A stretch of DNA of 64,000 nucleotides, taken from Microbacterium sp. SA39 (lineage in GTDB: Bacteria; Actinomycetota; Actinomycetes; Actinomycetales; Microbacteriaceae). The position numbers and the translations under genes are program-made. A model generated the notes under the pieces. It was given only the letters and a program-made list of their open reading frames with translations. It was not told the DNA's origin and ran no database searches. Of the stretch, positions 1-64,000 are shown in pieces. The stretch covers positions 124,001 through 188,000 of the forward strand of contig NZ_JXRU01000033.1 in NCBI RefSeq assembly GCF_000967865.1. The letters run 5' to 3'. Positions within the stretch are counted from its first letter, which is position 1; every line of letters starts with the position of its first letter.

Positions 1-2
1 AC

Positions 3-1073
3 GGCGGGCGCCGCCCGCAGGCGCTGGAGTGCTTCGACTACGCCGCGTCTCTGGCCGCATCGCATGAGATCCAGAATGCGTTTCACAGCGTCTGCCTGCT
101 CAGCGGCATCCATGCCCTGAACGGCGATATGCCCGAGGCCCGCTACTACGTCGACCTCGTCCGCGAAGGCCCCTGGGACGAGAGCTTCAGGGACGGATAT
201 CGCGGCACGTTCTATCGCGTCGCCGAGGCGATCCTCGCCGTCGAGGCCGGCGACACGGCCTCGGCGCGCGAGCACGTGAGCGTCTTCGGACCGCATCGTT
301 CGACCAGTGAGCATTGGGCCACGATGGGTGTCGTCGAAGGGTGGGTCGCTCTCCACGAGGGAGACCCTGCCGCGGGGCTCGAACAACTGGAGTCGCTCAC
401 CCGATCGCGCGGTCGCGAGGCAGGGGCGACCCACGCCCGGCACACCCTCAGCCGGCCGCGAACGCTCCTGCACCTCGCCCTCGGGGATACCCGGTCAGCG
501 AAGGACACACTGCAGCGGGATGCGCAATCCGATCGGTTCGGGACCGTCCTCGAGCGCGCGCGACTTGCGATGCTGGAGGGGCGCGCCTCGGACGCCTCGC
601 GGATGCTGGCGCAGACCCGGCTGGAACCGGAGAGCGCCCGCGAACGAGCGGAGCGGGCCGCGGTGCTGAGCGCCGCGCTCCTGCACACAGCCGGTGCGGC
701 AGCGGCTGCCAAGTCCGCCGAGGCATTGAGCATCCAACTCGCGGACCGCGACCTGGTCACGCCCGTTTCGCTCCTCGACCCGGAGGACTTCTCGTTCCTT
801 CGGGATCTCGTTGGTGAGCGCGGAGTCGACACCTCCTCTGTCACGGCGCTCCTCCCGTCGATGTCGACTCGTCCGCAGTTGTCATCGAGGGAGAAGGTCG
901 TACTTCGCGCGCTCACGTCGGGCGCCTCGCTGCAGTCCATCGCCGCCGATCTGAACGTGTCTCAGAACACGCTCAAGACGCAACTGCGCAGCATCTACCG
1001 GAAGCTCGAAGCGAAGAACCGGTCCGACGCGGTGGAAAAGGCCATCGGGTACAGCCTGCTCTCCGAGCAGTGA
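3..1073 (+). CDS. LuxR-family transcriptional regulator, C-terminal part (5' end outside window)
   Basis: The reading frame is open from the left edge, so the gene starts outside the window; the first ATG at 129 has no reason to be the start. The visible 356 residues are Ala/Leu/Arg-rich helical repeats, as in the tetratricopeptide-like middle of large MalT/LAL regulators. They end in a LuxR/GerE helix-turn-helix: SSREKVVLRALTSG, then IAADLNVSQNTLK and LRSIYRKLEAKNRSDAV. Proteins of this kind usually bind DNA through the C-terminal HTH; an N-terminal ATPase domain would lie upstream. A hairpin follows the stop codon. The family is clear; the target genes are unknown, and the convergent cell-wall protein gene is only a neighbour. 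Confidence 0.85.
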   Translation, partial: GGRRPQALECFDYAASLAASHEIQNAFHSVCLLSGIHALNGDMPEARYYVDLVREGPWDESFRDGYRGTFYRVAEAILAVEAGDTASAREHVSVFGPHRSTSEHWATMGVVEGWVALHEGDPAAGLEQLESLTRSRGREAGATHARHTLSRPRTLLHLALGDTRSAKDTLQRDAQSDRFGTVLERARLAMLEGRASDASRMLAQTRLEPESARERAERAAVLSAALLHTAGAAAAAKSAEALSIQLADRDLVTPVSLLDPEDFSFLRDLVGERGVDTSSVTALLPSMSTRPQLSSREKVVLRALTSGASLQSIAADLNVSQNTLKTQLRSIYRKLEAKNRSDAVEKAIGYSLLSEQ

Positions 1074-1136
1074 TTCCGACGACTTTCCCGACGTCTTACC
1101 CGCCTGTACCGACGTTTTCACGTCCAGAAAGGGTGT

Positions 1137-1174
1137 CCGGGTGTGCGCAGGCGAGGGAACCCGCACACACCCGG
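1137..1174 (+). terminator. Hairpin terminator between convergent genes
   Basis: CCGGGTGTG (1137-1145) pairs with CACACCCGG (1166-1174) around a roughly 20-nt loop, and AGTTTT follows. It lies between the stop of the LuxR-type gene and the stop of the opposing surface-protein gene, so it fits a terminator for the plus-strand gene. Confidence 0.6.
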
Positions 1175-1181
1175 AGTTTTC

Positions 1182-4100
1182 TCAGATGGTGGCCTGACGG
1201 CGCCGCAGCACCAGCAGTACCCCACCTGTGATGAGCAGACCGAACGCGAAGAGCAGGAGCCAGGGCGCGACCTGTCCACCGGTGATTGCCAACGGGGTCT
1301 GCACCGGGTGGGTCGTACCGCTCGCGGGCGGTGCGATCGTCTCGCCCCCGGGAGCTGTCGCGGATGCGAGTGCCAGGTTCTCCAGCGTCTCGCCCGCGGC
1401 GTCCGCGTCGATCTTCACCGCGTAGGTGATCGTCACGGTGTCACCTTCGGCGAGGCTGCCGGCCCAGCGCAGGTCTGTTCCGTCGATGATCGGAGCGGCG
1501 ACCTGGCTGCCGCCGATCGTCGCCACGGCGTCGCCCACCAAGGCGGCATGACGCAGCACTCCGCTGAGGTCATCCATGATGACGACATCGTCGAGGGCCG
1601 TCTCGCCGGTGTTGACGCCCGTCAGCGTGTACGTCACCACGCTGCCGGTGGCGATGGCTGTTCCGGAGCTCGGGTCGGCCGTCTTCACGAACGTGAAGCC
1701 GGGCTCTCCGACTCGGTGCTGCGTCTCCGACGGAGCGGGATCGAGTTCGGAGCCACCAGGCGCGGTCGCGATGCCCGTCGCGACGTTCGCGATGGTCGCC
1801 CCGCCCGCATCGCCGTTCACGGTCACCGAGTAAGTGATTTCGACGCGCTCGCGGACCGCGAGCTCGCCCTGCCAGGTGAGCTCATCCCCGGCGACCACCG
1901 GTGCCGGGGCGGATGCTCCGGCCACCGTTGCCGCTGCATCCCCGTTGTAGGCGGCGTGAGCGAGCACGCCCGACAGGTCATCGGCGATCGACACCGGGTC
2001 GAGGGCCGTCTCACCCGTGTTGATGCCGATCACGGTGTAGGTGATGACGCTGCCCGGGTCCACGCGGGTTCCCGAGGCGGGATCAGCCGACTTGACCAGC
2101 TCGAAGCCGGGCTGGTTGACCGAGTGCTCGGTGATCGCCGGAGGTGTCGCGATCGGAGTCACGCCGCCCGGAGGCGTCGCGAGACCGCTGACGGAGTTCT
2201 CCAGCGTCTCGCCACCGGCATCGGCGGCGACCGTCACCGAGTAGGTGATCGTCACCACCGCGCCGACAGGCAGCGCACCGGCCCAGGAGAGCTCGTCACC
2301 TGTGAGGGAAGGCGCCGCAGCGGGCGCACCGTCGATCGTGGCACTGGCGTCTCCGTTGTACGCGGCGTGCGCCAGCACACCGGACAGGTCGTCGACGAGT
2401 TCCACCGGGTTCAGCGCGGTCTGCCCGGTGTTCGTGCCGGTCACCGTGTAGGTGACGACGCTGCCGGGGTCGACCGCCGTTCCGGTCGCGGGTGCCGCGC
2501 TCTTCGAGACCGAGAAGCCGGGCACGTTGACCGGGTTCGCGGTGACGCTGTCGGGAGAGACGATCTCGTCACCGCCAGGAGGCGTCGCCGTACCCGTCGC
2601 CGTGTTCTCCAGCACCGCTCCGGCCGCACCGGAGCCGACCGTCACCGAGTAGGTGACGGTGACCGTTTCGCCGACCGCCAGCGCTCCGGTCCACGAGAGC
2701 TCGTCACCCACGAGCTCCACGGGTCCAGCGGCGGCCCCTCCGATGGTCGCCGAGGCGTCATCGTTGAACGAGGCGTTATCGAGCACTCCGGACAGGTCGT
2801 CGACGATCGCGACGGTGTCCAGCGCGGTCTGTCCGGTGTTGATGCCGGTCAGCGTGTACGTGAGCACCTGCCCGGGGTCGACCGCGGTCCCGGATGCCGG
2901 GTCGACGGTCTTGGCGAACGCGAAGCCGGGCTCGTTGACCGGGTGCTCCGTGGTCACCGTCGGCGGCACGACCGGCGTGCCGGGTGTGGTCGGACTCTGG
3001 GGGTCGCTCGGGTCCTCCGGCAGCAGAGGCGTCGCAGAACCCGTCACGGAGTTCCGCACGGTCTCGCCGCCGGCATCCCCGTCGATCGTCACCGAGTAGG
3101 TGATGGACACGTTCTCACCGGGAGCGAGCGAACCGCTCCAGATCAGCGCCGCGCCCGTGACGTCGGCAGTACCGCGAGAGGCGACCACGTCGTCGTTGTA
3201 CGAGGCGTGGGCCAGGACAGCGGCGAGGTCATCCGTGATCTCGGCGGGGTCCAGCACGGTGTCGCCCGTGTTGGTGCCGGTCACGGTGTACTCGATGACG
3301 CTGCCCGGATCGACTGCCGTCCCCGACACGGGATCGGCCGTCTTGGCCACCGTGAAGCCGGGGTTGACCACCGGGTGCTCGGTGACGGCGGGCGGCGTCG
3401 TGACGGGAGCGCCGGGCGTCGTCGGGCTGCCGGGATCAGTCGGATCCGCCGGGATCAGCGGTGTGGCCTCTCCATCTGCAGAGTTCTGCAGCAGGACCCC
3501 GGTCGCACCGGCGTTGACGGTCACCGTGTAGGTGATCACGACGTCGTCGCCGGGTGCGAGTGCGCCCGTCCAGCTGAGGCTCGTGCCCACCACGCTCACG
3601 GCGCCTACCGAGGCGACGGCGTCGCCGTTGTAGACGGCATCCGTCAGCACGGCCGACAGGTCGTCGGAGATGGTCGCCGGGTCGAGCACCGTGTTGCCGG
3701 TGTTCGTACCGGTGACCGTGTACTCGATGGTGTCACCCGGGCTGACGGCGGTGCCGGAGGCCGGGTCTGCGGACTTGCTGACCTCGAAGCCGGAGTCGAC
3801 CACGGGGTGCGAGGTCTCGGCCTGCGGCGGAGTGATCGGCGTGCCCGGAGTGGTCGGGCCGTCGGGGTCGGCGGGATCGACCGGGATGAGCGGGGTCGCC
3901 TCGCCGTTCGCCACGTTCTCCAGAAGAGCGCTCTCGACGCCCTCGTCGACGGTCACGCTGTAGCGGATCGTGACGGACTCGCCCTGCGGGATCGAGCCGG
4001 TCCAGGTGAGGGTGGAGCCGGCGATGGTCGGAGTGCCCCGGTCGGCAGTCACGTCATCGTTGTACGCCGCGTCGTCGAGCACTCCGGAGAGGTCATCGAC

Positions 4101-6383
4101 GATCTCGGCGGGGTCGAGATCGGTGTCGCCCGTGTTGGTGCCGGTGATCGTGTACTCGATCCTGTCCCCGGCCTCGACGGCGGTTCCGGAGGCCGGGTCG
4201 GCCGACTTGCTGATGGTGAAGCCGGAACCGATCACCGGGTGCTCGGTCGTCGCCGTCGGAGGCACGATCGGCTGGCCAGGGATCTGCGGACCTGCGGGGT
4301 CGGCAGGGTTCGGCGTGGTCGGGGTGGCCGTTCCGGAGGCCACGTTGCTCAGGATCTCGCCGGACGTGCCGTCGTTCACGGTCACCGAGTAGGTGATCGT
4401 CACGACCTGTCCGGGCTGCAGCGCGCCACTCCAGGAGAGGTCGCTGCCCGTGAGGGTCGCGCCTCCCGTGGTGAGCGGGACGCCGTCGATCGCGGTCGAG
4501 ATGTCGGCGTTGTATGCGGCGTGAGTGAGCACATCCGCCAGGTCATCGGCGACGGATGCCGGGTTCAGTGTCGTGCCGCCGGTGTTGGTGCCGGTCACCG
4601 TGTACTCGATGACCTGACCGGGCTCGACGACCGTGCCGGAAGCCGGGTCGGCGCTCTTGGCGATCTCGAAGCCGGCGACCGGGTGCCCAGTCGTGACGGC
4701 GGGAGGAATGATCGGGTCGAATCCGCTGGGAGGCGTGCCCGAGGCCGTGACGCTGTTGTCGATGCTCGCGCCCTCGACGTCGTCGTCGACGATGACCGAG
4801 TAGGTGATGCCGACGATCTGGCCGGGCGCGAGCGCGCCGGTCCAGGCGAGCGTGTCTCCCGTGACGGATGCCGCGCCCGAGGTGACAGGAGTGCCGTCGA
4901 TCTCGGTGGCGACGTCGCCCTGGTACTCGGCGTCGTCGAAGACCCCGGAGAGGTCGTCGCTGATCTGGACGGGATCGAGGGTCGTCGTGCCGCTGTTCTC
5001 GGCCTCGACCATGTAGGTGATCTGCTGACCTGCGGCGACGGCGGTGCCTGCGGCCGGGTCGGACGACTTGCGCAGCTCGAGTCCGGGCACCAGCAGCGCG
5101 TTGGAGAAGGTGCAGACCACGTCGGTGCCGAGCGCGCCGGCGGGCTGCGTGACCTGATTCGATGCTGTGACGGCGACCGGCGTGGTCGAGCCGTCCGGGT
5201 TGAGCTGTTCACAGACCAGGGATGCGTCGTAGCGGTTCAGGTCGGTCGTCCCGGAGGCCGTCTCGGCGAGCTCGAAGGCATCACCCTGATTGGTGAATAT
5301 CGGACCGGCGTAGTCCGGCTGCACACCGGACGCGGTACCTGTCGTCGTGGCATCCGTCTGCAGGTCCTGGTAGCCGACGGGAGCCTGGACGCTGAGCCCG
5401 AACTGGTCGGTGGGCGCCTGGCGGCCACCCGGAAGGTCCTTCTTGAGCGTGAGGGTGTTGGGGAACGTGCAGCTCGACATGTCGGTCGGCGCGAAGCTGC
5501 CCAGCGACGTGGTGTTGACGGTCTCGCCGCGGGGAAGGTCAACCTCGAGGATGCGACTGCCACCGCCGGAGACGGAGACGAAGATGTGACCACGGTTACC
5601 GAACGCGATGCCGTTGCCCTGAATGCCGTCACCCATGTCGTGCACCTGCTTGGCGTCGATCGTCGCCGTGCTGGACTCGAGGGTCGTCGGAAGGTCCGCA
5701 GAGTAGATGTAGCGGTCGGCGACGAGGACGAGCTGGCCGGAGGCGCTGAACGCCATGTCGCCGTTGGCGCCGAACGCGCTGCTGCCGGCCGTCGGGCGCA
5801 GCGTGCCGACCTGGACATAGGTCTGCGGCGAGACGCTCTCATCCCAGGCGAACAGGTTGATCGCGTTGTTCGACGTGCTGCTCGCGAAGTAGTAGACGCC
5901 GGTGACCGGATGCACCGCACCGCGCAGCACGGCCGAGTTCAGGGTGAACGACGTACGCGTGGTGGTGTCGGTGACGCGATCGTGCTTGGCGAGCACCTTG
6001 CTGGAGGAGCTGTTCGTCACCGTGTAGGCGTAGCGACCGCCCGCGGAGATGCCGAGGCCGTTGTCGGAGTGATTGTCGCCGAAGCCGGTGGAGCCGAGCG
6101 TGCCGCCGTCACCAGGGGCACCGCCCTGCTCGTTCACCGCGAACTCGCGGATCTGCGTGGCGCTCTGCACGTAGACAGCGCCCGGGGTGCAGAGGAACTC
6201 CTCCGCGGCCGATGCGGGAGCCGCTGTCAGCGTGCCGCCGACGAAGACCATCGACGATGCGACGACGGCCGTACTGACGAAACTACTGACCAGCCTCTTC
6301 AGGCCCTTCTGCCAACGGCGTCGCTCCGACGATTGCTGAGACGTTGGTGTCGACTGCCTCTTCTGGGCACCACGAAAAATCAA
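1182..6383 (-). CDS. Very large cell-wall-anchored protein with nine DUF11/DUF7507-type repeats and a LAITG sorting signal
   Basis: A secreted surface protein of about 1733 residues. I place the start at the TTG at 6383, because AAGGGGAGAG lies 7 nt upstream of it; the ATG at 6404 would put that ribosome site inside the gene. A long signal peptide ends near residue 60 (AAPASAAEE). Residues ~60-320 look like a beta-propeller region (DUF6923-like), followed by a prealbumin-like segment with LKKDLPGG and two late cysteines. Then come nine ~130-residue repeats, each opening with a variant of KSADPASGTAVDPGSVIEYT and carrying TNTG and DDLSGVL. The C-terminus has LAITGG, a hydrophobic helix and RRR, the layout of class E sortase substrates (LAXTG). 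Likely a stalk or adhesin; the ligand is unknown. Confidence 0.85.
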   Translation of the reverse strand: MIFRGAQKRQSTPTSQQSSERRRWQKGLKRLVSSFVSTAVVASSMVFVGGTLTAAPASAAEEFLCTPGAVYVQSATQIREFAVNEQGGAPGDGGTLGSTGFGDNHSDNGLGISAGGRYAYTVTNSSSSKVLAKHDRVTDTTTRTSFTLNSAVLRGAVHPVTGVYYFASSTSNNAINLFAWDESVSPQTYVQVGTLRPTAGSSAFGANGDMAFSASGQLVLVADRYIYSADLPTTLESSTATIDAKQVHDMGDGIQGNGIAFGNRGHIFVSVSGGGSRILEVDLPRGETVNTTSLGSFAPTDMSSCTFPNTLTLKKDLPGGRQAPTDQFGLSVQAPVGYQDLQTDATTTGTASGVQPDYAGPIFTNQGDAFELAETASGTTDLNRYDASLVCEQLNPDGSTTPVAVTASNQVTQPAGALGTDVVCTFSNALLVPGLELRKSSDPAAGTAVAAGQQITYMVEAENSGTTTLDPVQISDDLSGVFDDAEYQGDVATEIDGTPVTSGAASVTGDTLAWTGALAPGQIVGITYSVIVDDDVEGASIDNSVTASGTPPSGFDPIIPPAVTTGHPVAGFEIAKSADPASGTVVEPGQVIEYTVTGTNTGGTTLNPASVADDLADVLTHAAYNADISTAIDGVPLTTGGATLTGSDLSWSGALQPGQVVTITYSVTVNDGTSGEILSNVASGTATPTTPNPADPAGPQIPGQPIVPPTATTEHPVIGSGFTISKSADPASGTAVEAGDRIEYTITGTNTGDTDLDPAEIVDDLSGVLDDAAYNDDVTADRGTPTIAGSTLTWTGSIPQGESVTIRYSVTVDEGVESALLENVANGEATPLIPVDPADPDGPTTPGTPITPPQAETSHPVVDSGFEVSKSADPASGTAVSPGDTIEYTVTGTNTGNTVLDPATISDDLSAVLTDAVYNGDAVASVGAVSVVGTSLSWTGALAPGDDVVITYTVTVNAGATGVLLQNSADGEATPLIPADPTDPGSPTTPGAPVTTPPAVTEHPVVNPGFTVAKTADPVSGTAVDPGSVIEYTVTGTNTGDTVLDPAEITDDLAAVLAHASYNDDVVASRGTADVTGAALIWSGSLAPGENVSITYSVTIDGDAGGETVRNSVTGSATPLLPEDPSDPQSPTTPGTPVVPPTVTTEHPVNEPGFAFAKTVDPASGTAVDPGQVLTYTLTGINTGQTALDTVAIVDDLSGVLDNASFNDDASATIGGAAAGPVELVGDELSWTGALAVGETVTVTYSVTVGSGAAGAVLENTATGTATPPGGDEIVSPDSVTANPVNVPGFSVSKSAAPATGTAVDPGSVVTYTVTGTNTGQTALNPVELVDDLSGVLAHAAYNGDASATIDGAPAAAPSLTGDELSWAGALPVGAVVTITYSVTVAADAGGETLENSVSGLATPPGGVTPIATPPAITEHSVNQPGFELVKSADPASGTRVDPGSVITYTVIGINTGETALDPVSIADDLSGVLAHAAYNGDAAATVAGASAPAPVVAGDELTWQGELAVRERVEITYSVTVNGDAGGATIANVATGIATAPGGSELDPAPSETQHRVGEPGFTFVKTADPSSGTAIATGSVVTYTLTGVNTGETALDDVVIMDDLSGVLRHAALVGDAVATIGGSQVAAPIIDGTDLRWAGSLAEGDTVTITYAVKIDADAAGETLENLALASATAPGGETIAPPASGTTHPVQTPLAITGGQVAPWLLLFAFGLLITGGVLLVLRRRQATI

Positions 6384-6677
6384 GACTGCTCTCCCCTTGT
6401 ACATACCGGTGCGCGCGTGCGCTCACGGATAGCCCCCGTCCCCTTCAGACGGCACACCCGTTGGGCACCATCAGGTTCCAACGGGCTCGCTCAGGCCTCA
6501 GCAAGCATGTCGTTTCGGCGAGAGCAGTGATCGCCGTTTTGCGTTAATTCACCCCTGCTTTTCACCCCCCGAGTGGCGAGCAGCAGCGCGTGCCCGGCTA
6601 GCCTTTTTTCGTCGGCGAACGCCACCTGGTCTCCGTCGAAACAGTGGCGCCACTGGTCGTGGCGGGGAGAGGGAAAA

Positions 6678-7586
6678 ATGAAGGATCTTGACGTGAAAGA
6701 CGGGCCGGACGGAGCGAAGGGGGTGCCGCGCCGAACGGTCATCAAGACCGCGGCATGGTCGATTCCGGTCGTGGCCGTAGCGGTCTCCACACCGCTGGCC
6801 GCGGCCTCAGTAGGGGCGGCGGCCCTGACGTTCGCCGTTGCGCCGCTCGTGGACATCGACGCCCCGTACGGGGCCCAGGCGCTTACGGTGACCAACACGG
6901 GCACGGAGGCTTTCACCGGCGCGATCGTGTTCTCGACGCCGGCGTGGGCGACGATCGCTCCGTTCACCTCCGCCGTCATGGTGCAGGGCACGGATGGCTC
7001 GAACATCACTTGGACGCTTCCGGCAGGCTTCCTCCCGGCGGGGCAGTCGCTCCAGATCGATTTGGAATGGACGACAGGAGCTTGGCCCCTCACCGCTGAG
7101 GTGCAGCCCCTGTCCGCGTCGATCGACTCGACTCTGGGGACCATCACTCCGGTCGGCGGCCCGACCGTGGCATCGCCGTACCAGCTGCTGTGGTTCGGCG
7201 TCACCCCGGGCGGGGCGGGGAACGTCAATGGAACGCCGTCTCTGTTCATCGCGAACACGACCGAGACGCCGTTCAACGGAGCCGTAACGACGCGCTACAC
7301 GCCGACGTGGACGTTCCCGCTGGTGTCGGCTACGCCTATCGTGATCAACGGCACGTCCTACGGGACTCGAGTCGCCGAGAACGGAGTCTTCGTCGCTCGG
7401 TACAACAACATGCCGGTGAGCGTCGCTGCGCGTGGGGGAGAGCAGGCGCTCCCCTTCACGTGGGTTTTGCCAGGCGGGCCGGCCATCGCACAGCAGCAGC
7501 GGAACTTGGGCGTCACGACCACGGGCACCGGCGAAACGCTGCCCCTGCTCGGCTCACCGACCATCTACTCCGCTTACCGGGTCTGA
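6678..7586 (+). CDS. Secreted protein with Tat-like signal, unknown function
   Basis: A 302-residue protein. The ATG at 6678 is chosen because GGGGAGAGGG precedes it by a few bases; the longer frame from 6573 has no ribosome site and would bury the signal. Residues 18-45 read VPRRTVIKTAAWS followed by a hydrophobic stretch ending AAAS, a twin-arginine-like export signal. The mature part is rich in Thr, Pro, Gly and Val with few charges and no cysteine, which suggests a beta-sandwich surface protein of the kind often found with DUF11 proteins. It is divergent from the repeat protein and may share a role with it. Its C-terminal two-thirds are repeated just downstream. No enzymatic motif is visible. 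Confidence 0.75.
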   Translation: MKDLDVKDGPDGAKGVPRRTVIKTAAWSIPVVAVAVSTPLAAASVGAAALTFAVAPLVDIDAPYGAQALTVTNTGTEAFTGAIVFSTPAWATIAPFTSAVMVQGTDGSNITWTLPAGFLPAGQSLQIDLEWTTGAWPLTAEVQPLSASIDSTLGTITPVGGPTVASPYQLLWFGVTPGGAGNVNGTPSLFIANTTETPFNGAVTTRYTPTWTFPLVSATPIVINGTSYGTRVAENGVFVARYNNMPVSVAARGGEQALPFTWVLPGGPAIAQQQRNLGVTTTGTGETLPLLGSPTIYSAYRV

Positions 7587-7601
7587 ACGCACCGTGGCGA
7601 G

Positions 7602-8213
7602 GTGATGGTGCAGGGCACGGATGGAACGAACATCACGTGGACGCTTCCTGCGGTGTTCCTCCCGGCCGGGCAGTCACTCCAGATCGATCTGGAATGGACG
7701 GGACCGTACCCGAGCCCGGCTCCCGAGGTGCAGCCCCTGTCCGCGTCGATCGATTCGACACTGGGAACCATCACCCCGGTGGGTGCCGCGACCGTGGCAT
7801 CGCCCTATCAGCTGCTGTGGATGGCCGTCACCCCCGGCGGGGCCGGGAGCGTTGCGGGCACACCCTCACTGGTTGTCCGCAACACCACGGAGGCGCCGTT
7901 CAACGGAACCGTGACGACGCGCTACGCGCCGCCGTGGACGTTCCCTCAGCCTTCGGCCACGCCGATCGTGATCAACGGCACGTCCTACGGGGCACGAGTG
8001 GCCGAGAACGGAGTGTTCGTCGTCCGCTACACCGACATGCCGGTCACTGTGACCGCACGTGGCGGCGAGCAGATCCTTCCGTTCACCTGGACGGTGGCCG
8101 GAACCGCTCCGACCCCGCAGCAGCAGCGGAACCTGGGCGTGACGACCACGGGCACGGGCGAAACTCTGCCGATACTCGGCTCACCGACCCTCTATTCCGC
8201 TTATCGGGTCTAG
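7602..8213 (+). pseudogene. Truncated tandem copy of the preceding secreted-protein gene
   Basis: The 203 residues match the upstream protein from its internal VMVQGTDG to its last residue, both ending in SPT(I/L)YSAYRV. The signal peptide and first ~100 residues are absent. The copy begins 15 nt after the upstream stop codon, in the same frame; only a GTG/ATG is available as start, with no good ribosome site. The two copies differ throughout the matched part, so the duplication is not recent. Without an export signal the product would stay in the cytosol, so I call it a decayed paralogue. Readthrough of the upstream TGA would instead give a two-module protein, but nothing in the sequence shows that it occurs. 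Confidence 0.7.
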
Positions 8214-8468
8214 GCGGTCTCTCCCGGCGACCCACCGCATCCCGCGCACGTTCACCGAAGCCCGCCCGTCCCGCTCGACGACCACCATCAGCACGTCGTC
8301 GCACACGCGACAGCGCAGCACGAAGCCCATGGGCTGTCCGTACACGACCGCCTGCGCGAGCACCGCGACATCGCCGCATCCGCGGCACTGCCCCTCGGCC
8401 GTCGTCGGCTCGAAGGCCAGGACGGCACCGAGCGGTCCGGCGAGGACGTTCCCGTCGAGGTGATCCAT
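8181..8468 (-). CDS. DUF6510 zinc-ribbon-like protein
   Basis: A 95-residue protein with two CxxC pairs (CRGC near residues 28-31 and CRVC near 53-56), the pattern of DUF6510 proteins that accompany molybdopterin oxidoreductase and flavin reductase genes in actinobacteria. The ATG at 8468 shares one base with the stop of the flavin reductase gene (TGATG), so it is the last gene of that operon. The pairs probably bind a metal ion. Its last ~11 codons run antisense through the 3' end of the duplicated secreted-protein gene, so the native C-terminus may have been replaced or extended when that DNA arrived. The function is not known. Confidence 0.75.
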   Translation of the reverse strand: MDHLDGNVLAGPLGAVLAFEPTTAEGQCRGCGDVAVLAQAVVYGQPMGFVLRCRVCDDVLMVVVERDGRASVNVRGMRWVAGRDRLDPISGIEGR

Positions 8469-9187
8469 CACGTGCCTCCGAATCGTTCGGTGCGGATGAG
8501 GCGTTCGGCATGCCCGAGTTCGAGCATCGCGCGCGAGACGGTCTCGACGAACCCGGTCGGTCCGCAGATGAAGATCGACGGGGCCAGATCCGGAGCGAGC
8601 GTCTCTCGCTGCAGGTCGTCCGCCGTGATGCGTGCTGCCGGTCGCGTCCAGCCGGACGGGGCGGCACGCGTGTAGTGCCACGCCGTCTCCAGCCCGCCTA
8701 ACGACGACAGCTCTTCGGCGTAGAACGCGTCCGCCGGGCTGCGCAGCGAGTAGAGCAGCTGCATCGGGGCAGCGCTCGCCGTCAGCGCATGCATTCGCGC
8801 CATCGCGACGAACGGCACGACGCCGGAGCCTCCGCCGATGAGCTGCACGGGACGCTCGTCCTCCGGCGTCCACACGAACCATCCGCCGAGAGGGCCGCGC
8901 AGCTCGACCGTGTCACCGACCTCGATGTCGTCGACGAGGAAGGGCGACACCTCGCCATCCGGCAGTCGATCGACGGCCAATTCGATCTCGGCCCCGTCGC
9001 CCGCGCTGGCGATCGAATACGAGCGCACCGCCTGGTAACCGTCCGGAGCGGACAGCCGGACGTCGACGTGCTGACCGGCCGCGTTCCCCGGCCATCCGTC
9101 CGCGGCGAACGTCAGACTCCGCGCCGTAGCGGTCAGCGCTCGCGCGCGGACGAGCGTGGCGGGGAACCAGGCGGAGGAAACGCTCAC
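8468..9187 (-). CDS. FAD/NAD(P)-binding ferredoxin-reductase-type oxidoreductase
   Basis: About 239 residues with the ferredoxin-NADP reductase fold. The FAD-binding barrel carries RSYSIAS; the nucleotide-binding half carries LIGGGSGVVPF and ends with IFICGPTGFVE. There is no 2Fe-2S domain, so it is the minimal two-domain form. I choose the GTG at 9187, whose bases overlap the upstream stop (GTGA); a GTG at 9208 is possible but weaker. It lies between a molybdopterin oxidoreductase and DUF6510, and probably moves electrons between NAD(P)H and the molybdenum enzyme. The substrate of the system cannot be read from the sequence. Confidence 0.85.
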   Translation of the reverse strand: MSVSSAWFPATLVRARALTATARSLTFAADGWPGNAAGQHVDVRLSAPDGYQAVRSYSIASAGDGAEIELAVDRLPDGEVSPFLVDDIEVGDTVELRGPLGGWFVWTPEDERPVQLIGGGSGVVPFVAMARMHALTASAAPMQLLYSLRSPADAFYAEELSSLGGLETAWHYTRAAPSGWTRPAARITADDLQRETLAPDLAPSIFICGPTGFVETVSRAMLELGHAERLIRTERFGGT

Positions 9188-9765
9188 GCGTACCGCTCTT
9201 CGCGCCACGGGTCTCCGTGCAGGTGGTAGCCGTTCTCCTCCCAGAAGCCGGGGTAGTCGTCATCCTGCATGGCGATTCCGCGCACCCACTTGGCGCTCTT
9301 CCAGAAGTAGAGGTGGGGAACGAGCAGGCGGGCGGGGCCGCCGTGCTCCGGATCGAGGTCGTCCCCGTCGTACTCGTAGGCGATCCACGCCTTGCCCTCG
9401 AGCAGGTCCTCCATCGCGAGGTTGGTCGTGTAGCCGCCGTACGAGTGCACCATGACGAACTCCAGGCCGGTCTCGACGTCGGCGAACAGGGTGTCGAGCG
9501 AGACGCCGCGCCACCCGGTGCCGAGCTTCGACCAGCTCGTGACGCAGTGGATGTCGACGGTGATGCCTTCGGAAGGAAGCGCGTGCAGGTCATCCCACGA
9601 CCAGCGGTGCACGACCCCGGCCTCGGTGCGGATGACGAACTCCCACTCCTCGGTCTCGATCGTCGGAGTCGGACCGGCCGACAGCACCGGGAAGCCATCC
9701 GTCAGATGCTGACCTGGCGGGACGGCCCCGTTCTCCTCGCGGCGGCGACCTCCGAAAACAGCCAT
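9184..9765 (-). CDS. Molybdopterin-dependent oxidoreductase (sulfite-oxidase/YedY-type domain)
   Basis: A 193-residue single-domain protein. The ATG at 9765 follows AAGGAGAAGCG. It keeps the oxidoreductase molybdopterin-binding fold of sulfite oxidase and MsrP: HCVTSWSKLG holds the cysteine that would ligate Mo, and it is followed by GVSLDTLF and HSYGGYTTNLAMED. No Tat signal, haem domain or membrane helix is present, so it should act in the cytosol. It is the first gene of a tight three-gene operon with the flavin reductase and DUF6510. That context suggests an NAD(P)H-linked reductase rather than a respiratory sulfite oxidase. The substrate is unknown. Confidence 0.85.
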   Translation of the reverse strand: MAVFGGRRREENGAVPPGQHLTDGFPVLSAGPTPTIETEEWEFVIRTEAGVVHRWSWDDLHALPSEGITVDIHCVTSWSKLGTGWRGVSLDTLFADVETGLEFVMVHSYGGYTTNLAMEDLLEGKAWIAYEYDGDDLDPEHGGPARLLVPHLYFWKSAKWVRGIAMQDDDYPGFWEENGYHLHGDPWREERYA

Positions 9766-9859
9766 CGCTTCTCCTTCAGTTCCACGAGTCCGAGATCTGC
9801 ATCCTCCCACTGACGGCGTACGAGGGACAGCACGAGCCGCGACCGCCCCCGACCCGCGA

Positions 9860-10639
9860 TCAACGCGCCCGCGCGCTCCCGAGAAAAGTCGCGACGGGCG
9901 TTCCCGTGTGTGGAGACTCCTCAACGATCGCATCGACCGCGTAGACCTCCCGCAACAGGGTGGAGGTGACGACATCCGCCGGAGGTCCGGCTGCGCGCAC
10001 GCGGCCGCCATCGATGACCACCACCTCGTCGCAGAAGCGGGCCGCCAGGTTGAGGTCGTGCAGTGCGGTGACCACGGTCATGTCCAGCGACGCGAGCAGC
10101 CCGAGCACCTCCAGCTGGTAGCGGATGTCGAGATGGTTGGTCGGCTCGTCGAGGACGATGACCTCGGGCTCCTGCGCCAGCGCCCGCGCGAGCTGCGCCC
10201 GCTGCTGCTCCCCGCCCGAGAGGCTGCGCCACGAGCGGTCGCGGAACGACGACATCCCGGTCAGGGCGAGAGCGTGGTCCATCGCACGACGGTCGTCGCC
10301 GTCGAGCGCTCCGAACGTGCGACGGTGCGGAGTGCGGCCGAGGGCGACCGTGTCCTGCACGGTGATGTCCTCGTGCACCTCCGGCGACTGCTCCACGATC
10401 GCGAGCCGCCGCGCCGCCGTGCGTCGCCGCATCCCGCGCAGATCCTCACCGCCGAGCAGCACAACCCCGGCATCCGGCCGACGGAGCCCCGCGAGCACGC
10501 GCAGCAGCGAGGTCTTCCCGGCCCCGTTCGGTCCGAGAATTCCCAGCACCTCGCCCGACCGCACGGCGAGCGAGACTCCGGAGAGGATGCCGGCGCCGCC
10601 CACAGTCCAGACGATGCCGCGCACCTCGAGCGCCGTCAT
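9860..10639 (-). CDS. ABC transporter ATP-binding protein, iron-siderophore/cobalamin type (FecE-like)
   Basis: A 259-residue ATPase with Walker A GPNGAGKTS, signature LSGGEQQR, Walker B VIVLDEP and the switch histidine in TALHDLNLAARF. The ATG at 10639 overlaps the stop of the permease gene (ATGA), so the two are translationally coupled. It is the last gene of the importer operon; 94 bp without a clear gene or terminator separate it from the molybdoprotein operon. In FecBCDE-type importers two such subunits drive uptake of an iron, cobalamin or similar chelate. A subgroup of these actinobacterial cassettes is annotated as proposed F420-0 importers; I cannot separate the two from motifs alone. 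Confidence 0.9.
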   Translation of the reverse strand: MTALEVRGIVWTVGGAGILSGVSLAVRSGEVLGILGPNGAGKTSLLRVLAGLRRPDAGVVLLGGEDLRGMRRRTAARRLAIVEQSPEVHEDITVQDTVALGRTPHRRTFGALDGDDRRAMDHALALTGMSSFRDRSWRSLSGGEQQRAQLARALAQEPEVIVLDEPTNHLDIRYQLEVLGLLASLDMTVVTALHDLNLAARFCDEVVVIDGGRVRAAGPPADVVTSTLLREVYAVDAIVEESPHTGTPVATFLGSARAR

Positions 10640-11751
10640 CGCGCGGCCGCCTTGCGCAGCACGATGGCGAACATGGGTGCACCGAGGAGCGCGGTGATCA
10701 CTCCGACCGGAATCTCATGCGGCGCGAAGGCGACGCGGGCGAGTCCGTCCACCCAGATGAGGAAGATCGCCCCACCCAGGCCCGACAGCGGCAGCAGCAT
10801 CCGATGCGCCGGCCCGGCGAGCAGACGGACGATATGCGGCACCAGCAGACCGATGAATCCGATCGCTCCGGATGCCGCGACGGCAGCCGCCGTCATCAGC
10901 GCGGTGAGCACCATGAGCGCCACCCGCGCGCGAGCCACGTCGATGCCGAGGGATGCCGCCGTGTCCCATCCGAACGTGAACGCGTCGAGCGCCGACGCGA
11001 AGAGCAGGCAGAGCAGCGCGCAGACCACGATGACGGCGGATGCCACGGCGAGCGGCTCCCACCGGGCACCGCCCAGCGAGCCGAGCAGCCAGTAGGTGAA
11101 TCCGCGCGTCGAGTCGGCGTCGCCGTTCAGCATCAGCACGAGGGACGTCATCGCCGAGAAGAACTGCGACACGAGCACCCCGGTCAGCACGACTCTCGCC
11201 GGATTCGACACGCGACCGCCGCCGATCAGGACCAGGACGATCGCGAAAGCGAGGATCGCCCCGGCGAAGGCTCCCATCGAGAGGCTGACGGCTCCGGAGC
11301 CGAGACCGAGGATCATCACTGCGACGGCTCCGGTCGATGCACCGGACGAGACGCCGAGCAGATACGGCTCCGCCAGCGGGTTGCGCGTGACCGACTGCAG
11401 CACGGCGCCGGAGACGGCGAGCCCCATACCCACCGTCGCCGCGAGCAGCACCCGCGGCAGCCGCGATTCCCAGATGAGCGCGTCGATGAGGGGCGGGGCC
11501 GGCTCGACGGGTGCCAGCATCCCGAGGCCGATGTGCCGAAGGACGATCGCGAGCACGTCGAGGAAGCCGATGTTCGCCGTGCCGATGAAGGATGCCGCGA
11601 TGACGGACGCCCCGAGCCCGACGACGAAGAGCACGATGATCGCCGACGCTCCCAGCCGCCGGCCGCGGCGCCTGGGCGCCTCGATGACCGGCACGTCGAG
11701 CGTCGGCGGGACGACCGGATCACCGGCCCGCACCGCGCCCCACGTCCTCAT
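10636..11751 (-). CDS. FecCD-family ABC transporter permease
   Basis: A 371-residue integral membrane protein with about ten predicted helices and the FecCD-family motifs ESRLPRVLLA, GAVLQSVTRNPLAEP and FIGLLVPHIVR. The last contains the conserved segment next to the ATPase-coupling loop. I start it at the ATG at 11751, which overlaps the methyltransferase stop (ATGA); the frame extends further upstream only as Arg/Pro-rich noise. One permease gene suggests a homodimer, as in BtuC. It forms the channel for the chelate delivered by the lipoprotein at the head of the operon. Confidence 0.9.
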   Translation of the reverse strand: MRTWGAVRAGDPVVPPTLDVPVIEAPRRRGRRLGASAIIVLFVVGLGASVIAASFIGTANIGFLDVLAIVLRHIGLGMLAPVEPAPPLIDALIWESRLPRVLLAATVGMGLAVSGAVLQSVTRNPLAEPYLLGVSSGASTGAVAVMILGLGSGAVSLSMGAFAGAILAFAIVLVLIGGGRVSNPARVVLTGVLVSQFFSAMTSLVLMLNGDADSTRGFTYWLLGSLGGARWEPLAVASAVIVVCALLCLLFASALDAFTFGWDTAASLGIDVARARVALMVLTALMTAAAVAASGAIGFIGLLVPHIVRLLAGPAHRMLLPLSGLGGAIFLIWVDGLARVAFAPHEIPVGVITALLGAPMFAIVLRKAAAR

Positions 11752-12533
11752 CGCCGCGCGAGCACGACGACGTCGTCGTACAGCCGCCAGATCACACCCG
11801 TCTCCGCGAAGCCTGCGGTGCGCAGTGCACTCAGGTGCAGGTCGAGGGGCGCGTGCGGGGTCGGCGGCCGGTCGGCGAAGCGGCGCGTCCGGTCTTCTTC
11901 GTGCGCGGCGAGCACCGGGTGGGCGACGGCATCCGTCCACCATTCGTCCCAGGTCTGCACGCCTTGGGAGTGCGCGGCGCTCTGAGTGCGCTCGTCGTCG
12001 GCGGCGGCGACAGACGTGAGGAATGGCTGAACCGTCGGGTCGTAGCGCAGATGGTCGGCATTCATGAAGACGCCGTCCTCAGGAAGGACGGTACCGAGGG
12101 TCGAGTAAAGCGCGACGAGCTGCGCCGGTTCCAGCCAGTGCAGCGCCGTGGACGAGACGGCGATGTGGATGCCGTCGACGTCGAGCTTCTCCGGCCACCC
12201 GGGGGCGGCGAGATCGGCATCCACCGCGGTGAAGCGTGCCCCGTGCCGTTCACCGAGCCACGCGCCCGCGAGCGCGAGAAGCACCGGGTCGTAGTCGATG
12301 CCGATCACCCGCACCGCCGGGAAGCGATCGAGGATTCGCTGCGAGAGACTGCCGGGGCCGCACGCGAGGTCGACGACGACGAGGCCGGCGCCGTCCGAGT
12401 CGAACTCCGCCGAGCTCTCGCATACCCGCGCGATCACGTCGAGCATGATGTCGAAGCGCTGCTCGCGCTGCGTGATGTACGCCGCCTGCTGATCGTCCCA
12501 GCGCCGGACGATGTCTGCGAGCGAATCGGTCAC
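11748..12533 (-). CDS. Class I SAM-dependent methyltransferase embedded in the metallophore importer operon
   Basis: A 261-residue Rossmann methyltransferase with motif I VVVDLACGPGSLSQRIL, motif II GIDYDP and a later SSTALHWLEP, as in small-molecule O/N/C-methyltransferases. The GTG start overlaps the binding-protein stop (GTGA), and its own stop overlaps the permease start, so it is translated between two transport genes. Its position suggests that it modifies the imported molecule or a precursor of it, but no substrate can be read. It could also be a passenger gene of general function. Confidence 0.8.
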   Translation of the reverse strand: MTDSLADIVRRWDDQQAAYITQREQRFDIMLDVIARVCESSAEFDSDGAGLVVVDLACGPGSLSQRILDRFPAVRVIGIDYDPVLLALAGAWLGERHGARFTAVDADLAAPGWPEKLDVDGIHIAVSSTALHWLEPAQLVALYSTLGTVLPEDGVFMNADHLRYDPTVQPFLTSVAAADDERTQSAAHSQGVQTWDEWWTDAVAHPVLAAHEEDRTRRFADRPPTPHAPLDLHLSALRTAGFAETGVIWRLYDDVVVLARR

Positions 12534-13555
12534 TTGCCGAGCTCCAGGTCGACGATTCCCTGCGCCACCGTGGGGAGCGCCTGCACGCTGTGGATCGACG
12601 GGTCCATGTACTGGCCGGGCACGATGATGAAGCGGTCGTTGATCACGGCATCCATGGTCGAGGTGAGCGGGTCGCTCTTCAGGAACTCGATCTTCTCCTC
12701 GGCCGTGTCACCGGGGTAGCCGCGGGTCAGGTCGGCGAGCACGATGACGTCGGGGTCGCGCAGCGCGACCTCGTCCCAGCTGACCTCCGGCCACTTCGTC
12801 GCGGCATCCGCGAAGACGTTCTCAGCCCCGAGCATCTCGGTGACGGTCTGCGGGAGGCCTCCCGGTCCAGCGACGGACGGAGTCGCGGCGGATGCTGCCG
12901 TCGAGTAGAACCACACCAGCCGCGGTGTGCCCTCGATCTGCTCGGCGATCTCCTCACCCTCGCCGACGACGGCCTTCTGCTCTGCGACGACCTCTGCACC
13001 GGCATCCGGCACGTCGAAGATCTCCGCCACCGTCTCGATCTCGTCGAACAGCATGTCGAACTTCGCTCCGCCTTCGACGGCCTCGTGGTACGTGCAGTCG
13101 AACTCGCTCAGGTACGTCGGGACGCCGAGTTCCTGCAGTTCCGCGCGCTCCCCGGCGTTCTCGGCGGTGAAGAACGAGGCGAAGGACGAGTAGACGAAGT
13201 CGGGCTGCGCCTCGAGCAGGGTCTCGTGACCGAGCACGCCGTCGGTGAGGAGCGGGATGCTGTCGTACGCCTCGGAGATGTCGTCGGAGACCGGATCGGT
13301 CTCGTAGGACGTGCCCGCCATGCGGCCCTCGACGCCGAGCGCGATGAGTATCTCGGTCGCGGACTGGTTGAGAGAGACGGCGCGCTCCGGCGCCTGCTCG
13401 ACGGTGACCTCGGTGTCGCAGTTCTCCAGCGTCAGAGGGAAGGAGTCGGATGCCGACGCGTCGGAGGTCTCGATTGCCGCGGGAGTCGAGCCGCAGCCGG
13501 CCAGGGTCAGGGCGGCGAGCGCCGCACCCGTAGTGATAATGATTCTCATTCGCAT
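12530..13555 (-). CDS. Metallophore-type ABC substrate-binding lipoprotein
   Basis: A 341-residue lipoprotein: MRMRIIITT, a short hydrophobic stretch and lipobox LTLAGC put the mature N-terminus at about Cys21. The rest is a class III (FepB/BtuF-like) binding protein with APERAVSLNQSATEILIALG, a long backbone helix and a C-terminal half with DPDVIVLADL. The ATG at 13555 is used; the ATG at 13549 is equally possible. No ribosome site is visible, and a Fur-like palindrome covers codons 3-7, so transcription may start at or near the start codon. It heads the operon with the methyltransferase, permease and ATPase. Likely cargo is a ferric or zinc chelate; the F420-0-type assignment used for some relatives remains an alternative. 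Confidence 0.85.
   Translation of the reverse strand: MRMRIIITTGAALAALTLAGCGSTPAAIETSDASASDSFPLTLENCDTEVTVEQAPERAVSLNQSATEILIALGVEGRMAGTSYETDPVSDDISEAYDSIPLLTDGVLGHETLLEAQPDFVYSSFASFFTAENAGERAELQELGVPTYLSEFDCTYHEAVEGGAKFDMLFDEIETVAEIFDVPDAGAEVVAEQKAVVGEGEEIAEQIEGTPRLVWFYSTAASAATPSVAGPGGLPQTVTEMLGAENVFADAATKWPEVSWDEVALRDPDVIVLADLTRGYPGDTAEEKIEFLKSDPLTSTMDAVINDRFIIVPGQYMDPSIHSVQALPTVAQGIVDLELGK
13534..13548. promoter_or_regulatory. Fur/Zur-like 7-1-7 operator over the importer start codons
   Basis: TGATAATGATTCTCA on the plus strand differs at one position from the Fur-family consensus TGATAATNATTATCA. It lies inside the first codons of the binding-protein gene. Binding of a metal-loaded Fur or Zur protein here would block initiation when metal is sufficient. 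No fur or zur gene is in the window. Confidence 0.6.
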
Positions 13556-13643
13556 ATAGCCAGATTAGCGGTGGGCTGATTCAACGGCGAAATCCGTCGG
13601 CACCCGTCGGTGCAGCTGTCGGGAGCGGATGCCGGAGCGCAGA

Positions 13644-13673
13644 AGTGCCCGCCACCTCTCGGTGACGGGCACT
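13644..13673 (-). terminator. Strong hairpin downstream of the first HisD-family gene
   Basis: AGTGCCCG at 13644-13651 pairs perfectly with CGGGCACT at 13666-13673; inside it CACC pairs with GGTG around a 4-nt loop. It lies about 40 bp beyond the stop of the minus-strand HisD-family gene and upstream of the importer promoter. There is no T-run, so a factor-assisted terminator is likely. Confidence 0.55.
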
Positions 13674-13715
13674 CCTCCTGGGGAGATCCGGACTGGGGTT
13701 CCGGACGACTGCGGC

Positions 13716-15032
13716 CTACTGGTACGTCGCGAGCCGCATCGTCGCGGTCGCGCTGTGCGCGGCCATGCCCTCGGAGTCGGAGATGACCTGGACGGCGTTC
13801 GCCAGCTCGGGCGTCGCTTCGCGCCCGATGCGCTGGTACGTCAGCGGCTTGAGGAAGCGGGAGACCGAAAGGCCGGCGCTGTGCTTGGCTCCGCCGGCGG
13901 TCGGCAGCACGTGGTTCGTGCCGGCCATGCCCTTGTCGGAGTAGGCGACCGTGCTCCACGGGCCGATGAACAACGAGCCGTAGTTGCGCAGGTTCTCGTG
14001 ATACCACTCGTCGTCGGCTGTGATGAGCTCGAGGTGCTCGGGGGCCAGGTCGTCCATCAGCGCGGCCGCGGTCTCGCGGTCCTTCGCGACGGTGACCACG
14101 CCGTAGTCGCGCCACGCCGGACCGCAGATGTCGGCGGTGGCGAGCGTCTCGAGCTGGCGCTCGACCGCGGCGATGACCGCGCGGCCGTGCTCTTCGGATG
14201 TCGTGACGAGCGCTGCCGGAGAGTTCGGACCGTGCTCGGCCTGACCCAGCAGGTCGGCGGCGACGATCTCGGGGTCGGCGGTCTCGTCGGAGATCACCGC
14301 GACCTCACTGGGACCGGCGAGCAGGTCGATCGCGACCGTGCCGAACAGCTGGCGCTTGGCCTCGGCGACGAACGCGTTGCCGGCACCCACCAGCATGTCG
14401 ACGGGAAGCTCGCCGAGCAGGCCGTACGCCATGGCGGCGAGCGCCTGCACGCCGCCGATCACGAACACGCGATCGACGCCCGAGAGGTGCGCGGCGTAGA
14501 CGACGGCGTCGTTCGCGTTGCCGTCGGGCTGCGGGGGCGTGCAGGCGATGACGGTGGGAACGCCGGCGGCCTTGGCGACGCCGACCGTCATGAACGCGCT
14601 CGCCGTGAGCGGGAAGCGTCCGGCCGGGAGATACGCGCCGACGCGGGAGACCGGGATGTACTTCGCGCCGGTGACGATGCCGGGCACGAGCTCGGTCTCG
14701 AAGTCGCTGAGGTGGGAGCGTGACTCCTTCGCGAACGCCTGCGTGCGCGCGGCACCCAGCTCGATCGCGGCGCGCAGGTCGGGAGCGAGACGATCGCCGC
14801 TGGTCGCGATCTGCTCGGCGGTGAGCTCGATGCCGGCGCCCTGGTAGTTGTCGAGCTTGCGGGCGTAGTCGAGGACGGCGTCGAGACCGCGGTCGCGGAT
14901 GTCGGCGAGCATGTTCGTCACGGTCTCGATCACGGCCGGATCCCGCTGCGCGGCGGGCGCGTCGATGAGCGGAGTCTTGAGGTGATGGAAGGCGCCGTCG
15001 AGGCGCGAGAGCACTGGTGAGGAGTAACGCAT
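13716..15032 (-). CDS. Histidinol-dehydrogenase-family NAD+ dehydrogenase, paralogue 1
   Basis: A 438-residue HisD-fold protein. Zinc ligands and catalytic residues are all present: Gln264 and His267 (GQAEHGP), Glu332-His333 (APEHLE), Asp366 (SDKGMAGTNH), His374 and His426 (EGMAAHS). HisD enzymes oxidise a primary alcohol to a carboxylate in two NAD+ steps; relatives such as HpsN act on non-histidine substrates. No other his gene is nearby, the gene is divergent from a LysR regulator, and a second paralogue lies 5.4 kb away, so a catabolic role is more likely than histidine synthesis. The substrate is unknown. A strong hairpin follows the gene. Confidence 0.85.
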   Translation of the reverse strand: MRYSSPVLSRLDGAFHHLKTPLIDAPAAQRDPAVIETVTNMLADIRDRGLDAVLDYARKLDNYQGAGIELTAEQIATSGDRLAPDLRAAIELGAARTQAFAKESRSHLSDFETELVPGIVTGAKYIPVSRVGAYLPAGRFPLTASAFMTVGVAKAAGVPTVIACTPPQPDGNANDAVVYAAHLSGVDRVFVIGGVQALAAMAYGLLGELPVDMLVGAGNAFVAEAKRQLFGTVAIDLLAGPSEVAVISDETADPEIVAADLLGQAEHGPNSPAALVTTSEEHGRAVIAAVERQLETLATADICGPAWRDYGVVTVAKDRETAAALMDDLAPEHLELITADDEWYHENLRNYGSLFIGPWSTVAYSDKGMAGTNHVLPTAGGAKHSAGLSVSRFLKPLTYQRIGREATPELANAVQVISDSEGMAAHSATATMRLATYQ

Positions 15033-15072
15033 GCTGGAAGGCTAGATCGATCGCAGTTATCCGACAAGCCTG

Positions 15073-15087
15073 ATGGTCCGAGACCAT
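15073..15087. promoter_or_regulatory. Perfect palindrome with LysR-box geometry between hisD1-like and LysR genes
   Basis: ATGGTC-CGA-GACCAT is a perfect 6-3-6 palindrome and contains T-N11-A, the core of LysR-type recognition sites. It is centred in the 76-bp divergent space, where a LysR-type regulator would control both its own gene and the dehydrogenase gene. Confidence 0.6.
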
Positions 15088-15108
15088 TCATCGGGTTTAC
15101 CATTGGCT

Positions 15109-16035
15109 GTGACCATCACCCAGCTGACCGCCTTCCTGGCCGCTCTCGAGCACGGATCCTTCACCGCTGCCGCCACGCATCTGTCGATGACGCAGGCCTC
15201 GGTGTCAGAGCTCGTCGCCCGCCTCGAACGCGAGCTCGGAGTCACGCTCTTCACCCGCGGCAGTCGCCGCCTCGTACCAACCGCGGCGGCCCTCGAGCTC
15301 CGTCCGCATGCGACTCAGGCTGTCAGCGCGGTGCAGAACGGCATCGACACGATCCAGGCGCTCACCTCGCTCGATCGCGGCACCTGCACCTTCGGGGTGC
15401 TGCGCAACGCCGCGTACTACGCCCTCGCAGATCTCGCGGAGACCTTCCACCACCGGCATCCGAATGTGCGCCTGCGGCTGGTCGGCATCAACTCCGCGCA
15501 CGTCGCGCGGTCGATCGCGAGCGGTGAGCTGGAGGCCGGGCTCCTCGTGCTCCCCGTCGACGAGGAGGGCCTGGAGGTGCATCCGCTGTTCCGCGATGAG
15601 GTCCTCTACGCATCAGCCACGCGCGCACCTGACGCAGGGCCCGTCACGATCGACGAGGTCGCCGGCGCGAAGCTCGTGCTCTATGACGCGTTCGCCGGGT
15701 GGGACGATCCGACCAGGCGTCAGCTGCTCGAGCGCGCCCGCCTGCGCGGCCTCACCATCGACCCGGCCGTCGAGGTCGAGAACGTCGAGACGGCGCTGAG
15801 CCTCGTCGCCGCGGGAGCCGCCGACACCATCGTGTCGCGGTCGATCACCGAAGCCGAGGGCTTCGCCGCCGGCATCCGCACGTTCCCGTTCGCCGAAACC
15901 ATGCACGACACGATCGCCCTCGTGAAACGGGAAGGGATGCTGCTGTCACCCGCGACCCAACGGCTCGCCGACCTGGCCGAGCGGATGCTGCGCGAGAGGT
16001 TGCCCGAACATCAGGGCCGCACCGCGCTCGACTGA
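15109..16035 (+). CDS. LysR-family transcriptional regulator
   Basis: A 308-residue regulator. The GTG at 15109 gives the usual family start, with the HTH in residues 1-60: QLTAFLAALEHGSFTAAA and LSMTQASVSELVARLE. The effector domain follows, with a hinge near residue 90 and AAGAADTIVSRS late in the second lobe. No ribosome site precedes the GTG, so the message may be leaderless. The gene is divergent from the HisD-family gene and shares a perfect palindrome with it, so it most likely activates or represses that gene in response to a pathway metabolite. The effector is not known. Confidence 0.88.
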   Translation: MTITQLTAFLAALEHGSFTAAATHLSMTQASVSELVARLERELGVTLFTRGSRRLVPTAAALELRPHATQAVSAVQNGIDTIQALTSLDRGTCTFGVLRNAAYYALADLAETFHHRHPNVRLRLVGINSAHVARSIASGELEAGLLVLPVDEEGLEVHPLFRDEVLYASATRAPDAGPVTIDEVAGAKLVLYDAFAGWDDPTRRQLLERARLRGLTIDPAVEVENVETALSLVAAGAADTIVSRSITEAEGFAAGIRTFPFAETMHDTIALVKREGMLLSPATQRLADLAERMLRERLPEHQGRTALD

Positions 16036-16050
16036 GCCCCGTCAGCGTCG

Positions 16051-16106
16051 GAGTGGATCAGAAATGCAGCGGAGGATGCCCCGCAACCAGCACTTCTGAT
16101 CCACTC
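16051..16106. repeat. Intergenic palindrome, family 2 (TGGATCAGRAATGC), copy 1
   Basis: GAGTGGATCAGAAATGC at 16051-16067 pairs with its inverted copy at 16090-16106 with one mismatch in 17. It fills the gap between two convergent genes. A related palindrome occurs at 38126-38179, also between convergent genes. It probably acts as a bidirectional terminator. Confidence 0.7.
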
Positions 16107-16125
16107 TGCGTTTCGGCAGAGAGAC

Positions 16126-16944
16126 TCAGTACAGGTCGCCCCGACGGTCGTCGAAGAGGTGGTTGTGCGGGGGCAGCGACTTCTCGCGCACGGCAGTCAG
16201 CGAGAGCGTGGCGGTGGCACCCATGACGGCCCGGAACGCGACGATCCAGCCCTGCTCGTCGATGATGGCGGTGCCGTCGGTCCAGTCGACTCCGCGCTCG
16301 GAGCCCCAGCGGTCGGCGACGACCACCGGCATCCGGGAGGAGCGGGCGGATGCCATGGCCTGGATCAGCTCCGGGGCATGCTCTCCCTCGGGCCGAGAGA
16401 CCAGTGGCCAGTTGACCGGCAGGGCGAGGATGTCGGCCCCCGCGAGCGCGAGCCGGCGCGGCACCTCGGGGAACTCGTTGTCGTAGCAGATCGCCACGCC
16501 GAGACGCCCGAATGAGGTGTCGACCACGAGCCCCGCCTCGGTGCCGTGATCGAAGACGAGCTTCTCGCTACCCCAGAGGTGCGACTTCCGGTAGTCGGCC
16601 AGGCGCGCGTCGCGCGTGAGCACAGCTGCCGTGTTGAAGAGCTGCTCCCCGTGGGTCTCCGCATAGCCGACCACCACGACGGCATCCGCGGGGATGACCT
16701 GCTGGAGCAGCGCCCAGCGCGGGTCGTCGGCGCTCAGCGCGACCGTCCCGGCCTCGGCGCGATCCTCGAACACGTAGCCGCTGGTGGCGAGCTCCGGCAG
16801 CACGATCAGGCGGGCGTCGCGGCGTCCCGCAGCCACGATCGCGTCGCGGATGCGGGCGAGGTTGCCGTCGAGATCGCCGATCACGACCTCGGGAGACAGC
16901 GCGGCGACGCGCAGTTCGTCGACTGGTTCAGGCATGACTCTCAT
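16126..16944 (-). CDS. Carbon-nitrogen hydrolase (nitrilase superfamily)
   Basis: A 272-residue amidase-type enzyme. The catalytic triad is visible as Glu51 (LPELATSG), Lys120 (YRKSHLWGSE) and Cys153 (ICYDNEFPE). The second glutamate after the cysteine and the YDNEFPE sequence are typical of aliphatic amidases and omega-amidase-like members rather than true nitrilases. The ATG at 16944 follows GAGGGGAAG. It lies 58 bp downstream of the bicupin gene on the same strand and probably ends the SnoaL-bicupin operon, which places it in the LacI-controlled catabolic set. The substrate is unknown; deamidation or ring opening of an imported compound would fit. Confidence 0.85.
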   Translation of the reverse strand: MRVMPEPVDELRVAALSPEVVIGDLDGNLARIRDAIVAAGRRDARLIVLPELATSGYVFEDRAEAGTVALSADDPRWALLQQVIPADAVVVVGYAETHGEQLFNTAAVLTRDARLADYRKSHLWGSEKLVFDHGTEAGLVVDTSFGRLGVAICYDNEFPEVPRRLALAGADILALPVNWPLVSRPEGEHAPELIQAMASARSSRMPVVVADRWGSERGVDWTDGTAIIDEQGWIVAFRAVMGATATLSLTAVREKSLPPHNHLFDDRRGDLY

Positions 16945-17002
16945 CTTCCCCTCGGAGACGCCGAAGCGCGAGGAGCCGGTGGCCCCTCGCGCTTCGTCGG
17001 TC

Positions 17003-18172
17003 TCAGTCGTCTTCGGTCGCGGTGACCATCACGCCGAGCGGCGCGAGGTAGCCGTTCGGGTCGATCGTCCAGTCGGCCGCGGCAGCCGCCTCGACGACCT
17101 CCGGTGCCCACTCGAGATAGACGCGGTCGTCGCCGCCGTTGATCACGAGCACCGTGCCGGAGCCGGTCTCGTCGGCCTCGACACAGCGGTACGAGCGCCA
17201 GACGCCCTCGGGAACGGAGAACGCGTCGCCGGGGCCCAGGTTCACGGCCGTCGTCGAGTCGTCGTTGAGAGTGACCTCCCAGCGACCGGTCTTGAACAGC
17301 AGCGCCTGCGTCTTGTCGTGACGGTGGCGCAGCACGCCCTGACCGGGCTCGGCCTTGACCCACGCGAGGTTGAACGAGTGCGGCTCGGTGACGTTCGGCA
17401 CCTGGCGGCGGTTCTCGCTCATGCCGTAGCCGATCGCGGTGGCGAGCTCGACGCGCCCGCCGTCGACGGCGGCGCACAGCAGCGCGGCCTTCGAGTACTT
17501 GCGGTCGGCCGGCTGGATGACGCGCGAACGCATGTCCTCGACCGTGTACTCGGTCAGCTCGTCGATGTAGTGCTGCTTCATCGGCGTGATGAGCGCGACG
17601 TCGTCGGGCAGCACGTCGCCGGCGACGGTGTCGATCAGGCGGTTGTCGGCCGTGAGGTGCAGGCCGTACGACTCCGCCTCGCGGAGCACCGAGGGGCCCC
17701 AGATGATGCCGCCGTTGTCGTCGCGACCGAGCACCGTGTAGAGGATGCCCTCGTCCGGTCCTTCGTTCGTGAAGCCGCGGAAGATCCAGGTGGGGATCGT
17801 GACGATGTCGCCGTCGTGGCTGATGTACTCGCCCTGCTTGCCGTCCACGCCCCAGCGGAGGCGGAACTCGCCACCGAGGTTGATGAACACCTCGGCGGTG
17901 AAGTGCAGGTGGAGGTTGTTCGAGATGCCGTTCGGCATGCCCGCGGCACCCGTGTTGAACCCGTGGTTCTCTTCGAGGTTCACGTACTGGTTCGCGTTCT
18001 GCGAGACACCCGCGCCGATGAAGGCGTAGTTCTCCTTGCGGTCGGACCCGGGCGTGCGGCAGTCGATGAATGCCGAGTTGCAGGGGACCCAGTCCGATCG
18101 GCGGATCGTGCGTCGCTCGATCTCAGCCGTGTCGACGGTGACCTGACGGTCGTCGACGATGACGTCGCTCAT
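17003..18172 (-). CDS. Two-cupin protein, putative metal-dependent oxygenase or isomerase
   Basis: A 389-residue protein with two cupin domains. The first, near residues 80-150, has the metal motif HLHFTAE (HxHxxxE) after NGISNN. The second, near 280-345, reads RHRHDKTQ, where glutamine replaces the usual glutamate, so it may bind metal weakly or be structural. Overall length and order resemble gentisate-dioxygenase-like bicupins, but the characteristic residues are not clear enough to name a reaction. AAGGAGAAG precedes the ATG at 18172. It lies between the double SnoaL gene and the C-N hydrolase gene and shares their promoter, which carries a LacI operator. Confidence 0.75.
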   Translation of the reverse strand: MSDVIVDDRQVTVDTAEIERRTIRRSDWVPCNSAFIDCRTPGSDRKENYAFIGAGVSQNANQYVNLEENHGFNTGAAGMPNGISNNLHLHFTAEVFINLGGEFRLRWGVDGKQGEYISHDGDIVTIPTWIFRGFTNEGPDEGILYTVLGRDDNGGIIWGPSVLREAESYGLHLTADNRLIDTVAGDVLPDDVALITPMKQHYIDELTEYTVEDMRSRVIQPADRKYSKAALLCAAVDGGRVELATAIGYGMSENRRQVPNVTEPHSFNLAWVKAEPGQGVLRHRHDKTQALLFKTGRWEVTLNDDSTTAVNLGPGDAFSVPEGVWRSYRCVEADETGSGTVLVINGGDDRVYLEWAPEVVEAAAAADWTIDPNGYLAPLGVMVTATEDD

Positions 18173-18214
18173 TTCTTCTTCTCCTTGTTCCTGACGGTGT
18201 CGATCAGTCGTTGA

Positions 18215-19195
18215 TCAGTAGATGTTGCTGGGGCCGACCGGCTCGTCGCCGCGCATGCCGGCGATCTGGGCCCGGAGGGCGATGTCGTCCCACAGGCGCA
18301 CCTCCTTGACAAGGGCGCCGTTGTGGAAGGTGAACTGCGAGATGCCGAGCACGTCGACCGGCTTGCCGGTGAGCGGACCGTAGTTCGGCTTGCCGTTGTA
18401 GAGGCCGGTGAACTTCCACGTCACGGCGACCCGGAGGCCCGCGTAGCGCACGTCGTAGTTGGTCTGGATGTCGCGGATCTCGAACTGCCCGCCGGGGAAC
18501 GCCTCGAGGAAGTGCAGCAGTGCGCGGCGGTAGCCCTCGGGACGGATGACGACCTTGTTGCCGACGGTCTGCAGCACCAGGTCGCGGTGGAAGTACTTCT
18601 CGACCTTCTGCAGATCGCGGTCGTTCCAGATCGTCTGGATCATGTCGATCACGGTCTCGACCTCGGAGCGGTAGTCGTCGGGACGCACGCCCGAGTCGCC
18701 CTTCGCGATGACGTCGGCGGGTGCCGGTTCGGTCCAGGACCCGGTGTAGCCGCGGAAGGCCTGGGCACGTGCGAGCTCGTCGGGGTCCTCGCCGGTCTCG
18801 AGCGCGCCGGCGAGCGAATCGCGGACGACCCATTCCTCGACCATGCGGCCCTTGCGGTAGAGGCAGTTGGCGATCGTGTAGCTGTGCGCCGAGGACTGCA
18901 GGTGACCGGAGAGCACGAGGTGCGAGCTGAGGAACGCGTCGTCTCCGCGGGCCTCCCAGATGACGTCGGCGGCCTGGCCGGTGCGGTCGGGCGTCGACGA
19001 GATGCGCATGAGCGTGCCCTCGATGACCTCGTCGCGCGTCGTGGAGGTGCCGTAGGCGCCGTGCACGATCGAGTCGGGCTCGTAGTTCTCGCGGATGTAG
19101 TGGATCGACCGATCCACCCAGATCAGGTCGGTGACCTCACGGATGAAGTCATCGGGGTCCTTGTACGGCAGATAGGCGACCGGATCGAGAGGCAC
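18215..19195 (-). CDS. Protein with two SnoaL/NTF2-like domains
   Basis: A 326-residue protein with two NTF2-like cone-fold halves, about residues 15-150 and 175-300. The second half has the typical EVETVIDMIQTIWNDRD opening and YFHRDLVLQTVGN. Single-domain relatives act as polyketide cyclases, isomerases or dehydratases, and duplicated forms occur with catabolic genes. The GTG at 19195 follows AAGGAG by 9 nt. It is the first gene of the operon with the bicupin and C-N hydrolase, behind a promoter with consensus-like boxes and a LacI site. The role is unknown; an isomerase or dehydratase step in the pathway is a reasonable guess. Confidence 0.75.
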   Translation of the reverse strand: MPLDPVAYLPYKDPDDFIREVTDLIWVDRSIHYIRENYEPDSIVHGAYGTSTTRDEVIEGTLMRISSTPDRTGQAADVIWEARGDDAFLSSHLVLSGHLQSSAHSYTIANCLYRKGRMVEEWVVRDSLAGALETGEDPDELARAQAFRGYTGSWTEPAPADVIAKGDSGVRPDDYRSEVETVIDMIQTIWNDRDLQKVEKYFHRDLVLQTVGNKVVIRPEGYRRALLHFLEAFPGGQFEIRDIQTNYDVRYAGLRVAVTWKFTGLYNGKPNYGPLTGKPVDVLGISQFTFHNGALVKEVRLWDDIALRAQIAGMRGDEPVGPSNIY

Positions 19196-19256
19196 GCTGT
19201 TTCACTCCTTAGAAGATGAGTCCGCGTTTCTTCGGTGATCGCGGGCTTCCTTCGTC

Positions 19257-19285
19257 AGTGTATGCGTATGCACAATCGAGTGCAA
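19257..19285 (-). promoter_or_regulatory. Promoter with embedded LacI-type operator for the SnoaL/bicupin operon
   Basis: On the minus strand TTGCAC (19280-19285) and TACACT (19257-19262) form -35 and -10 boxes with a 17-nt spacer. The sequence TGCATACGCATACA (19259-19272) sits in the spacer and -10 region and differs at two positions from the TGCATACGTATGCA consensus shared with other sites of this cluster. A bound repressor would block RNA polymerase. Confidence 0.75.
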
Positions 19286-19328
19286 GACACTCTTTCTCGA
19301 CACACGGGTGTCAGAGCGGGAAGCGGCG

Positions 19329-20330
19329 TCAGCCGACGCGTGCGGCCGCGAGGGTGCGGCGCGGCACGAACGCGGAGGTGAAGCGCGTGTACTCGATCGG
19401 CGCCGCGCGATCCTCGATCCGCCGCACGATGAGGTCGGCCGCGGCTTCGGCCATCCCCACGATGTCGTAGCCGACCGTGGCGAGATCGACGATCGGCCAG
19501 GCCGCCTCGGGAAGGTCGTCGAAGCCGACGACCGAGAGGTCCTCCGGCACGCGGAGACCCGCGCGGTGAGCCGCATTCAACACACCGTAGGCAACAACGT
19601 CGTTGCCGCAGAACAGCAGGGTGGGGCGGTCGTCGCCGCTCAGAAGCGAGGTCGCCGCAGCCTCACCCTCATCGGCGCTGTAGGGCACCCGCCGGGTGTC
19701 GGCTTCGGCGAGTGTCAGCCCGTGCGCGAGGAGAGCCGCGCGCAGCGCCGCCTCTCGCGTCTGCGCGGTGCTGGTGTTGCTCGGACCCAGCACAGCGCCG
19801 ATGCGGCGGTGACCGAGTTCGACGGCCCGATCGACGGCCTGTTGATATCCCGGCACCGGGTCGACCACCGTGGCATCCGCTTCGATCAGCGAGCCCGTGC
19901 GGTTGAAGTACACGAAGGGCAGCCCGCGGTCCTTGAGGCGCAGCGGCGCGGCGGATTCGACGGTCGTCGTCGCGAGGATCAGCCCGTCGAGCCCGTTCGC
20001 GAGCAGGCGCTCGACGATCGTGGCGTTGTCGGCCGTCTCGGTGTGCAGCATGAGCTGGTAGCCGAGCGTCTCGAGCTCCCGGTGCACAGGCGCGATGATG
20101 TGCGAGTAGAACTGGTTGTCGAGGTCGGTGAGCAGCAGCCCGATGCGCCGCGTGCGGCCGGACGACAGGGCACGGCCCGCTTCGCTGGGTACATACCCGA
20201 GCAGCTGCGCCGCCTCGCGGACCCGCGTCTTCGTGGCTTCCGAGACTCGGGAATCATCACGGAGCGCCCGAGACACGGTGGGCTGTGACACCCCCGCCAG
20301 CCTCGCGACATCGCGACTCGTGACGACCAT
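19329..20330 (-). CDS. LacI-family repressor of the catabolic region
   Basis: A 333-residue LacI/GalR regulator. The ATG at 20330 follows AGGGGAAGG and gives the canonical HTH start VTSRDVARLAGVSQPTVSRAL. The hinge helix is ALSSGRTRRIGLLL, and the periplasmic-binding-type core ends in VVGFDDLPEA. The gene lies between the SnoaL/bicupin operon and the HisD2 operon and is divergent from the latter. TGCATACGTATGCA-like palindromes occur at both promoters and upstream of the ABC importer, so this protein most likely represses all of them and is released by a pathway compound. A half-site about 50 bp upstream of its own start suggests autoregulation. Confidence 0.88.
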   Translation of the reverse strand: MVVTSRDVARLAGVSQPTVSRALRDDSRVSEATKTRVREAAQLLGYVPSEAGRALSSGRTRRIGLLLTDLDNQFYSHIIAPVHRELETLGYQLMLHTETADNATIVERLLANGLDGLILATTTVESAAPLRLKDRGLPFVYFNRTGSLIEADATVVDPVPGYQQAVDRAVELGHRRIGAVLGPSNTSTAQTREAALRAALLAHGLTLAEADTRRVPYSADEGEAAATSLLSGDDRPTLLFCGNDVVAYGVLNAAHRAGLRVPEDLSVVGFDDLPEAAWPIVDLATVGYDIVGMAEAAADLIVRRIEDRAAPIEYTRFTSAFVPRRTLAAARVG

Positions 20331-20367
20331 CTGACGCCTTCCCCTTGACCTGCGAATCCTACCGCGC

Positions 20368-20414
20368 TTGACGGGTCTGTGCATACGCGGTCATAATCAG
20401 AGCATACGTATGCA
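20368..20414 (+). promoter_or_regulatory. Promoter and LacI-type operator for the HisD2 operon
   Basis: TTGACG (20368-20373) and CATAAT (20392-20397) are separated by 18 nt. The perfect 12-bp palindrome GCATACGTATGC lies at 20402-20413, over the expected transcription start and 16 bp before the start codon. A half-site TGCATACG lies in the spacer at 20380-20387. The layout fits direct repression. Confidence 0.8.
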
Positions 20415-20429
20415 ATGAAAGGAAGGGCC

Positions 20430-21773
20430 ATGCCCCTGTATCTGAAGTCCGCGCCGACGAAGACGTTCGCGGACACCGCGCAGCAGGACGTCGCCGAGCG
20501 CGTCCGCGGGATCATCGGAGACATCCGCGAGAACGGCGACGCCGCCGTGCGGCAGTACGCCGAGCAGTTCGACAAGTCGAGCCGCGATTCCTATCGACTG
20601 ACGGATGCCGAGATCGAGGAGATCGTCGCCACCCTCTCCCCTCAGGTCATCCAGGACATCGAGTTCGTGCAGAACCAGGTGCGCCGCTTCGCCCAGGCGC
20701 AGCGCGACTCGCTCACCGACATCGAGGTCGAGACCCTCCCGGGCGTCTTCCTCGGCCAGAAGCACGCCCCGGTGCAGGCCGCCGGCGCGTACATCCCCGG
20801 CGGCAAGTACCCGCTCACGGCATCCGCCCACATGACGATCATCACGGCCAAGGTCGCTGGCGTCCCCCGAGTGGTTGCCTGCACCCCGCCCATCCGCGGG
20901 GAGATCCCCGCCGCCACCATCGCCGCCATGAAGATGGCCGGCGCCGACGAGATCTACCTCCTCGGCGGCGTGCAGGCCGTCGCGGCGATGGCCGTCGGCA
21001 CCGATTCCATCGAACGCGTCAACATGATCGCCGGCCCGGGCAACGCCTACGTCGCCGAGGCCAAGCGCCAGCTGTTCGGCGAGGTCGGCATCGACCTGTT
21101 CGCCGGCCCCACCGAGATCCTCATCGTCGCCGACGAGCACGCCGACCCCTTCTTCACCGCGGTCGACCTCCTGTCGCAGGCCGAGCACGGCCCTGACTCC
21201 CCCGCGGTCCTGGTGACCACCTCGCAGACGCTCGCCGAAGAGGTCATGGACTGGATCGAGAAGATCCTCCCCGGCATGCCCACCCGCGACTATGCCGGCC
21301 CTGCCTGGCGCGACTGGGGCCAGGTCATCGTCGCCGATGACCTCGACGAGGCGTACCGCATCGCCGACGACTTCGCTTTCGAGCACGTGCAGATCTTCAC
21401 CGAGAACCCGCGCGAGGCTCTCACGAAGATGCATGACTACGGCGCGCTCTTCCTCGGCGAGAACACGTGCGTCTCGTACGGCGACAAGGTCATCGGCACC
21501 AACCATGTGCTGCCGACGCTCGGCGCCGCCCGCTACACCGGCGGCCTCTGGGTGGGCAAGTACCTGCGCACCGTCACCTACCAGGAGGTGCAGAACACGA
21601 AGTCCTCGGCCGAGCTCGGCGCCGTCTGCGGTCGTGCGGCCCGCGTCGAGCTGTTCGAGGGGCACGCCCGATCCGGTGATGCCCGCGCCTGGCGCCACGC
21701 CGGGACCGAGTTCGCCTGGATCGACGAGAGCCACGCGGCGGTCGCATCGGGTGCGGTCGCGGACGCACGATGA
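20430..21773 (+). CDS. Histidinol-dehydrogenase-family NAD+ dehydrogenase, paralogue 2
   Basis: A 447-residue HisD-fold enzyme. The ATG at 20430 is preferred because AAAGGAAGGG precedes it; an ATG at 20415 would overlap the operator. Gln250 and His253 (SQAEHGP), Glu318-His319 (AFEHVQ), Asp352, His359 (GDKVIGTNH) and His412 (EGHARSG) keep the metal and catalytic pattern. The C-terminal tail differs from biosynthetic HisD and from paralogue 1. It is the first gene of an operon with an SDR and an HpaI-type aldolase under a LacI operator. That points to oxidation of a polyol or sugar-derived alcohol to an acid in catabolism, as HpsN does with a sulfonated diol. The substrate is not known. Confidence 0.85.
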   Translation: MPLYLKSAPTKTFADTAQQDVAERVRGIIGDIRENGDAAVRQYAEQFDKSSRDSYRLTDAEIEEIVATLSPQVIQDIEFVQNQVRRFAQAQRDSLTDIEVETLPGVFLGQKHAPVQAAGAYIPGGKYPLTASAHMTIITAKVAGVPRVVACTPPIRGEIPAATIAAMKMAGADEIYLLGGVQAVAAMAVGTDSIERVNMIAGPGNAYVAEAKRQLFGEVGIDLFAGPTEILIVADEHADPFFTAVDLLSQAEHGPDSPAVLVTTSQTLAEEVMDWIEKILPGMPTRDYAGPAWRDWGQVIVADDLDEAYRIADDFAFEHVQIFTENPREALTKMHDYGALFLGENTCVSYGDKVIGTNHVLPTLGAARYTGGLWVGKYLRTVTYQEVQNTKSSAELGAVCGRAARVELFEGHARSGDARAWRHAGTEFAWIDESHAAVASGAVADAR

Positions 21774-22528
21774 CCGACCTCACGGGTCGCACGGCCGTGG
21801 TGACCGGCGGCGGCAGCGGACTCGGGGCGGCCATCGCCCGTTCGCTGCACGCCGCCGGCGCCGAGGTCGTGCTGGTCGGGCGTGACGAGGGAAAGCTCGC
21901 CGCCACGGCATCCGCTCTGGGCTCCCGGGCCCGCGGGATCGCGTGCGATGTGTCGGATGCCGCCTCCGTCGACGCCCTGCGCGACGCGCTCCGCGATACC
22001 GAGGTGTCGATCCTGGTGAACAACGCCGGTATCCCCGGGCCGGTCGCGGCGCTCACCGACATCTCGGTCGACGACTGGGATGAGGTCTTCGACGTGAACG
22101 TGCGCGGCACGTTCCTGCTCTGCAAGGCCCTTCTCCCCGGCATGATCGAGCGCGGCGACGGAGACGTCATCAACATCGCGTCGGTCTCGGGCAAGCGTCC
22201 GCTCGCGCATCGCACTCCGTACTGCGCGTCGAAGATGGCCGTCATCGGACTGACCTCGACGCTGGCGTTCGAGGTGGGGCCTGCGGGCGTGCGGGTGAAC
22301 TCGCTGTCGCCGGGCCCGGTGCAGGGCCCGCGGATGGAGCGGAACTTCCGCCTCGAAGCCGAACGCTCGGGCACGAGCATCGACGACGCCGAGCAGGTCT
22401 TCGTCTCGCGCGCCGCCCTCGGACGCATGGTGACCGAGGAAGAGGTCGGCGCCGCAGTGCTCGCGATGCTGGCGATGCCGGGCATGTGCGGTGCCGACGT
22501 CGATCTCTCGGCCGGTATGGTCGCCTGA
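21770..22528 (+). CDS. Short-chain dehydrogenase/reductase
   Basis: A 252-residue classical SDR. The NAD(P)-binding glycine motif is TGGGSGLG, NNAG follows near residue 85, and the catalytic Ser and Tyr-Lys are in IASVSGK and YCASK. The start overlaps the HisD2 stop (ATGA) and its stop overlaps the aldolase start (TGATG), so all three are translationally coupled. It probably oxidises a hydroxyl of the HisD2 product or reduces an aldehyde released by the aldolase. The acidic residue that would mark NAD+ preference is not evident after strand 2, where VLVGRDEGK suggests NADP(H). Confidence 0.85.
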   Translation: MTDLTGRTAVVTGGGSGLGAAIARSLHAAGAEVVLVGRDEGKLAATASALGSRARGIACDVSDAASVDALRDALRDTEVSILVNNAGIPGPVAALTDISVDDWDEVFDVNVRGTFLLCKALLPGMIERGDGDVINIASVSGKRPLAHRTPYCASKMAVIGLTSTLAFEVGPAGVRVNSLSPGPVQGPRMERNFRLEAERSGTSIDDAEQVFVSRAALGRMVTEEEVGAAVLAMLAMPGMCGADVDLSAGMVA

Positions 22529-23271
22529 TGACGACGTGGTTGCGGACGCGTGCGCGCGCGGGCGAGAAGCTCCTCGGAGCGCTGCTGCGGATGCCGTCGG
22601 AAGAGCTCGTGGAGATGCTCGCGGTTGCCGAGTTCGACTTCGTGCTCATCGACTGCGAGCACGGCCCGGCCGACATCACGGCGCTCCGGAACCACATCGC
22701 CCTCGCGGCGGTGCACGGCGTGCCGGTGATCGTGCGGGTCGGCGAGAACGACGGCGGACAGATCCTGCGCGTGCTCGATCAGGGAGCCGAGGGCATCCTG
22801 ATGCCGCACCTCGACTCCGCGGCGGATGCCGCTGCCCTGGTCGACGCGTCGCTGTACCCGCCGGTCGGCAGCCGCGGGTTCGCGACGTACAGCCGCGCCG
22901 GCCGCTTCGGCGAGACGCCGCCGGCCGAGCACCTCGAGCGGTACCTGGAGAACACGCTGGTCCTCGGCATGATCGAGTCGCCGGCGGGTGTGCGGAACGT
23001 CGACGCGATCGTCGCGACGCCCCGGCTCGACGGCATCCTGGTCGGTCCGGCGGATCTCGCCGCGAGCTCCGGGCCCGACGACCTGCCGGTGCCCGACGCG
23101 ATCGCCACCGTGCACGCGGCTCTGGCCACGGCCGGCTCGCTGCGGATGGACATCGTCGGCACCCGCGCCGCGGCCGAGGCATCTTTCGCCGCCGGCGCCG
23201 ACCTCGTGGTCTACAACCTCGCGTCGTCGCTCATGCGGCATCTGCGCGACCTGGCGGCACCGCAGCGCTGA
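22528..23271 (+). CDS. HpcH/HpaI-family aldolase
   Basis: A 247-residue class II pyruvate-type aldolase. Characteristic segments are FDFVLIDCEHGP, GAEGILMPHLDS, IESPAGVRNVD and GPADLAASSG; the last two hold the acidic metal ligands. Such enzymes cleave 2-keto-3-deoxy sugar acids or related hydroxy-keto acids into pyruvate and an aldehyde. As last gene of the HisD2 operon it suggests that the pathway ends in a retro-aldol step giving central metabolites. The start at 22528 shares one base with the SDR stop. A large palindrome follows the stop codon. Confidence 0.87.
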   Translation: MTTWLRTRARAGEKLLGALLRMPSEELVEMLAVAEFDFVLIDCEHGPADITALRNHIALAAVHGVPVIVRVGENDGGQILRVLDQGAEGILMPHLDSAADAAALVDASLYPPVGSRGFATYSRAGRFGETPPAEHLERYLENTLVLGMIESPAGVRNVDAIVATPRLDGILVGPADLAASSGPDDLPVPDAIATVHAALATAGSLRMDIVGTRAAAEASFAAGADLVVYNLASSLMRHLRDLAAPQR

Positions 23272-23312
23272 GCCGGCGGCATCCGCCCCTGCGCGGCCTG
23301 CCTCGGCACTTC

Positions 23313-23378
23313 GGAGGAGATCTGCAGAACGGAGGGTGCACGCGCAGCATCCGCTCCTCCGAAGCGCAGATCTCCTCC
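23313..23378. repeat. Intergenic palindrome, family 1 (GGAGGAGATCTGC...), copy 1
   Basis: GGAGGAGATCTGC plus CGGAGG on the left pair with CCTCCG plus GCAGATCTCCTCC on the right; 19 of 23 arm positions match. The 66-bp element fills the gap between convergent genes. A copy with the same length and nearly the same arms lies at 42887-42952 and a diverged one at 39865-39931. Confidence 0.75.
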
Positions 23379-23393
23379 CCTGCGCAGACCCGG

Positions 23394-24104
23394 TCAGCGC
23401 CGCGCCGCCCCGGCCTCGGCATCCGCCAGTTGCGTCTGCCACGACCGCAGCAGTGAGCCGAACGCCTCGGGTCGCTCGAGCGGCAGCAGGTGCCCGGCAT
23501 CCAGCGTCACGAGTCGGGCGTCGGGCATCCGCGTGACGATCTCGGTGTGGAAGTGCGGCGGCGTGATGACGTCGTCCAGGCCCGACACCACCAGCGTCGG
23601 CGTTGCCAGCGAAGGCAGCCGCCCGAGCAGGTCGCCACGGTCGAGCTGCAGCTCCAGCTGCGCGCGCAGCCGCTCATCGCCGGTCTCCGTGCCCATCGCC
23701 AGTGTCCGCTCCACCAGATCAGGTCGATCGCGCATCGCCGAGGCGCCGAGCAGCGCTGGCAGGATGCTTCGCTGCAACTCCCGCGCATCCTCCCCCGCGT
23801 CGAGCCGGCTCAGCCACTCCCGCCAGCCCGCTCGCTGCGCATCCGTCGGCGCCTTCGCATTCGTCGACACCAGGCAGAGTCCGGCCACGCGCTCAGGCGC
23901 GGCTAGCGCCAGCGACATCGCCACGATCGCCCCGAGCGAGTGCCCCACCAGCACGAAGCGCTCCGGCAGCGAGGCCAGCAGCCCCGAGACCTGAAGGGGG
24001 ATGGTCGGGCGGTCCAGCACCGGCTGGACCGCCCCGTCTGTTCCGGCATCCGCCCACAGATCGGCGGTGCAGTTCATGCCGGCCAGCAGCACCAACGGTG
24101 ACAC
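23394..24104 (-). CDS. Alpha/beta hydrolase cotranscribed with the sugar-type ABC importer
   Basis: A 236-residue serine hydrolase. The nucleophile elbow is GHSLGA; the acid lies in GLDDVITPPH and the base in LDAGHLLPLE. The GTG at 24104 is chosen because it comes one base after the stop of the second permease gene, so it is the last gene of the importer operon. The length and shape resemble lactonase/esterase members such as 3-oxoadipate enol-lactonase. It may open a lactone or cleave an ester of the imported compound; this is inferred from position, not from motifs. Confidence 0.8.
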   Translation of the reverse strand: MSPLVLLAGMNCTADLWADAGTDGAVQPVLDRPTIPLQVSGLLASLPERFVLVGHSLGAIVAMSLALAAPERVAGLCLVSTNAKAPTDAQRAGWREWLSRLDAGEDARELQRSILPALLGASAMRDRPDLVERTLAMGTETGDERLRAQLELQLDRGDLLGRLPSLATPTLVVSGLDDVITPPHFHTEIVTRMPDARLVTLDAGHLLPLERPEAFGSLLRSWQTQLADAEAGAARR

Positions 24105-24105
24105 G

Positions 24106-24999
24106 TCAGCCCTTGACGGCGCCGTCTGCGAGTCCTGCCACAAGATATTTCTGCGCGACGAACGCGATCACGAACACGGGGATCGTGAGCAGCATCGACG
24201 CGGCTCCCGCCTGTTGCAGCATCGGCAGCGTCTGCCCGAGCTGAGTGGCGATGAACACCGGCACCGTCTTCGACGAGGTGTCGGTGAGCACGAGGGCCGT
24301 CAGGTACTCCTGGAACGCGAAGAGGAACACGAAGATGCCGGCGGTCAGGATGCCGGGCCCCATCAGCGGGATCATGACGCGGCGCAGCATGCCGATCCTG
24401 GTGCAGCCATCGATCATGGCGGCCTCGTCGAGCTCGCGGGGGATCTCGGCGAAGAAGTTGCGCAGCAACCAGATCGTGAACGGCTGATTGATCGCCACGA
24501 GGGCGATCGCGAGAGCGAAAGTCGTGTCGTAGATGCCGAGCGCCCGGCTGATGTCGTACATCGGCAGCACGACTGCGAAGCGGGGCAGCGCGCGGAAGAT
24601 CAGGGCGACGACGAGCAGCAGCGCCGACACGTAGCTCGGGAACCGAGACAGCGCATAGGCCGCCGGGATGCCGATCGCCAGCGCGATCACCGTCGAGACC
24701 ACGGCGACGACCAGCGTGTTGATCAGGTAGTCGGAGAAGTAGGTGGTCTCCCAGAGGTCGACGAAAGCCTGCAGGGTCGGCTGATAGTCCCAGAGCACCG
24801 GTGGGTTCGAGAAGGCGACATCGGTGGGCTTGGTCACCGAGAGCGTCATCCAGATGAACGGGCTCAGCATGACGATGCAGAGGATGGCGAGCAGCAGACC
24901 GGTGATGACCGGCGGACGGTTGACGCCACGACGCTTGCGCTTCGATGCGCCGCCCGTGATGATGGCCCTCGTCGAGAGCTCTGCGGAGGTGAGACTCAT
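24106..24999 (-). CDS. Carbohydrate-type ABC transporter permease, MalG-like
   Basis: A 297-residue membrane protein with six predicted helices. A cytosolic N-terminus (KRKRRG) leads into the first helix. The EAA loop reads ELDEAAMIDGCTRIGMLRRVMIPLMGPG, the coupling motif of the MalG/CUT1 group. The ATG at 24999 overlaps the stop of the first permease (ATGA). With that permease it forms the heterodimeric channel fed by the lipoprotein at 25940-27247. No ATPase gene is in the operon, as is common for CUT1 importers that share an MsiK-type ATPase. Confidence 0.88.
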   Translation of the reverse strand: MSLTSAELSTRAIITGGASKRKRRGVNRPPVITGLLLAILCIVMLSPFIWMTLSVTKPTDVAFSNPPVLWDYQPTLQAFVDLWETTYFSDYLINTLVVAVVSTVIALAIGIPAAYALSRFPSYVSALLLVVALIFRALPRFAVVLPMYDISRALGIYDTTFALAIALVAINQPFTIWLLRNFFAEIPRELDEAAMIDGCTRIGMLRRVMIPLMGPGILTAGIFVFLFAFQEYLTALVLTDTSSKTVPVFIATQLGQTLPMLQQAGAASMLLTIPVFVIAFVAQKYLVAGLADGAVKG

Positions 25000-25868
25000 C
25001 GTTCGGCCTTCGCTTCCTTGAAGATGCCCCGGATGAACGGGATCAGCATGATGAGGATCAGGAGGATGGTGAGCACGTTGATCGCGCTGCCGAGGCCGAG
25101 GTTCTCGGCTCCGTCGGCGAACGCCACCGAGTACACGTAGAGCATGATCGACTCGTTCCCGATGTTCTGCGCCTGCGGCGACAGCGGGATGAGGTTGTCG
25201 AACATGCGCAGCACGTCCATGATCGTGATCAGCGTCACGAATCCGAGCACCCCGCGGATGGTCGGGATGATCACGCTGATGTGGGTCTGGAAGGCGTTCG
25301 CGCCGTCGATCTTGGCGGCTTCCTTCAACTCGTTCGGCACGCCCTGGAGCCCAGCGAGGATGATGAGCATCGCGAACGGCAGCATGTGCCAGACGGTGTT
25401 CGCGATCACGAGGATCGCGTTCGGCACCTGGTCGGTGAACCACAGCACCTGCGACCCGCCGAAGAATCCGATCAGGCGGTTCACGACCCCACCGAAGTTG
25501 TCGTCGAACAGCCACGAGAAGGCGACCGCGCCGACGAGGTTCGGCAGCACGTACGAGACGAGCATGATGCCGAGGACGAGTGGCCGCGAGGTGGTGATGC
25601 GGTTGATGCCGGTGGCGATGATGTAGCCGAACACCAGCAGGATCGCCGTGGTGACCACCGTGACAGCCACTGTGAAGAGGACCGCCTTGTGGAACCGTGG
25701 ATCGGTGAGGGCGTCGGTGAAGTTCTCCAGCCCGACGAAGGTGCCGGGTGTGCCGTAGCGGACCTGCTCGAAGCTCCACTGCACCGTGCGCACCAGGGGG
25801 AGCACGAGGAGTGCACCCATCACCAGCAGGCTCGGGAAGAAGAGCAGCCAGAATTCGCGTGCCTTCAT
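24996..25868 (-). CDS. Carbohydrate-type ABC transporter permease, MalF/UgpA-like
   Basis: A 290-residue membrane protein with six helices, starting MKAREFWLLFFPSLLVMG. The EAA loop is ELKEAAKIDGANAFQTHISVIIP, typical of the MalF-like partner in CUT1 sugar importers. It lies 71 bp downstream of the binding-protein gene; that gap holds a perfect 13-bp stem-loop that would lower downstream expression relative to the binding protein. Together with the next permease it imports a sugar or sugar-like compound, probably the substrate of the HisD2 pathway, because the same operator type precedes both operons. Confidence 0.88.
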   Translation of the reverse strand: MKAREFWLLFFPSLLVMGALLVLPLVRTVQWSFEQVRYGTPGTFVGLENFTDALTDPRFHKAVLFTVAVTVVTTAILLVFGYIIATGINRITTSRPLVLGIMLVSYVLPNLVGAVAFSWLFDDNFGGVVNRLIGFFGGSQVLWFTDQVPNAILVIANTVWHMLPFAMLIILAGLQGVPNELKEAAKIDGANAFQTHISVIIPTIRGVLGFVTLITIMDVLRMFDNLIPLSPQAQNIGNESIMLYVYSVAFADGAENLGLGSAINVLTILLILIMLIPFIRGIFKEAKAER

Positions 25869-25887
25869 ATTCGTCCTCCCTTGGACG

Positions 25888-25921
25888 GACTGTGGCCTGA
25901 ACTCGCGCTCAGGCCACAGTC
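25888..25921 (-). promoter_or_regulatory. Stem-loop between binding-protein and permease genes
   Basis: GACTGTGGCCTGA and its exact inverted copy flank an 8-nt loop, giving a 13-bp perfect stem. It lies just after the binding-protein stop codon inside the operon. Similar stem-loops in ABC importer operons stabilise the upstream message or partly terminate, so that binding protein exceeds permease. Confidence 0.65.
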
Positions 25922-25939
25922 ATGGACGATCGGTCCGGG

Positions 25940-27247
25940 TCAGCCGGCGATCTTCTCGCCGGCGGCCTGCATCTGTGCCATGCCGTCTTCGACCGTGACC
26001 TGGCCGTTGAGGACCGAGACCAGGATCGGCCGGATCTCGTTCGTGATGTCGGCGACGATCGGCGACACGATCGGCGGCATCGCGCTGGCGATCGAGTCGT
26101 TGGCCGCGGCCCCGTACGGAGAGTTCTCGTCGGTCACCATTCCCTCGCGCGCCGGGTAGGCGGCGGGGACGGATGCCTTGGAGGCGTCTTCGCTCACGGC
26201 GGAGGCCATCATGACGAAGAGCATGTCATGGTCGAGCTTCGTGTTGAACGGGATGGACCAGCCGTCGATCGACAGGCGGTTGTAGGAGTACTCGGCGTCG
26301 GCCGACACCTTCGGCGCCCCCGCGAATCCGAAGTTCTCGAACAGCTTCGAGTTCGCCTCGAGCGTCAGGTCGAACATGCGACCGGAGAACATGATCGACA
26401 TCGCGGCCGTGCCGTTGAACATCTGCTGCTGCACCTTGGGCTGGTCGAAGGTCGTGACCTGCGGGTCCATGTACGGCTTGAGCGCGATCATCGCCTCGAG
26501 GGCCTGCTGGGCCTCGGGGGTGTCGAGCGTGACGTCGCCCTCCGCTGTGACGAAGTCGGCACCGAGGGAGTTCATCGCTCCCTGGAATCCGGTGCTGACG
26601 TCGGCAGTCGCGAGCCACGGCAGCGCGATCGGGTAGTCCATGAGGCCCTCGGCCTTGATGGCCTCAGCCGCCTCGATCATCTCGTCGAACGTGGTGGGGA
26701 CCTCGAGGCCGAGGTCTTCGAAGATGTCGGTGCGGTAGGCCATCACGAACATCTGCGCCTGCATCGGGATCGCGTAGATGTCGCCGTCGTAGGACATGCC
26801 CTCGACCATCGACTCGCTGATGTCGCCGAGGCCGTAGTCGTCGGCGTACTTGTCCCACAGGTCGTTGAGTGGAACGAGCTTCTCCTCTTCGCCGAAGCCC
26901 GGGATGACGAATCCGTAGGTCTCGATGATGTCGTAGGTGCCCGTCTCGCCGGCGAGCGTCGCCGTCGTCTTCGTGACCTGTCCGCCGAAGTCGATCGGGT
27001 CGTGCTTCAGCGTCACGTCGTCGTTCGAGCAGCTCGAGACCATCGTGTCGGTGAAGGGGTCGATCGCGGAGGAGTTGTAAGCGAGGACGTTGACCGTGGT
27101 CTCGCCTTCGAGGGCGGTGTAGTCGCACGACACCGTCGTGGAGTTCTCATTGTCAGTGCGGGAGCCCGCGCCGCAGCTGGTGAGGGCGACGATGCCCACG
27201 GCTGCGAGAGCGAGTACCGGCAGTGCTCGATGCTGTGTGTGTCCCAT
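25940..27247 (-). CDS. Extracellular sugar-binding lipoprotein (family 1)
   Basis: A 435-residue ABC binding protein. The signal peptide ends at lipobox ALTSC, so the mature protein is anchored at about Cys25. The domain has the family 1 layout: TVNVLAYNSS at the first strand, a central Trp/Tyr-rich cleft region (YDGDIYAIPMQAQMFVMAYR, where a hinge crosses) and a C-terminal helix with VEDGMAQMQAAGE. The ATG at 27247 lacks a clear ribosome site. It heads the importer operon, with two LacI-like palindromes upstream at 27257-27270 and 27312-27325. The cargo is probably a sugar or sugar acid derivative used by the HisD2 pathway. Confidence 0.88.
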   Translation of the reverse strand: MGHTQHRALPVLALAAVGIVALTSCGAGSRTDNENSTTVSCDYTALEGETTVNVLAYNSSAIDPFTDTMVSSCSNDDVTLKHDPIDFGGQVTKTTATLAGETGTYDIIETYGFVIPGFGEEEKLVPLNDLWDKYADDYGLGDISESMVEGMSYDGDIYAIPMQAQMFVMAYRTDIFEDLGLEVPTTFDEMIEAAEAIKAEGLMDYPIALPWLATADVSTGFQGAMNSLGADFVTAEGDVTLDTPEAQQALEAMIALKPYMDPQVTTFDQPKVQQQMFNGTAAMSIMFSGRMFDLTLEANSKLFENFGFAGAPKVSADAEYSYNRLSIDGWSIPFNTKLDHDMLFVMMASAVSEDASKASVPAAYPAREGMVTDENSPYGAAANDSIASAMPPIVSPIVADITNEIRPILVSVLNGQVTVEDGMAQMQAAGEKIAG

Positions 27248-27256
27248 ACGGGTGAT

Positions 27257-27270
27257 GGTATACGTATGCA
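27257..27270. promoter_or_regulatory. LacI-type operator, importer-proximal site
   Basis: GGTATACGTATGCA matches 12 of 14 positions of TGCATACGTATGCA. It lies 10 bp upstream of the importer start codon, where a bound repressor would block initiation or elongation. Confidence 0.65.
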
Positions 27271-27311
27271 GTCAACTTAGGGAAGCCTATGTTCTGGGAA
27301 ATTATTCCCTG

Positions 27312-27325
27312 TGTATACGTATACG
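27312..27325. promoter_or_regulatory. LacI-type operator, importer-distal site
   Basis: The 12-bp perfect palindrome GTATACGTATAC (27313-27324) shares the TATACGTAT core with the proximal site 55 bp away. Spacing close to five helical turns would allow two repressor dimers on the same face or looping. Confidence 0.6.
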
Positions 27326-27384
27326 GGAGATGAAGGGTTGGCCACCGTCCAATATTCCGGTCACCGTCGACCGAAAGGCACTGG

Positions 27385-27714
27385 TCAGGCGGTCATCGCC
27401 TTCAGGTGCCTGCCGCTCGCCACCTGTGGAGCAAGTCGTGGGCCGGTGAGGTCGAGGCCGCGTGTGGAGGATGCCTCATTCATCATGACCGTGAGCAGTT
27501 CGTGATCGAGTGAGACATCGGTGTCGAGGTGGAAGCGCAGGGGGACCGAGGCGTGCATCCACAATGTCTCGGTGGCCCCATCGCGCTCGGGCATCGTCAA
27601 CGCGAAAGACTCCCCGCGACGCAGCTTGGTGACGACGATCGCACGGACATGTGCCAGGACGCGGTCGTCCATCTGGATCGGGGCATTGGCGCTGGCGTAG
27701 TTCAGACTTCCCAT
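27385..27714 (-). CDS. DUF7882 family protein
   Basis: A 109-residue protein. The ATG at 27714 follows GAGGGG. The core DDRVLAHVRAIVVTKLRRGE, then LWMHASVPLRFHLD and a C-terminal MMNEASSTRGLDL are the hallmarks of a small family common in Microbacteriaceae, once mislabelled as ATP-dependent DNA ligase. No ligase motif (KxDG) is present. It is divergent from a MarR regulator and shares a perfect palindromic operator with it, so it is probably controlled by that protein. The function is unknown. Confidence 0.75.
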   Translation of the reverse strand: MGSLNYASANAPIQMDDRVLAHVRAIVVTKLRRGESFALTMPERDGATETLWMHASVPLRFHLDTDVSLDHELLTVMMNEASSTRGLDLTGPRLAPQVASGRHLKAMTA

Positions 27715-27755
27715 GATGTCCCCTCGGAGAGCGCGTCGAATGTACGGAGTAGAGA

Positions 27756-27774
27756 TTACTAGACTCTCTAGTAA
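27756..27774. promoter_or_regulatory. Perfect palindrome, probable MarR operator
   Basis: TTACTAGA-CTC-TCTAGTAA is a perfect 8-3-8 palindrome in the divergent space between the DUF7882 and MarR genes, in an A/T-rich stretch. Its size fits a MarR dimer site controlling both genes. Confidence 0.7.
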
Positions 27775-27902
27775 AATCTTGCATCCGTCATTCATCAGGC
27801 ATGTGAACTCCAGGAAACCGTGCGCCCCCGTTCGGCGCTCCCCGGCGGATGACGCCGGTATATCGGTGGGATGGTGGACGACGTCAGAGCAGCGAGGTGG
27901 CA

Positions 27903-28409
27903 ATGAACAGCCCAGAGGAGTTCGGTCGTTCCGGGTACTGGTACCCCGAGACCGAGAGCGCCAGCACGGTGGACGTCCTCAACATGCTGCGGCGCTACCG
28001 CGGCGCCGAGACGGCGATGCGGGCGCGGACCCGTTCCTCGATGGGCATGAACGAGACCGACCTGCTGGCGCTGCGCTTCCTTCTGCGCGAGCAGCGGGCA
28101 GGACGCATCGTGCGCCCGATCGATCTCGCACGGGCGCTGGGCATCTCCACCGCGTCGACGACGACGCTGATCGACCGGCTGGAGAAGGGCGGTCATGCGC
28201 GGCGCGAGGCGCATCCGACCGATCGCCGCGCCGGCGTCGTGGTGCCGACGACCCACAGCGACGACGAGGTCAAGTCCACGCTCGGCGACATGCACCGACG
28301 GATGCTGACGCTCGTGGACGAGATGTCCGATCAGGAGCGGGCCATCGTGACGCGGTTCCTGGCCGGCATGACGTCGGCCATCGAGGAGGCAGCCGACCTC
28401 GACCGGTAG
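27903..28409 (+). CDS. MarR-family transcriptional regulator
   Basis: A 168-residue regulator. The ATG at 27903 follows GAGGTGG; the frame upstream is not gene-like. The winged helix spans about residues 40-125: ETDLLALRFLLREQ, then PIDLARALGISTASTTTLIDRLEKGG and the wing HPTDRRAGVVV. An N-terminal extension of about 40 residues carries GYWYPE. A perfect palindrome lies 129 bp upstream in the space shared with the divergent DUF7882 gene. It most likely represses both genes; the ligand is unknown. Confidence 0.87.
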   Translation: MNSPEEFGRSGYWYPETESASTVDVLNMLRRYRGAETAMRARTRSSMGMNETDLLALRFLLREQRAGRIVRPIDLARALGISTASTTTLIDRLEKGGHARREAHPTDRRAGVVVPTTHSDDEVKSTLGDMHRRMLTLVDEMSDQERAIVTRFLAGMTSAIEEAADLDR

Positions 28410-28530
28410 CTCCGGGGTCAGAGCCCTTCGGCGATCTCCGTGATCGAGGCGGTGAGCTCCGGCCTTACAGCCCTGCCCGGTCGAGCGCCACCCGCTTCCC
28501 GCCGCTCGCCCTCGGGCTTACGCTCGACCC

Positions 28531-30102
28531 ATGACCGACCTCACCCAGCCCACCGGGCGCGAAGACGCTCTGCGCGCCGTTCCCCGCGAAGACGGCACCG
28601 CACCCCGTGCCCTCGTGCTCGGCGCCACCGGCTACATCGGCGGGCGGCTCACTCCGCGACTGCTCAACGCCGGCTATCGGGTGCGGGTACTGGCGCGCGA
28701 CGCCGTGCGCGCGGCATCCTTCCCCTGGGGTCCCGACTGCGACATCGTCGAGGGGTCGGCCGACGATGCGGATGCCGTCGCGAAGGCCGTCGACGACGTC
28801 GACGTCGTGTACTACCTGATCCACTCGATGACGGCGGGCAAGGGGTTCGAGGAGAGCGACCAGCGCGCGGCGACGACGGTGGCGGATGCCGCGAAGCGCG
28901 CCGGCGTGCACCGGATCGTGTACCTCGGCGGGCTGCATCCGGACGACGTGAAGCTCTCTGCGCACCTGCGCTCGCGCGTCGAGGTCGGCGAGACGTTCCT
29001 GGAGTCGGGTGTGCCGGCGCTCGTGCTGCAGGCCGGCGTCGTGATCGGCTCGGGGTCGGCCTCGTTCGAGATGATCCGACACCTGACCGACGTGCTGCCG
29101 TACATGCCGGCGCCGAAGTGGGTGCGCAACCGCATCCAGCCGATCGCGGTGCGCGATGTGCTGCACTACCTGCTCGGTGCGGCGCGGGTCGACCAGAGCG
29201 TCAACCGCGCGGTCGACATCGGCGGACCCGACGTGCTCCGCTACGGGCAGATGATGAACGGCTACGCGGTCGAGGCAGGCCTCCCCCAGCGGGCGATCGC
29301 CTCACTTCCGGTGCTGACTCCCTGGCTCGCGTCGCACTGGGTGAACCTCGTGACGCCCGTGCCGCGATCGATCGCGCGACCTCTCGTCGCGTCGCTGCAG
29401 AACGAGTGCGTGGTGAAGGACCACGTCGTCGACGAGCTCATCCCACCGCCCGCCGACGGGCTGACCCCGTACCGCCGCGCGGTGGCACTGGCGCTCGGAC
29501 GCCTCGGCTCCGACACGATCGAGACCAGCTGGCAGGATGCCGAGGTCTCGGGCGCACCGAGCGACCCGCTGCCGAGCGACCCGGACTGGGCAGGACGGAC
29601 GGTCTTCACCGACGCGCGGACGCTGAAGTCGAAGGCATCCGTCGACGACCTGTGGCGCGTGATCATCGGCATCGGCGGCGAGAACGGCTGGTACTCGTCG
29701 CCCTTCCTGTGGGCGGTGCGCGGTGTCATGGATCGCCTGGTCGGCGGCGTGGGTCTCCGTCGCGGACGGCGCAGTCGCACGGCCGCACGCATCGGCGATG
29801 CGATCGACTTCTGGCGCGTCGAAGCGGTGTCGCAGCCGCACTCGGGCGAGGAGGATGCCGGGCTGCTGCGGTTGCGCGCCGAGATGAAGGTGCCGGGTGA
29901 GGCATGGCTCGAGCTGCGCGCGATCGCCGACGGCACGAGCTCCCGCTACGAGCAGCGCGCCGTGTTCTTTCCGCGGGGGCTCGCCGGACGGCTGTACTGG
30001 CTGGCGGTGCTGCCGTTCCACGGCTTCATCTTCGCGGGCATGGCGGCGCGGATCACGGCCGCGGCCGAGACGGGTGTCGCTGAACTACCTGTTCAGGCGT
30101 GA
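28531..30102 (+). CDS. NAD(P)-binding SDR protein fused to DUF2867
   Basis: A 523-residue protein. Residues ~25-250 form an atypical SDR (NmrA/complex-I 39 kDa-like) with the nucleotide motif LGATGYIGGRL and VVYYLIHSM. Residues ~340-500 match the DUF2867 pattern, with WYSSPFLWAVRGVMDRLVGG and a late LYWLAVLPFHGFIFAGMA that could contact the membrane. Such fusions are widespread in actinobacteria and have no firmly assigned reaction; quinone or lipid modification has been suggested from similarity only. It stands alone, and its 3' end overlaps the convergent HepT toxin gene by 10 bp. Confidence 0.8.
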   Translation: MTDLTQPTGREDALRAVPREDGTAPRALVLGATGYIGGRLTPRLLNAGYRVRVLARDAVRAASFPWGPDCDIVEGSADDADAVAKAVDDVDVVYYLIHSMTAGKGFEESDQRAATTVADAAKRAGVHRIVYLGGLHPDDVKLSAHLRSRVEVGETFLESGVPALVLQAGVVIGSGSASFEMIRHLTDVLPYMPAPKWVRNRIQPIAVRDVLHYLLGAARVDQSVNRAVDIGGPDVLRYGQMMNGYAVEAGLPQRAIASLPVLTPWLASHWVNLVTPVPRSIARPLVASLQNECVVKDHVVDELIPPPADGLTPYRRAVALALGRLGSDTIETSWQDAEVSGAPSDPLPSDPDWAGRTVFTDARTLKSKASVDDLWRVIIGIGGENGWYSSPFLWAVRGVMDRLVGGVGLRRGRRSRTAARIGDAIDFWRVEAVSQPHSGEEDAGLLRLRAEMKVPGEAWLELRAIADGTSSRYEQRAVFFPRGLAGRLYWLAVLPFHGFIFAGMAARITAAAETGVAELPVQA

Positions 30103-30443
30103 CCGGCTGATTCGATCTCCGCCTCCACGCGCGCCGCGAGCTCCGGAAAAGCCGTGATCACCGTGCGCCAGAGCAGATCTCTGTCGATGCGGTCGTAGTG
30201 ATGCACGACGAAATCGCGGTTGCGAGCCGCCTGACGCCAGACGAGGTGAGAACAACGCGCCTCATCCGCGTGTACGAGCCGCTTCGACAGATCACCGATA
30301 CGATTCGACAGCGCTTCGAATGCCAGTGGTAGCGCAGGGTCGACGTCGAAGGCATCTCGACCGCGCTCAGCGAGGTCCGCGGCTCGGGCGAGGGTGTCCC
30401 GAAGATCGCCGAGCCATCGATTCACGCGATCGGCGGAATTCAC
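30093..30443 (-). CDS. HepT-type HEPN ribonuclease toxin
   Basis: A 116-residue helical HEPN protein of the DUF86/HepT group. The active-site motif RX6HXY reads RNRDFVVHHY at about residues 74-83; Arg and His form the RNase centre and the Tyr is the residue that the partner nucleotidyltransferase modifies in characterised systems. The GTG start overlaps the antitoxin stop (GTGA). Gene order, antitoxin first and toxin second, and the shared operator support a type VII toxin-antitoxin pair. The 3' end overlaps the opposing DUF2867-fusion gene, which suggests that the pair joined this locus by insertion or rearrangement. Confidence 0.85.
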   Translation of the reverse strand: MNSADRVNRWLGDLRDTLARAADLAERGRDAFDVDPALPLAFEALSNRIGDLSKRLVHADEARCSHLVWRQAARNRDFVVHHYDRIDRDLLWRTVITAFPELAARVEAEIESAGHA

Positions 30444-30895
30444 AACCGAACGGCTTCCTGCAGGATCGTCGCATCACGCTCGGAATTCAGCGCCGCCGCG
30501 CTCATGACGGATACCGGCACCCCGAGCAGTGCCTCCATGTCGATCTCGAACTGGGCGACATCGAACAGTGTGGCGTCGGCGTCGGGCGTGACCAGCAGGT
30601 CCACGTCACTGAGCTCGTTCTGGTCTCCGCGGGCGATGGATCCGTAGACCTGCACATCACCCAGATGGGAGAGCGCGGCCAGGCGTTCGATGAGCATGCG
30701 CTGCGCCCGCAGCCGATCCAGACCGATCGTCGTCGACCTCCCCTCGGTCACAGCGAGAAATCGATCGTACGGGAGGAGTACTGCTTGCGGTCGACGGTGA
30801 GACCCGATGATCACCGGCTCATCGGATCCCTCGCGAAACGATCCGATGATGCGCGAGAGGCCCGCCCGCGCATCCGAGACCGAGGTCACATCCAT
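30440..30895 (-). CDS. Antitoxin fusing a Phd/YefM domain to a minimal nucleotidyltransferase (MntA-like)
   Basis: A 151-residue protein. The ATG at 30895 follows GGAGGAG at good spacing; the GTG at 30898 is too close. Residues 1-55 resemble Phd/YefM antitoxins (SVSDARAGLSRIIG, then EPVIIGSHRRPQAVLLPYD). Residues ~75-151 form an MNT domain with the active motif GSX10DXD (GSIARGDQNELSDVDLLV). In MntA-HepT systems the MNT enzyme adds AMP to the toxin tyrosine; the Phd part could bind the TGTACA palindrome upstream and give autoregulation. MNT antitoxins usually lack this DNA-binding part, so the fusion is notable. Confidence 0.82.
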   Translation of the reverse strand: MDVTSVSDARAGLSRIIGSFREGSDEPVIIGSHRRPQAVLLPYDRFLAVTEGRSTTIGLDRLRAQRMLIERLAALSHLGDVQVYGSIARGDQNELSDVDLLVTPDADATLFDVAQFEIDMEALLGVPVSVMSAAALNSERDATILQEAVRL

Positions 30896-30913
30896 CACAA
30901 CTCCTCCAGAGTC

Positions 30914-30931
30914 TGTACAGAATATTGTACA
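30914..30931 (-). promoter_or_regulatory. Toxin-antitoxin promoter with paired TGTACA boxes
   Basis: TGTACA-GAATAT-TGTACA lies 19 bp upstream of the antitoxin ATG. On the minus strand TACAAT inside it is a good -10 box. The site fits autorepression by the Phd-like domain. Confidence 0.65.
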
Positions 30932-30999
30932 ACTTTCGTATCCGGATGCGAAGGGTGAAGGAGCGGGTGAGAAACCTGCTGCTCAGGCGCGACCGCCGA

Positions 31000-31808
31000 G
31001 CTCCGAGTTCGCCGATGCCTGTCACTATCTCGACTCCGTGGCCGATCTGCAGCGCGCCGAGACTGAGGGAGGCCGCGGTGCCGAAGAGCGTGACGATGAT
31101 GGAGAAGATGTCGATCGTGCGGCCGAGCGGGCCGGTCGTGCCCTTCAGCGGGGTCCGGCCACGGCGGAACGCGCCGTAGGCGATGGCCGCACCGACCAGC
31201 GCGTAGAACGCCCACGCCTGAGGACCCCAGTGATAGAGCACCTGCGCCTGCGCGGTGTGCATCGCCTCGAGAGTGTTCGCCTGCACCGTGCCGGGCGGCG
31301 GAGTCTCGAAGAACGTCAGAGGCTCGGCGGCGCCCCAGAACACCAGGCCGATGCCCATGCCCGCGGCGAAGAGCATCGAGATCCACGAGAACATCGAGAA
31401 CTCGGGTTCCTCGTCGTCACGGCCCAGCGGGATGCGCCCGTAGCGGCTGAAGCCGACGAACAGCATGAACACCAGGATGACGGTGGCGATAGTCGTGAAG
31501 AAGAAGCCGAATTACTCGACGACCCAGCTGAGGACCGCCGACGTCGTGCCCGACATGTTGGCGCCCGCGAACAGACCCCATGCGATGAACGCCACCACGA
31601 GCGCGAGAGCGACACCGAAGACGAGCTTGTCCGTGCGGTATGAGCGGCCGGTCTCCTCGACCGAGACTCCCGGGACGAGCGCCGGATGCACGCTGCGCGG
31701 CGGCACAGCCGAGAGGTCGCGGACGATCTTCTTCGCGGTCGGGACGACACCTGTTCCCGGCGGTCTTCCTGCGGAGCGTGGGGTCGGCTTCTCGTCAGGC
31801 GTGTCCAT
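31000..31808 (-). pseudogene. BCCT-family betaine/choline/carnitine transporter remnant
   Basis: From the ATG at 31808 the frame encodes an N-terminal region, the first helix (KLVFGVALALVVAFIAWGLF) and SWVVE, then a TAA at 31512-31514. The same frame resumes at once with FGFFFTTIATVILV and continues through BCCT landmarks such as SMLFAAGMGIGLVFWGAAEP, YHWGPQAWAFY and SLGALQIGHGVEIV. Homology stops near 31000 (GIGELG), where the sequence changes to toxin-antitoxin flanking DNA. A full BCCT transporter has over 500 residues, so about 60 percent is missing. The gene is dead twice over: a nonsense codon and a lost 3' part. It would have imported an osmoprotectant. Confidence 0.82.
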
Positions 31809-31949
31809 GGAGAACCATTCTCCCACGGCGATATTCCGGCACCCGGGGCGAGTGGGAGCGGATGCCGCCGCACCGATGTACCGGAATACGATCCTGCCGA
31901 TCTGAGCGCGTCCGACGCTGCCCGCGTCCGTGATGCCTAGCCTCAGCAG

Positions 31950-32984
31950 ATGGCATTCACGACACGCTCAGGGCGAACCGTCGCGATGGGAACAGGCGCG
32001 ATGAACACGGGGGCGATCCTGGCATTCGCATCCCTCGCGCTCCTGGTGTTTCCTGCATCCGTCTCCGCGGGGTACATCGCCTGGTTCCTGTGGCCCGGCG
32101 CACGCGAGTTCATCGAAGCAGCCCTGCCCTACGCCCTCGCCTTCGCGATCACGGCGCTCGGCGCACAGTTCATGCTCCGAGCCGGAACCGCAGTCTGCTG
32201 GCTCACCGCATTCGTCGGCCCGAAGAATCTCGTTCGCGACCACTTCGCCGCCTCGGCTCGGTCCCGCACTGCACTTCTCGCCGTGGTGGCGGTCGCACTC
32301 ACCTTCGTGCTGATCGCCATACTGCGGTATCCGTTCGGGGACGCCCGCCCCTTCCTCATCATCGGTGCGACCGGCGTCCTCATCGCCCTCGACATCGCAA
32401 CGGTGCGAGGCGTTCTCAGGATCGCTCGGACGAGTCGGTCTGCGGCCTTCTTCGACGGGATGACAGAGGCTGAGAAGAGGGCAGCCGATCGCCCCTGGCC
32501 GGTTCGGTCGCGCCCCAGCTTCGCCGACCCGAGCGTGATCGAGTCGGTCGAGGACGCACGACGGTACGCCCGTCGAGCCAAGGATTCGGCGGAACTTCAC
32601 ACCTGGATCGGTGCCGGGATCATCGTCATCTCCACTGCGTTCATCGGTTCATCGCTCTCCGCGATGTGGGAGAACCCCGGCCCGCTCTCCACGTTCTCGG
32701 GGTACACGGTTCTCGGTTTCGCGGCGCTCGGCTTCGCCATCCAACGACGAGCGCGAAGCTATCGCGCACTCGAGAACGACTTCTCGACACGCGCGCACGT
32801 TCTCGAGACGCGGCTTGCGGCCGCCAGTCAGCAGCTGCGGCAACCGCGGCGCACTGGGATGATCACACGGATGCTGCGGAGGATTTCGGCTCTGATCCGC
32901 GGCGTGGCTGACGCGGCCCGCGCCGCCCGATCCCGGCGAACACCGAATGCAGGAGCGGCAGCGCCGAGACGCAGATCAGCGTGA
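31950..32984 (+). CDS. Membrane protein of unknown function
   Basis: A 344-residue protein that I do not recognise. About six hydrophobic helices are visible: residues ~23-49, 58-76, 107-125, 133-151, 219-240 and 251-264. A cytosolic loop of about 65 charged residues lies between helices 4 and 5, and the Arg/Ala-rich tail includes a short coiled-coil-like stretch (NDFSTRAHVLETRLAAASQQL). The ATG at 31950 lacks a strong ribosome site; an ATG at 32001 is an alternative. Its last 122 bp are antisense to the end of the UbiB-like gene, so the true C-terminus may be shorter. Neighbouring genes give no functional hint. Confidence 0.6.
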   Translation: MAFTTRSGRTVAMGTGAMNTGAILAFASLALLVFPASVSAGYIAWFLWPGAREFIEAALPYALAFAITALGAQFMLRAGTAVCWLTAFVGPKNLVRDHFAASARSRTALLAVVAVALTFVLIAILRYPFGDARPFLIIGATGVLIALDIATVRGVLRIARTSRSAAFFDGMTEAEKRAADRPWPVRSRPSFADPSVIESVEDARRYARRAKDSAELHTWIGAGIIVISTAFIGSSLSAMWENPGPLSTFSGYTVLGFAALGFAIQRRARSYRALENDFSTRAHVLETRLAAASQQLRQPRRTGMITRMLRRISALIRGVADAARAARSRRTPNAGAAAPRRRSA

Positions 32985-34638
32985 TCCCGAGGGGCGGCAG
33001 CGGTGCGATGAGCAGCGCCCCGCCCACGAGCATGGCGGCGAAGAGCACACCCGACGCGATGCGGCGCGCGATGCCCTCGAGCCGGTCGAGGCGGCGTTCC
33101 AGGCGCGAGGTGTCGAACGTCACATTGCCGTCGTCCACGCGGGTGATGATGCTGTCGATGCGCTGCGGGAGTCGCATCGTGATGCCCGCGGTCGCCATCG
33201 CCTGCTGGGCGAGGTCCTGCATCAGGTTGCCCGACTCATCGCGCAGCAGCCGGCCGGCGTAGGGCTCCGCGGCATCCCACACGTTGAAGGCGGGGTTCAG
33301 CCCGCTGCACATGCCGGAGGTCAGCGAGACCGCGCGGATCAGCAGCAGCATGTTCTCGGGCAGCTGGAGCGGCAGCGACCGCACCATGTCGCCGAACTCC
33401 TCCGCGAAGTCGTGGAATTCGCGAGGGTCGACCTTGCTCAGCTCGGCGAACCCCATGCCGCCGAAGCGGGCGAAGAGCGCGGTCAGAGCGCGCTCGAGCT
33501 CGTTGGTGTCGGCCGAGGGCAGCAGCACCCCGATCTCCTTCGCAGCGGCGACCAAGCCGCGGCTGTCGCGACCGGCGACGGCGATGAGGAGCGTGCGGAG
33601 TCCGGCGCGCAGGTTGTCGGGGACTTCGGCCATCATGCCGAAGTCGATGAACGTGAGACGGAAGTTCCTGCCGACGGCATCCGTCGACGCACCCTGGGCC
33701 CCTGAGCCCGTCGAAGGGACGGGCGTCACGAAGATGTTCCCGGGGTGGGGATCGGCGTGCACGAAGCTGTGCGTGAAGACCTGATCGAACATGACCTCGG
33801 CGAACACGTCGGCGACCTCGGACGGATCGATGCCCGCAGCGCGCAGCGCGACGACGTCGTTGATCTTGATCGCCGTGACATCCGACAGCGTCAGCACGCG
33901 GCGGGTCGAGCGCTCCCAGACGATCTCCGGGGTGTCGACGCGCGAGTCCTCGGCGAAGTTCTCGCGGAAGCGCTCGGCGCTGGCCGCTTCGTGCAGGTAG
34001 TCGATCTCCTCGAAGCTCGTGTGCGCGAACTCCTCGACGAGCGCACGGGCATCGACGCGATCGGCGACCAACCGCACGCGCATCGCCCAGCGGGCCACGC
34101 GGCGGAGGGCCGCGAGGTCGACCGCCACGATCTCGTCGATGCCGGGGCGCTGCACCTTGACGACGACGTTCTCGAGTCCCGTGTCGGCGGCATCCGTCTC
34201 GTTGAGCCTGGCGCGATGCGCCTGACCGAGGGATGCCGCTGCCACCGGAGTCTCGTCGAACCAGGCGTAGGCGCGCGTCAGCGGCATGCCGAGCTCGGCC
34301 TCGGCGACGATGCGGAGGTCCGCGAAGGGGACCGCGGGCACCTCGTCCTGCAGACCCTCGAGCTCGGCCGTGATCTCGGGCGGCAGCACGTCGAGGCGCG
34401 ACGACATGAACTGTCCGACCTTGATCATGAGGCCGCCGAGCTCGACCGCGAGCACGTGGAACCGGCGGGCGAACTTCTGCATGCGCGGACCGCGAGTCCG
34501 CTCGGCGATCGAGGTCATGCCGAAGCGCGGCAGGACGAGCTCGTACCACCAGACCTTCAAGAACTCGCGGGCAGCGAACGACAGGATGCGGCGGTAGCGG
34601 GCCTTGTGGATGCCTTGGGCTGCCGCAGCATCCGTCAT
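32863..34638 (-). CDS. ABC1/UbiB-family atypical kinase (AarF-like)
   Basis: A 591-residue UbiB-like protein. It has the KxGQ motif (MIKVGQFMSSR), the alanine-rich loop AAASLGQAHRA, the catalytic VHADPHPGN and the metal-binding DFG in FIDFGMMAE. A C-terminal pair of hydrophobic helices (residues ~540-575) should anchor it to the membrane. The family supports quinone or lipid metabolism through an unusual ATPase activity. Between VHADPHPGN and DFG the protein has about 20 extra residues (TPVPSTGSGAQGASTDAVG), encoded by a palindromic repeat motif at 33700-33718. A PadR gene follows upstream on the same strand. Confidence 0.88.
   Translation of the reverse strand: MTDAAAAQGIHKARYRRILSFAAREFLKVWWYELVLPRFGMTSIAERTRGPRMQKFARRFHVLAVELGGLMIKVGQFMSSRLDVLPPEITAELEGLQDEVPAVPFADLRIVAEAELGMPLTRAYAWFDETPVAAASLGQAHRARLNETDAADTGLENVVVKVQRPGIDEIVAVDLAALRRVARWAMRVRLVADRVDARALVEEFAHTSFEEIDYLHEAASAERFRENFAEDSRVDTPEIVWERSTRRVLTLSDVTAIKINDVVALRAAGIDPSEVADVFAEVMFDQVFTHSFVHADPHPGNIFVTPVPSTGSGAQGASTDAVGRNFRLTFIDFGMMAEVPDNLRAGLRTLLIAVAGRDSRGLVAAAKEIGVLLPSADTNELERALTALFARFGGMGFAELSKVDPREFHDFAEEFGDMVRSLPLQLPENMLLLIRAVSLTSGMCSGLNPAFNVWDAAEPYAGRLLRDESGNLMQDLAQQAMATAGITMRLPQRIDSIITRVDDGNVTFDTSRLERRLDRLEGIARRIASGVLFAAMLVGGALLIAPLPPLGITLICVSALPLLHSVFAGIGRRGPRQPRRGSEPKSSAASV
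33700..33718. repeat. Short palindromic repeat motif inside the UbiB-like gene
   Basis: CCCTGAGCCCGTCGAAGGG resembles the dispersed motif CCCTGAGCCTGTCGAAGGG, which I recall as frequent between genes in many high-GC bacteria. Here it lies within coding sequence and accounts for part of a peptide insertion in the kinase core. Confidence 0.55.
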
Positions 34639-34665
34639 CGGTGAGTCCCCTTCGTCACCCCGGCG

Positions 34666-35289
34666 TCAGTCCTGAGCGAGGATCGAGTAGAGCTTACGGC
34701 GCGCGTCGTCGAGGATGTCGATCGCGGCCTGCACCTGCTCGGGCGAACCGCTGCGGCCGACCGCGGCTGCGGCTCCCGCGAGGTCGACGCCCGCCTTGGG
34801 GAGAGCGGTGAAACGCGGGTCGTTGCGGTGGCCTTCCTTGCCGGCGGCCGGCTCCCACGGAGCCTTCGTCTCGGACGACTCGGAGGCGACAGCGCGGCCG
34901 GCCTCGGTGAGCGAATAGGTCTTGCGACCGTTCTGCTCCTCGGCGGAGATGAGGCCTTCGTCGGCGAGCAGCTGAAGCGTCGGGTAGACGGAGCCCGCGC
35001 TGGGCTTCCAGGAACCACCGCTGCGCTCGGCGATCTCGTTGATGATCTGGTAGCCGTGCATCGGCTTCTCGACGAGGAGCGAGAGCACCGCGGCGCGAAC
35101 ATCGCCTCGAGCCATGCGCGAGCCGCCGGACGGACGCTGCTCGAACGATTTGCGGAACTGATCGAACGCGTCGAACAGAGCGCCGGCCGGGCCGTTCGCG
35201 CCGCCGAGTCCGCCGGTGCCGAACAGGCTGCCGAGCGGGTTGTCGGCGTTGTTGCTGCCGGTGCCGCCGAAGGGGAATGAGTTGCTCAT
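34666..35289 (-). CDS. PadR-family transcriptional regulator
   Basis: A 207-residue regulator. AGGAGG precedes the ATG at 35289. A Gly/Asn/Phe-rich N-terminal stretch of about 55 residues leads into a PadR winged helix (residues ~60-135): RAAVLSLLVEKPMHGYQII, SAGSVYPTLQLLADEGLI and the wing EEQNGRKTYSLTEAGR. The C-terminal helices probably dimerise. A perfect 14-bp palindrome lies 34 bp upstream of the start, so autoregulation is likely. The UbiB-like gene 27 bp downstream may be cotranscribed. Confidence 0.88.
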   Translation of the reverse strand: MSNSFPFGGTGSNNADNPLGSLFGTGGLGGANGPAGALFDAFDQFRKSFEQRPSGGSRMARGDVRAAVLSLLVEKPMHGYQIINEIAERSGGSWKPSAGSVYPTLQLLADEGLISAEEQNGRKTYSLTEAGRAVASESSETKAPWEPAAGKEGHRNDPRFTALPKAGVDLAGAAAAVGRSGSPEQVQAAIDILDDARRKLYSILAQD

Positions 35290-35322
35290 GATGACCTCCT
35301 GGGTCTGCGGTGAACGATAGTC

Positions 35323-35336
35323 AACGATATATCGTT
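35323..35336. promoter_or_regulatory. Perfect palindrome upstream of PadR gene
   Basis: AACGATATATCGTT is a perfect 14-bp palindrome; a further half-site GAACGATAG lies at 35312-35320. The ATAT...ATCGTT layout fits a PadR operator. Confidence 0.65.
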
Positions 35337-35369
35337 AACCCTGGAGGTTGGGTGGGAATCCGGACCTCG

Positions 35370-36143
35370 TCAGCCGCGAGGCAGGGTCAGGATCTCGGCG
35401 CCCTCGTCGGTGATCGCGATCGTATGCTCGGTGTGGGCGGTGCGGCATCCGGTCGCACTGCGGAGCGTCCAGCCATCGGCATCCGTCACGAGCTCCTTGG
35501 TGTCGGCCATGACCCAGGGCTCGAGCGCGAGCAGGAGTCCGGGACGGAGCACGTAGCCGCGGCCCGGACGTCCGTCGTTCGCGACGTGCGGGTCCTGGTG
35601 CATCGTCGAGCCGATGCCGTGTCCGCCGAACTCGAGGTTCACGGAGTATCCCGCGCCGCGCAGCACTGCGCCGATGGCGCGCGAAAGGTCTCCGATACGG
35701 GCGCCAGGACGTGCGGCAGCGATGGCGGCGGCGAGAGCCCGGTCGGTCGCGTCGATCAGCGCTTCGTCCTCGGGGTTGCGGCTGTCGCCCACGATGAAGC
35801 TGATCGCGGCGTCGGCCGAGATGCCGCGGAGCGTGACCGCGAGATCGAGGGTGAGCAGGTCGCCGTCCGCGAGGGCGTAGTCGTGCGGCATGCCGTGGAG
35901 CACGGCGTCGTTCACGGCTGTGCAGACGTAGTGACCGAAAGGTCCGCGCCCGAAAGAGGGTTCGTAGTCGACGTAGCAGGAGACCGCTCCCGCATCTTCG
36001 ATCATCTGCCTCGTCCAGCGATCGAGGTCGAGAAGATTCGTCCCCACGACGGTGCGCTTCTTCAGAGACTGCAGGATGTTACCGACGAGCGCACCAGCGT
36101 CTCTCGCGCGGACGAGCTGGTCGTCGTTCAGGATCTCGATCAT
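35370..36143 (-). CDS. map: Type I methionine aminopeptidase
   Basis: A 257-residue enzyme that removes the initiator methionine. The five metal ligands are present: Asp in LTLDLAV, Asp in ISADAAIS, His in GGHGIGS, Glu in LALEPW and Glu in HTEHTIAIT. Substrate-binding GHYVCTAVND is also seen. There is no N-terminal SH3 or zinc-finger extension. The housekeeping map gene of actinobacteria is usually beside secY/adk or infA; this copy stands alone, divergent from a small XRE regulator, so it is probably an accessory, regulated copy. Tandem operator-like repeats lie in the shared promoter space. Confidence 0.9.
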   Translation of the reverse strand: MIEILNDDQLVRARDAGALVGNILQSLKKRTVVGTNLLDLDRWTRQMIEDAGAVSCYVDYEPSFGRGPFGHYVCTAVNDAVLHGMPHDYALADGDLLTLDLAVTLRGISADAAISFIVGDSRNPEDEALIDATDRALAAAIAAARPGARIGDLSRAIGAVLRGAGYSVNLEFGGHGIGSTMHQDPHVANDGRPGRGYVLRPGLLLALEPWVMADTKELVTDADGWTLRSATGCRTAHTEHTIAITDEGAEILTLPRG

Positions 36144-36173
36144 GTCTTCTCTCCGGGAGTCGATGGGATGCCG

Positions 36174-36207
36174 ATAACTATCCCGGTAATACTATCCCGG
36201 GATTAGT
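36174..36207. promoter_or_regulatory. Tandem operator repeats between MetAP and XRE genes
   Basis: CTATCCCGGTAATA is followed directly by CTATCCCGGGATTAGTA. The second unit is an almost perfect palindrome of TACTA-TCCCGGGA-TTAGTA with one missing base. The repeats run up to the possible start codon of the regulator, so binding would shut off the regulator and probably the aminopeptidase gene. Confidence 0.6.
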
Positions 36208-36501
36208 ATGGGCATCATGATGGTCCGGATGCCGCTCACTCCCGCGGAGGTCGAACGTGGCGAACGTCTCGGCGCTCTCCTGCGGCGGGCGCGCGGCGAG
36301 CGGTCGATGCTGGCCGTCGCGCTGGACGCCGGGGTCTCGCCGGAGACTCTGCGCAAGATCGAGTCCGGTCGCGTCGCGACGCCGGCCTTCTCCACGATCG
36401 CGGCGATCGGCGACGTGCTGGGTCTCTCGCTCGACGCCGTCTGGGCCGAGCTCGGGGCGGGTGCCGCCTCGGATGCCAGGGGTCGACGCGTCGCATCGTA
36501 G
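36208..36501 (+). CDS. XRE-family helix-turn-helix regulator
   Basis: A small protein of 97 residues from the ATG at 36208, or 89 from the ATG at 36232. The HTH is GERLGALLRRARGERSMLAVALDAGVSPETLRKIESGR, read across residues ~17-55, followed by a helical end (TIAAIGDVLGLSLDAVWAEL). No effector domain is present. No ribosome site is visible before 36208, and the tandem repeats end just before it, so the message may be leaderless. It is divergent from the methionine aminopeptidase gene and most likely controls it. Confidence 0.8.
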   Translation: MGIMMVRMPLTPAEVERGERLGALLRRARGERSMLAVALDAGVSPETLRKIESGRVATPAFSTIAAIGDVLGLSLDAVWAELGAGAASDARGRRVAS

Positions 36502-36628
36502 AAGCTGCCCTACTGCACGACCGGCGATCTGTTGAAGCTCTCCACGGGTCGCGTAACCGGCGGCCGCAGAGCACGATCCCGACCCCCACAGTGGACTCAT
36601 GACTCCCCATTGCTCCCCTTCGAGGCGT

Positions 36629-36649
36629 GCATGCATACTGTAAGCATGC
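36629..36649 (+). promoter_or_regulatory. Operator overlapping the VapB-like start codon
   Basis: Two GCATGC boxes (36629-36634 and 36644-36649) flank a 9-bp spacer with a TACTGT -10-like box. The second box contains the antitoxin ATG at 36646, which suggests a leaderless message and autorepression by the toxin-antitoxin complex. Confidence 0.55.
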
Positions 36650-36879
36650 CGAACATTCTGATCCGCGATCTCGATCCCGCCGTGCATTCGGTGCTCGCAG
36701 CACGCGCCGAAGCGCTGGGACAGTCGCTGCAGCAGTATCTGACCGCGGAACTGACGCGGCTCGCCGGCCGACCGACACTGGCCGAACTCTTCACTGACTT
36801 CGCGAGTCGGCCCCCGCAGCAGCCGATCCCGGCCAGCGCGATCGTCTCCGCGATCCATGACGGCCGTCGCGCAGGATGA
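36646..36879 (+). CDS. VapB/FitA-type ribbon-helix-helix antitoxin
   Basis: A 77-residue protein starting MPNILIRDLDPAVHSVL. The first 40 residues form a ribbon-helix-helix DNA-binding unit of the FitA/VapB type (ARAEALGQSLQQYL follows the ribbon). The C-terminal part is Pro-rich and would wrap the toxin. The longer open frame upstream lacks gene-like composition. Its stop overlaps the toxin start (ATGA). The palindromic boxes at its start codon are the likely autoregulation site. Confidence 0.85.
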   Translation: MPNILIRDLDPAVHSVLAARAEALGQSLQQYLTAELTRLAGRPTLAELFTDFASRPPQQPIPASAIVSAIHDGRRAG

Positions 36880-37283
36880 TCGTCGTGGATGCATCCGTCG
36901 TCGTCGACCTGTTGACGGCGACGGGCGGCAGGACCCGGCTTCACGATCGACTGGCCGATGAAACTCTGATCGCTCCGGAGATCCTCCCGATCGAGGTGGC
37001 GTCCGCGCTGCGTGGGCTCAACCGGGGCGGCCTGCTCAGCGACGAACGCGTCGAGCGCGCGGCATCCGACCTCGCTCGACTGCGCCTCGAGCTGTCTTCG
37101 CCGCTCCCCCTGGTGCCGCGAGTGCTCGATCTTCGTCACAACCTCAGCGCCTACGACGCCGCCTACGTCGCGCTCGCCGAGGTCACGCGGTCGGCCCTGC
37201 TCACGCTCGATCGCCGTCTCGCCCGCACGGCCGCTGCCCACTGCGCGGTCGAAGTCCCCGAGCGAGAAGCGGCGGGAACATGA
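36876..37283 (+). CDS. VapC-type PIN-domain ribonuclease toxin
   Basis: A 135-residue PIN protein. The acidic active-site residues are Asp5 (VVDASV), Glu in PIEVASALR, Asp in YDAAYVALAE and Asp in LTLDRRLAR, the complete four-residue set. PIN toxins cut specific RNAs in a Mg-dependent way and are blocked by the cognate VapB. It starts within the antitoxin stop codon. An SDR gene with its own ribosome site follows after 42 bp. Confidence 0.88.
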   Translation: MIVVDASVVVDLLTATGGRTRLHDRLADETLIAPEILPIEVASALRGLNRGGLLSDERVERAASDLARLRLELSSPLPLVPRVLDLRHNLSAYDAAYVALAEVTRSALLTLDRRLARTAAAHCAVEVPEREAAGT

Positions 37284-37325
37284 AAGGCTCGCGAGAGACC
37301 ACCCTGCCCTGAAGGAGCTCGATAC

Positions 37326-38084
37326 ATGGCCCACGCCCTCGTCACCGGCAGCTCGCGCGGCATCGGCCGTGCCATCGCACAGACGCTCGCCCGACGAGGC
37401 GATCGGGTCGTCGTGCACTACGCGAGGGATCGCGCTGCCGCCGACGACACTCTCGCGTCGCTTGACGGCACGGGTCACGCGGTCGTCGGTGGGGACATCG
37501 GCGATCCCGTCGAGGCGAAGCGTGTAGTCAGCGACGCTCTCGCCGCGGTCGGAACACTCGACATCCTGGTCAACAACGCGGCCGCGGCGCCGAACGCGGC
37601 CAACGCGCATCCGGTCGGATCGACGTCTTACGAGCAGTGGCAAGAGGCGTGGACGCAGATGGTCGCGGTGAACCTGCTGGGCGCCTCGAACGTGACGATG
37701 CTCGTCGCGCAGCATCTCATCGAGCGCGGCTCAGGCGGCTCGATCGTGAACGTCGGCTCACGCGGCGCGTTCCGCGGCGAGGCCGAGCACCCGGCTTATG
37801 CGGCGACGAAGGCGGGACTGCAGGCTTTCGGACAGTCGATGGCCCTCGCCCTCGCCCCGCACGGCATAGCGGTCACGTCGGTCGCACCCGGGGTGGTCTC
37901 GACCGATCGGCAGTCGACGCTCCTCGAGGGCACCTCGGGCGAGCGGGTCAGAGGTCAGAGTCCGTTCGGCCGCGTAGGCACTCCCGAGGAAGTGGCCGAC
38001 GCCGTCGCGTACCTGACCTCGGGGCGTTCGACGTGGGCATCGGGCAGCATTCTCGATCTCAACGGGGCTTCGTACTTCCGCTGA
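37326..38084 (+). CDS. Short-chain dehydrogenase/reductase (FabG-like)
   Basis: A 252-residue classical SDR. Glycine motif TGSSRGIG at residues 7-14, NNAA in place of NNAG, catalytic Ser in VGSRGAF and Tyr-Lys in YAATKAG. The second glycine-motif arginine and HYARDR after strand 2 favour NADP(H). AAGGAG precedes the ATG at 37326. It may be read through from the VapBC promoter or have its own. The substrate is not evident. A family 2 palindrome follows its stop. Confidence 0.83.
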   Translation: MAHALVTGSSRGIGRAIAQTLARRGDRVVVHYARDRAAADDTLASLDGTGHAVVGGDIGDPVEAKRVVSDALAAVGTLDILVNNAAAAPNAANAHPVGSTSYEQWQEAWTQMVAVNLLGASNVTMLVAQHLIERGSGGSIVNVGSRGAFRGEAEHPAYAATKAGLQAFGQSMALALAPHGIAVTSVAPGVVSTDRQSTLLEGTSGERVRGQSPFGRVGTPEEVADAVAYLTSGRSTWASGSILDLNGASYFR

Positions 38085-38125
38085 TCGCGCTCCGGCGCGC
38101 GCAATCCGGGGCGCGGGAAATCCGG

Positions 38126-38179
38126 GCTGGATCGGAAACGCCGCTCCCGGCCGCGTTGTGCCAGCATTCCTGATCCATC
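38126..38179. repeat. Intergenic palindrome, family 2, copy 2
   Basis: GCTGGATCGGAAACGC (38126-38141) and the inverted GCATTCCTGATCCATC (38164-38179) share 12 of 16 positions with each other and the TGGATCAGRAATGC core with the element at 16051-16106. It too separates convergent genes. Confidence 0.6.
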
Positions 38180-38205
38180 ACACTCGTTCGCGTCCGCAGG
38201 AGCGC

Positions 38206-38511
38206 TCAGCCCCGCAGCACCGAATCCAGCAACCCCGGGAACAGGGCGTCGAGGTCGTCTCGCCGGAGCGTCAGCATCCGTCGGCGTCCGTTGGGCTCGT
38301 TGCGGATCACGCCGGCCTCGCGCAGCACCTTCATGAAGTGCGATTTCGTCGACTTCGGCAGGTCCGGATCGGTGGCGTGACAGGCGACCATATCGAGCGG
38401 CCCGTCGGAGAGCTGGCGCGCGATAGCCAGGCGCTCCGGGTCGCTGAGCGCGAAGAGCACGTCCGTGAGCTGAATCTCGGAGCGCTCGGGGTGCGGAAGA
38501 TCGCCAGGCAT
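38206..38511 (-). CDS. ArsR-family transcriptional regulator
   Basis: A 101-residue winged-helix protein: LTDVLFALSDPERLAIARQL, then KSTKSHFMKVLREAGVI and wing NEPNGRRRMLTLRRDD. A single cysteine (VACHATD) lies where metal-sensing members have CxC pairs, so it probably does not sense metal in the classical way. It is divergent from an MFS transporter gene, with two GTTCGA-type palindromes between them, one next to its own start. It most likely represses both genes. Confidence 0.87.
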   Translation of the reverse strand: MPGDLPHPERSEIQLTDVLFALSDPERLAIARQLSDGPLDMVACHATDPDLPKSTKSHFMKVLREAGVIRNEPNGRRRMLTLRRDDLDALFPGLLDSVLRG

Positions 38512-38513
38512 GG

Positions 38514-38530
38514 TTCGATAATAGTTGAAC
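38514..38530. promoter_or_regulatory. ArsR-type operator, regulator-proximal
   Basis: GTTCGA-TATAG-TTGAAC is an inverted repeat with one mismatch, directly upstream of the ArsR start codon. Confidence 0.6.
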
Positions 38531-38559
38531 GATCATGGAATAGCGCGTACGCTCCGATA

Positions 38560-38577
38560 GTTCGATAAATCTCGAAC
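38560..38577. promoter_or_regulatory. ArsR-type operator, transporter-proximal
   Basis: GTTCGA-TAAATC-TCGAAC is a perfect 6-6-6 inverted repeat 16 bp before the MFS start codon and matches the half-sites of the regulator-proximal copy. Confidence 0.65.
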
Positions 38578-38592
38578 CCTGGAGGAGCACGC

Positions 38593-39832
38593 ATGACCAC
38601 GACCCAGCCGATCGCACTGCCGTCAGCCGCAGAGCGCGCCGAGCACGACCCGACACAGAGCATCACACCCCGCGCCCGGTTCGGCTTCATCCTCGCGATC
38701 GTCGCGCAGATCGCGATGATGATCGCGGCGAGCGCGCCCTCGCCGTTCTACCCCGTGCTCGCGCAGGACATCGGCTTCGACGCCATCGTGATCGCCGCGG
38801 TCTTCGCCGTGTACGCGATCGTGCTGCTTGACGCTCCTCACCGCCGGCTCCCTCTCTGATCACATCGGCCGCCGACCGGTGGCCGTCGCCGGATTCCTGT
38901 TGCTCGCGTCGAGCACGTTCCTCTTCTGGCACGCGGATGCCGTCGGCGTGCTGTTCCTCGCCCGCATCCTGCAGGGCTTCGCGAGCGGTCTGCTCATCTC
39001 CGCGCTGTCCGCCGCCGTGCTCGACCTGGCCCCGGGCGGTCGCGCTCGCACTGCCGCTCTGTGGAACGCGCTGAGCCCAGGCATCGGCCTCGCGACCGGC
39101 GCGCTTCTCTCGGGCGTGATCCTCGACCTCGCCGACGCGCCTCTTCTCGACGTGTTCGCCCCGCTGACCATCTCGTACATCGTGCTGGCCGCACTGTTCC
39201 TCCTGACTCCGGAGACCGCGCCCCGCACGCCGGGCGCATGGGCGTCGCTGAGCTTCCGCCTGTCGATCCCCGCGGTGATCCGCGCAGACTTCTGGCGTGC
39301 AGCCCCCGCAGTCGTCGCCGGGTGGGCGACCGGAGGGCTGTTCCTGTCACTCGGCGCGAACATCGTGCACAACGAACTCGGCGGCACCGCGCACTTCTGG
39401 CAGGGGCTGGCCGTGGCGATGCTCGCGGGCGTCGGCGCCATCACCGCCTTCGTGATGAGAAACCGATCGCCGCGCGCGTCGGTGATCTTCGGCACGAGCT
39501 CCCTGGCCGTCGGCACAGCCCTGTCGCTCGTGGCTCTCAGCGTCGGCTCGCTCCCCTTCTACATCGCCGCGACCGCCGTGACCGGGATGGGTTTCGGCAC
39601 CGCCTTCTCGGGAGTCGTCGCGTCGCTCGCCCCGCGCATCCCCACCACGCAGCGCGCGGATACCTTCGCGGTCATCTACCTGCTGGCCTATCTGGCCTTC
39701 GGGGTTCCGGCCGTGATCGCCGGCGCGCTGGTCGGGCTCGTCGGGCTCGGTGCGGTGTGCGTCGGGTACGGGATCGTCGTGATCGTGCTCGCGGTCGTGG
39801 CATTGGTGTCGCGGGTGCGTCGGGCGGACTGA
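38593..39832 (+). pseudogene. MFS drug/metabolite exporter with frameshift in helix 2
   Basis: GGAGGAG precedes the ATG at 38593. The first frame encodes the N-terminus and first helix and reads VYAIVLL before running into an unrelated tail that stops at 38859. The second frame, entered near 38827, continues with TLLTAGSLSDHIGRRPVAVAG, the MFS loop 2-3 motif, and runs to 39832 through the remaining helices. The break is in GTGCTGCTTGACG; restoring two bases in a CTG run gives the spacing usual in this family. It is either a recent pseudogene or a base-calling error. An intact product would have about 413 residues and be controlled by the divergent ArsR protein. Confidence 0.8.
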
Positions 39833-39857
39833 GGGCTGAGGGCTGAGGGCTGAGGGC
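39830..39857. repeat. Four perfect copies of TGAGGGC starting at the MFS stop codon
   Basis: The 7-bp unit TGAGGGC is repeated four times without change; the first TGA is the stop codon. Because 7 is not a multiple of 3, TGA appears in all three frames. Confidence 0.9.
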
Positions 39858-39864
39858 AGCATCG

Positions 39865-39931
39865 GGAGGAGAACTCACCCTGACGCGGAGGAATCTGGAC
39901 CGATCCTCCGCCCGAGAGGGTGTTCTCCTCC
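39865..39931. repeat. Intergenic palindrome, family 1, diverged copy
   Basis: GGAGGAGAAC on the left pairs with GTTCTCCTCC on the right, with inner GCGGAGGA against TCCTCCGC. Length (67 bp) and outer bases match the elements at 23313 and 42887, but the middle of the arms (CACCCT and AGGGTG) differs in a compensating way. It lies between convergent MFS genes. Confidence 0.65.
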
Positions 39932-39949
39932 CTTCACCGTGCGAGCGCG

Positions 39950-41413
39950 TCACGCCCTACCGCCACCCGCACCGCTCGCCCCCTTCCGCCACACCGCGAC
40001 CACGCCTGCACCGACCACCGCGAGCGCGGCCGCTCCGAGGAAGAGCCAGGAGAAACCGCCGGTGAGGGCATGGGCTGCGGTTGCTCCCGCGTTCTCGAGC
40101 TCTGCTGTGCGCAGGCCCGCGATCGTCCCGAGCACGGCAAGGCCGACCGCGCCGCCGATCTGCTGACTCGTGTTGATCAGCCCACCGGCGAGCCCCGCTT
40201 CGCCGCCCTCGACTCCCGCGACCGCGAGCTGCGTCGTGGCGACGAAAGCCCCGCCGAGCCCCACGCCGATCAGGAGCGTCGGACCGAGCAGTTGGGTGAG
40301 GAAGACAGCATCCGACGGGGCCGCTGCGAGCCAGACGAGTCCACCGGCGAGCATCAGCAGTGAGCCGAAGAGCACCCGGCGCGTGCCGAGACGAGCGATC
40401 AGCGCCGGAACGACTCCGGCGACGACCACGAGAGCGCCGGCGAGCTGAAGCTGGGACAGACCCGCGGTGAGGGCGTCGTACCCCAGCACGGCCTGCATAT
40501 AGACGGACAGTGCGAAGAATAGGGCGACCATCGCGGCGCCGGCGAGCAGCATCACCACGTTGCCGAGCGCGAGATCGCGGTTGCGGAACACCGACAGCGG
40601 CACGAGCGGCTCCGCCGCACGGCTCTCGATCGTGATGAATGCCGCCCCCAGCAGCAGTGCGGTCACGAACAGCACGAGAGGCAGCGGATGCAGGAACCCG
40701 AGCTGCTCGACGGCGCTGAAACCTCCGACGAGCGAGATGAGCGCCGCCGTGACGGTGACAGCGCCGGTGAGATCGAGCCGGCCCTGGACGCGGGCAGTGT
40801 CTCGGGAGATCAGCAGCGGGATCGCGACCAGCACGACCACTCCCACCGGCACGTTCACGAAGAACACCGACTGCCAGCCGAGCGTCGCGGTGAGCACGCC
40901 GCCCAGCAGCACGCCGGCCGCCGATCCGATCCCCGCGACTCCTCCCCAGACGCCGAGCGCCTTGGTGCGCTCCTTCACCTCGGGGAACAGGTGCGTCAGC
41001 AGGGCGAGAGCCGCCGGTGCGAGCAACGCCGCGGACGCCCCTTGCAGGGCGCGCGCCGCCAGGAGCATCTCGGCCGAGAACGAGAGCCCGGCGAAAGCGG
41101 ATGCCGCGACGAACCCCGCCGTGCCGACGAGGAACACCCGCCGGTGGCCGTAGCGATCGGCGAGCCGCCCGCCGAGCAGCAGCAGTCCGCCGAACGCAAG
41201 CACGTATGCCGTGATCACCCAGGCGAGGGCGACGGTGTCCATGCCGAGCTGCTGACCGAGCACCGGCAGCGCGATGTTCACGATCGAGGCGTCGAGCACC
41301 ACGAGGAATTGCGCGAGGGCGAGGATGCTGAGGGCGAGCCAGCGGCGGGAGCTGCGGGAGCTGCGGGAGCTGCGGGGCGAGGTTCCCTGAACGGCCGAGA
41401 TGGTCGTTGTCAT
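39950..41413 (-). CDS. MFS transporter, DHA2 (EmrB/QacA-type) multidrug exporter
   Basis: A 487-residue exporter with about 14 predicted helices. Helix 1 carries LVVLDASIVNIALPVLG, the DHA2 motif D1; loop 2-3 reads GGRLADRYGHRRVF and helix 5 GVLLGGVLTATLGWQSVFFVN. GGAGAAG precedes the ATG at 41413. The N-terminus has SSRSSRSSR encoded by a 9-bp tandem repeat, which can vary in length. A TetR gene lies upstream on the same strand with operator-like sites before both genes, so drug-induced derepression is likely. Confidence 0.88.
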   Translation of the reverse strand: MTTTISAVQGTSPRSSRSSRSSRRWLALSILALAQFLVVLDASIVNIALPVLGQQLGMDTVALAWVITAYVLAFGGLLLLGGRLADRYGHRRVFLVGTAGFVAASAFAGLSFSAEMLLAARALQGASAALLAPAALALLTHLFPEVKERTKALGVWGGVAGIGSAAGVLLGGVLTATLGWQSVFFVNVPVGVVVLVAIPLLISRDTARVQGRLDLTGAVTVTAALISLVGGFSAVEQLGFLHPLPLVLFVTALLLGAAFITIESRAAEPLVPLSVFRNRDLALGNVVMLLAGAAMVALFFALSVYMQAVLGYDALTAGLSQLQLAGALVVVAGVVPALIARLGTRRVLFGSLLMLAGGLVWLAAAPSDAVFLTQLLGPTLLIGVGLGGAFVATTQLAVAGVEGGEAGLAGGLINTSQQIGGAVGLAVLGTIAGLRTAELENAGATAAHALTGGFSWLFLGAAALAVVGAGVVAVWRKGASGAGGGRA

Positions 41414-41433
41414 GATCTTCTTCTCCAATCAAT

Positions 41434-41449
41434 GAGTGATTACTCACTC
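41434..41449. promoter_or_regulatory. TetR-type operator before the DHA2 exporter
   Basis: GAGTGA-TTAC-TCACTC is a perfect inverted repeat 20 bp upstream of the exporter start codon; its half-sites match those before the TetR gene. Confidence 0.65.
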
Positions 41450-41502
41450 ACTCTTCGGCGCAAACGGAAGCCCGAATCAGCCGTTCCGATTCGGGCGGTG
41501 TT

Positions 41503-42093
41503 TCAGTCAGGGTGACGGATGCCACGGGTCAGCAGCTCCGCCCACTTCTCGATGCGACCATCCAGTTGGGTCGTGACGATGAGGTGGCACAGCTGACCGA
41601 ACGCGATGAATCGCTGCACGTCTTCATCGGAGCCGCCGGACCTGCTCTGCGCGAAACTCGTCACGCGGCCGAGGCCTGACCGGAGCGCTGCCCCGATCTC
41701 GGGGATCTCGGCGACGGACTGCGCGTGCACTTGGAGCATGAGCAGCTTCCGGTCGGAGATCAGGTGGGCGTACGCGTCGCCCATCGCATCGAGAACAGCT
41801 TCCGGCGACTGGTCGGCAACAGCATCCGCTCCTTCTTCGAGCGCGATCAGGATCGCTTCGAAGCAGGCCTCGAGTGCGGCGATGAACAGCGCCTCTTTCC
41901 CGGAGTACAGCTTGAAGACATAGGCCGGGGAGATCTTGGCCTCGCGGGCGACGTCGGCCACGGTCGTGCCGTGGTAGCCGCCGCGCGCGAACTCGGCGAG
42001 CGCCGCCGTCGCCACGAGCGGCCGACGAGCGTCAGCCGTGGAGAGGATCGAACTACGCGAGGTGGGCACATGAGTGACCGTACACTTACTCAT
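41503..42093 (-). CDS. TetR-family transcriptional regulator
   Basis: A regulator of 196 residues from the ATG at 42093; a GTG at 42069 (188 residues) is an alternative that would leave the upstream operator outside the gene. The HTH is ATAALAEFARGGYHGTTVADVA and AKISPAYVFKLYSGKEALF. The all-helical ligand domain follows. It lies 89 bp upstream of the DHA2 exporter gene on the same strand, and TGAGTGA-type inverted repeats precede both genes. It most likely represses itself and the exporter. Confidence 0.87.
   Translation of the reverse strand: MSKCTVTHVPTSRSSILSTADARRPLVATAALAEFARGGYHGTTVADVAREAKISPAYVFKLYSGKEALFIAALEACFEAILIALEEGADAVADQSPEAVLDAMGDAYAHLISDRKLLMLQVHAQSVAEIPEIGAALRSGLGRVTSFAQSRSGGSDEDVQRFIAFGQLCHLIVTTQLDGRIEKWAELLTRGIRHPD
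42071..42092. promoter_or_regulatory. TetR-type operator at the TetR gene start
   Basis: TGAGTGA-N8-TTACTCA shares half-sites with the operator at 41434-41449. It covers the first codons if translation starts at 42093 and lies just upstream if it starts at the GTG at 42069. Confidence 0.55.
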
Positions 42094-42117
42094 CGCATCC
42101 GACAAGTCGAACTTGCG

Positions 42118-42138
42118 CTATCCATCGATAAACGATAG
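42118..42138. promoter_or_regulatory. Inverted repeat upstream of DUF2975 operon
   Basis: CTATC-N11-GATAG with an internal ATCGAT lies 33 bp before the DUF2975 gene. It may be the site of the small XRE regulator at the end of that operon. Confidence 0.4.
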
Positions 42139-42171
42139 ATTCCTGCTGTTCCTCGATGAAAAGATGGAGTC

Positions 42172-42660
42172 ATGAACAGAGCGACCATCGTCGTGCTGCA
42201 GGTCGTGATCGCGATCGCGCTGGTGGGCTCGGTCGCCGTGCAGACGCTCATCGCCCCGCTTCTCTGGCTCGATCTCGCGGCGGAAGAGCTGTGGGGCAGG
42301 ATCTTCCTCGTCGGGGTCGTCGTTCTCGGGGTCCGGACGATGCAGGTGTTCGGAATCTGCGTGTGGATGCTATTGGGCAAGGTGCGGCGCGGATCGATCT
42401 TCTCGAAGTCGTCATTCCGGTACGTCAACGTGATCATCGGCGCCATCCTGACGGCGGCCGCGCTGGCGTTGGCGTTGGCGATCGTGCTCGCCCCCGGCCA
42501 GACCGCTCCCGGAATCGTCGGACTCGTCTGCGGAGCATCCCTCGTGCTCGGCGGCATGGCTCTCCTCATGGTCGTGATGAAGGCGCTGCTGCGTCAGGCG
42601 ATCGAGCGCGAGACCGAAGCGCAGACGCTTCGCTCCGAGCTCGACAACGAGGTGATCTGA
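42172..42660 (+). CDS. DUF2975 membrane protein
   Basis: A 162-residue protein with four hydrophobic helices (about residues 5-30, 45-67, 83-105 and 112-135) and a charged C-terminal helix (LRQAIERETEAQTLRSELD). The size, topology and the coupled downstream small XRE gene fit DUF2975. In this arrangement the XRE protein is thought to regulate the membrane protein; the function is unknown. The ATG at 42172 follows GATGGAG at short spacing. Confidence 0.8.
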   Translation: MNRATIVVLQVVIAIALVGSVAVQTLIAPLLWLDLAAEELWGRIFLVGVVVLGVRTMQVFGICVWMLLGKVRRGSIFSKSSFRYVNVIIGAILTAAALALALAIVLAPGQTAPGIVGLVCGASLVLGGMALLMVVMKALLRQAIERETEAQTLRSELDNEVI

Positions 42661-42866
42661 TGCCCGTCGTGGTCGACATCGACGTGATGATGGCCCGCCG
42701 CAAGATGAGCGTGGGGGAACTGGCCGAGCGCATCGGCATCACTCCGACAAACCTCGCGGTGCTGAAGAACGGACGTGCCAAGGCCGTGCGCTTCACGACG
42801 CTCGATGCGCTGTGCGAAGTGCTCGACTGCCAGCCGGGCGACCTGCTGCGATGGGAGGCGGAGTAG
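42660..42866 (+). CDS. Small XRE regulator (YozG-like)
   Basis: A 68-residue protein that is almost entirely one HTH: MMARRKMSVGELAERIGI, then TPTNLAVLKNGRAKAVRF and LDALCEVLDCQPGDLLRW. Its ATG shares a base with the DUF2975 stop (TGATG), so the pair is coupled. Proteins of this size partner DUF2975 in many Gram-positive bacteria. The inverted repeat upstream of the pair is a possible target. Confidence 0.87.
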   Translation: MPVVVDIDVMMARRKMSVGELAERIGITPTNLAVLKNGRAKAVRFTTLDALCEVLDCQPGDLLRWEAE

Positions 42867-42886
42867 CGGCGACGGTCACGCGCTGC

Positions 42887-42952
42887 GGAGGAGATCTGCA
42901 GTTCGGAGGACCGGATCCCAGGATCCGCTCCTCCGAAGCGCAGATCTCCTCC
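42887..42952. repeat. Intergenic palindrome, family 1, copy 2
   Basis: GGAGGAGATCTGC plus TTCGGAGGA on the left pair with the inverted sequence on the right; 22 of 24 arm positions match. Length and arm sequence are almost the same as at 23313-23378. It lies between convergent XRE and metallophosphoesterase genes. Confidence 0.8.
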
Positions 42953-43021
42953 CGACCGCAGAGACAAGACCCTGCGGAACCGAGAGCATCGCTCCAGAGC
43001 ACCGCAGGGCCCGCTCGCTGA

Positions 43022-45241
43022 TCAGCGCAGCGTGAACTCCACCGTCGTGGCGTTGCCCGCGACGTCGTACACCACGAGAGTGTTTGCGCCCGCGACGGCG
43101 CCGAACGCTCCCGGCTTCACGAAGTTGAGGTCGGACCAGACGTTGTTCGTCAGGTCCTTCAGCACTCCGTTGAGCTCGACCTTGTCGATCTTGCCGGCAT
43201 CGTTGAGCTTGAAGCTGACCCGGTCGTAGCCCGAGTCGTCACCGCCCGTGAAGGGTTCGCCCGCCTTGACGGTGACCTTCGGAGCGGTGGCATCCAGGAC
43301 CACATCGAACTTCGAGGTCTTCGACACGTTGCCCGCGGCATCCTGCGCGTTGTACTTGATCGTGTACGCGCCGTCCGGGAGCGTCACGGTCGCCGTGTGC
43401 GACCCGCTCGTCCCCTGCACCTTCGACTGCGTGCTCTTCACGAGCGTGCTGCCCTGGTAGACGTTGGCGACGATGCGGTCGAGGCCGACCTCGTCGGCGG
43501 CATCCACTCGGATGTCGATGGTCTTCGAGGGTCCGGCCGCGGTCGGGCTGACGAGCGCGACCTGCGGGCGCGTCGTGTCGGGCGCCGCCGGTTCTCCCGC
43601 GACGAACTCGACCGTCTTCACCGGCGACCTGTTGCCGTACATGTCAACGGCAGCCACCTCCGCCACGTAACCGATGCCCGGCGTGAGGGTGATCAGCGGA
43701 GCATCCGCCTGGCGTCCGTTGCGGATCGCGAGGGGGATGTCGAGGATGCTGGGACGCGGCGCGATCTGGAAGTCGGCGAGCACCTTGGCGCCGGCCTTGA
43801 TCGGGAGCGCGACGGCTCCGGTGGCGGCATCCGTCACTCGGACGTCGTAGGCGTAGACCGACTCGTCGTCGGTCGCGGCGGGCACTCGGAGCACATCTGT
43901 TCCATCGACGAGGATGTGCGACGGAGTGCCATCGAAGACGGGGGCGACGTTATCGCGCGCAGCGGCGGTGTAGTCGAAGTTCGCGCGCACCTCTTCCGGC
44001 GTCGTGCCGTCGAGGCGCACCGTCCACGTCGGGCCCGCGAGGGTGCCTGCGCTCTCGAACGGGAACCCGGACTGGTAGGTCCCCCAGGCGCCGTTCGTAT
44101 AGGTGCGCTCGTCCTCGGCGGCGAAGTTGACGCGGTCGATCTCGGTGCGGTCCTTGTAGACCTCGACGTAGAGCGCCTGTGCGGTGGGGATGGTGAACTC
44201 CTCCCACAGGGCCTTGCCGTACATCTGGTACACGTCATGAGGAGTCTCGGTGTACGACATGGATCCGTCGTTGACGGCCGTGAATCCGCCCTGCCAGATC
44301 GAGCGCTCGTCGTTCAGATTGAGGTGCGAGTGGCCCGAGAAGTAGACCGCCTGCGGGTAGGCCGTGAGGTCGGCGGTGATCGCAGGGTTCGAGGCCTGGG
44401 CCCCGTCATACACCGTGTTGGTGGTCGGCCGGTGTCCGACGACGAAGATCGGCTTGGTGAGAGCGCCCGGCTCAGCCGAGAGCGACGCGAGGCGTTCCTG
44501 CAGCCAGGTGCGCTGCGCGCCGGAGTAGCGCTCGGTGTCGATCACCAGGAACGTCTGGCCGTCGATCGTCTTCTCGTAGTATCCGCCGGTCGCGTTCGGG
44601 AACCACTCGCCGTAGTACTGAGCCATGTCGGCGTTGCCGACGTCGTGGTTGCCGCGCGACATGAGGATCGAGGTGTCGTCGAGGCCGAGCCTGTCGATGT
44701 TCTCGTCGAAGAGCGTCTTCACGACCTGGTGGTCGGGCGCGGTGTTGTTGTTGTTGTCGTTGATCTGGTCGCCGTTGGAGATGATCAGGTCGGGGTCGGG
44801 ATTGATCGACGCGAGAGTGTCGAAGTGACTGTTCCAGATGCCGCGGTTCTTGTCACTGAGCGCGGAGGTGTGCACATCGCTGAGCACGAAGAACGACAGC
44901 AGCGGCTTCTCGTCGGTCTTGACGATGTAGCCCTCGATCTCGGTCGGCGAGGAGACGCCGCCCTTGAACGCGGCGGCTGCGAGGTTGGTGGTCTCCTCGA
45001 GGACCAGCGGCTTCTGATAGACGGGGCTCGCCGGGGTCGGCGTCGACCCGTCGAGCGTGTAACGGATCTGCGCACCCCGCGGGCCGGAGATCTCGACCGT
45101 GGCCGGTTGCGTGAATCGGCCACCGTCCTGGCTGAACGTCGGTGCCGCGAGCTCGTCGGCGGCGAACGTCGCCGTGCCCGGAAGCGCGACGACGGCGGCC
45201 ACGACCGCGATCGTGCACGCCCCTGCGATCTGTCTCTTCAC
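43022..45241 (-). CDS. Secreted calcineurin-type metallophosphoesterase with chitobiase-like and Ig-like domains
   Basis: About 739 residues. I take the GTG at 45241 as start, since AAAGAGG lies 5 nt upstream and MKRQIAG then opens a clean signal peptide ending ATFAADE. A chitobiase C-terminal-like domain follows (IRYTLDGSTPTPASPVY). The phosphoesterase domain has its metal motifs in order: LSDVHTS, NGDQIND, RGNHDVG and GHSHLNL. The C-terminal third is beta-rich, with Fn3/Ig-like modules (RPQVALVSPTAAGPSKTIDI, YTIKYNAQDAAGN). There is no sorting signal or transmembrane helix, so it is released or held non-covalently. It probably frees phosphate from organic phosphates outside the cell. Confidence 0.87.
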   Translation of the reverse strand: MKRQIAGACTIAVVAAVVALPGTATFAADELAAPTFSQDGGRFTQPATVEISGPRGAQIRYTLDGSTPTPASPVYQKPLVLEETTNLAAAAFKGGVSSPTEIEGYIVKTDEKPLLSFFVLSDVHTSALSDKNRGIWNSHFDTLASINPDPDLIISNGDQINDNNNNTAPDHQVVKTLFDENIDRLGLDDTSILMSRGNHDVGNADMAQYYGEWFPNATGGYYEKTIDGQTFLVIDTERYSGAQRTWLQERLASLSAEPGALTKPIFVVGHRPTTNTVYDGAQASNPAITADLTAYPQAVYFSGHSHLNLNDERSIWQGGFTAVNDGSMSYTETPHDVYQMYGKALWEEFTIPTAQALYVEVYKDRTEIDRVNFAAEDERTYTNGAWGTYQSGFPFESAGTLAGPTWTVRLDGTTPEEVRANFDYTAAARDNVAPVFDGTPSHILVDGTDVLRVPAATDDESVYAYDVRVTDAATGAVALPIKAGAKVLADFQIAPRPSILDIPLAIRNGRQADAPLITLTPGIGYVAEVAAVDMYGNRSPVKTVEFVAGEPAAPDTTRPQVALVSPTAAGPSKTIDIRVDAADEVGLDRIVANVYQGSTLVKSTQSKVQGTSGSHTATVTLPDGAYTIKYNAQDAAGNVSKTSKFDVVLDATAPKVTVKAGEPFTGGDDSGYDRVSFKLNDAGKIDKVELNGVLKDLTNNVWSDLNFVKPGAFGAVAGANTLVVYDVAGNATTVEFTLR

Positions 45242-45562
45242 TTCATCCTCTTTCACGTGTGTATCTACGACGCCCCTGATCGGAGGCGTTGTCGACGCTA
45301 GGGAGCGAGAGGAGATTTGAAGGGGCGGATGCCGGAACGTTAGGTAAACAACTTCAGGGATGCGCCCCAGGCGTGCCTCGAAGAAGTAAACACAACATGA
45401 CGGCGCTGGCGATAGAAGTCGCGGGTCTCCGCGTCGCCCCGTTCATAGTTCAGTCAGAATTCGCCCGGGAGCCGCAGATCCGGTCGTGCGGAACCGTTGG
45501 CGGCAGTTCTTGCTGAATTGTGAACGCCGACCGCCGATGCCGCCGCGAACGGACCGCGACTA
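45242..45562. other. Gene-free stretch upstream of the metallophosphoesterase
   Basis: No convincing gene or RNA was found in these 321 bp. They should hold the phosphoesterase promoter (minus strand) and the end of the panB transcript. Two TAAACA-containing stretches, TTAGGTAAACAACTTC and GAAGTAAACACAAC, lie about 40 bp apart and could be regulator half-sites. This is weak. Confidence 0.4.
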
Positions 45563-46432
45563 CTACCGCGCGGCGAGCAGCTCTCGCAGCCGCGCAGCCT
45601 CATCCGCTGGCATCGCGTAGCCGTGCTCGGGCCCGGGATAGACCCCGCCGCGCACCTCGTCCGCATACGCCGTGACCCCGGCGACAGCTGCCCCGCGGAG
45701 CTCGGCGTATCGCTTCACGAACTTCGCCGCACCGCCGTCGTACAGCCCGAGCAGGTCGTGGAACACGAGCACCTGGCCGTCGGCATCCGCTCCCGCTCCG
45801 ATGCCGATGACCGGGATATGGAGCAGCGGCATGAGCGCTGCGGTGACCTCCGACGGCACCGCCTCGATCACGAGCATCGAGCACCCGGCATCCTGCAGGG
45901 CGAGGGCGTCGTCGATCACGGCGAGCGCGGCATCCGCAGTGCGTCCTTGCGCGCGGTAGCCGCCGAGGGCCGTGGCGGTCTGCGGCGTGAGGCCCACATG
46001 ACCGACCACCGGGATGCCGGCGTGCACGAGGGCTCGCACCCGATCGACGGTCGCGCCGCCGCGCTCGATCTTGACGAGGTCGACTCCGGCCTCCTTGACG
46101 AAGCGCTGCGCCGTGGCGATCGCGAGCTCGTCGGACGCCTCGTACGACCCGAACGGAAGGTCGCCCACGAGCAGCGGCACCGAGAGGCCCCGCCGGACGG
46201 CCTTCGTCAGCATGAGCATCTCGTCGACCGTCACCGGGACGGTGCTGTCGTAGCCGAGCACCGTCATCGCGGCGGAGTCGCCGACGAGCACCAGGTCGAC
46301 CCCGGCCTCCTCCACGATCTGCGCGCTCGGGTGGTCGTAGGCGGTGACCATCACCAGAGGCTCGCCGGCATCCTTCTTCGCAGCGAGACTTCCGAGGGTG
46401 ACCCTCTTGCGCGGAGCCGCGTGCGCGCTCAC
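45563..46432 (-). CDS. panB: 3-methyl-2-oxobutanoate hydroxymethyltransferase
   Basis: A 289-residue PanB that makes ketopantoate from 2-oxoisovalerate and methylene-tetrahydrofolate. The metal-binding [27 protein letters not shown]-like [16 protein letters not shown] and [20 protein letters not shown] are all typical. The GTG at 46432 overlaps the panD stop (GTGA). It is the last gene of the four-gene pantothenate operon. Length is slightly above the 260-280 usual for the family because of an extended C-terminus. Confidence 0.95.
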
Positions 46433-46821
46433 AGCGCGGCCTCCGTCAGCAGGCGATCGACGGCGTCGTCGACCTGGATGATGCTGTTGGCACGATCGAC
46501 GTGCACGACCGTCGGCGAGTAGGAAGCAAGGTCTTCCGGCGAGTAGTCCGCGTAGGAGATGACGATGATCGTGTCGCCCGTGTGCACGAGCCGGGCGGCG
46601 GCGCCGTTGACCTGGATGACTCCGGATCCGCGTTCGCCCGCGAGCGTGTACGTCTCGAAGCGGGCGCCGTTGTCGACGTCGACGACGTGCACCTGCTCGT
46701 GCGGCAGGATGTCGGAGGCCTCGAGCAGGATCGGATCGATGGTGATCGAGCCGACGTAGTGCAGATCGCTGCCGGTGACGGTCGCGCGGTGGATCTTCGA
46801 CTTCAGCATGGTGCGTCGCAT
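46429..46821 (-). CDS. panD: Aspartate 1-decarboxylase proenzyme
   Basis: A 130-residue pyruvoyl enzyme that makes beta-alanine. Start [25 protein letters not shown] overlaps the panC stop; the self-cleavage site is the Gly-Ser of YVGS, and the active-site segment [12 protein letters not shown] follows. The longer open frame upstream is panC shadow. Its own stop overlaps the panB start, so expression of the three enzymes is coupled. Confidence 0.95.
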
Positions 46822-47696
46822 CAGGCGCCCGTTCTGTCGGTGGCGGAAGAAATAGAGGAGAGGAGGTGGTTGTCGATCAGCCGGGCCGCGCCCACGCGGG
46901 CGGCGACGGCCAGCAGCGCATCGCGGTCGACGCGGGTGACGAGTTCGAGGGTCTCCGCATCGCGGAGTTCGAGGTACTCGGGCGCGATCCCGGCGTCGGC
47001 GAGCACGCGGTCGGCGGCGGACAGGATGCTGTCCGCATCGCGCTCGCCCGCTTCGAAGGCGGATGCCGCGGCGTCGAGCGACCGGTTCAGCACGGTCGCC
47101 TGGGCGCGAGCATCCGCGTCGAGATAGACGTTGCGCGAGCTCATGGCGAGTCCGTCGGCCTGGCGCACGATCGGGCACGCCTCGATGCGCACGTCGAGGT
47201 CGAGGTCGCGCACGACGCGGCGGACGACGAGGACCTGCTGGGCATCCTTCTGCCCGAAGTAGGCCACGTCGGGGCGCACGATCCCGAACAGTTTGGTGAC
47301 GACCGTGGCGACGCCGTCGAAGTGGAACGCGCCGCGGCTGGCGCCGTCGAGCACCTCGGTGACGTCCGCGACATGGATGGTCGTCGCGAAGCCGTGGGGG
47401 TAGATCTCGGATGCCGCGGGCGCGAAGAGGATGTCGACTCCCTCGGCCTCCGCGAGCTCGGCGTCGCGGGCCTCGTCGCGCGGGTAGGCACCGAGGTCTT
47501 CGTGCGCACCGAACTGCGTCGGGTTGACGAACAGGGAGACGACGACGAGATGGTTCCGCTCGCGGGCTCGACGCATGAGCGAGAGGTGTCCGTCGTGGAA
47601 GGCACCCATCGTGGGGACGAGCCCGACGCTCTGGCCATCACGGCGGGCATCGGAGACAGCGGCTCGCACCTCGGGAATCGTGCGGAGAATCTTCAT
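46821..47696 (-). CDS. panC: Pantothenate synthetase
   Basis: A 291-residue ligase that joins pantoate and beta-alanine with ATP. Nucleotide-binding [33 protein letters not shown] and SSRNVYL are the family landmarks. The ATG at 47696 overlaps the stop of the DUF2520 gene, and the stop overlaps panD. It is full length. Confidence 0.95.
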
Positions 47697-48547
47697 GCCC
47701 GGGGCTCCTCGCGGTCGGGGCCGGGGGCGCCGTGGGCGGGGTGGGCGGTCGCATCCGGGACCGACGTGTCCTGAACGAGCACCCTCGAGCCGCCACCGAT
47801 CGTCGGCGTTCCGGAGGCGCGGGAGGCGAGCGCCCGTGTTGCAGTGACGAGCTCGGCGAAGAGTTCGTTCAGGTGCGGTGCGACCTCATCGACGGCATCC
47901 CGCTGTCGTTCGACGGTGAGGGCGTCGCCGCGGGCGATGGGTCCGGTGAGGGCTTCCTGAGCTCCGGTCGCCACCCAGTTGTCGACGCTGCGGCGGACGA
48001 GCGGGGCGAGAAGCTCGCGCGCGTCACGCACGCCGGCTGCGGAAGCGAGCTGCTCGGCCGCGTCCAACACCGTGAGGACGAAGTTCGAGGCGAAGGATGC
48101 CGCCGCGTGATAGGTCGCGCGGTGCTCGTCGTCGACCGTGAACGGGTGGGCACCGAGTGCGCGGGCGAGCTGCTCGGCCACCGCGCGGGCCTCGTCGGTG
48201 CGACCGGCGATCGCGGCGCCGATGCCGTCGAAGACGTCGGGCGTCTCGGACCCGGTGAAGGTCTGCAGGGGATGGAAGCTGAAGTCCACGTCGTCGAGCG
48301 CTGTCGCGCCGGAGACGTGCCCGACGAATCGCACGTGCGGGCGCGCCACGAAGGCGACGGCAGGGATCGCGGCATCCGGCACGCAGAGGAGGGCGATGTC
48401 GGCCGACGGCATCGACTGCTCGCGTCGGAGAGGACCGAGAACCTCGAACCCTGCGATGCGCAGACACCGGGCGAGAACGCCTCCGAGACGGCCGGCGCCG
48501 ATGACGGCGATGGTCGTTCCGGGCGGGAGAGCGGAGTCAGGATTCAT
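47693..48547 (-). CDS. Rossmann-fold DUF2520 protein, candidate ketopantoate reductase
   Basis: A 284-residue protein starting at the ATG at 48547. The NAD(P)-binding motif is IAVIGAGRLGGVLARCL near residues 13-30, followed by IALLCVPDAAIP and HPLQTF, then a DUF2520-type helical domain with ATYHAAASFASNF. It leads the operon with panC, panD and panB, so the one missing enzyme of the pathway, ketopantoate reductase, is an attractive role. It does not look like classical PanE. The C-terminal tail is Pro/Gly-rich and overlaps the panC start by 4 bp. Role inferred from position. Confidence 0.8.
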   Translation of the reverse strand: MNPDSALPPGTTIAVIGAGRLGGVLARCLRIAGFEVLGPLRREQSMPSADIALLCVPDAAIPAVAFVARPHVRFVGHVSGATALDDVDFSFHPLQTFTGSETPDVFDGIGAAIAGRTDEARAVAEQLARALGAHPFTVDDEHRATYHAAASFASNFVLTVLDAAEQLASAAGVRDARELLAPLVRRSVDNWVATGAQEALTGPIARGDALTVERQRDAVDEVAPHLNELFAELVTATRALASRASGTPTIGGGSRVLVQDTSVPDATAHPAHGAPGPDREEPRA

Positions 48548-48900
48548 GGTGAGAACCGGTCGGATGGGGACGACGCGGATGCCATGAGTATCCGCCTGTG
48601 GCGGCATCCGTTCCAAATCAGATAGCAGATCACCAAGTGGGAGCGCCCATGGGCAGGTCATTTCGACCGATTTCACCCATTCTTCTTGACACTCTGCTCT
48701 CGAGACGTTCGCGCACCCCGCCCCCACCCCGCCGATTCGCCCGTTGCGTTCATCTTCCCGTGCCCCGAGGTTCATCTCAGAGGCCTATCTTGAGTGCGGG
48801 CGCGTGACCGCAGGTAAGCATCTGCCCATTCTTTGTAGACACACGACAAGAACCGAGTAATGTCGACTCTGACATCACTCGACGACGAGAAAGGACGACC
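48548..48900. promoter_or_regulatory. Divergent promoter region with LacI-type operator
   Basis: No gene was seen in these 353 bp. For the plus-strand importer operon TTGTAG (48833-48838) and AGTAAT (48856-48861) are spaced by 17 nt. The palindrome ATGTC-GACTCT-GACAT (48860-48875) overlaps the -10 end and is the likely operator of the LacI protein encoded at the end of that operon. The panC-side promoter was not recognised. Confidence 0.6.
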
Positions 48901-49983
48901 ATGGTCGACATCCGGAAGAAGCGCTGGGCCCTCATCGGGTTCGCGGCAGTCACGGCGATCGCACTGACCGGCTGCGCAGGCGGCACGGAGCCCTCCGGTG
49001 GAGACGAAGAGTCGGGCCCGACCGACGAGGGCGGCACGCTCATCGTCTACACGAACTCGAACAGCGACGGACGCGGCGAGTGGGTCACCGAGAAGGCGGC
49101 CGAGGCCGGCATCGAGATCGAGATCGTCGGGCTCGGCGGCGCCGACCTGACGAACCGCATCATCGCCGAGAAGAACAACCCGGTCGGCGACGTGGTCTTC
49201 GGCCTGAACAACATGTTCTTCGAGCAGCTCAAGGCCGAAGAGGCCATCTCCGCCTACGAGCCCGAGTGGAGCGGCGAGGTCCCCGCCGACGCCGGCGACG
49301 CCGCTGACGGCGTGTACTGGCCGCTGGTCGAGCAGGCCATCGTCACCGTCTACGACGAGAACCGCATCAGCGACCCGGTCTCCGACGAGGAAGAACTCTG
49401 GAGCGACGACGAGTACGCCGGCCGCTTCGAGGTCAACCCGGCTCTCGGCCAGGCCACCCCGCAGCTCGTGCTGGCCAGCATCCTCAGCCGTCATCTCGAC
49501 GAGGACGGCGATCTCGGCGTCAGCGACGAGGGCTGGGAGCTCGTCGAGTCGTACTACGCGAACGGCTCCCCGGCCGTCGAAGGCACCGACCTCTACGCCC
49601 GCATCACCCGTGACGAGATCGACTACGGAGTGCTGCCTTCCAGCGGCATCGAGGCCCGCGACACCGAGTACGCCACCTCGACCGGCATGATCGTGCCCGA
49701 GTACGGCGTGCCCTACGTGACCGAGCAGATCGCCCCGATCGCCGGCACTCCGCGTGAGAAGACGGCCCAGGAGTTCATCGACTGGTTCGGCAGCGCCGAG
49801 GTGCAGGGCGAGTTCGCGGCCGAGTTCAACTCCATGCCCGTGAACGAGGGCGCGGTCGAGCAGGCCAATCCCGAGGTCGTCGACCTGATGGCCGAGCTTC
49901 CGCGGCAGGAGATCGACTTCTCGTTCGTGAGCGAGAACCTCGGCGCCTGGGTCGAGAAGGTCACGCTCGAGTACATCGGCTGA
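48901..49983 (+). CDS. Fbp/AfuA-type ABC substrate-binding lipoprotein
   Basis: A 360-residue lipoprotein with signal peptide and lipobox ALTGC. The fold is class II with TLIVYTNSNSDGRG at strand 1 and VVFGLNNMFFEQL later, as in ferric-iron, thiamine and phosphonate or phosphoester binding proteins. The Tyr pair typical of iron binding near the C-terminus is not evident. It starts a five-gene operon with ATPase, fused permease, LacI regulator and phosphodiesterase. The phosphodiesterase suggests a phosphate-ester or phosphonate cargo rather than iron. Confidence 0.85.
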   Translation: MVDIRKKRWALIGFAAVTAIALTGCAGGTEPSGGDEESGPTDEGGTLIVYTNSNSDGRGEWVTEKAAEAGIEIEIVGLGGADLTNRIIAEKNNPVGDVVFGLNNMFFEQLKAEEAISAYEPEWSGEVPADAGDAADGVYWPLVEQAIVTVYDENRISDPVSDEEELWSDDEYAGRFEVNPALGQATPQLVLASILSRHLDEDGDLGVSDEGWELVESYYANGSPAVEGTDLYARITRDEIDYGVLPSSGIEARDTEYATSTGMIVPEYGVPYVTEQIAPIAGTPREKTAQEFIDWFGSAEVQGEFAAEFNSMPVNEGAVEQANPEVVDLMAELPRQEIDFSFVSENLGAWVEKVTLEYIG

Positions 49984-50012
49984 TCGGGAAGACCGATCGG
50001 GAAGAAGACACC

Positions 50013-51065
50013 ATGATCCGTTTCGAAGACGTCGACGTCGTGTTCGGCGACCATCGTGCGGTCTCGCAGCTGAATCTCGAGATCCAGGAGGGTGAGTTCT
50101 TCACCCTCCTGGGTCCCTCGGGCTGCGGCAAGACCACGGCACTCCGCTCCCTCGCCGGCTTCGTCGAGCCGACGGGGGGTCGCATCCACATCGGCGGGCG
50201 CGACGTCACGGGCGTCCCCAGCGAGAAGCGCGATGTGGGCATGGTGTTCCAGAACTACGCGCTCTTCCCCAGCATGAACGTGCGCGACAACATCGCGTTC
50301 GGCCTCACTGTGCAGAAGGGGTCGGACAAGGTCTCGAAGGCGGATCAGAAGCGGCGGGTCGACGAGATCGCCGACCGCACGGGGCTCGCCTCGTCACAGC
50401 TCGACCGCAACGTGTCGGAGCTGTCGGGCGGACAGCAGCAGCGCGTCGCGATCGCCCGCGCCCTGGTGCTGACCCCGCGCATCCTGCTGCTCGACGAGCC
50501 GCTGTCGAACCTCGACGCGAAGCTGCGCGTGCAGCTGCGCGAACAGCTGAAAGAGCTGCAGCGCGAGGTCGGCGTGACGACGGTCTACGTCACGCACGAC
50601 CAGGAGGAGGCGCTGACCCTCAGCGACCGGATCGCCGTGCTCGACGCGGGAAAGCTGCAGCAGGTCGGCACTCCCGAGGAGATCTACGACCGCAGCGCGA
50701 CGCCCTTCGTCTGCCGGTTCATCGGCGAGAACAACCGGCTCACCCCGGCGATGCTCGTGGCCATCGGCGGCGGCCTCGACACCACGGCCGAGAGCTATGT
50801 GCGTCCCGAGAAGCTGCATCTCGCGCGGCCGGAAGAGCGAAGGGCGGATGCCGGTGCGACGGCATCCGCTCCCACGGCATCCATCGACGGATTCGTGCTC
50901 GACCGCACGTATCACGGCGGCCACAGCGTCTACACGGTGGAGACCGCGGACGCGACGGTGCGCGTGAGCGTGCCGGCCGCGGCGAGCGCCGACCGCTGGG
51001 ATGCCGGAGACGCGGTGCGCGTCGACGTCGATCCGCGCTGGATCCTGCAGTACCCGGCGGCGTGA
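50013..51065 (+). CDS. ABC transporter ATP-binding protein, Fbp/Pot type
   Basis: A 350-residue ATPase. Walker A GPSGCGKTT, Q-loop VFQNYALFP, signature LSGGQQQR, Walker B ILLLDEPLSNLD and switch VYVTHDQEEAL are complete. The C-terminal ~110 residues form a TOBE-type regulatory domain (ESYVRPEKLHLA). It sits 30 bp after the binding-protein gene and two bases before the permease gene. It energises import through the fused permease. Confidence 0.92.
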   Translation: MIRFEDVDVVFGDHRAVSQLNLEIQEGEFFTLLGPSGCGKTTALRSLAGFVEPTGGRIHIGGRDVTGVPSEKRDVGMVFQNYALFPSMNVRDNIAFGLTVQKGSDKVSKADQKRRVDEIADRTGLASSQLDRNVSELSGGQQQRVAIARALVLTPRILLLDEPLSNLDAKLRVQLREQLKELQREVGVTTVYVTHDQEEALTLSDRIAVLDAGKLQQVGTPEEIYDRSATPFVCRFIGENNRLTPAMLVAIGGGLDTTAESYVRPEKLHLARPEERRADAGATASAPTASIDGFVLDRTYHGGHSVYTVETADATVRVSVPAAASADRWDAGDAVRVDVDPRWILQYPAA

Positions 51066-51066
51066 C

Positions 51067-52935
51067 ATGACCGATCCGAAGATGTCCGCCCCGGTCCCGC
51101 CGCCGTCGGCAGGGCTCCCCGGCGAGGCCGGCGTGCTGACCGCCACCACACAGAGCGAGCAGCCGGACAAGAAGAAGCGCACGGCCCCGCGCGGCGGCAT
51201 CCGCTCGATGCTCCGCTCGCCGATGGCCTGGGTGACGGGCGTCGTCGTGATCTGGTTCGCAGTCGCGTTCCTCGTGCTGCCGAACGCGGCGCTGCTGGCT
51301 GCGACCTTCTTCCCCGAGGGGCAGTTCAGCATCCGTGCGGTCGAGAAGCTGCTGGGCAGCGAGCGCGCGCTGAAGACGCTCGGCAACAGCTTCCTGCTCG
51401 CGGTGACGCTGTCGATCACGGTCAACGTGGTCGGGGTGTTCATCGTGCTGGTGACGCAGTACTTCCGCATCCGCGGGGCGAAGATCCTCTGGCTGGGCTA
51501 CGCGACGACGCTGATCTACGGCGGCATCGTGCTGGCCGCCGGGTACAACTTCGTCTACGGCCGCTTCGGGTTCTTCACGAACGTGATGGTCAACTGGTGG
51601 CCCGACATGGACCGCGACTGGTTCTCGGGGTTCTTCGCGGTCGCGTTCGTGATGACGTTCGCGACGACCACGAACCACATGTTGTTCCTGTCGTCGTCGC
51701 TCGGCAAGGTCGACTACGCGTCGATCGAGGCGGCGAAGCTCATGGGGGCGTCGTCGTGGACGATCCTGCGCCGCATCGTGCTGCCGGTCATGAAGCCGAT
51801 GCTGTTCGCCGTCACCGTGCTGACCTTCCTGATCGGTCTCGGCGCGCTGACCGCTCCCCTGGTGCTCGGCGGGCCCGACTTCCAGACCGTCGCGCCGCTC
51901 ATCATCGACCTGTCGCGGAGTCCGATCACGCGGGACATCGCGGCGCTCCTGGCGATCGTGCTGGGGCTCGCGACCATCATCCTGCTGGCGATCATGAACC
52001 GCGCCGAGAAGTCGGGTGTGTACTTCTCGGTCGCGAAGGTCGCGACGCCGATCCAGAAGCAGCCGATCCGCAATGCGTTCGCGAACGTCGTGGTGCACGT
52101 CATCGCATACGTGCTGTGGGTGATCTACCTGATCCCGGTGATCCTCATCGCCGTGTTCTCGTTCGTCGATGCGCGCAGCATCCTCGCCGGCACGATCACG
52201 TTCGAGAGCTTCACGCTCGACAACTATGTGACGGTGTTCAGCAGCCCCGCGGCGCTCAACCCGTTCATCGTGAGTGTCGTCTACAGCGCGCTCGCCTCAC
52301 TGATCGTGGTCGTGGGACTGCTGTTCGTGGCACGGGTGCTGCAGAAGTACCGCAACGTGATCACGAGCGCGATCGAGTACGTGCTGCACATCCCGTGGAT
52401 CCTGCCGATCGTGCTGATCGCCCTCGCGTTCGTGATGGCGTTCGACGAGCCCCAGGCGATCGTGGGCAACATCGTGCTCACCGGCACCCCGGTGCTGCTG
52501 CTGATCGCGTACATCTGCGTGAAGATCCCGTTCACGCTGCGACTGCTGAAGGCCGGCTTCGCGTCGGTCCCCGACTCGCTGGAGGATGCTTCGCGCATTC
52601 TCGGCGCGCGGTCGCTGACGGCCTTCCGCCGGGTGATCATCCCGCTCGTGCTGCCGACCGCCGCCGCGATCACCGCGCTGAACTTCAACAGCCTGCTCGA
52701 CGACTACGACGCGGCGATCTTCCTGTACCAGCCGCTGTACAAGCCGCTGGGCGTGGCGATCCAGGAGAGCACTCGCGGCGAGAACAATCTCGACGCGATG
52801 CCCATCACGTTCGTCTACACGGTGCTGCTGATGATCATCATGGGTGTCACGATGTACCTCGTGTACGGACGAGGATCGGGAACCGGATCGAGTCGGAAGA
52901 GCTCGCAGAAGACGCGGAAGACGCGTTCCGCATGA
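51067..52935 (+). CDS. ABC transporter permease, two fused permease domains (FbpB-like)
   Basis: A 622-residue membrane protein with about twelve helices in two halves. Each half has its own EAA loop: EAAKLMGASSWTILRRIVLP near residue 220 and EDASRILGARSLTAFRRVIIP near 510. The N-terminus is a ~50-residue Pro-rich cytosolic extension. This one-chain layout is typical of FbpB and of some phosphonate and glycerophosphodiester importers. The stop overlaps the LacI start (ATGA). Confidence 0.9.
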   Translation: MTDPKMSAPVPPPSAGLPGEAGVLTATTQSEQPDKKKRTAPRGGIRSMLRSPMAWVTGVVVIWFAVAFLVLPNAALLAATFFPEGQFSIRAVEKLLGSERALKTLGNSFLLAVTLSITVNVVGVFIVLVTQYFRIRGAKILWLGYATTLIYGGIVLAAGYNFVYGRFGFFTNVMVNWWPDMDRDWFSGFFAVAFVMTFATTTNHMLFLSSSLGKVDYASIEAAKLMGASSWTILRRIVLPVMKPMLFAVTVLTFLIGLGALTAPLVLGGPDFQTVAPLIIDLSRSPITRDIAALLAIVLGLATIILLAIMNRAEKSGVYFSVAKVATPIQKQPIRNAFANVVVHVIAYVLWVIYLIPVILIAVFSFVDARSILAGTITFESFTLDNYVTVFSSPAALNPFIVSVVYSALASLIVVVGLLFVARVLQKYRNVITSAIEYVLHIPWILPIVLIALAFVMAFDEPQAIVGNIVLTGTPVLLLIAYICVKIPFTLRLLKAGFASVPDSLEDASRILGARSLTAFRRVIIPLVLPTAAAITALNFNSLLDDYDAAIFLYQPLYKPLGVAIQESTRGENNLDAMPITFVYTVLLMIIMGVTMYLVYGRGSGTGSSRKSSQKTRKTRSA

Positions 52936-53954
52936 GCGCCGACGACCAGGCGACGCCCGCCCTGCGCGTCACGATCGCTGATGTGGCGTCGGCGGCCGGA
53001 GTGTCTCGGGCCACGGCCACGCGCGCGATGAAGGGCGAGGGGCGCTTCGCCGAGGAGACGCGGGAGCGCATCCTCGAGGTCGCCGAACGGCTCGGCTACG
53101 TGCCGAACACGATGGCCGCCGAGCTCGCCGCCGGACGCACCGGCACGGTCGGGCTGATGCTGCGCGATGCGAGCAACCCGGCCTACGGTCTGCTGTTCTC
53201 GCGCCTGCAGGACGAGGCTCACCGCCGCGGACTCGACCTCGTCACCGTGACGATCGGCGCCGATGAGCAGGGCACCAAGCAGGTCGGTGCGCTGCATCGG
53301 CTGCTCGGGATGCGGGTGGCCGGGCTCATCGTGGCGACCGGCGGCATCACCGGCGCGCAGCTCGAGCCGTTCGCCGACCAGGTGCCGATCCTGCGCGCCG
53401 GGCGCGTGGAGGATTCGGCGCGCATCCACACCGCGCACTACGACGACGAGAAGCACGGACGGATGCTGGCCGACCACGTCATCGCGCTGGGGCACCGGCA
53501 CGTGGTCGTCCTGGGCGGAAGTCCCGAGGCGTCGTACCCCGAGCACCTGCGCGCCATGGCGATGCGCGAGACGCTCATCGAGGCCGAGGTCGCGGTGACG
53601 ATGATCTCGGCGGGCGCGCGCCCGGAAGAGGGCGTCGACGAGGCGCTCAAGGCCGTGCGGGCCGGGGCGACCGCGGTGATGTGCGCCTCGGACTACCGGC
53701 AGCTCGCGGTGATGCGGGCCTCACGGGCGCTCGGCCTGCGGGTACCGGACGATCTCAGCGTGACCGGGTGCGACGGCATCCTTCCCGGTGCCGACCTGCT
53801 CGGACTGACCACGGTGCGGATTCCCGTGGAGGCGGTGGCGTCGGCGGCGGTCGAGACCATGCAGCGGCTGCTGACCTCCGGCGAGTCGGATGCCGTGATG
53901 CGCCAGGCCTTCACCGGCGAACTCGTGCCCGGAACGACCGCACGCCCGATCTGA
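52932..53954 (+). CDS. LacI-family regulator of the Fbp-type importer operon
   Basis: A 340-residue LacI protein. HTH VTIADVASAAGVSRATATRAM, hinge AAELAAGRTGTVGLML and core ending SVTGCDGILPGADLLGLTTV. It is encoded inside the operon that it presumably controls, after the permease and before the phosphodiesterase; the ATGTC...GACAT palindrome at 48860-48875 is the likely target. The PTV of classical LacI hinge recognition is replaced by ATA in the recognition helix, so its site should differ from that of the regulator at 19.3-20.3 kb, as observed. Confidence 0.88.
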   Translation: MSADDQATPALRVTIADVASAAGVSRATATRAMKGEGRFAEETRERILEVAERLGYVPNTMAAELAAGRTGTVGLMLRDASNPAYGLLFSRLQDEAHRRGLDLVTVTIGADEQGTKQVGALHRLLGMRVAGLIVATGGITGAQLEPFADQVPILRAGRVEDSARIHTAHYDDEKHGRMLADHVIALGHRHVVVLGGSPEASYPEHLRAMAMRETLIEAEVAVTMISAGARPEEGVDEALKAVRAGATAVMCASDYRQLAVMRASRALGLRVPDDLSVTGCDGILPGADLLGLTTVRIPVEAVASAAVETMQRLLTSGESDAVMRQAFTGELVPGTTARPI

Positions 53955-53985
53955 GCTTTCACCTTTTCGCTCTTCAGGAAGAGAC

Positions 53986-54900
53986 ATGATCCTCACCGAA
54001 CACCCGCGACCGTCGCACGTCTTCGTGCACATCTCCGACACCCACCTGCCGCGCGAGCGTTCGCCGCTCTACGGCAGCGGAGCGGATGCCGATGCGAACC
54101 TCGAACTGATGCTGTCGCGGCTGGTCGACTCGGGCATCCGTCCGGATGCGCTGCTGCTGACCGGAGACATGGCCGACCGGGGCGATGCGTCGGCGTACGT
54201 GCGGCTGCGTGTGCTGATCGGGCCGGCGGCGGAAGCTCTCGGGTGCGAGGTGGTGTGGGCCGCCGGCAATCACGACGACCGCGGCGCGATGCGGGCGGAG
54301 CTGGGGCTGGGACCGGCGGTTTCCGGTACCGAGGGTGCCGACGCCTCGGCGGCGGACCCGATCACGGAGGTGCGGTGGTTCGGAGGGATGCGCGTCATCG
54401 TCGTGGATTCGACGGTGCCGGGCGCGCACTGGGGGGAGGTGCCGTCGTCGCAGCTGTCATGGCTGGAGGGGGAGCTGTCGACGGCGGCACCGGAGGGCAC
54501 CCTGCTGCTGATGCATCACCCGCCGCTGCCGACGGTGCTCGACCTGGCCGTCACGGTCGAGCTGCGCGGCCAGGGCCCGCTCGCGCAGGTGCTGCGCGGG
54601 TCCGACGTGCGCGGCATCCTTTCGGGACACGTGCATCACCCGTCGTTCGGGACGTTCGCGGGTGTGCCGGTGGCTGTGGCGTCATCGAGCGCGTACGGAC
54701 AGGATCTCGCGCAGCCCGTCGGCGCCACCCGAGGGCAGGATGCCGCGCAGGGCTACAACCTCGTGCACGTCTACGACGACACGATCGTGCACTCCGCGGT
54801 GTCGCTCGCGGCCGGTCCGGATGTCGGGGAGCCCGTGGCGGCCGACGAGGTGCTGCGGCGCATCGAGCGGCGCGGGGTCGGCTGGCGCGAGCGGGTCTGA
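53986..54900 (+). CDS. Class III cyclic-nucleotide/glycerophosphodiester-type phosphodiesterase
   Basis: A 304-residue calcineurin-type enzyme. Metal motifs are HISDTHLP, LTGDMADRG, AGNHDDRG, MHHPPLP and GHVHHPSFG, the order of CpdA/GpdQ enzymes. There is no signal peptide, so it acts in the cytosol. GGAAGAG precedes the ATG. It ends the importer operon, so it probably cleaves the imported phosphodiester; a role in cAMP turnover is the main alternative. A 14-bp tandem repeat begins at its stop codon. Confidence 0.87.
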   Translation: MILTEHPRPSHVFVHISDTHLPRERSPLYGSGADADANLELMLSRLVDSGIRPDALLLTGDMADRGDASAYVRLRVLIGPAAEALGCEVVWAAGNHDDRGAMRAELGLGPAVSGTEGADASAADPITEVRWFGGMRVIVVDSTVPGAHWGEVPSSQLSWLEGELSTAAPEGTLLLMHHPPLPTVLDLAVTVELRGQGPLAQVLRGSDVRGILSGHVHHPSFGTFAGVPVAVASSSAYGQDLAQPVGATRGQDAAQGYNLVHVYDDTIVHSAVSLAAGPDVGEPVAADEVLRRIERRGVGWRERV

Positions 54901-54950
54901 CGGCGCGCGTCTGACGGCGCGCGCCAGACGGCGCGCGTCTGACGGCGGAG
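54895..54950. repeat. 14-bp tandem repeat (GTCTGACGGCGCGC), four units
   Basis: Two perfect units, a third with GCCAGA for GTCTGA and a fourth ending GGAG fill the gap between convergent genes. The first unit contains the phosphodiesterase stop codon. The units can also pair as hairpins (GGCGCGC with GCGCGCC). Confidence 0.85.
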
Positions 54951-54952
54951 GC

Positions 54953-56275
54953 TCAGCGCACGAGCGAGGGCCGCTTGCTGTCGAACTCCCAGTCGGGCAC
55001 CAGGTACTGCATCCCGACCGCATCGTCCCGCGCGCCGAGTCCGTGCTCGACGTAGAGCTCATGCGCCTCGGCGAGCCGCGCGCGATCGAGCGTCACGCCG
55101 AGCCCAGGCCGGTCGGGCACCTCCACGGCGCCGTCGCGGATCTGCGGCGCGTTCACCGTCAGCTGCTGACCGTCCTGCCAGATCCAGTGCGTGTCGAGCG
55201 CCGTGATCTCGCCGGGCGCCGCTGCCCCCACCTGCGTGAACATCGCGAGCGAGATGTCGAAGTGGTTGTTCGAGTGCGACCCCCACGTGAGATCGAAGTC
55301 CTGGCACAGCTGCGCGACCCGCACCGAACCCGCCATCGTCCAGAAGTGCGGATCCGCGAGCGGGATGTCGACGGCATCCGATCGAATGGCATGCGCCAGC
55401 TCACGCCAGTCGGTCGCGATCATGTTCGTCGCCGTGCGCAGCCCGGTGCGTCGACGGAACTCCGCCATCACCTCGCGACCGGAGAAGCGGCCCTCGGCAC
55501 CGCACGGGTCCTCGGCGTACGCGAGCACATCGCGGAGGCGACGGCCGATGCGCACGGCATCCTCCAGCAGCCACGCCCCGTTCGGGTCGAGCGTGATCCG
55601 CGCCTCGGGGAAGCGCTGCGCGAGCGCGGTGACGACGTCGGCCTCGGTGTCGGCGTCGAGGACGCCGCCTTTGAGCTTGAAGTCGGAGAATCCGTACCGG
55701 GCCTGCGCGGCTTCGGCGAGGCGCACGACGCCCTCCGCTGTCATCGCCTCCTCCCGCCGCACGCTCTCCCACGCGTCACCGCTCTCGCGCAGGTACGGAA
55801 GATCGGTGCGGTCCGCGTCGCCGATGAAGAACAGATACCCCAGCATTGGCACGCTCTCACGCTGCTGACCGTCACCGAGCAGCTCCGCGACGGGCACGCC
55901 GAGGTGCTGGGCGTGCAGATCGAGGAGCGCCGACTCGATGCCGGTGACGGCATGCACGGTCGTGCGCAGATCGAACGTCTGCAGCCCGCGCCCTGCGGCG
56001 TCGCGATCGGCGAAGCGCGTCGCGATGGACCGCAGCAGCGAACGGTACCGACCGACCGGCTCATCCCGGAGCAGCTCGCCGGCGTCGGCGATCGTCGTGC
56101 GGATCGACTCGCCGCCGGGAACCTCGCCGAGCCCCTCGCGTCCGTCCGAATCGGTCGCGACGACGATGTTCCGGGTGAAGAACGGCCCGTGCGCGCCGGA
56201 GAGGTTCAGCAGCATCGAGTCGTGCCCGGCGACCGGGACGACCTCGATCTTCTCGATCGTGGGGACGGCGGTCAT
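54953..56275 (-). CDS. gudD: Glucarate dehydratase
   Basis: A 440-residue enolase-superfamily enzyme that converts D-glucarate to 5-dehydro-4-deoxy-glucarate. KLKGG gives the catalytic lysine pair, LDPNGAW and YAEDPCG the metal ligands, TNMIATDW the conserved Asn and [11 protein letters not shown] the catalytic histidine. ITALDTHW supplies the partner Asp. The start overlaps the stop of the dehydrogenase gene (ATGA). It is the last gene of the glucarate operon behind kdgD. Confidence 0.93.
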
Positions 56276-57861
56276 GCCGATGCCTCACGCCGCCCGTCGA
56301 CGAGACGCGGCAGGTGCCAGGGGTTGGCCTCACGCAGCGCCTCGGGCAGCAGCTCGTCGGGGATGTTCTGGTACGCGACCGGGCGCAGGAAGCGGTCGAT
56401 CGCGAGGGTCCCGACGCTGGTCGAGCGCGAATCGCTCGTGGCCGGGAAGGGACCGCCGTGCACCATCGCATGCCCGACCTCGACCCCGGTGGGCCAGCCG
56501 CCCGCGAGGATGCGCCCGACCTTGTGCTCCAGCACGGGCAGCAGGGCCGATGCGAGCTCGTGGTCGCCCGCGCCGAGCTGCAGCGTGGCCGTCAACTGAC
56601 CCTCCAGCCGCGCAGCGGCCTCGACCAGCTCGGTGACATCGCCGTAGCGCACCACGAGCGACGCGGCACCGAAGATCTCCTCCTGCAGCACCTCGTCCTC
56701 CTCGAAGGACGTGACGTCTGCGGCGTGGATGACCGGCGCGGGAGCGTGCGGCCCCTCGCCGTCCGCCCCCTTCGCGAGCACCTCGGCGTGGGCATCCCTC
56801 GTCGCGACGCCCTCGCGCCACGCGCCGGCGATGCTCGGCGAGAGCATGGTCTGCCCGGTGGCCGCGCGAAGGACATCCGAGACGGCCCGCAGGAACGCCT
56901 CACCCTGCTCGCCGCGCGGGACGAAGACGACACCGGGCTGCGTGCACAGCTGTCCGCTCGACCCGGTCACGCTCTGCACGTAGCCTGCGGCGAGCGCCGC
57001 CACGTCGCCGTCCAGCGCGCCCGGCAGGATGAACACCGGGTTCACCGAGCTCATCTCGGCGTACACGGGGATCGGCACCGGCCGCTCCTGCGCCGTGCGC
57101 ACGAGCGCCAGACCGCCGGCGCGGGATCCCGTGAATCCGACGGCGTGGATGCCGGGATCGGCGACGAGCGCCTGACCGACGCTGCGCCCGGGGCCGAAGA
57201 TGTGCGAGAACACCCCGGGGTGCAGACCGTGCGCGGCGATGGCGCGGGCGATCGCCCCGGCGACGAGCTCGCTCGTTCCAGGATGCGAGCTGTGCGCCTT
57301 GAAGACAACAGGGCAGCCGGCGGCGAGGGCTGATGCCGTGTCTCCCCCGGCCGTCGAGAACGCCAGCGGGAAGTTGGACGCACCGAACACGGCGACCGGT
57401 CCGAGCGGGATCTTGCGCTGGCGGATGTCGACGCGCGGCAGCGGCGAACGTTCAGGCTGCGCGGGATCGATCCGCACACCCCGGTGCTCGCCGGCACGCA
57501 CGACCGCCGCGAACAGCCGCAGCTGTCCAGTGGTCCGCGCCCGCTCGCCGAGAAGGCGCGCCTGCGGCAGCCCGGTCTCCTGCATCCCCCGCTCGATCAG
57601 CGCATCGCCGATCGCCTCGATCTCGTCGGCGATCGAGTCGAGGAATGCGGCGTGGGCCTCGGGCTCCAGGCGCGAGAAGGAGGTGAAGGCCTCGGCCGCG
57701 GCCGCCGTCGCCTCACGGAGCTGCTCTACGTCGATCTGCGAGTACGGCGGATCGAGCTGCTCGCCGGTGTCGGGCGCGATGGCGTGCAGCGGTGCTCCGG
57801 TGCCCGGCACGGAACGCCCGGCGATCGAAGAATGGCCGGTGAGGACGGCGGTGGTGGTCAT
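56272..57861 (-). CDS. 2-oxoglutarate semialdehyde (2,5-dioxopentanoate) dehydrogenase
   Basis: A 529-residue NADP-type aldehyde dehydrogenase. Catalytic Cys lies in [11 protein letters not shown] and the general base in YAEMSSVNP; coenzyme-binding [12 protein letters not shown] and FTGSRAGG are in place. The length is that of the KGSADH type III branch. It completes conversion of glucarate to 2-oxoglutarate and lies between kdgD and gudD. Confidence 0.92.
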
Positions 57862-57918
57862 GTCACACTCCTGGATTCAGCGGCAGTGATTCAGCGGCGA
57901 GGGGGTCGGCAGCGAGGT

Positions 57919-58854
57919 TCAGACGGGAACGGAGGCGAGCACCCCGGAGCGCTCGAGGAGCGCCGCGAGATCGGCGTCGTCCTGCTCCGACAGGTCGTGC
58001 AGCGGCGGGCGGACGGGGCCGACGCCGCGTCCGGTCACGCGGAGTCCGGCCTTGACGATCGAGACGCCGAACCCGCGTCCGCGGTTGCGGATCTCGAGGT
58101 AGGGCAGCACGAACCGTCCCAGCTTCTCGGTCACGGCGGCGCGGTCCTGGGCCCGCACGTCGCGGTAGAACTCGAGCGCGAACTCGGGAACGAAGTTGAA
58201 CATCGCCGAGGAGTACGTGCTCATGCCCATCTGGAGCAGCGGCAACGCGTAGGTCTCGGCCGTGGGCAGCCCGCCCAGGTAGAACAGGCGCTCGCCGTTC
58301 TTCACATAGACCGAGGCCAGGTGCTCGATGTCGGCCGTCGCATCCTTGAAGCCGATGACGTTCTCGTGTCGGTCGGCGAGCGCGGCCATGGTGTCGGCCG
58401 AGTAGATCGCGTTGCCGCGGTTGTAGACGATGATCGCGAGGCTGGTCGCGGCGGCGATCGCCGAGACGTGCTCGAGCAGCCCGGGCTGGTCGCACTCGGT
58501 CAGGTACGGCGGCAGCACGAGGATGCCCTCGGCGCCGGCCTCCTCCGCCGCGCGGGCGTTGGCGATCGCGTGCCGGGTCCAGCCGCCGGCCGATGCGAGC
58601 ACCGGCACCTCGGGCCGGGACGACTGCACGGCCGCGCGGACGACCGCGGCGGATTCGGCGGCGTCGAGGCTGAACCCCTCGCCGGTCCCGCCGGCGGCGA
58701 ACAGTCCGGAGACGCCGAATCCCGCCTGCCACTCCACGTGCTCGCGGTAGCGCTTCTCGTCGAACTCGAGCTCCGGCGTGAACGCCGTCGCGGGGAACGA
58801 GAGGAGACCATCGCGGAGGTGGTCGGCCAGCTCGGTGGGCGTGAATCGTGCCAC
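57919..58854 (-). CDS. kdgD: 5-dehydro-4-deoxyglucarate dehydratase
   Basis: A 311-residue DapA-family enzyme that dehydrates and decarboxylates 5-dehydro-4-deoxyglucarate to 2-oxoglutarate semialdehyde. GGTGEGFSL, the Tyr in VYNRGNA and the Schiff-base Lys in GFKDATAD are visible. The GTG at 58854 follows AGGAG. It is the first gene of the three-gene operon; a 40-bp composite element lies 67 bp upstream and recurs at the neighbouring divergent promoter. Confidence 0.92.
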   Translation of the reverse strand: MARFTPTELADHLRDGLLSFPATAFTPELEFDEKRYREHVEWQAGFGVSGLFAAGGTGEGFSLDAAESAAVVRAAVQSSRPEVPVLASAGGWTRHAIANARAAEEAGAEGILVLPPYLTECDQPGLLEHVSAIAAATSLAIIVYNRGNAIYSADTMAALADRHENVIGFKDATADIEHLASVYVKNGERLFYLGGLPTAETYALPLLQMGMSTYSSAMFNFVPEFALEFYRDVRAQDRAAVTEKLGRFVLPYLEIRNRGRGFGVSIVKAGLRVTGRGVGPVRPPLHDLSEQDDADLAALLERSGVLASVPV

Positions 58855-58920
58855 GGTGCACTCCTGGGGTTTCTCGCCGGTGTCCGGCTCGGATCTGAAC
58901 ACTCGTCACGCTATGCGCGA

Positions 58921-58960
58921 AACGATGCGCCTACAAACCAAATGGTGGATGGATCAATGC
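58921..58960. promoter_or_regulatory. Composite element, copy 1: AACGATGCGC-N18-ATGGATCAATGC
   Basis: Both boxes recur at 59970-60009 with the same 18-nt spacing. This copy lies upstream of kdgD and downstream of the hydroxyacid dehydrogenase gene. It is probably the operator of a glucarate-responsive regulator encoded outside the window. Confidence 0.7.
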
Positions 58961-58970
58961 CGCGACTGCA

Positions 58971-59948
58971 TCAACCGGCGGGCGTCTCCGGAACCGGAGT
59001 CGGCAGCGGCTCACCCGCGAGGTGGGCGCGGAGGTTCGCCAGCGTGAGGTCGCGCATGTCCTGGCGGGTCTCCGTCGTCCCGCTCCCGACATGCGGCAGC
59101 AGGGTGACGTCATCGCGGATCAACCGCTCCGGCACGTGGGGCTCGTGCGCGAACACGTCGAGTCCCGCGCCCGCGATCTCGCCGCTCTCCAGCGCGACGA
59201 TGAGCGCATCCTCGTCGACGACCGACCCGCGTGCGATGTTCACGAGGAACCCGTCCGGTCCGAGGGCGCGGATCACCTCGGCATCCACCAGTCCCTCCGT
59301 CGAGGCTCCGCCGGGAACCGCCACGACGAGCACGTCCGACCGGCGTGCGAGGTCGACAGCGGAGGGCACATGCTCCCAGGGCACGCCCTCGACGGGGCGC
59401 CGGGTCGTGTAGAGGATCGTGGTGTCGAAGGCGGCGGCGCGACGGGCGATCGCCTGCCCGATGCGGCCGAGACCCAGCACGCCGACCGTGCTCCCCGAGA
59501 ACCTGCGCGTCAGCGGGAACCCGCCCGACTCCCACCGGCCGTCGCGCAGGAACCGCTCGGATGCCCCGAACCGGCGGAACACGTCGAGCATGAGCCCGAG
59601 CGCGGTGTCGGCGACGCAGTCGGTCAGCACGTCGGGTGTGTTCGCCACCCGGATGCCGCGGGCAGCCGCCTGCGCGACGTCGGTGGTGTCGTATCCCACG
59701 CCGAAATTCGTCACGATCTCGAGGTTCGGCAGCGCCGCCATGAGCTCGGATCCGACGCCGACGCGGCCACTGGTGACGACGGCGCGCACGGCTGCCGCGA
59801 CCGCCGGATCGAGGGTCGCGACATCGTCGGGGAGGCGCACCACGGAGTACTCGTCCCGCAGGCTCTGCTGAAGGGATTCGAGCAGCGGGCCCGCCTGGGC
59901 GACGGTGCCGGGAGCGACCGGGGAGGCGGAATCGGGAAGGTTGGTCAT
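58971..59948 (-). CDS. D-isomer-specific 2-hydroxyacid dehydrogenase
   Basis: A 325-residue NAD(P)H-dependent reductase. The Rossmann motif is VLGLGRIGQAI; catalytic Arg lies in NIARGS, Glu in FAHEPHVP and His in LLPHVGSG. The arginine pair RR in the YTTRRP stretch after strand 2 favours NADPH, as in glyoxylate/hydroxypyruvate reductases. It is upstream of kdgD on the same strand but has its own promoter region with the composite element. It may reduce a 2-oxoacid side product such as tartronate semialdehyde-derived compounds; this is inferred. Confidence 0.87.
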   Translation of the reverse strand: MTNLPDSASPVAPGTVAQAGPLLESLQQSLRDEYSVVRLPDDVATLDPAVAAAVRAVVTSGRVGVGSELMAALPNLEIVTNFGVGYDTTDVAQAAARGIRVANTPDVLTDCVADTALGLMLDVFRRFGASERFLRDGRWESGGFPLTRRFSGSTVGVLGLGRIGQAIARRAAAFDTTILYTTRRPVEGVPWEHVPSAVDLARRSDVLVVAVPGGASTEGLVDAEVIRALGPDGFLVNIARGSVVDEDALIVALESGEIAGAGLDVFAHEPHVPERLIRDDVTLLPHVGSGTTETRQDMRDLTLANLRAHLAGEPLPTPVPETPAG

Positions 59949-59969
59949 GGCGCGAGACTACGACCAGCC

Positions 59970-60009
59970 AACGATGCGCTGCCATAAGCGAAGTTGCATG
60001 GATTGATGC
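59970..60009. promoter_or_regulatory. Composite element, copy 2: AACGATGCGC-N18-ATGGATTGATGC
   Basis: It lies in the divergent space between the hydroxyacid dehydrogenase and the importer genes. Box sequences and spacing match the copy at 58921-58960, which ties both promoters and the importer to one regulator. Confidence 0.7.
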
Positions 60010-60207
60010 GCGTACTGTATTCATGGGGTGAGACCGGCGGAATCTCGCGGATCGCGCTGCGGTCGACGGATGCCGCGGGGCGCCTGGCATCGACGCGACC
60101 CGCCGATGCCACCCGCGCATCGGTTGACGCTCGTGAAGCGGTCTGCGACATTCACAACGAGCCGACAGCCATTCTGGGCCACGGCCGTCCCCTACCTGGA
60201 GGAACCG

Positions 60208-61779
60208 ATGAAGCTTTCTTCCCCCCGACGCACAGCCACCCGAGCGTCTGCCGTCGCCGCCGGGATCGCGTCGATCGCCCTGCTCGCCTCGTGCTCCGTC
60301 GCGAACTCGGAATCGCCCGACGGCGGCGAAGGCGGCGGTGGCGACGACATGCTCCGCGTCGTGCTCCCGCAGGAGCCGCCCACGCTCGAGGCCTGCGATG
60401 CGAACCTGACCTCGACCGGCGTCGTCGTCCGCAGCACAGTCACCGAGCCGCTCGTCGAGCGCAACCCGTCCACGGGCGACCTGGATCCCCTGCTCGCCAC
60501 CGAGTGGGAGCAGACCGGAGACACGGAGTGGACGTTCACCCTCCGCGACGACGTCACCTTCCAGGACGGCACGCCGTTCGACGCGGAGGCGGCCGCGTAC
60601 TCCATCGATCGCGCCGTGAACGGCGACCTCGGGTGCAACGTCGAGGGCTACATCTTCGGCGACGAGGACCTCGAGGTCGAGGCCACCGACGCCACGACCC
60701 TCACGGTCACCACGCCGAGCGCCGACCCGATCCTCCCGCTGAAGCTCTCGTTCATCGAGATCGTCTCGCCCGAGACGTCCAACACCGAGTTCGTCCGCGA
60801 GCCGATCGGCACCGGTCCCTACGCGATCGGCGAATGGCAGGCCGGCACGAAGCTGACGCTCGACCGCAACGACGACTACTGGGGCGATGCGCCGCAGTTC
60901 GCAGCCGTCGAGTACCAGTGGCGTTCCGAGGGCACCGTCCGCGCCGCGATGATCACGAGTGGCGAAGCCGACATCGCTCTGGGCCTCAGCGCTGAAGACG
61001 GCATCGGCGACCTCGGAGTGAGCTACCCGAACAACGAGACGATCGCTCTGCGCTTCTCCGGTCAGACGGCGCCGCTCGACGACATCCGCATCCGTCAGGC
61101 GATCAACTTCGCCATCGACCGCGAGGGCATCGTCTCGTCGCTCTACCCCGACGGCGACAAGGTCGCCGCGCAGCTGATCCCCGAGGGCATCGTCGGATTC
61201 AACGCCGACCTCGAGCCGTGGGCGTACGACCCCGAGAAGGCGAAGGAGCTGGTCGAGGAGGCCAAGGCCGACGGCGTCCCCGTCGACACGAAGATCCTCA
61301 TGCCGGTGCGCACCGCGCAGTTCCCGAAGGTCAGCGAACTCGGTGAGGTGCTGCGCGAGCAGCTCGCCGCCGCCGGGCTGAACGTCGAGCTGCGCATGGT
61401 CGACACCACGCAGCACCTGCAATACCAGCTGAGCCCCTTCGTGACGAACGAGGGCCCGATCGCGATGCTGATCCAGCACGGCAACCAGGCGGGTGACGCG
61501 CAGTTCACGGTCGAGCAGTACATGCTCACCGGCGGCGCACAGTCCGAGTTCGGCGACCCCGGTCTGGACGAGCTCATCAACACCGCACGCACCCTGACCG
61601 ACGAGGAGCGCCAGACCGCATACGAGGAGGTGTTCGCCTTCGAGCGCGAGAACGTCACCGCCCTCGCGCCGATCGCCCACCAGACCGTCATGCTGGGGCT
61701 GTCGGACCGGGTGACGTATGAGCCCAACTCGTCCACCGGTGACGAGCTGCGCATCAAGGAGGTCTCGCTCGCGGGCTGA
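60208..61779 (+). CDS. Family 5 (Dpp/Opp-type) ABC substrate-binding lipoprotein
   Basis: A 523-residue lipoprotein with lipobox LLASC and a Gly/Asp linker. The family 5 signature lies in EWTFTLRDDVTFQDGTPFDA, with AYSIDRA after it and RQAINFAIDREGIV later. The ATG at 60208 follows GGAGGAA. It heads an operon with two permeases and is divergent from the glucarate-associated dehydrogenase gene. Family 5 proteins bind peptides, nickel, opines or sugar-type compounds; location suggests glucarate, galactarate or an oligouronide as cargo. Confidence 0.88.
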   Translation: MKLSSPRRTATRASAVAAGIASIALLASCSVANSESPDGGEGGGGDDMLRVVLPQEPPTLEACDANLTSTGVVVRSTVTEPLVERNPSTGDLDPLLATEWEQTGDTEWTFTLRDDVTFQDGTPFDAEAAAYSIDRAVNGDLGCNVEGYIFGDEDLEVEATDATTLTVTTPSADPILPLKLSFIEIVSPETSNTEFVREPIGTGPYAIGEWQAGTKLTLDRNDDYWGDAPQFAAVEYQWRSEGTVRAAMITSGEADIALGLSAEDGIGDLGVSYPNNETIALRFSGQTAPLDDIRIRQAINFAIDREGIVSSLYPDGDKVAAQLIPEGIVGFNADLEPWAYDPEKAKELVEEAKADGVPVDTKILMPVRTAQFPKVSELGEVLREQLAAAGLNVELRMVDTTQHLQYQLSPFVTNEGPIAMLIQHGNQAGDAQFTVEQYMLTGGAQSEFGDPGLDELINTARTLTDEERQTAYEEVFAFERENVTALAPIAHQTVMLGLSDRVTYEPNSSTGDELRIKEVSLAG

Positions 61780-61810
61780 CCGCGAGCGAGAGTGAGAGAG
61801 GCGGGCGATC

Positions 61811-62800
61811 ATGTGGATCTACCTGAGAAGACGAATCCTGCAGAGCGCATTGCCGCTGATCGCAGTCGTACTGGGTGTCTTCGTGCTCGCCCGCCTCACC
61901 GGCGATCCGTCGCAGCTGTATCTGCCGCTGAACGCGACCGAGCAGATGCGCGAGGACTTCGCGGCCCGCAACGGCTTCGACAAGCCGCTCTGGGAGCAGA
62001 TGGGCAGCTACTTCCTCGGGGTGCTGCAGCTCGACTTCGGTACGTCGCTGCGCACCGGGGAACCCGCCGCCGAGATGGCGCTCCGCGCGTTCCCCGCAAC
62101 TCTGCAGCTCGCCGCGGTGACAATGCTCCTGGCGATCGTCATCGCCGTGGTGCTCGGCAGCTGGGCATCGCTCAAGCCCAACGGGATCGCCGACCGCATC
62201 GTGAGCTTCTTCTCGATGGTGGCGGCGAGCGTTCCCGACTTCTGGGTCGCGATCCTCGGTATCTGGATCTTCGCGATCACGCTGGGGTGGCTGCCCACCT
62301 CGGGCACCTCCGGTCCTCTCGTCTGGATCCTGCCGATCGCGACGCTCATGCTGCGACCGATGGGTGTGCTCGCCCAGGTCATCCGCGGGTCGATGGTCAC
62401 GGTCATGGGTCAGCCGTACGTCCAGGTCGCCCGCAGTCGCGGCGCCGGACAGATGCACATCGTCACCAAGCACGCGCTGCGCAATGCCGCAGCGCCCGCG
62501 CTCACCGTGGCGGGCGACCTCACCGTCGGTCTCGTCAACGGCGCGGTGGTCGTCGAGTCGATCTTCGGATGGCCGGGCATCGGCAAGCTCATGATCGACT
62601 CGATCCTGCAGCGCGACTTCGCCGTGCTGCAGGCCGCGGTGCTGATCACCGCCCTGGCGATCTTCGCCCTCAACATCATCATCGACCTCGGCTACGCGCT
62701 GCTCGATCCGCGCGTGCGTCCGACGTCACGGTCCCGCGCGCGTCGCCGCGGACCCGGAATGCTCTCCGACACGAAGGCAGAGGTGCTGACGAATGTCTGA
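61811..62800 (+). CDS. ABC transporter permease, DppB-like
   Basis: A 329-residue membrane protein with six helices. It opens MWIYLRRRILQSALPLIAVV and carries the DppB landmarks GFDKPLWEQMGSYFLGVLQLDFG and, in the coupling loop, VQVARSRGAGQMHIVTKHALRNA. It follows the binding-protein gene after 31 bp and overlaps the next permease by 8 bp. Confidence 0.9.
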   Translation: MWIYLRRRILQSALPLIAVVLGVFVLARLTGDPSQLYLPLNATEQMREDFAARNGFDKPLWEQMGSYFLGVLQLDFGTSLRTGEPAAEMALRAFPATLQLAAVTMLLAIVIAVVLGSWASLKPNGIADRIVSFFSMVAASVPDFWVAILGIWIFAITLGWLPTSGTSGPLVWILPIATLMLRPMGVLAQVIRGSMVTVMGQPYVQVARSRGAGQMHIVTKHALRNAAAPALTVAGDLTVGLVNGAVVVESIFGWPGIGKLMIDSILQRDFAVLQAAVLITALAIFALNIIIDLGYALLDPRVRPTSRSRARRRGPGMLSDTKAEVLTNV

Positions 62801-63761
62801 CGACAATGCATCCACCGTCACCGTCCTCACCCAGAAGGCGCGCCGTAACCGGGCGTCGGGCCGCGCGAACCTCTGGCGGCTGCTGCTGAACGACAAGGTC
62901 GCCACCGTCGCCGCCTTCGTGCTGGCGTTCATCGTGCTCACCGCGATCGTCGGTCCTCCGCTGTTCGGCGAGCTCGCGCAGCGTCAGGACCTCGGCGCGC
63001 GCAACATGCCGCCGTTCAGCCTGCAGCTGGGCTGGGAGTACATCCTCGGCAGCGACTCCCTGGGTCGCAGCCTGCTCGCCCGCATCATCACGGCAGCGGG
63101 GACGACCCTGGGCGTGGCCGCGGCCGCCGTCCTGGTCGCCGCGGTCATCGGATCGATCTGGGGCATGTGGGCCGGGTTCCATCGCGGGTGGCGCGAGTCG
63201 GTGTCGATGCGCATCGCCGACGTCATCATGAGCTTCCCCTCGCTGCTGCTCGCCGTCGTGATCCTCTACGTGTTCAACCCGAGCGCCGCGAACATCGTCC
63301 TCGTCCTCGCCATCACCCGAATCCCCCTGTATCTGCGCACCGCGCGAGCGGATGCCGCCGAGCTGCGCTCGCGGATGTTCGTGGATGCCGCGACGAACTT
63401 CGGAGCCAAGAACAGCGCGATCGTCTTCCGGCACATCGTCCCGAACGTGCTGCCCACGCTCGTCACGCTCGCCACCCTCGAGTTCTGCTACGTGATGCTG
63501 GCCGAGTCGTCGCTGAGCTTCCTCGGCATCGGCATCCAGCCGCCCGACGTCAGCTGGGGTCTCATGGTCGCGCAGGGACGCCAGTACCTCGCCGAGGCGT
63601 GGTGGCAGTCGGTCCTCCCCGGTCTCGCGATCGTCATCACGACGGTCTGCGCGAACGTGCTGGCCGCCTGGCTGCGCCTCGCGACCGACCCGGGGCAGCG
63701 CTGGCGTCTGCAGACGAAGAAGCGTCGTCGCGTGATCGGCTCCATCGCCCCGCGGCGCTGA
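62793..63761 (+). CDS. ABC transporter permease, DppC-like
   Basis: A 322-residue membrane protein. DppC features are YILGSDSLGRSLLARII near the first loop, the coupling segment DAATNFGAKNSAIVFRHIVPN and FLGIGIQPPDVSWG near the end. With the DppB-like protein it forms the channel. The next gene is a TSUP permease rather than DppD/DppF ATPases, so the ATPases must lie elsewhere or beyond the window. Confidence 0.9.
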   Translation: MSDDNASTVTVLTQKARRNRASGRANLWRLLLNDKVATVAAFVLAFIVLTAIVGPPLFGELAQRQDLGARNMPPFSLQLGWEYILGSDSLGRSLLARIITAAGTTLGVAAAAVLVAAVIGSIWGMWAGFHRGWRESVSMRIADVIMSFPSLLLAVVILYVFNPSAANIVLVLAITRIPLYLRTARADAAELRSRMFVDAATNFGAKNSAIVFRHIVPNVLPTLVTLATLEFCYVMLAESSLSFLGIGIQPPDVSWGLMVAQGRQYLAEAWWQSVLPGLAIVITTVCANVLAAWLRLATDPGQRWRLQTKKRRRVIGSIAPRR

Positions 63762-63767
63762 GCCCCG

Positions 63768-64000
63768 GTGACGCCCCTCGAGTTCGCACTGCTGGCCGCG
63801 GTCATCCTCGCCGCCGCCTGCCTGCAGGGCTCGATCGGCTTCGGCATGGGGATGCTGGCGGCGCCCTTCATCGCCCTCATCGACGCGACCTTGCTGCCGG
63901 TGCTCGTCATCACGCTGGCCATGATCGTGACAGTCATCGTGGTGGTGATGGATCGCGCAGCCCTCGACCTCCGCGGCGCCGGCTGGGCGCTGGCCGGGCG
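63768..64000 (+). CDS. TSUP-family (TauE/SafE) permease, N-terminal part
   Basis: The GTG at 63768 opens a frame that runs off the window: 77 residues with two or three hydrophobic helices. The glycine-rich QGSIGFGMGMLAAPFIALID and DRAALDLRG match the start of sulfite exporter TauE/SafE family proteins. It begins 6 bp after the DppC-like gene, so it may belong to the same operon. The substrate is unknown; the family handles sulfite, sulfoacetate or other small acids. Confidence 0.8.
   Translation, partial: MTPLEFALLAAVILAAACLQGSIGFGMGMLAAPFIALIDATLLPVLVITLAMIVTVIVVVMDRAALDLRGAGWALAG

What the first reader, a model, noticed from the sequence alone, without database searches (positions are those of the whole stretch)
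48860..54900. Self-regulated importer coupled to a cytosolic phosphodiesterase
An Fbp-type importer, its LacI regulator and a GpdQ/CpdA-like enzyme form one operon with an ATGTC-N6-GACAT site at the promoter. This predicts uptake of an intact phosphodiester followed by internal cleavage. LacI control suggests that the effector is a sugar or glycerol phosphate compound.
Basis: partly seen in the sequence, partly recalled or inferred. Interest (0 to 1): 0.52.

Follow-up and report, generated by a model that had tools for sequence, protein, structure and literature searches.

The report
Phosphate-starvation importer paired with phosphodiesterase
A five-gene bacterial operon looks like a phosphorus-scavenging system that takes up a small phosphodiester (most likely a glycerol phosphodiester) whole and cuts it inside the cell, with a phosphate-starvation type DNA box at its promoter and a cutting enzyme that is replaced by unrelated ones in its relatives.

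Summary
The operon is real: lipoprotein SBP, ATPase, fused double permease, LacI regulator and Rv0805-family metallophosphodiesterase (48901-54900, +). The five-gene order recurs in 33 of 74 compared operons.

Relatives of the same transporter carry an unrelated GDPD-family gene instead (17 of 74) or both enzymes (2 of 74); one Corynebacterium locus has an EEP-family gene. GDPD points to glycerophosphodiesters. Eighteen operons with readable flank show none of these.

New: a PHO-box-like repeat GTTCAYC-N15-GTTCAYC upstream in 30 of 33 relatives, at most 1 of 33 at any other spacing; pstS of the same genome has a matching 11-bp repeat. This suggests phosphate-starvation control.

Correction: ATGTC-N6-GACAT overlaps the -10; the likelier LacI operator is TGCGGnCGCGnGACCGCA, exact once in the genome, in 33 of 33 upstream regions.

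The SBP lacks the ferric tyrosine pair and misses the aminoethylphosphonate and thiamine cut-offs. The ligand is inferred; cyclic nucleotides stay possible, since the enzyme keeps most cAMP-contact residues of Rv0805.

The parts
48748..48776 (+). PHO-box-like direct repeat GTTCATC-N15-GTTCATC (22-bp period)
   Evidence: exact once in the genome, control 0; 30 of 33 upstream regions at most 1 mismatch
48790..48795 (+). conserved TTGAGT before block A, possible -35 of an upstream promoter
   Evidence: TTGRGTGCG in 26 of 33; promoter role is inference
48795..48812 (+). block A, likely LacI operator TGCGGGCGCGTGACCGCA
   Evidence: exact once in the genome; 33 of 33 relatives; goes with the LacI recognition helix
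48833..48849 (+). block B, TTGT-N9-ACAA; its start is a possible -35
   Evidence: 33 of 33 upstream regions; binder unknown
48858..48863 (+). putative -10 TAATGT (pattern TAnnnT in relatives)
   Evidence: upstream alignment; 19-bp spacing to the possible -35 is long
   Evidence: 3 sites in the genome; related element at this place in 27 of 33
48901..49983 (+). lipoprotein substrate-binding protein, Fbp/AfuA/PhnS group
   Evidence: Pfam SBP_bac_8, NCBIfam below cut-offs, model and fold matches
50013..51065 (+). ABC ATPase with TOBE_2 domain
   Evidence: Pfam; NCBIfam PhnT2 335.8 bits, cut-off 457.7
51067..52935 (+). fused double permease (622 aa, two BPD_transp_1 stretches)
   Evidence: Pfam, NCBIfam
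52932..53954 (+). LacI-family regulator
   Evidence: Pfam LacI and Peripla_BP_3
53986..54900 (+). Rv0805-family metallophosphodiesterase, no visible signal peptide
   Evidence: phmmer E 2.8e-89; Pfam PF00149; checked metal residues in 37 of 37

Best explanation
A phosphorus-scavenging importer. When phosphate is scarce a PhoP-type activator binds the PHO-box-like repeat and, once the LacI regulator is relieved by an unknown effector, the operon is expressed. The lipoprotein captures a small phosphodiester, most likely a glycerophosphodiester such as those left by phospholipid breakdown. The ABC transporter imports it whole and the cytosolic Rv0805-family enzyme hydrolyses it to a phosphomonoester (for example glycerol 3-phosphate) and an alcohol. 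Shown here: gene content and order, exchange of the enzyme for GDPD-family genes, conserved promoter elements, loss of the iron-ligand tyrosines. Inferred: the ligand, PhoP binding, the LacI operator and effector, and the order of the steps.
For: Five-gene order in 33 of 74 operons. GDPD above Pfam's cut-off in 7 of 7 tested relatives; a GDPD in 17 of 74 operons, GDPD plus PDE in 2, in 13 of 20 operons of the order of Alkalibacterium; chance is near 1% per operon by my estimate from 2-6 GDPD genes in each of 7 genomes. PHO-box-like repeat in 30 of 33 and at pstS next to pstC in the same genome. Catalytic metal residues in 37 of 37 PDEs. T186 on the P5PA phosphate ligand T149. AfuA, VcA0625 and P5PA among the best fold matches.
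Against: 18 of 74 operons show no PDE, GDPD or EEP gene within the range read, besides one cut by its contig end. Ferric-binding proteins tie in fold score (1y4t Z 30.4) and in the profile search (7li0 E 2e-16 against P5PA 2.1e-16). The PDE keeps 6 of 7 checked Rv0805 nucleotide-contact residues. The GDPDs have Gln for the metal Glu in 4 of 19. PhoP binding rests on sequence alone, and the middle 11-bp unit of the repeat is degenerate.
Confidence: 0.62

Rival explanations
1. Importer of 2',3'-cyclic nucleotides or other nucleotide phosphodiesters from RNA breakdown, cut inside by the Rv0805-like enzyme.
For: Rv0805 hydrolyses 3',5'-cAMP, 2',3'-cAMP and bis-p-nitrophenyl phosphate (PMC3776917, passages); the operon enzyme keeps 6 of 7 checked contact residues and the His140 equivalent.
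Against: GDPD-family genes in 19 of 74 operons do not fit cyclic nucleotides (family chemistry recalled).
Confidence: 0.15
2. Importer of sugar phosphodiesters or teichoic-acid fragments, as in the agrocinopine system.
For: LacI regulators often sense sugars (recalled); agrocinopine D is imported through AccA and then cut by AccF (PMC7356202, abstract in a search listing).
Against: No sugar-handling gene is part of the conserved order; the AfuA sugar ligands H205 and D206 fall on S248 and G249.
Confidence: 0.13
3. An aminoethylphosphonate, iron or thiamine importer with a phosphodiesterase nearby for unrelated reasons.
For: The ATPase is nearest to PhnT2 and the SBP weakly to PhnS, SfuA and ThiB; ferric-binding proteins are tied in fold score.
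Against: The SBP scores far below these cut-offs; the FbpA tyrosine pair falls on P246 and S247; the partner gene is a PDE or GDPD in 54 of 74 operons.
Confidence: 0.07

Closest known systems
Ugp system of E. coli (UgpBAEC with the cytosolic GDPD UgpQ; gene roles recalled)
   Same: Phosphate-controlled import of a glycerophosphodiester with internal cleavage; ugp has PHO boxes and a second, carbon-controlled promoter (PMC4415409, passages)
   Different: Fbp-group SBP, fused permease, Rv0805-type enzyme and LacI regulator here
Agrocinopine importer AccA with phosphodiesterase AccF (Agrobacterium)
   Same: Import of an intact phosphodiester and cleavage inside (PMC7356202, abstract in a search listing)
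   Different: Other SBP class and regulator (recalled); no sugar genes in the conserved order here
AfuABC and P5PA importers
   Same: Same SBP fold group, phosphate-ester ligands
   Different: Monoester ligands; AfuA's sugar-binding residues are not kept
GpxB glycerol-phosphate importer
   Same: A phosphonate-family ABC importer that takes glycerol phosphates (PMC12718374, passages)
   Different: Clade D-III SBP and monoester ligands; not among the 32 PDB sequences matched by the SBP profile
PhnSTUV and PhnS2-type aminoethylphosphonate importers
   Same: ATPase best hit PhnT2; weak SBP hits
   Different: No curated cut-off reached by SBP, ATPase or permease among the hits shown; a phosphodiesterase is the partner gene

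Membership tests
Rv0805-type class III phosphodiesterase | homology to Rv0805 and the DxH, GD, GNHD, H, GHxH metal motif | tested here: met
   E 2.8e-89; eight metal-motif positions in 37 of 37; motif described in PMC4320098 (passages)
Rv0805-type class III phosphodiesterase | hydrolysis of phosphodiesters | not testable with these tools
   needs an enzyme assay
Ferric-binding protein FbpA | adjacent tyrosine pair that binds iron (role recalled) | tested here: not met
   in the profile alignment to 7li0 the YY pair falls on P246 and S247
Aminoethylphosphonate SBP (PhnS, PhnS2) | curated NCBIfam score | tested here: not met
   45.7 of 310, 40.5 of 392.75 and 35.2 of 395.3 bits
Thiamine SBP (ThiB) | curated NCBIfam score | tested here: not met
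   TIGR01276 19.9 of 317.15; TIGR01254 44.1 of 93.4 bits
AfuA sugar-phosphate SBP | sugar ligands H205 and D206 | tested here: not met
   aligned positions are S248 and G249 by way of 8x1a and P5PA; motif from PMC4546632 (passages)
Ugp glycerophosphodiester importer | two separate permease proteins UgpA and UgpE (recalled) | tested here: not met
   one fused 622-aa permease with two transport stretches
Ugp glycerophosphodiester importer | UgpB-class SBP | tested here: inconclusive
   none of the 5 NCBIfam hits at E <= 0.001 is a UgpB model, but shared Pfam SBP families prevent a firm call
Pho regulon member (actinobacterial PhoP) | PHO-box direct repeats with an 11-nt unit upstream | tested here: met
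   two units 22 bp apart in 30 of 33; the middle unit is degenerate; GTTCACC motif from PMC4415409
Pho regulon member (actinobacterial PhoP) | PhoP binding and induction at low phosphate | not testable with these tools
   needs a binding or expression assay
LacI-family operator | near-palindrome with a central CG upstream of the regulated operon (recalled) | tested here: met
   block A in 33 of 33; L132 and L135, whose LacI have other recognition helices, show no CG-centred palindrome among the best

The most novel reading that the evidence does not exclude
A separate lineage of ABC importers, present in Actinomycetota and in the order of Alkalibacterium, is a dedicated phosphodiester scavenger that arose apart from Ugp, in which the cytosolic phosphodiesterase is a changeable module drawn from unrelated folds (metallophosphodiesterase, GDPD and perhaps EEP). 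It gives an Rv0805-family enzyme a nutritional role instead of a signalling one, which bears on the unsettled natural substrate of that family.
Probability: 0.5. Interest if true: 0.62.

Novelty: new variant of a known kind. Interest (0 to 1): 0.5.

Why it matters
If true, it adds a route by which Gram-positive bacteria recover phosphorus from phospholipid or similar debris, now masked by annotations such as iron or aminoethylphosphonate transporter. It gives a testable nutritional substrate for enzymes named cAMP phosphodiesterases. The swap of unrelated enzymes in one slot is a useful way to assign substrates to Fbp-type importers that annotation cannot tell apart.

Tried and rejected
ATGTC-N6-GACAT as LacI operator: rejected as first choice. 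It lacks the central CG usual for LacI operators (recalled), its spacing is 5 or 6 among relatives, and it was not found with up to 2 mismatches in L123 and L126, which have the LacI gene and block A. Of the two other genome copies, one lies inside a long ORF and one between listed ORFs, so no regulon was seen. Block C as an RNA hairpin was considered because its ends covary, and dropped because it overlaps the -10-like sequence.

Wider regulon searches: block A with up to 2 mismatches gave 20 hits against 13 for the control, so only the exact site is used. The PHO pattern with up to 1 mismatch gave 7 hits, control 0. I read surroundings for some of these; one is beside a PitA-like gene that is far below its cut-off. 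I draw nothing from them.

The SBP model does not tell ligands apart: phosphate-ester and ferric binders are tied.

Rows dropped: L119, L075 and L121 (gene cut at the contig start) and L094/L114 (short upstream) were left out of the 33 upstream regions; L107-L110, L112-L116, L118-L122, L124, L130 and L134, except L111 and L117, were left out of the 74 operons as repeats of fetched genomes or cut genes (L119, L121 and L134 are the cut ones). L080 was kept among 'none' although its contig ends. My first GD and GDPD patterns were too strict and were replaced. Relatives share ancestry, so 30 of 33 is not 30 independent events. The shuffles were single-base shuffles.

Papers: no paper on this operon was seen in the listings of searches of the held open-access library; that covers that library only.
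Full report
Observation. The five genes are present as described, on one strand and tightly packed: the permease starts 2 bp after the ATPase stop and LacI overlaps the permease by 4 bp. The SBP begins MVDIRKKRWALIGFAAVTAIALTGCAGG, a lipoprotein-type signal with LTGC. Pfam and NCBIfam confirm the general roles. The enzyme is closest among solved structures to Rv0805 (E 2.8e-89) and much less so to 2zo9 (E 2.6e-14). The genome has a second, 47% identical gene on another contig.

Distribution. In 295 genomes of the genus 32 have a close SBP at E <= 1e-30. In 199 genomes of the family 11, the window's included, match at E <= 1e-100, while 109 pass E <= 0.001, most of them as distant SBPs. In 394 genomes of the class 3 pass 1e-40, two of them in the genus. 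The named-genome scan gave 31 loci, mostly Microbacterium, with Arthrobacter, Agrococcus, Auraticoccus, Marisediminicola, Brachybacterium, Corynebacterium and an Alkalibacterium MAG. The spread is patchy.

Operon variants. I compared 74 operons after leaving out repeats. SBP-ATPase-permease-LacI-PDE is in 33; two more have a PDE without LacI. Behind the permease other relatives have a different gene, which Pfam calls GDPD above its cut-off in 7 of 7 tested loci. GDPD without PDE is in 17 operons; GDPD and PDE together are in 2 (Microbacterium oryzae, M. paludicola; names). The Corynebacterium locus has instead an EEP-family gene (PF03372, above cut-off) and a SpoIIE/PP2C-like gene below its cut-off; EEP enzymes are not all phosphodiesterases (recalled), and this is one locus. 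In the order of Alkalibacterium 19 of 295 genomes have a relative at E <= 1e-40. Of 20 operons there 13 have a GDPD on the same strand, three of them upstream of the SBP. None of these enzymes was found in 20 of 74 operons by the two enzyme queries; one is the EEP locus and one is cut by its contig end, which leaves 18 (11 outside that order, 7 in it). That is a real gap in the argument. On the SBP tree the four labels need 13 changes against 33.3 in shuffles, though near-copies inflate that contrast. All 35 PDE-only operons lie in one starred clade of 44 rows with 9 rows labelled none; the two operons with both enzymes form a starred pair that joins three GDPD operons with support 87/93. This suggests that the metallo-enzyme joined and then replaced a GDPD, but the order is not shown: the root is a midpoint and several branches are long.

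Enzyme. The eight checked metal-motif residues are present in 37 of 37 operon PDEs. By pattern the 19 GDPDs keep HR in 19, the metal Glu in 15 (Gln in 4), and ExD and the second His in 17 each. The window PDE begins MILTEHPRPSHVFVHISDTH, with no signal peptide to the eye, so it should be cytosolic. Against a clean specialisation, it keeps 6 of 7 checked nucleotide-contact residues of Rv0805 and the His140 equivalent, while the other gene of the genome differs at all 7 and keeps the His (residues from PMC4320098 passages; numbering by my own count on the alignment).

Binding protein. AlphaFold2 gives a confident core (mean pLDDT 84.7; residues 1-42 low). The best matches on the DALI-like scale are AfuA with glucose 6-phosphate (Z 30.9), VcA0625 (30.5) and P5PA (30.4), but a ferric-binding protein also has 30.4. 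In the profile search 7li0 (ferric) and P5PA tie at about 2e-16. T186, invariant in the 20 aligned SBPs, falls on P5PA T149, a phosphate ligand (PMC8427247 passages). The ring-binding positions differ and the FbpA tyrosine positions hold P246 and S247. It is probably a phosphate-ester binder with its own head-group pocket (inference).

Promoter. Four elements upstream of the SBP are conserved. (i) GTTCAYC-N15-GTTCAYC: 30 of 33 at spacing 22 with at most 1 mismatch, at most 1 of 33 at the other spacings from 9 to 44, 0 for the reversed pattern; exact also in L123 and L126. Exceptions are L069 and L136 (2 mismatches) and L074 (none). In Streptomyces coelicolor the PHO-box motif is GTTCACC and boxes are 11-nt direct repeats (PMC4415409 passages). 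The pstS-like gene of this genome (194.6 bits, cut-off 205) stands before pstC (264.6, cut-off 196.45) and has GTTCACCTCCCGTTCACC upstream. (ii) Block A: 33 of 33, exact once in the genome; in L123 and L126 18 of 20 positions are self-complementary. (iii) Block B, TTGT-N9-ACAA: 33 of 33. Block A has a central CG and goes with the LacI recognition helix SR(A/S)TATRA of the main clade, L123 and L126. LacI proteins with SRSSVSR, SRSTVSR or SDATVSR come with other CG-centred palindromes in L104/L129, L014 (same operon as L045) and L105/L106; in L104 it is not the top-ranked palindrome, and L132 and L135 show none with a central CG among the best. This co-variation is the case for LacI on block A. 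The putative -35 TTGTAG and -10 TAATGT are 19 bp apart, which is long, so the promoter call is tentative.

Mechanism and rivals. Best reading: phosphate-starvation-induced, LacI-gated import of a glycerophosphodiester with internal hydrolysis (0.62). Rivals: cyclic nucleotides (0.15), sugar phosphodiesters or teichoic-acid fragments (0.13), a misread phosphonate, iron or thiamine importer (0.07).

Known systems. It works like Ugp with UgpQ and like the agrocinopine importer. It is not filed as Ugp, because the two-permease feature is not met. No paper on this operon was seen in searches of the held library.

Noticed in passing
L133:12362-13345 and L166-L169: A DUF218 gene (PF02698) follows the GDPD in L133 and in four further operons of that order; role unknown.
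   Followed up: no
L135:8755-9567, L171:8116-8931, L178:2262-3059: A SpoIIE/PP2C-like gene recurs near the same transporter in Corynebacterium and in two operons of the order of Alkalibacterium; Pfam score below cut-off.
   Followed up: partly
window 48833-48849: TTGT-N9-ACAA conserved in 33 of 33 upstream regions; its binding protein is unknown.
   Followed up: partly
L046:4414-5334 (own genome, C38): Second Rv0805-type gene, 47% identical, which differs at all 7 checked nucleotide-contact positions.
   Followed up: partly
window 54953-57861: Convergent neighbours on the minus strand: a glucarate-dehydratase-like gene (765.3 bits, cut-off 828.7) and an aldehyde dehydrogenase; not part of the conserved operon.
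   Followed up: no
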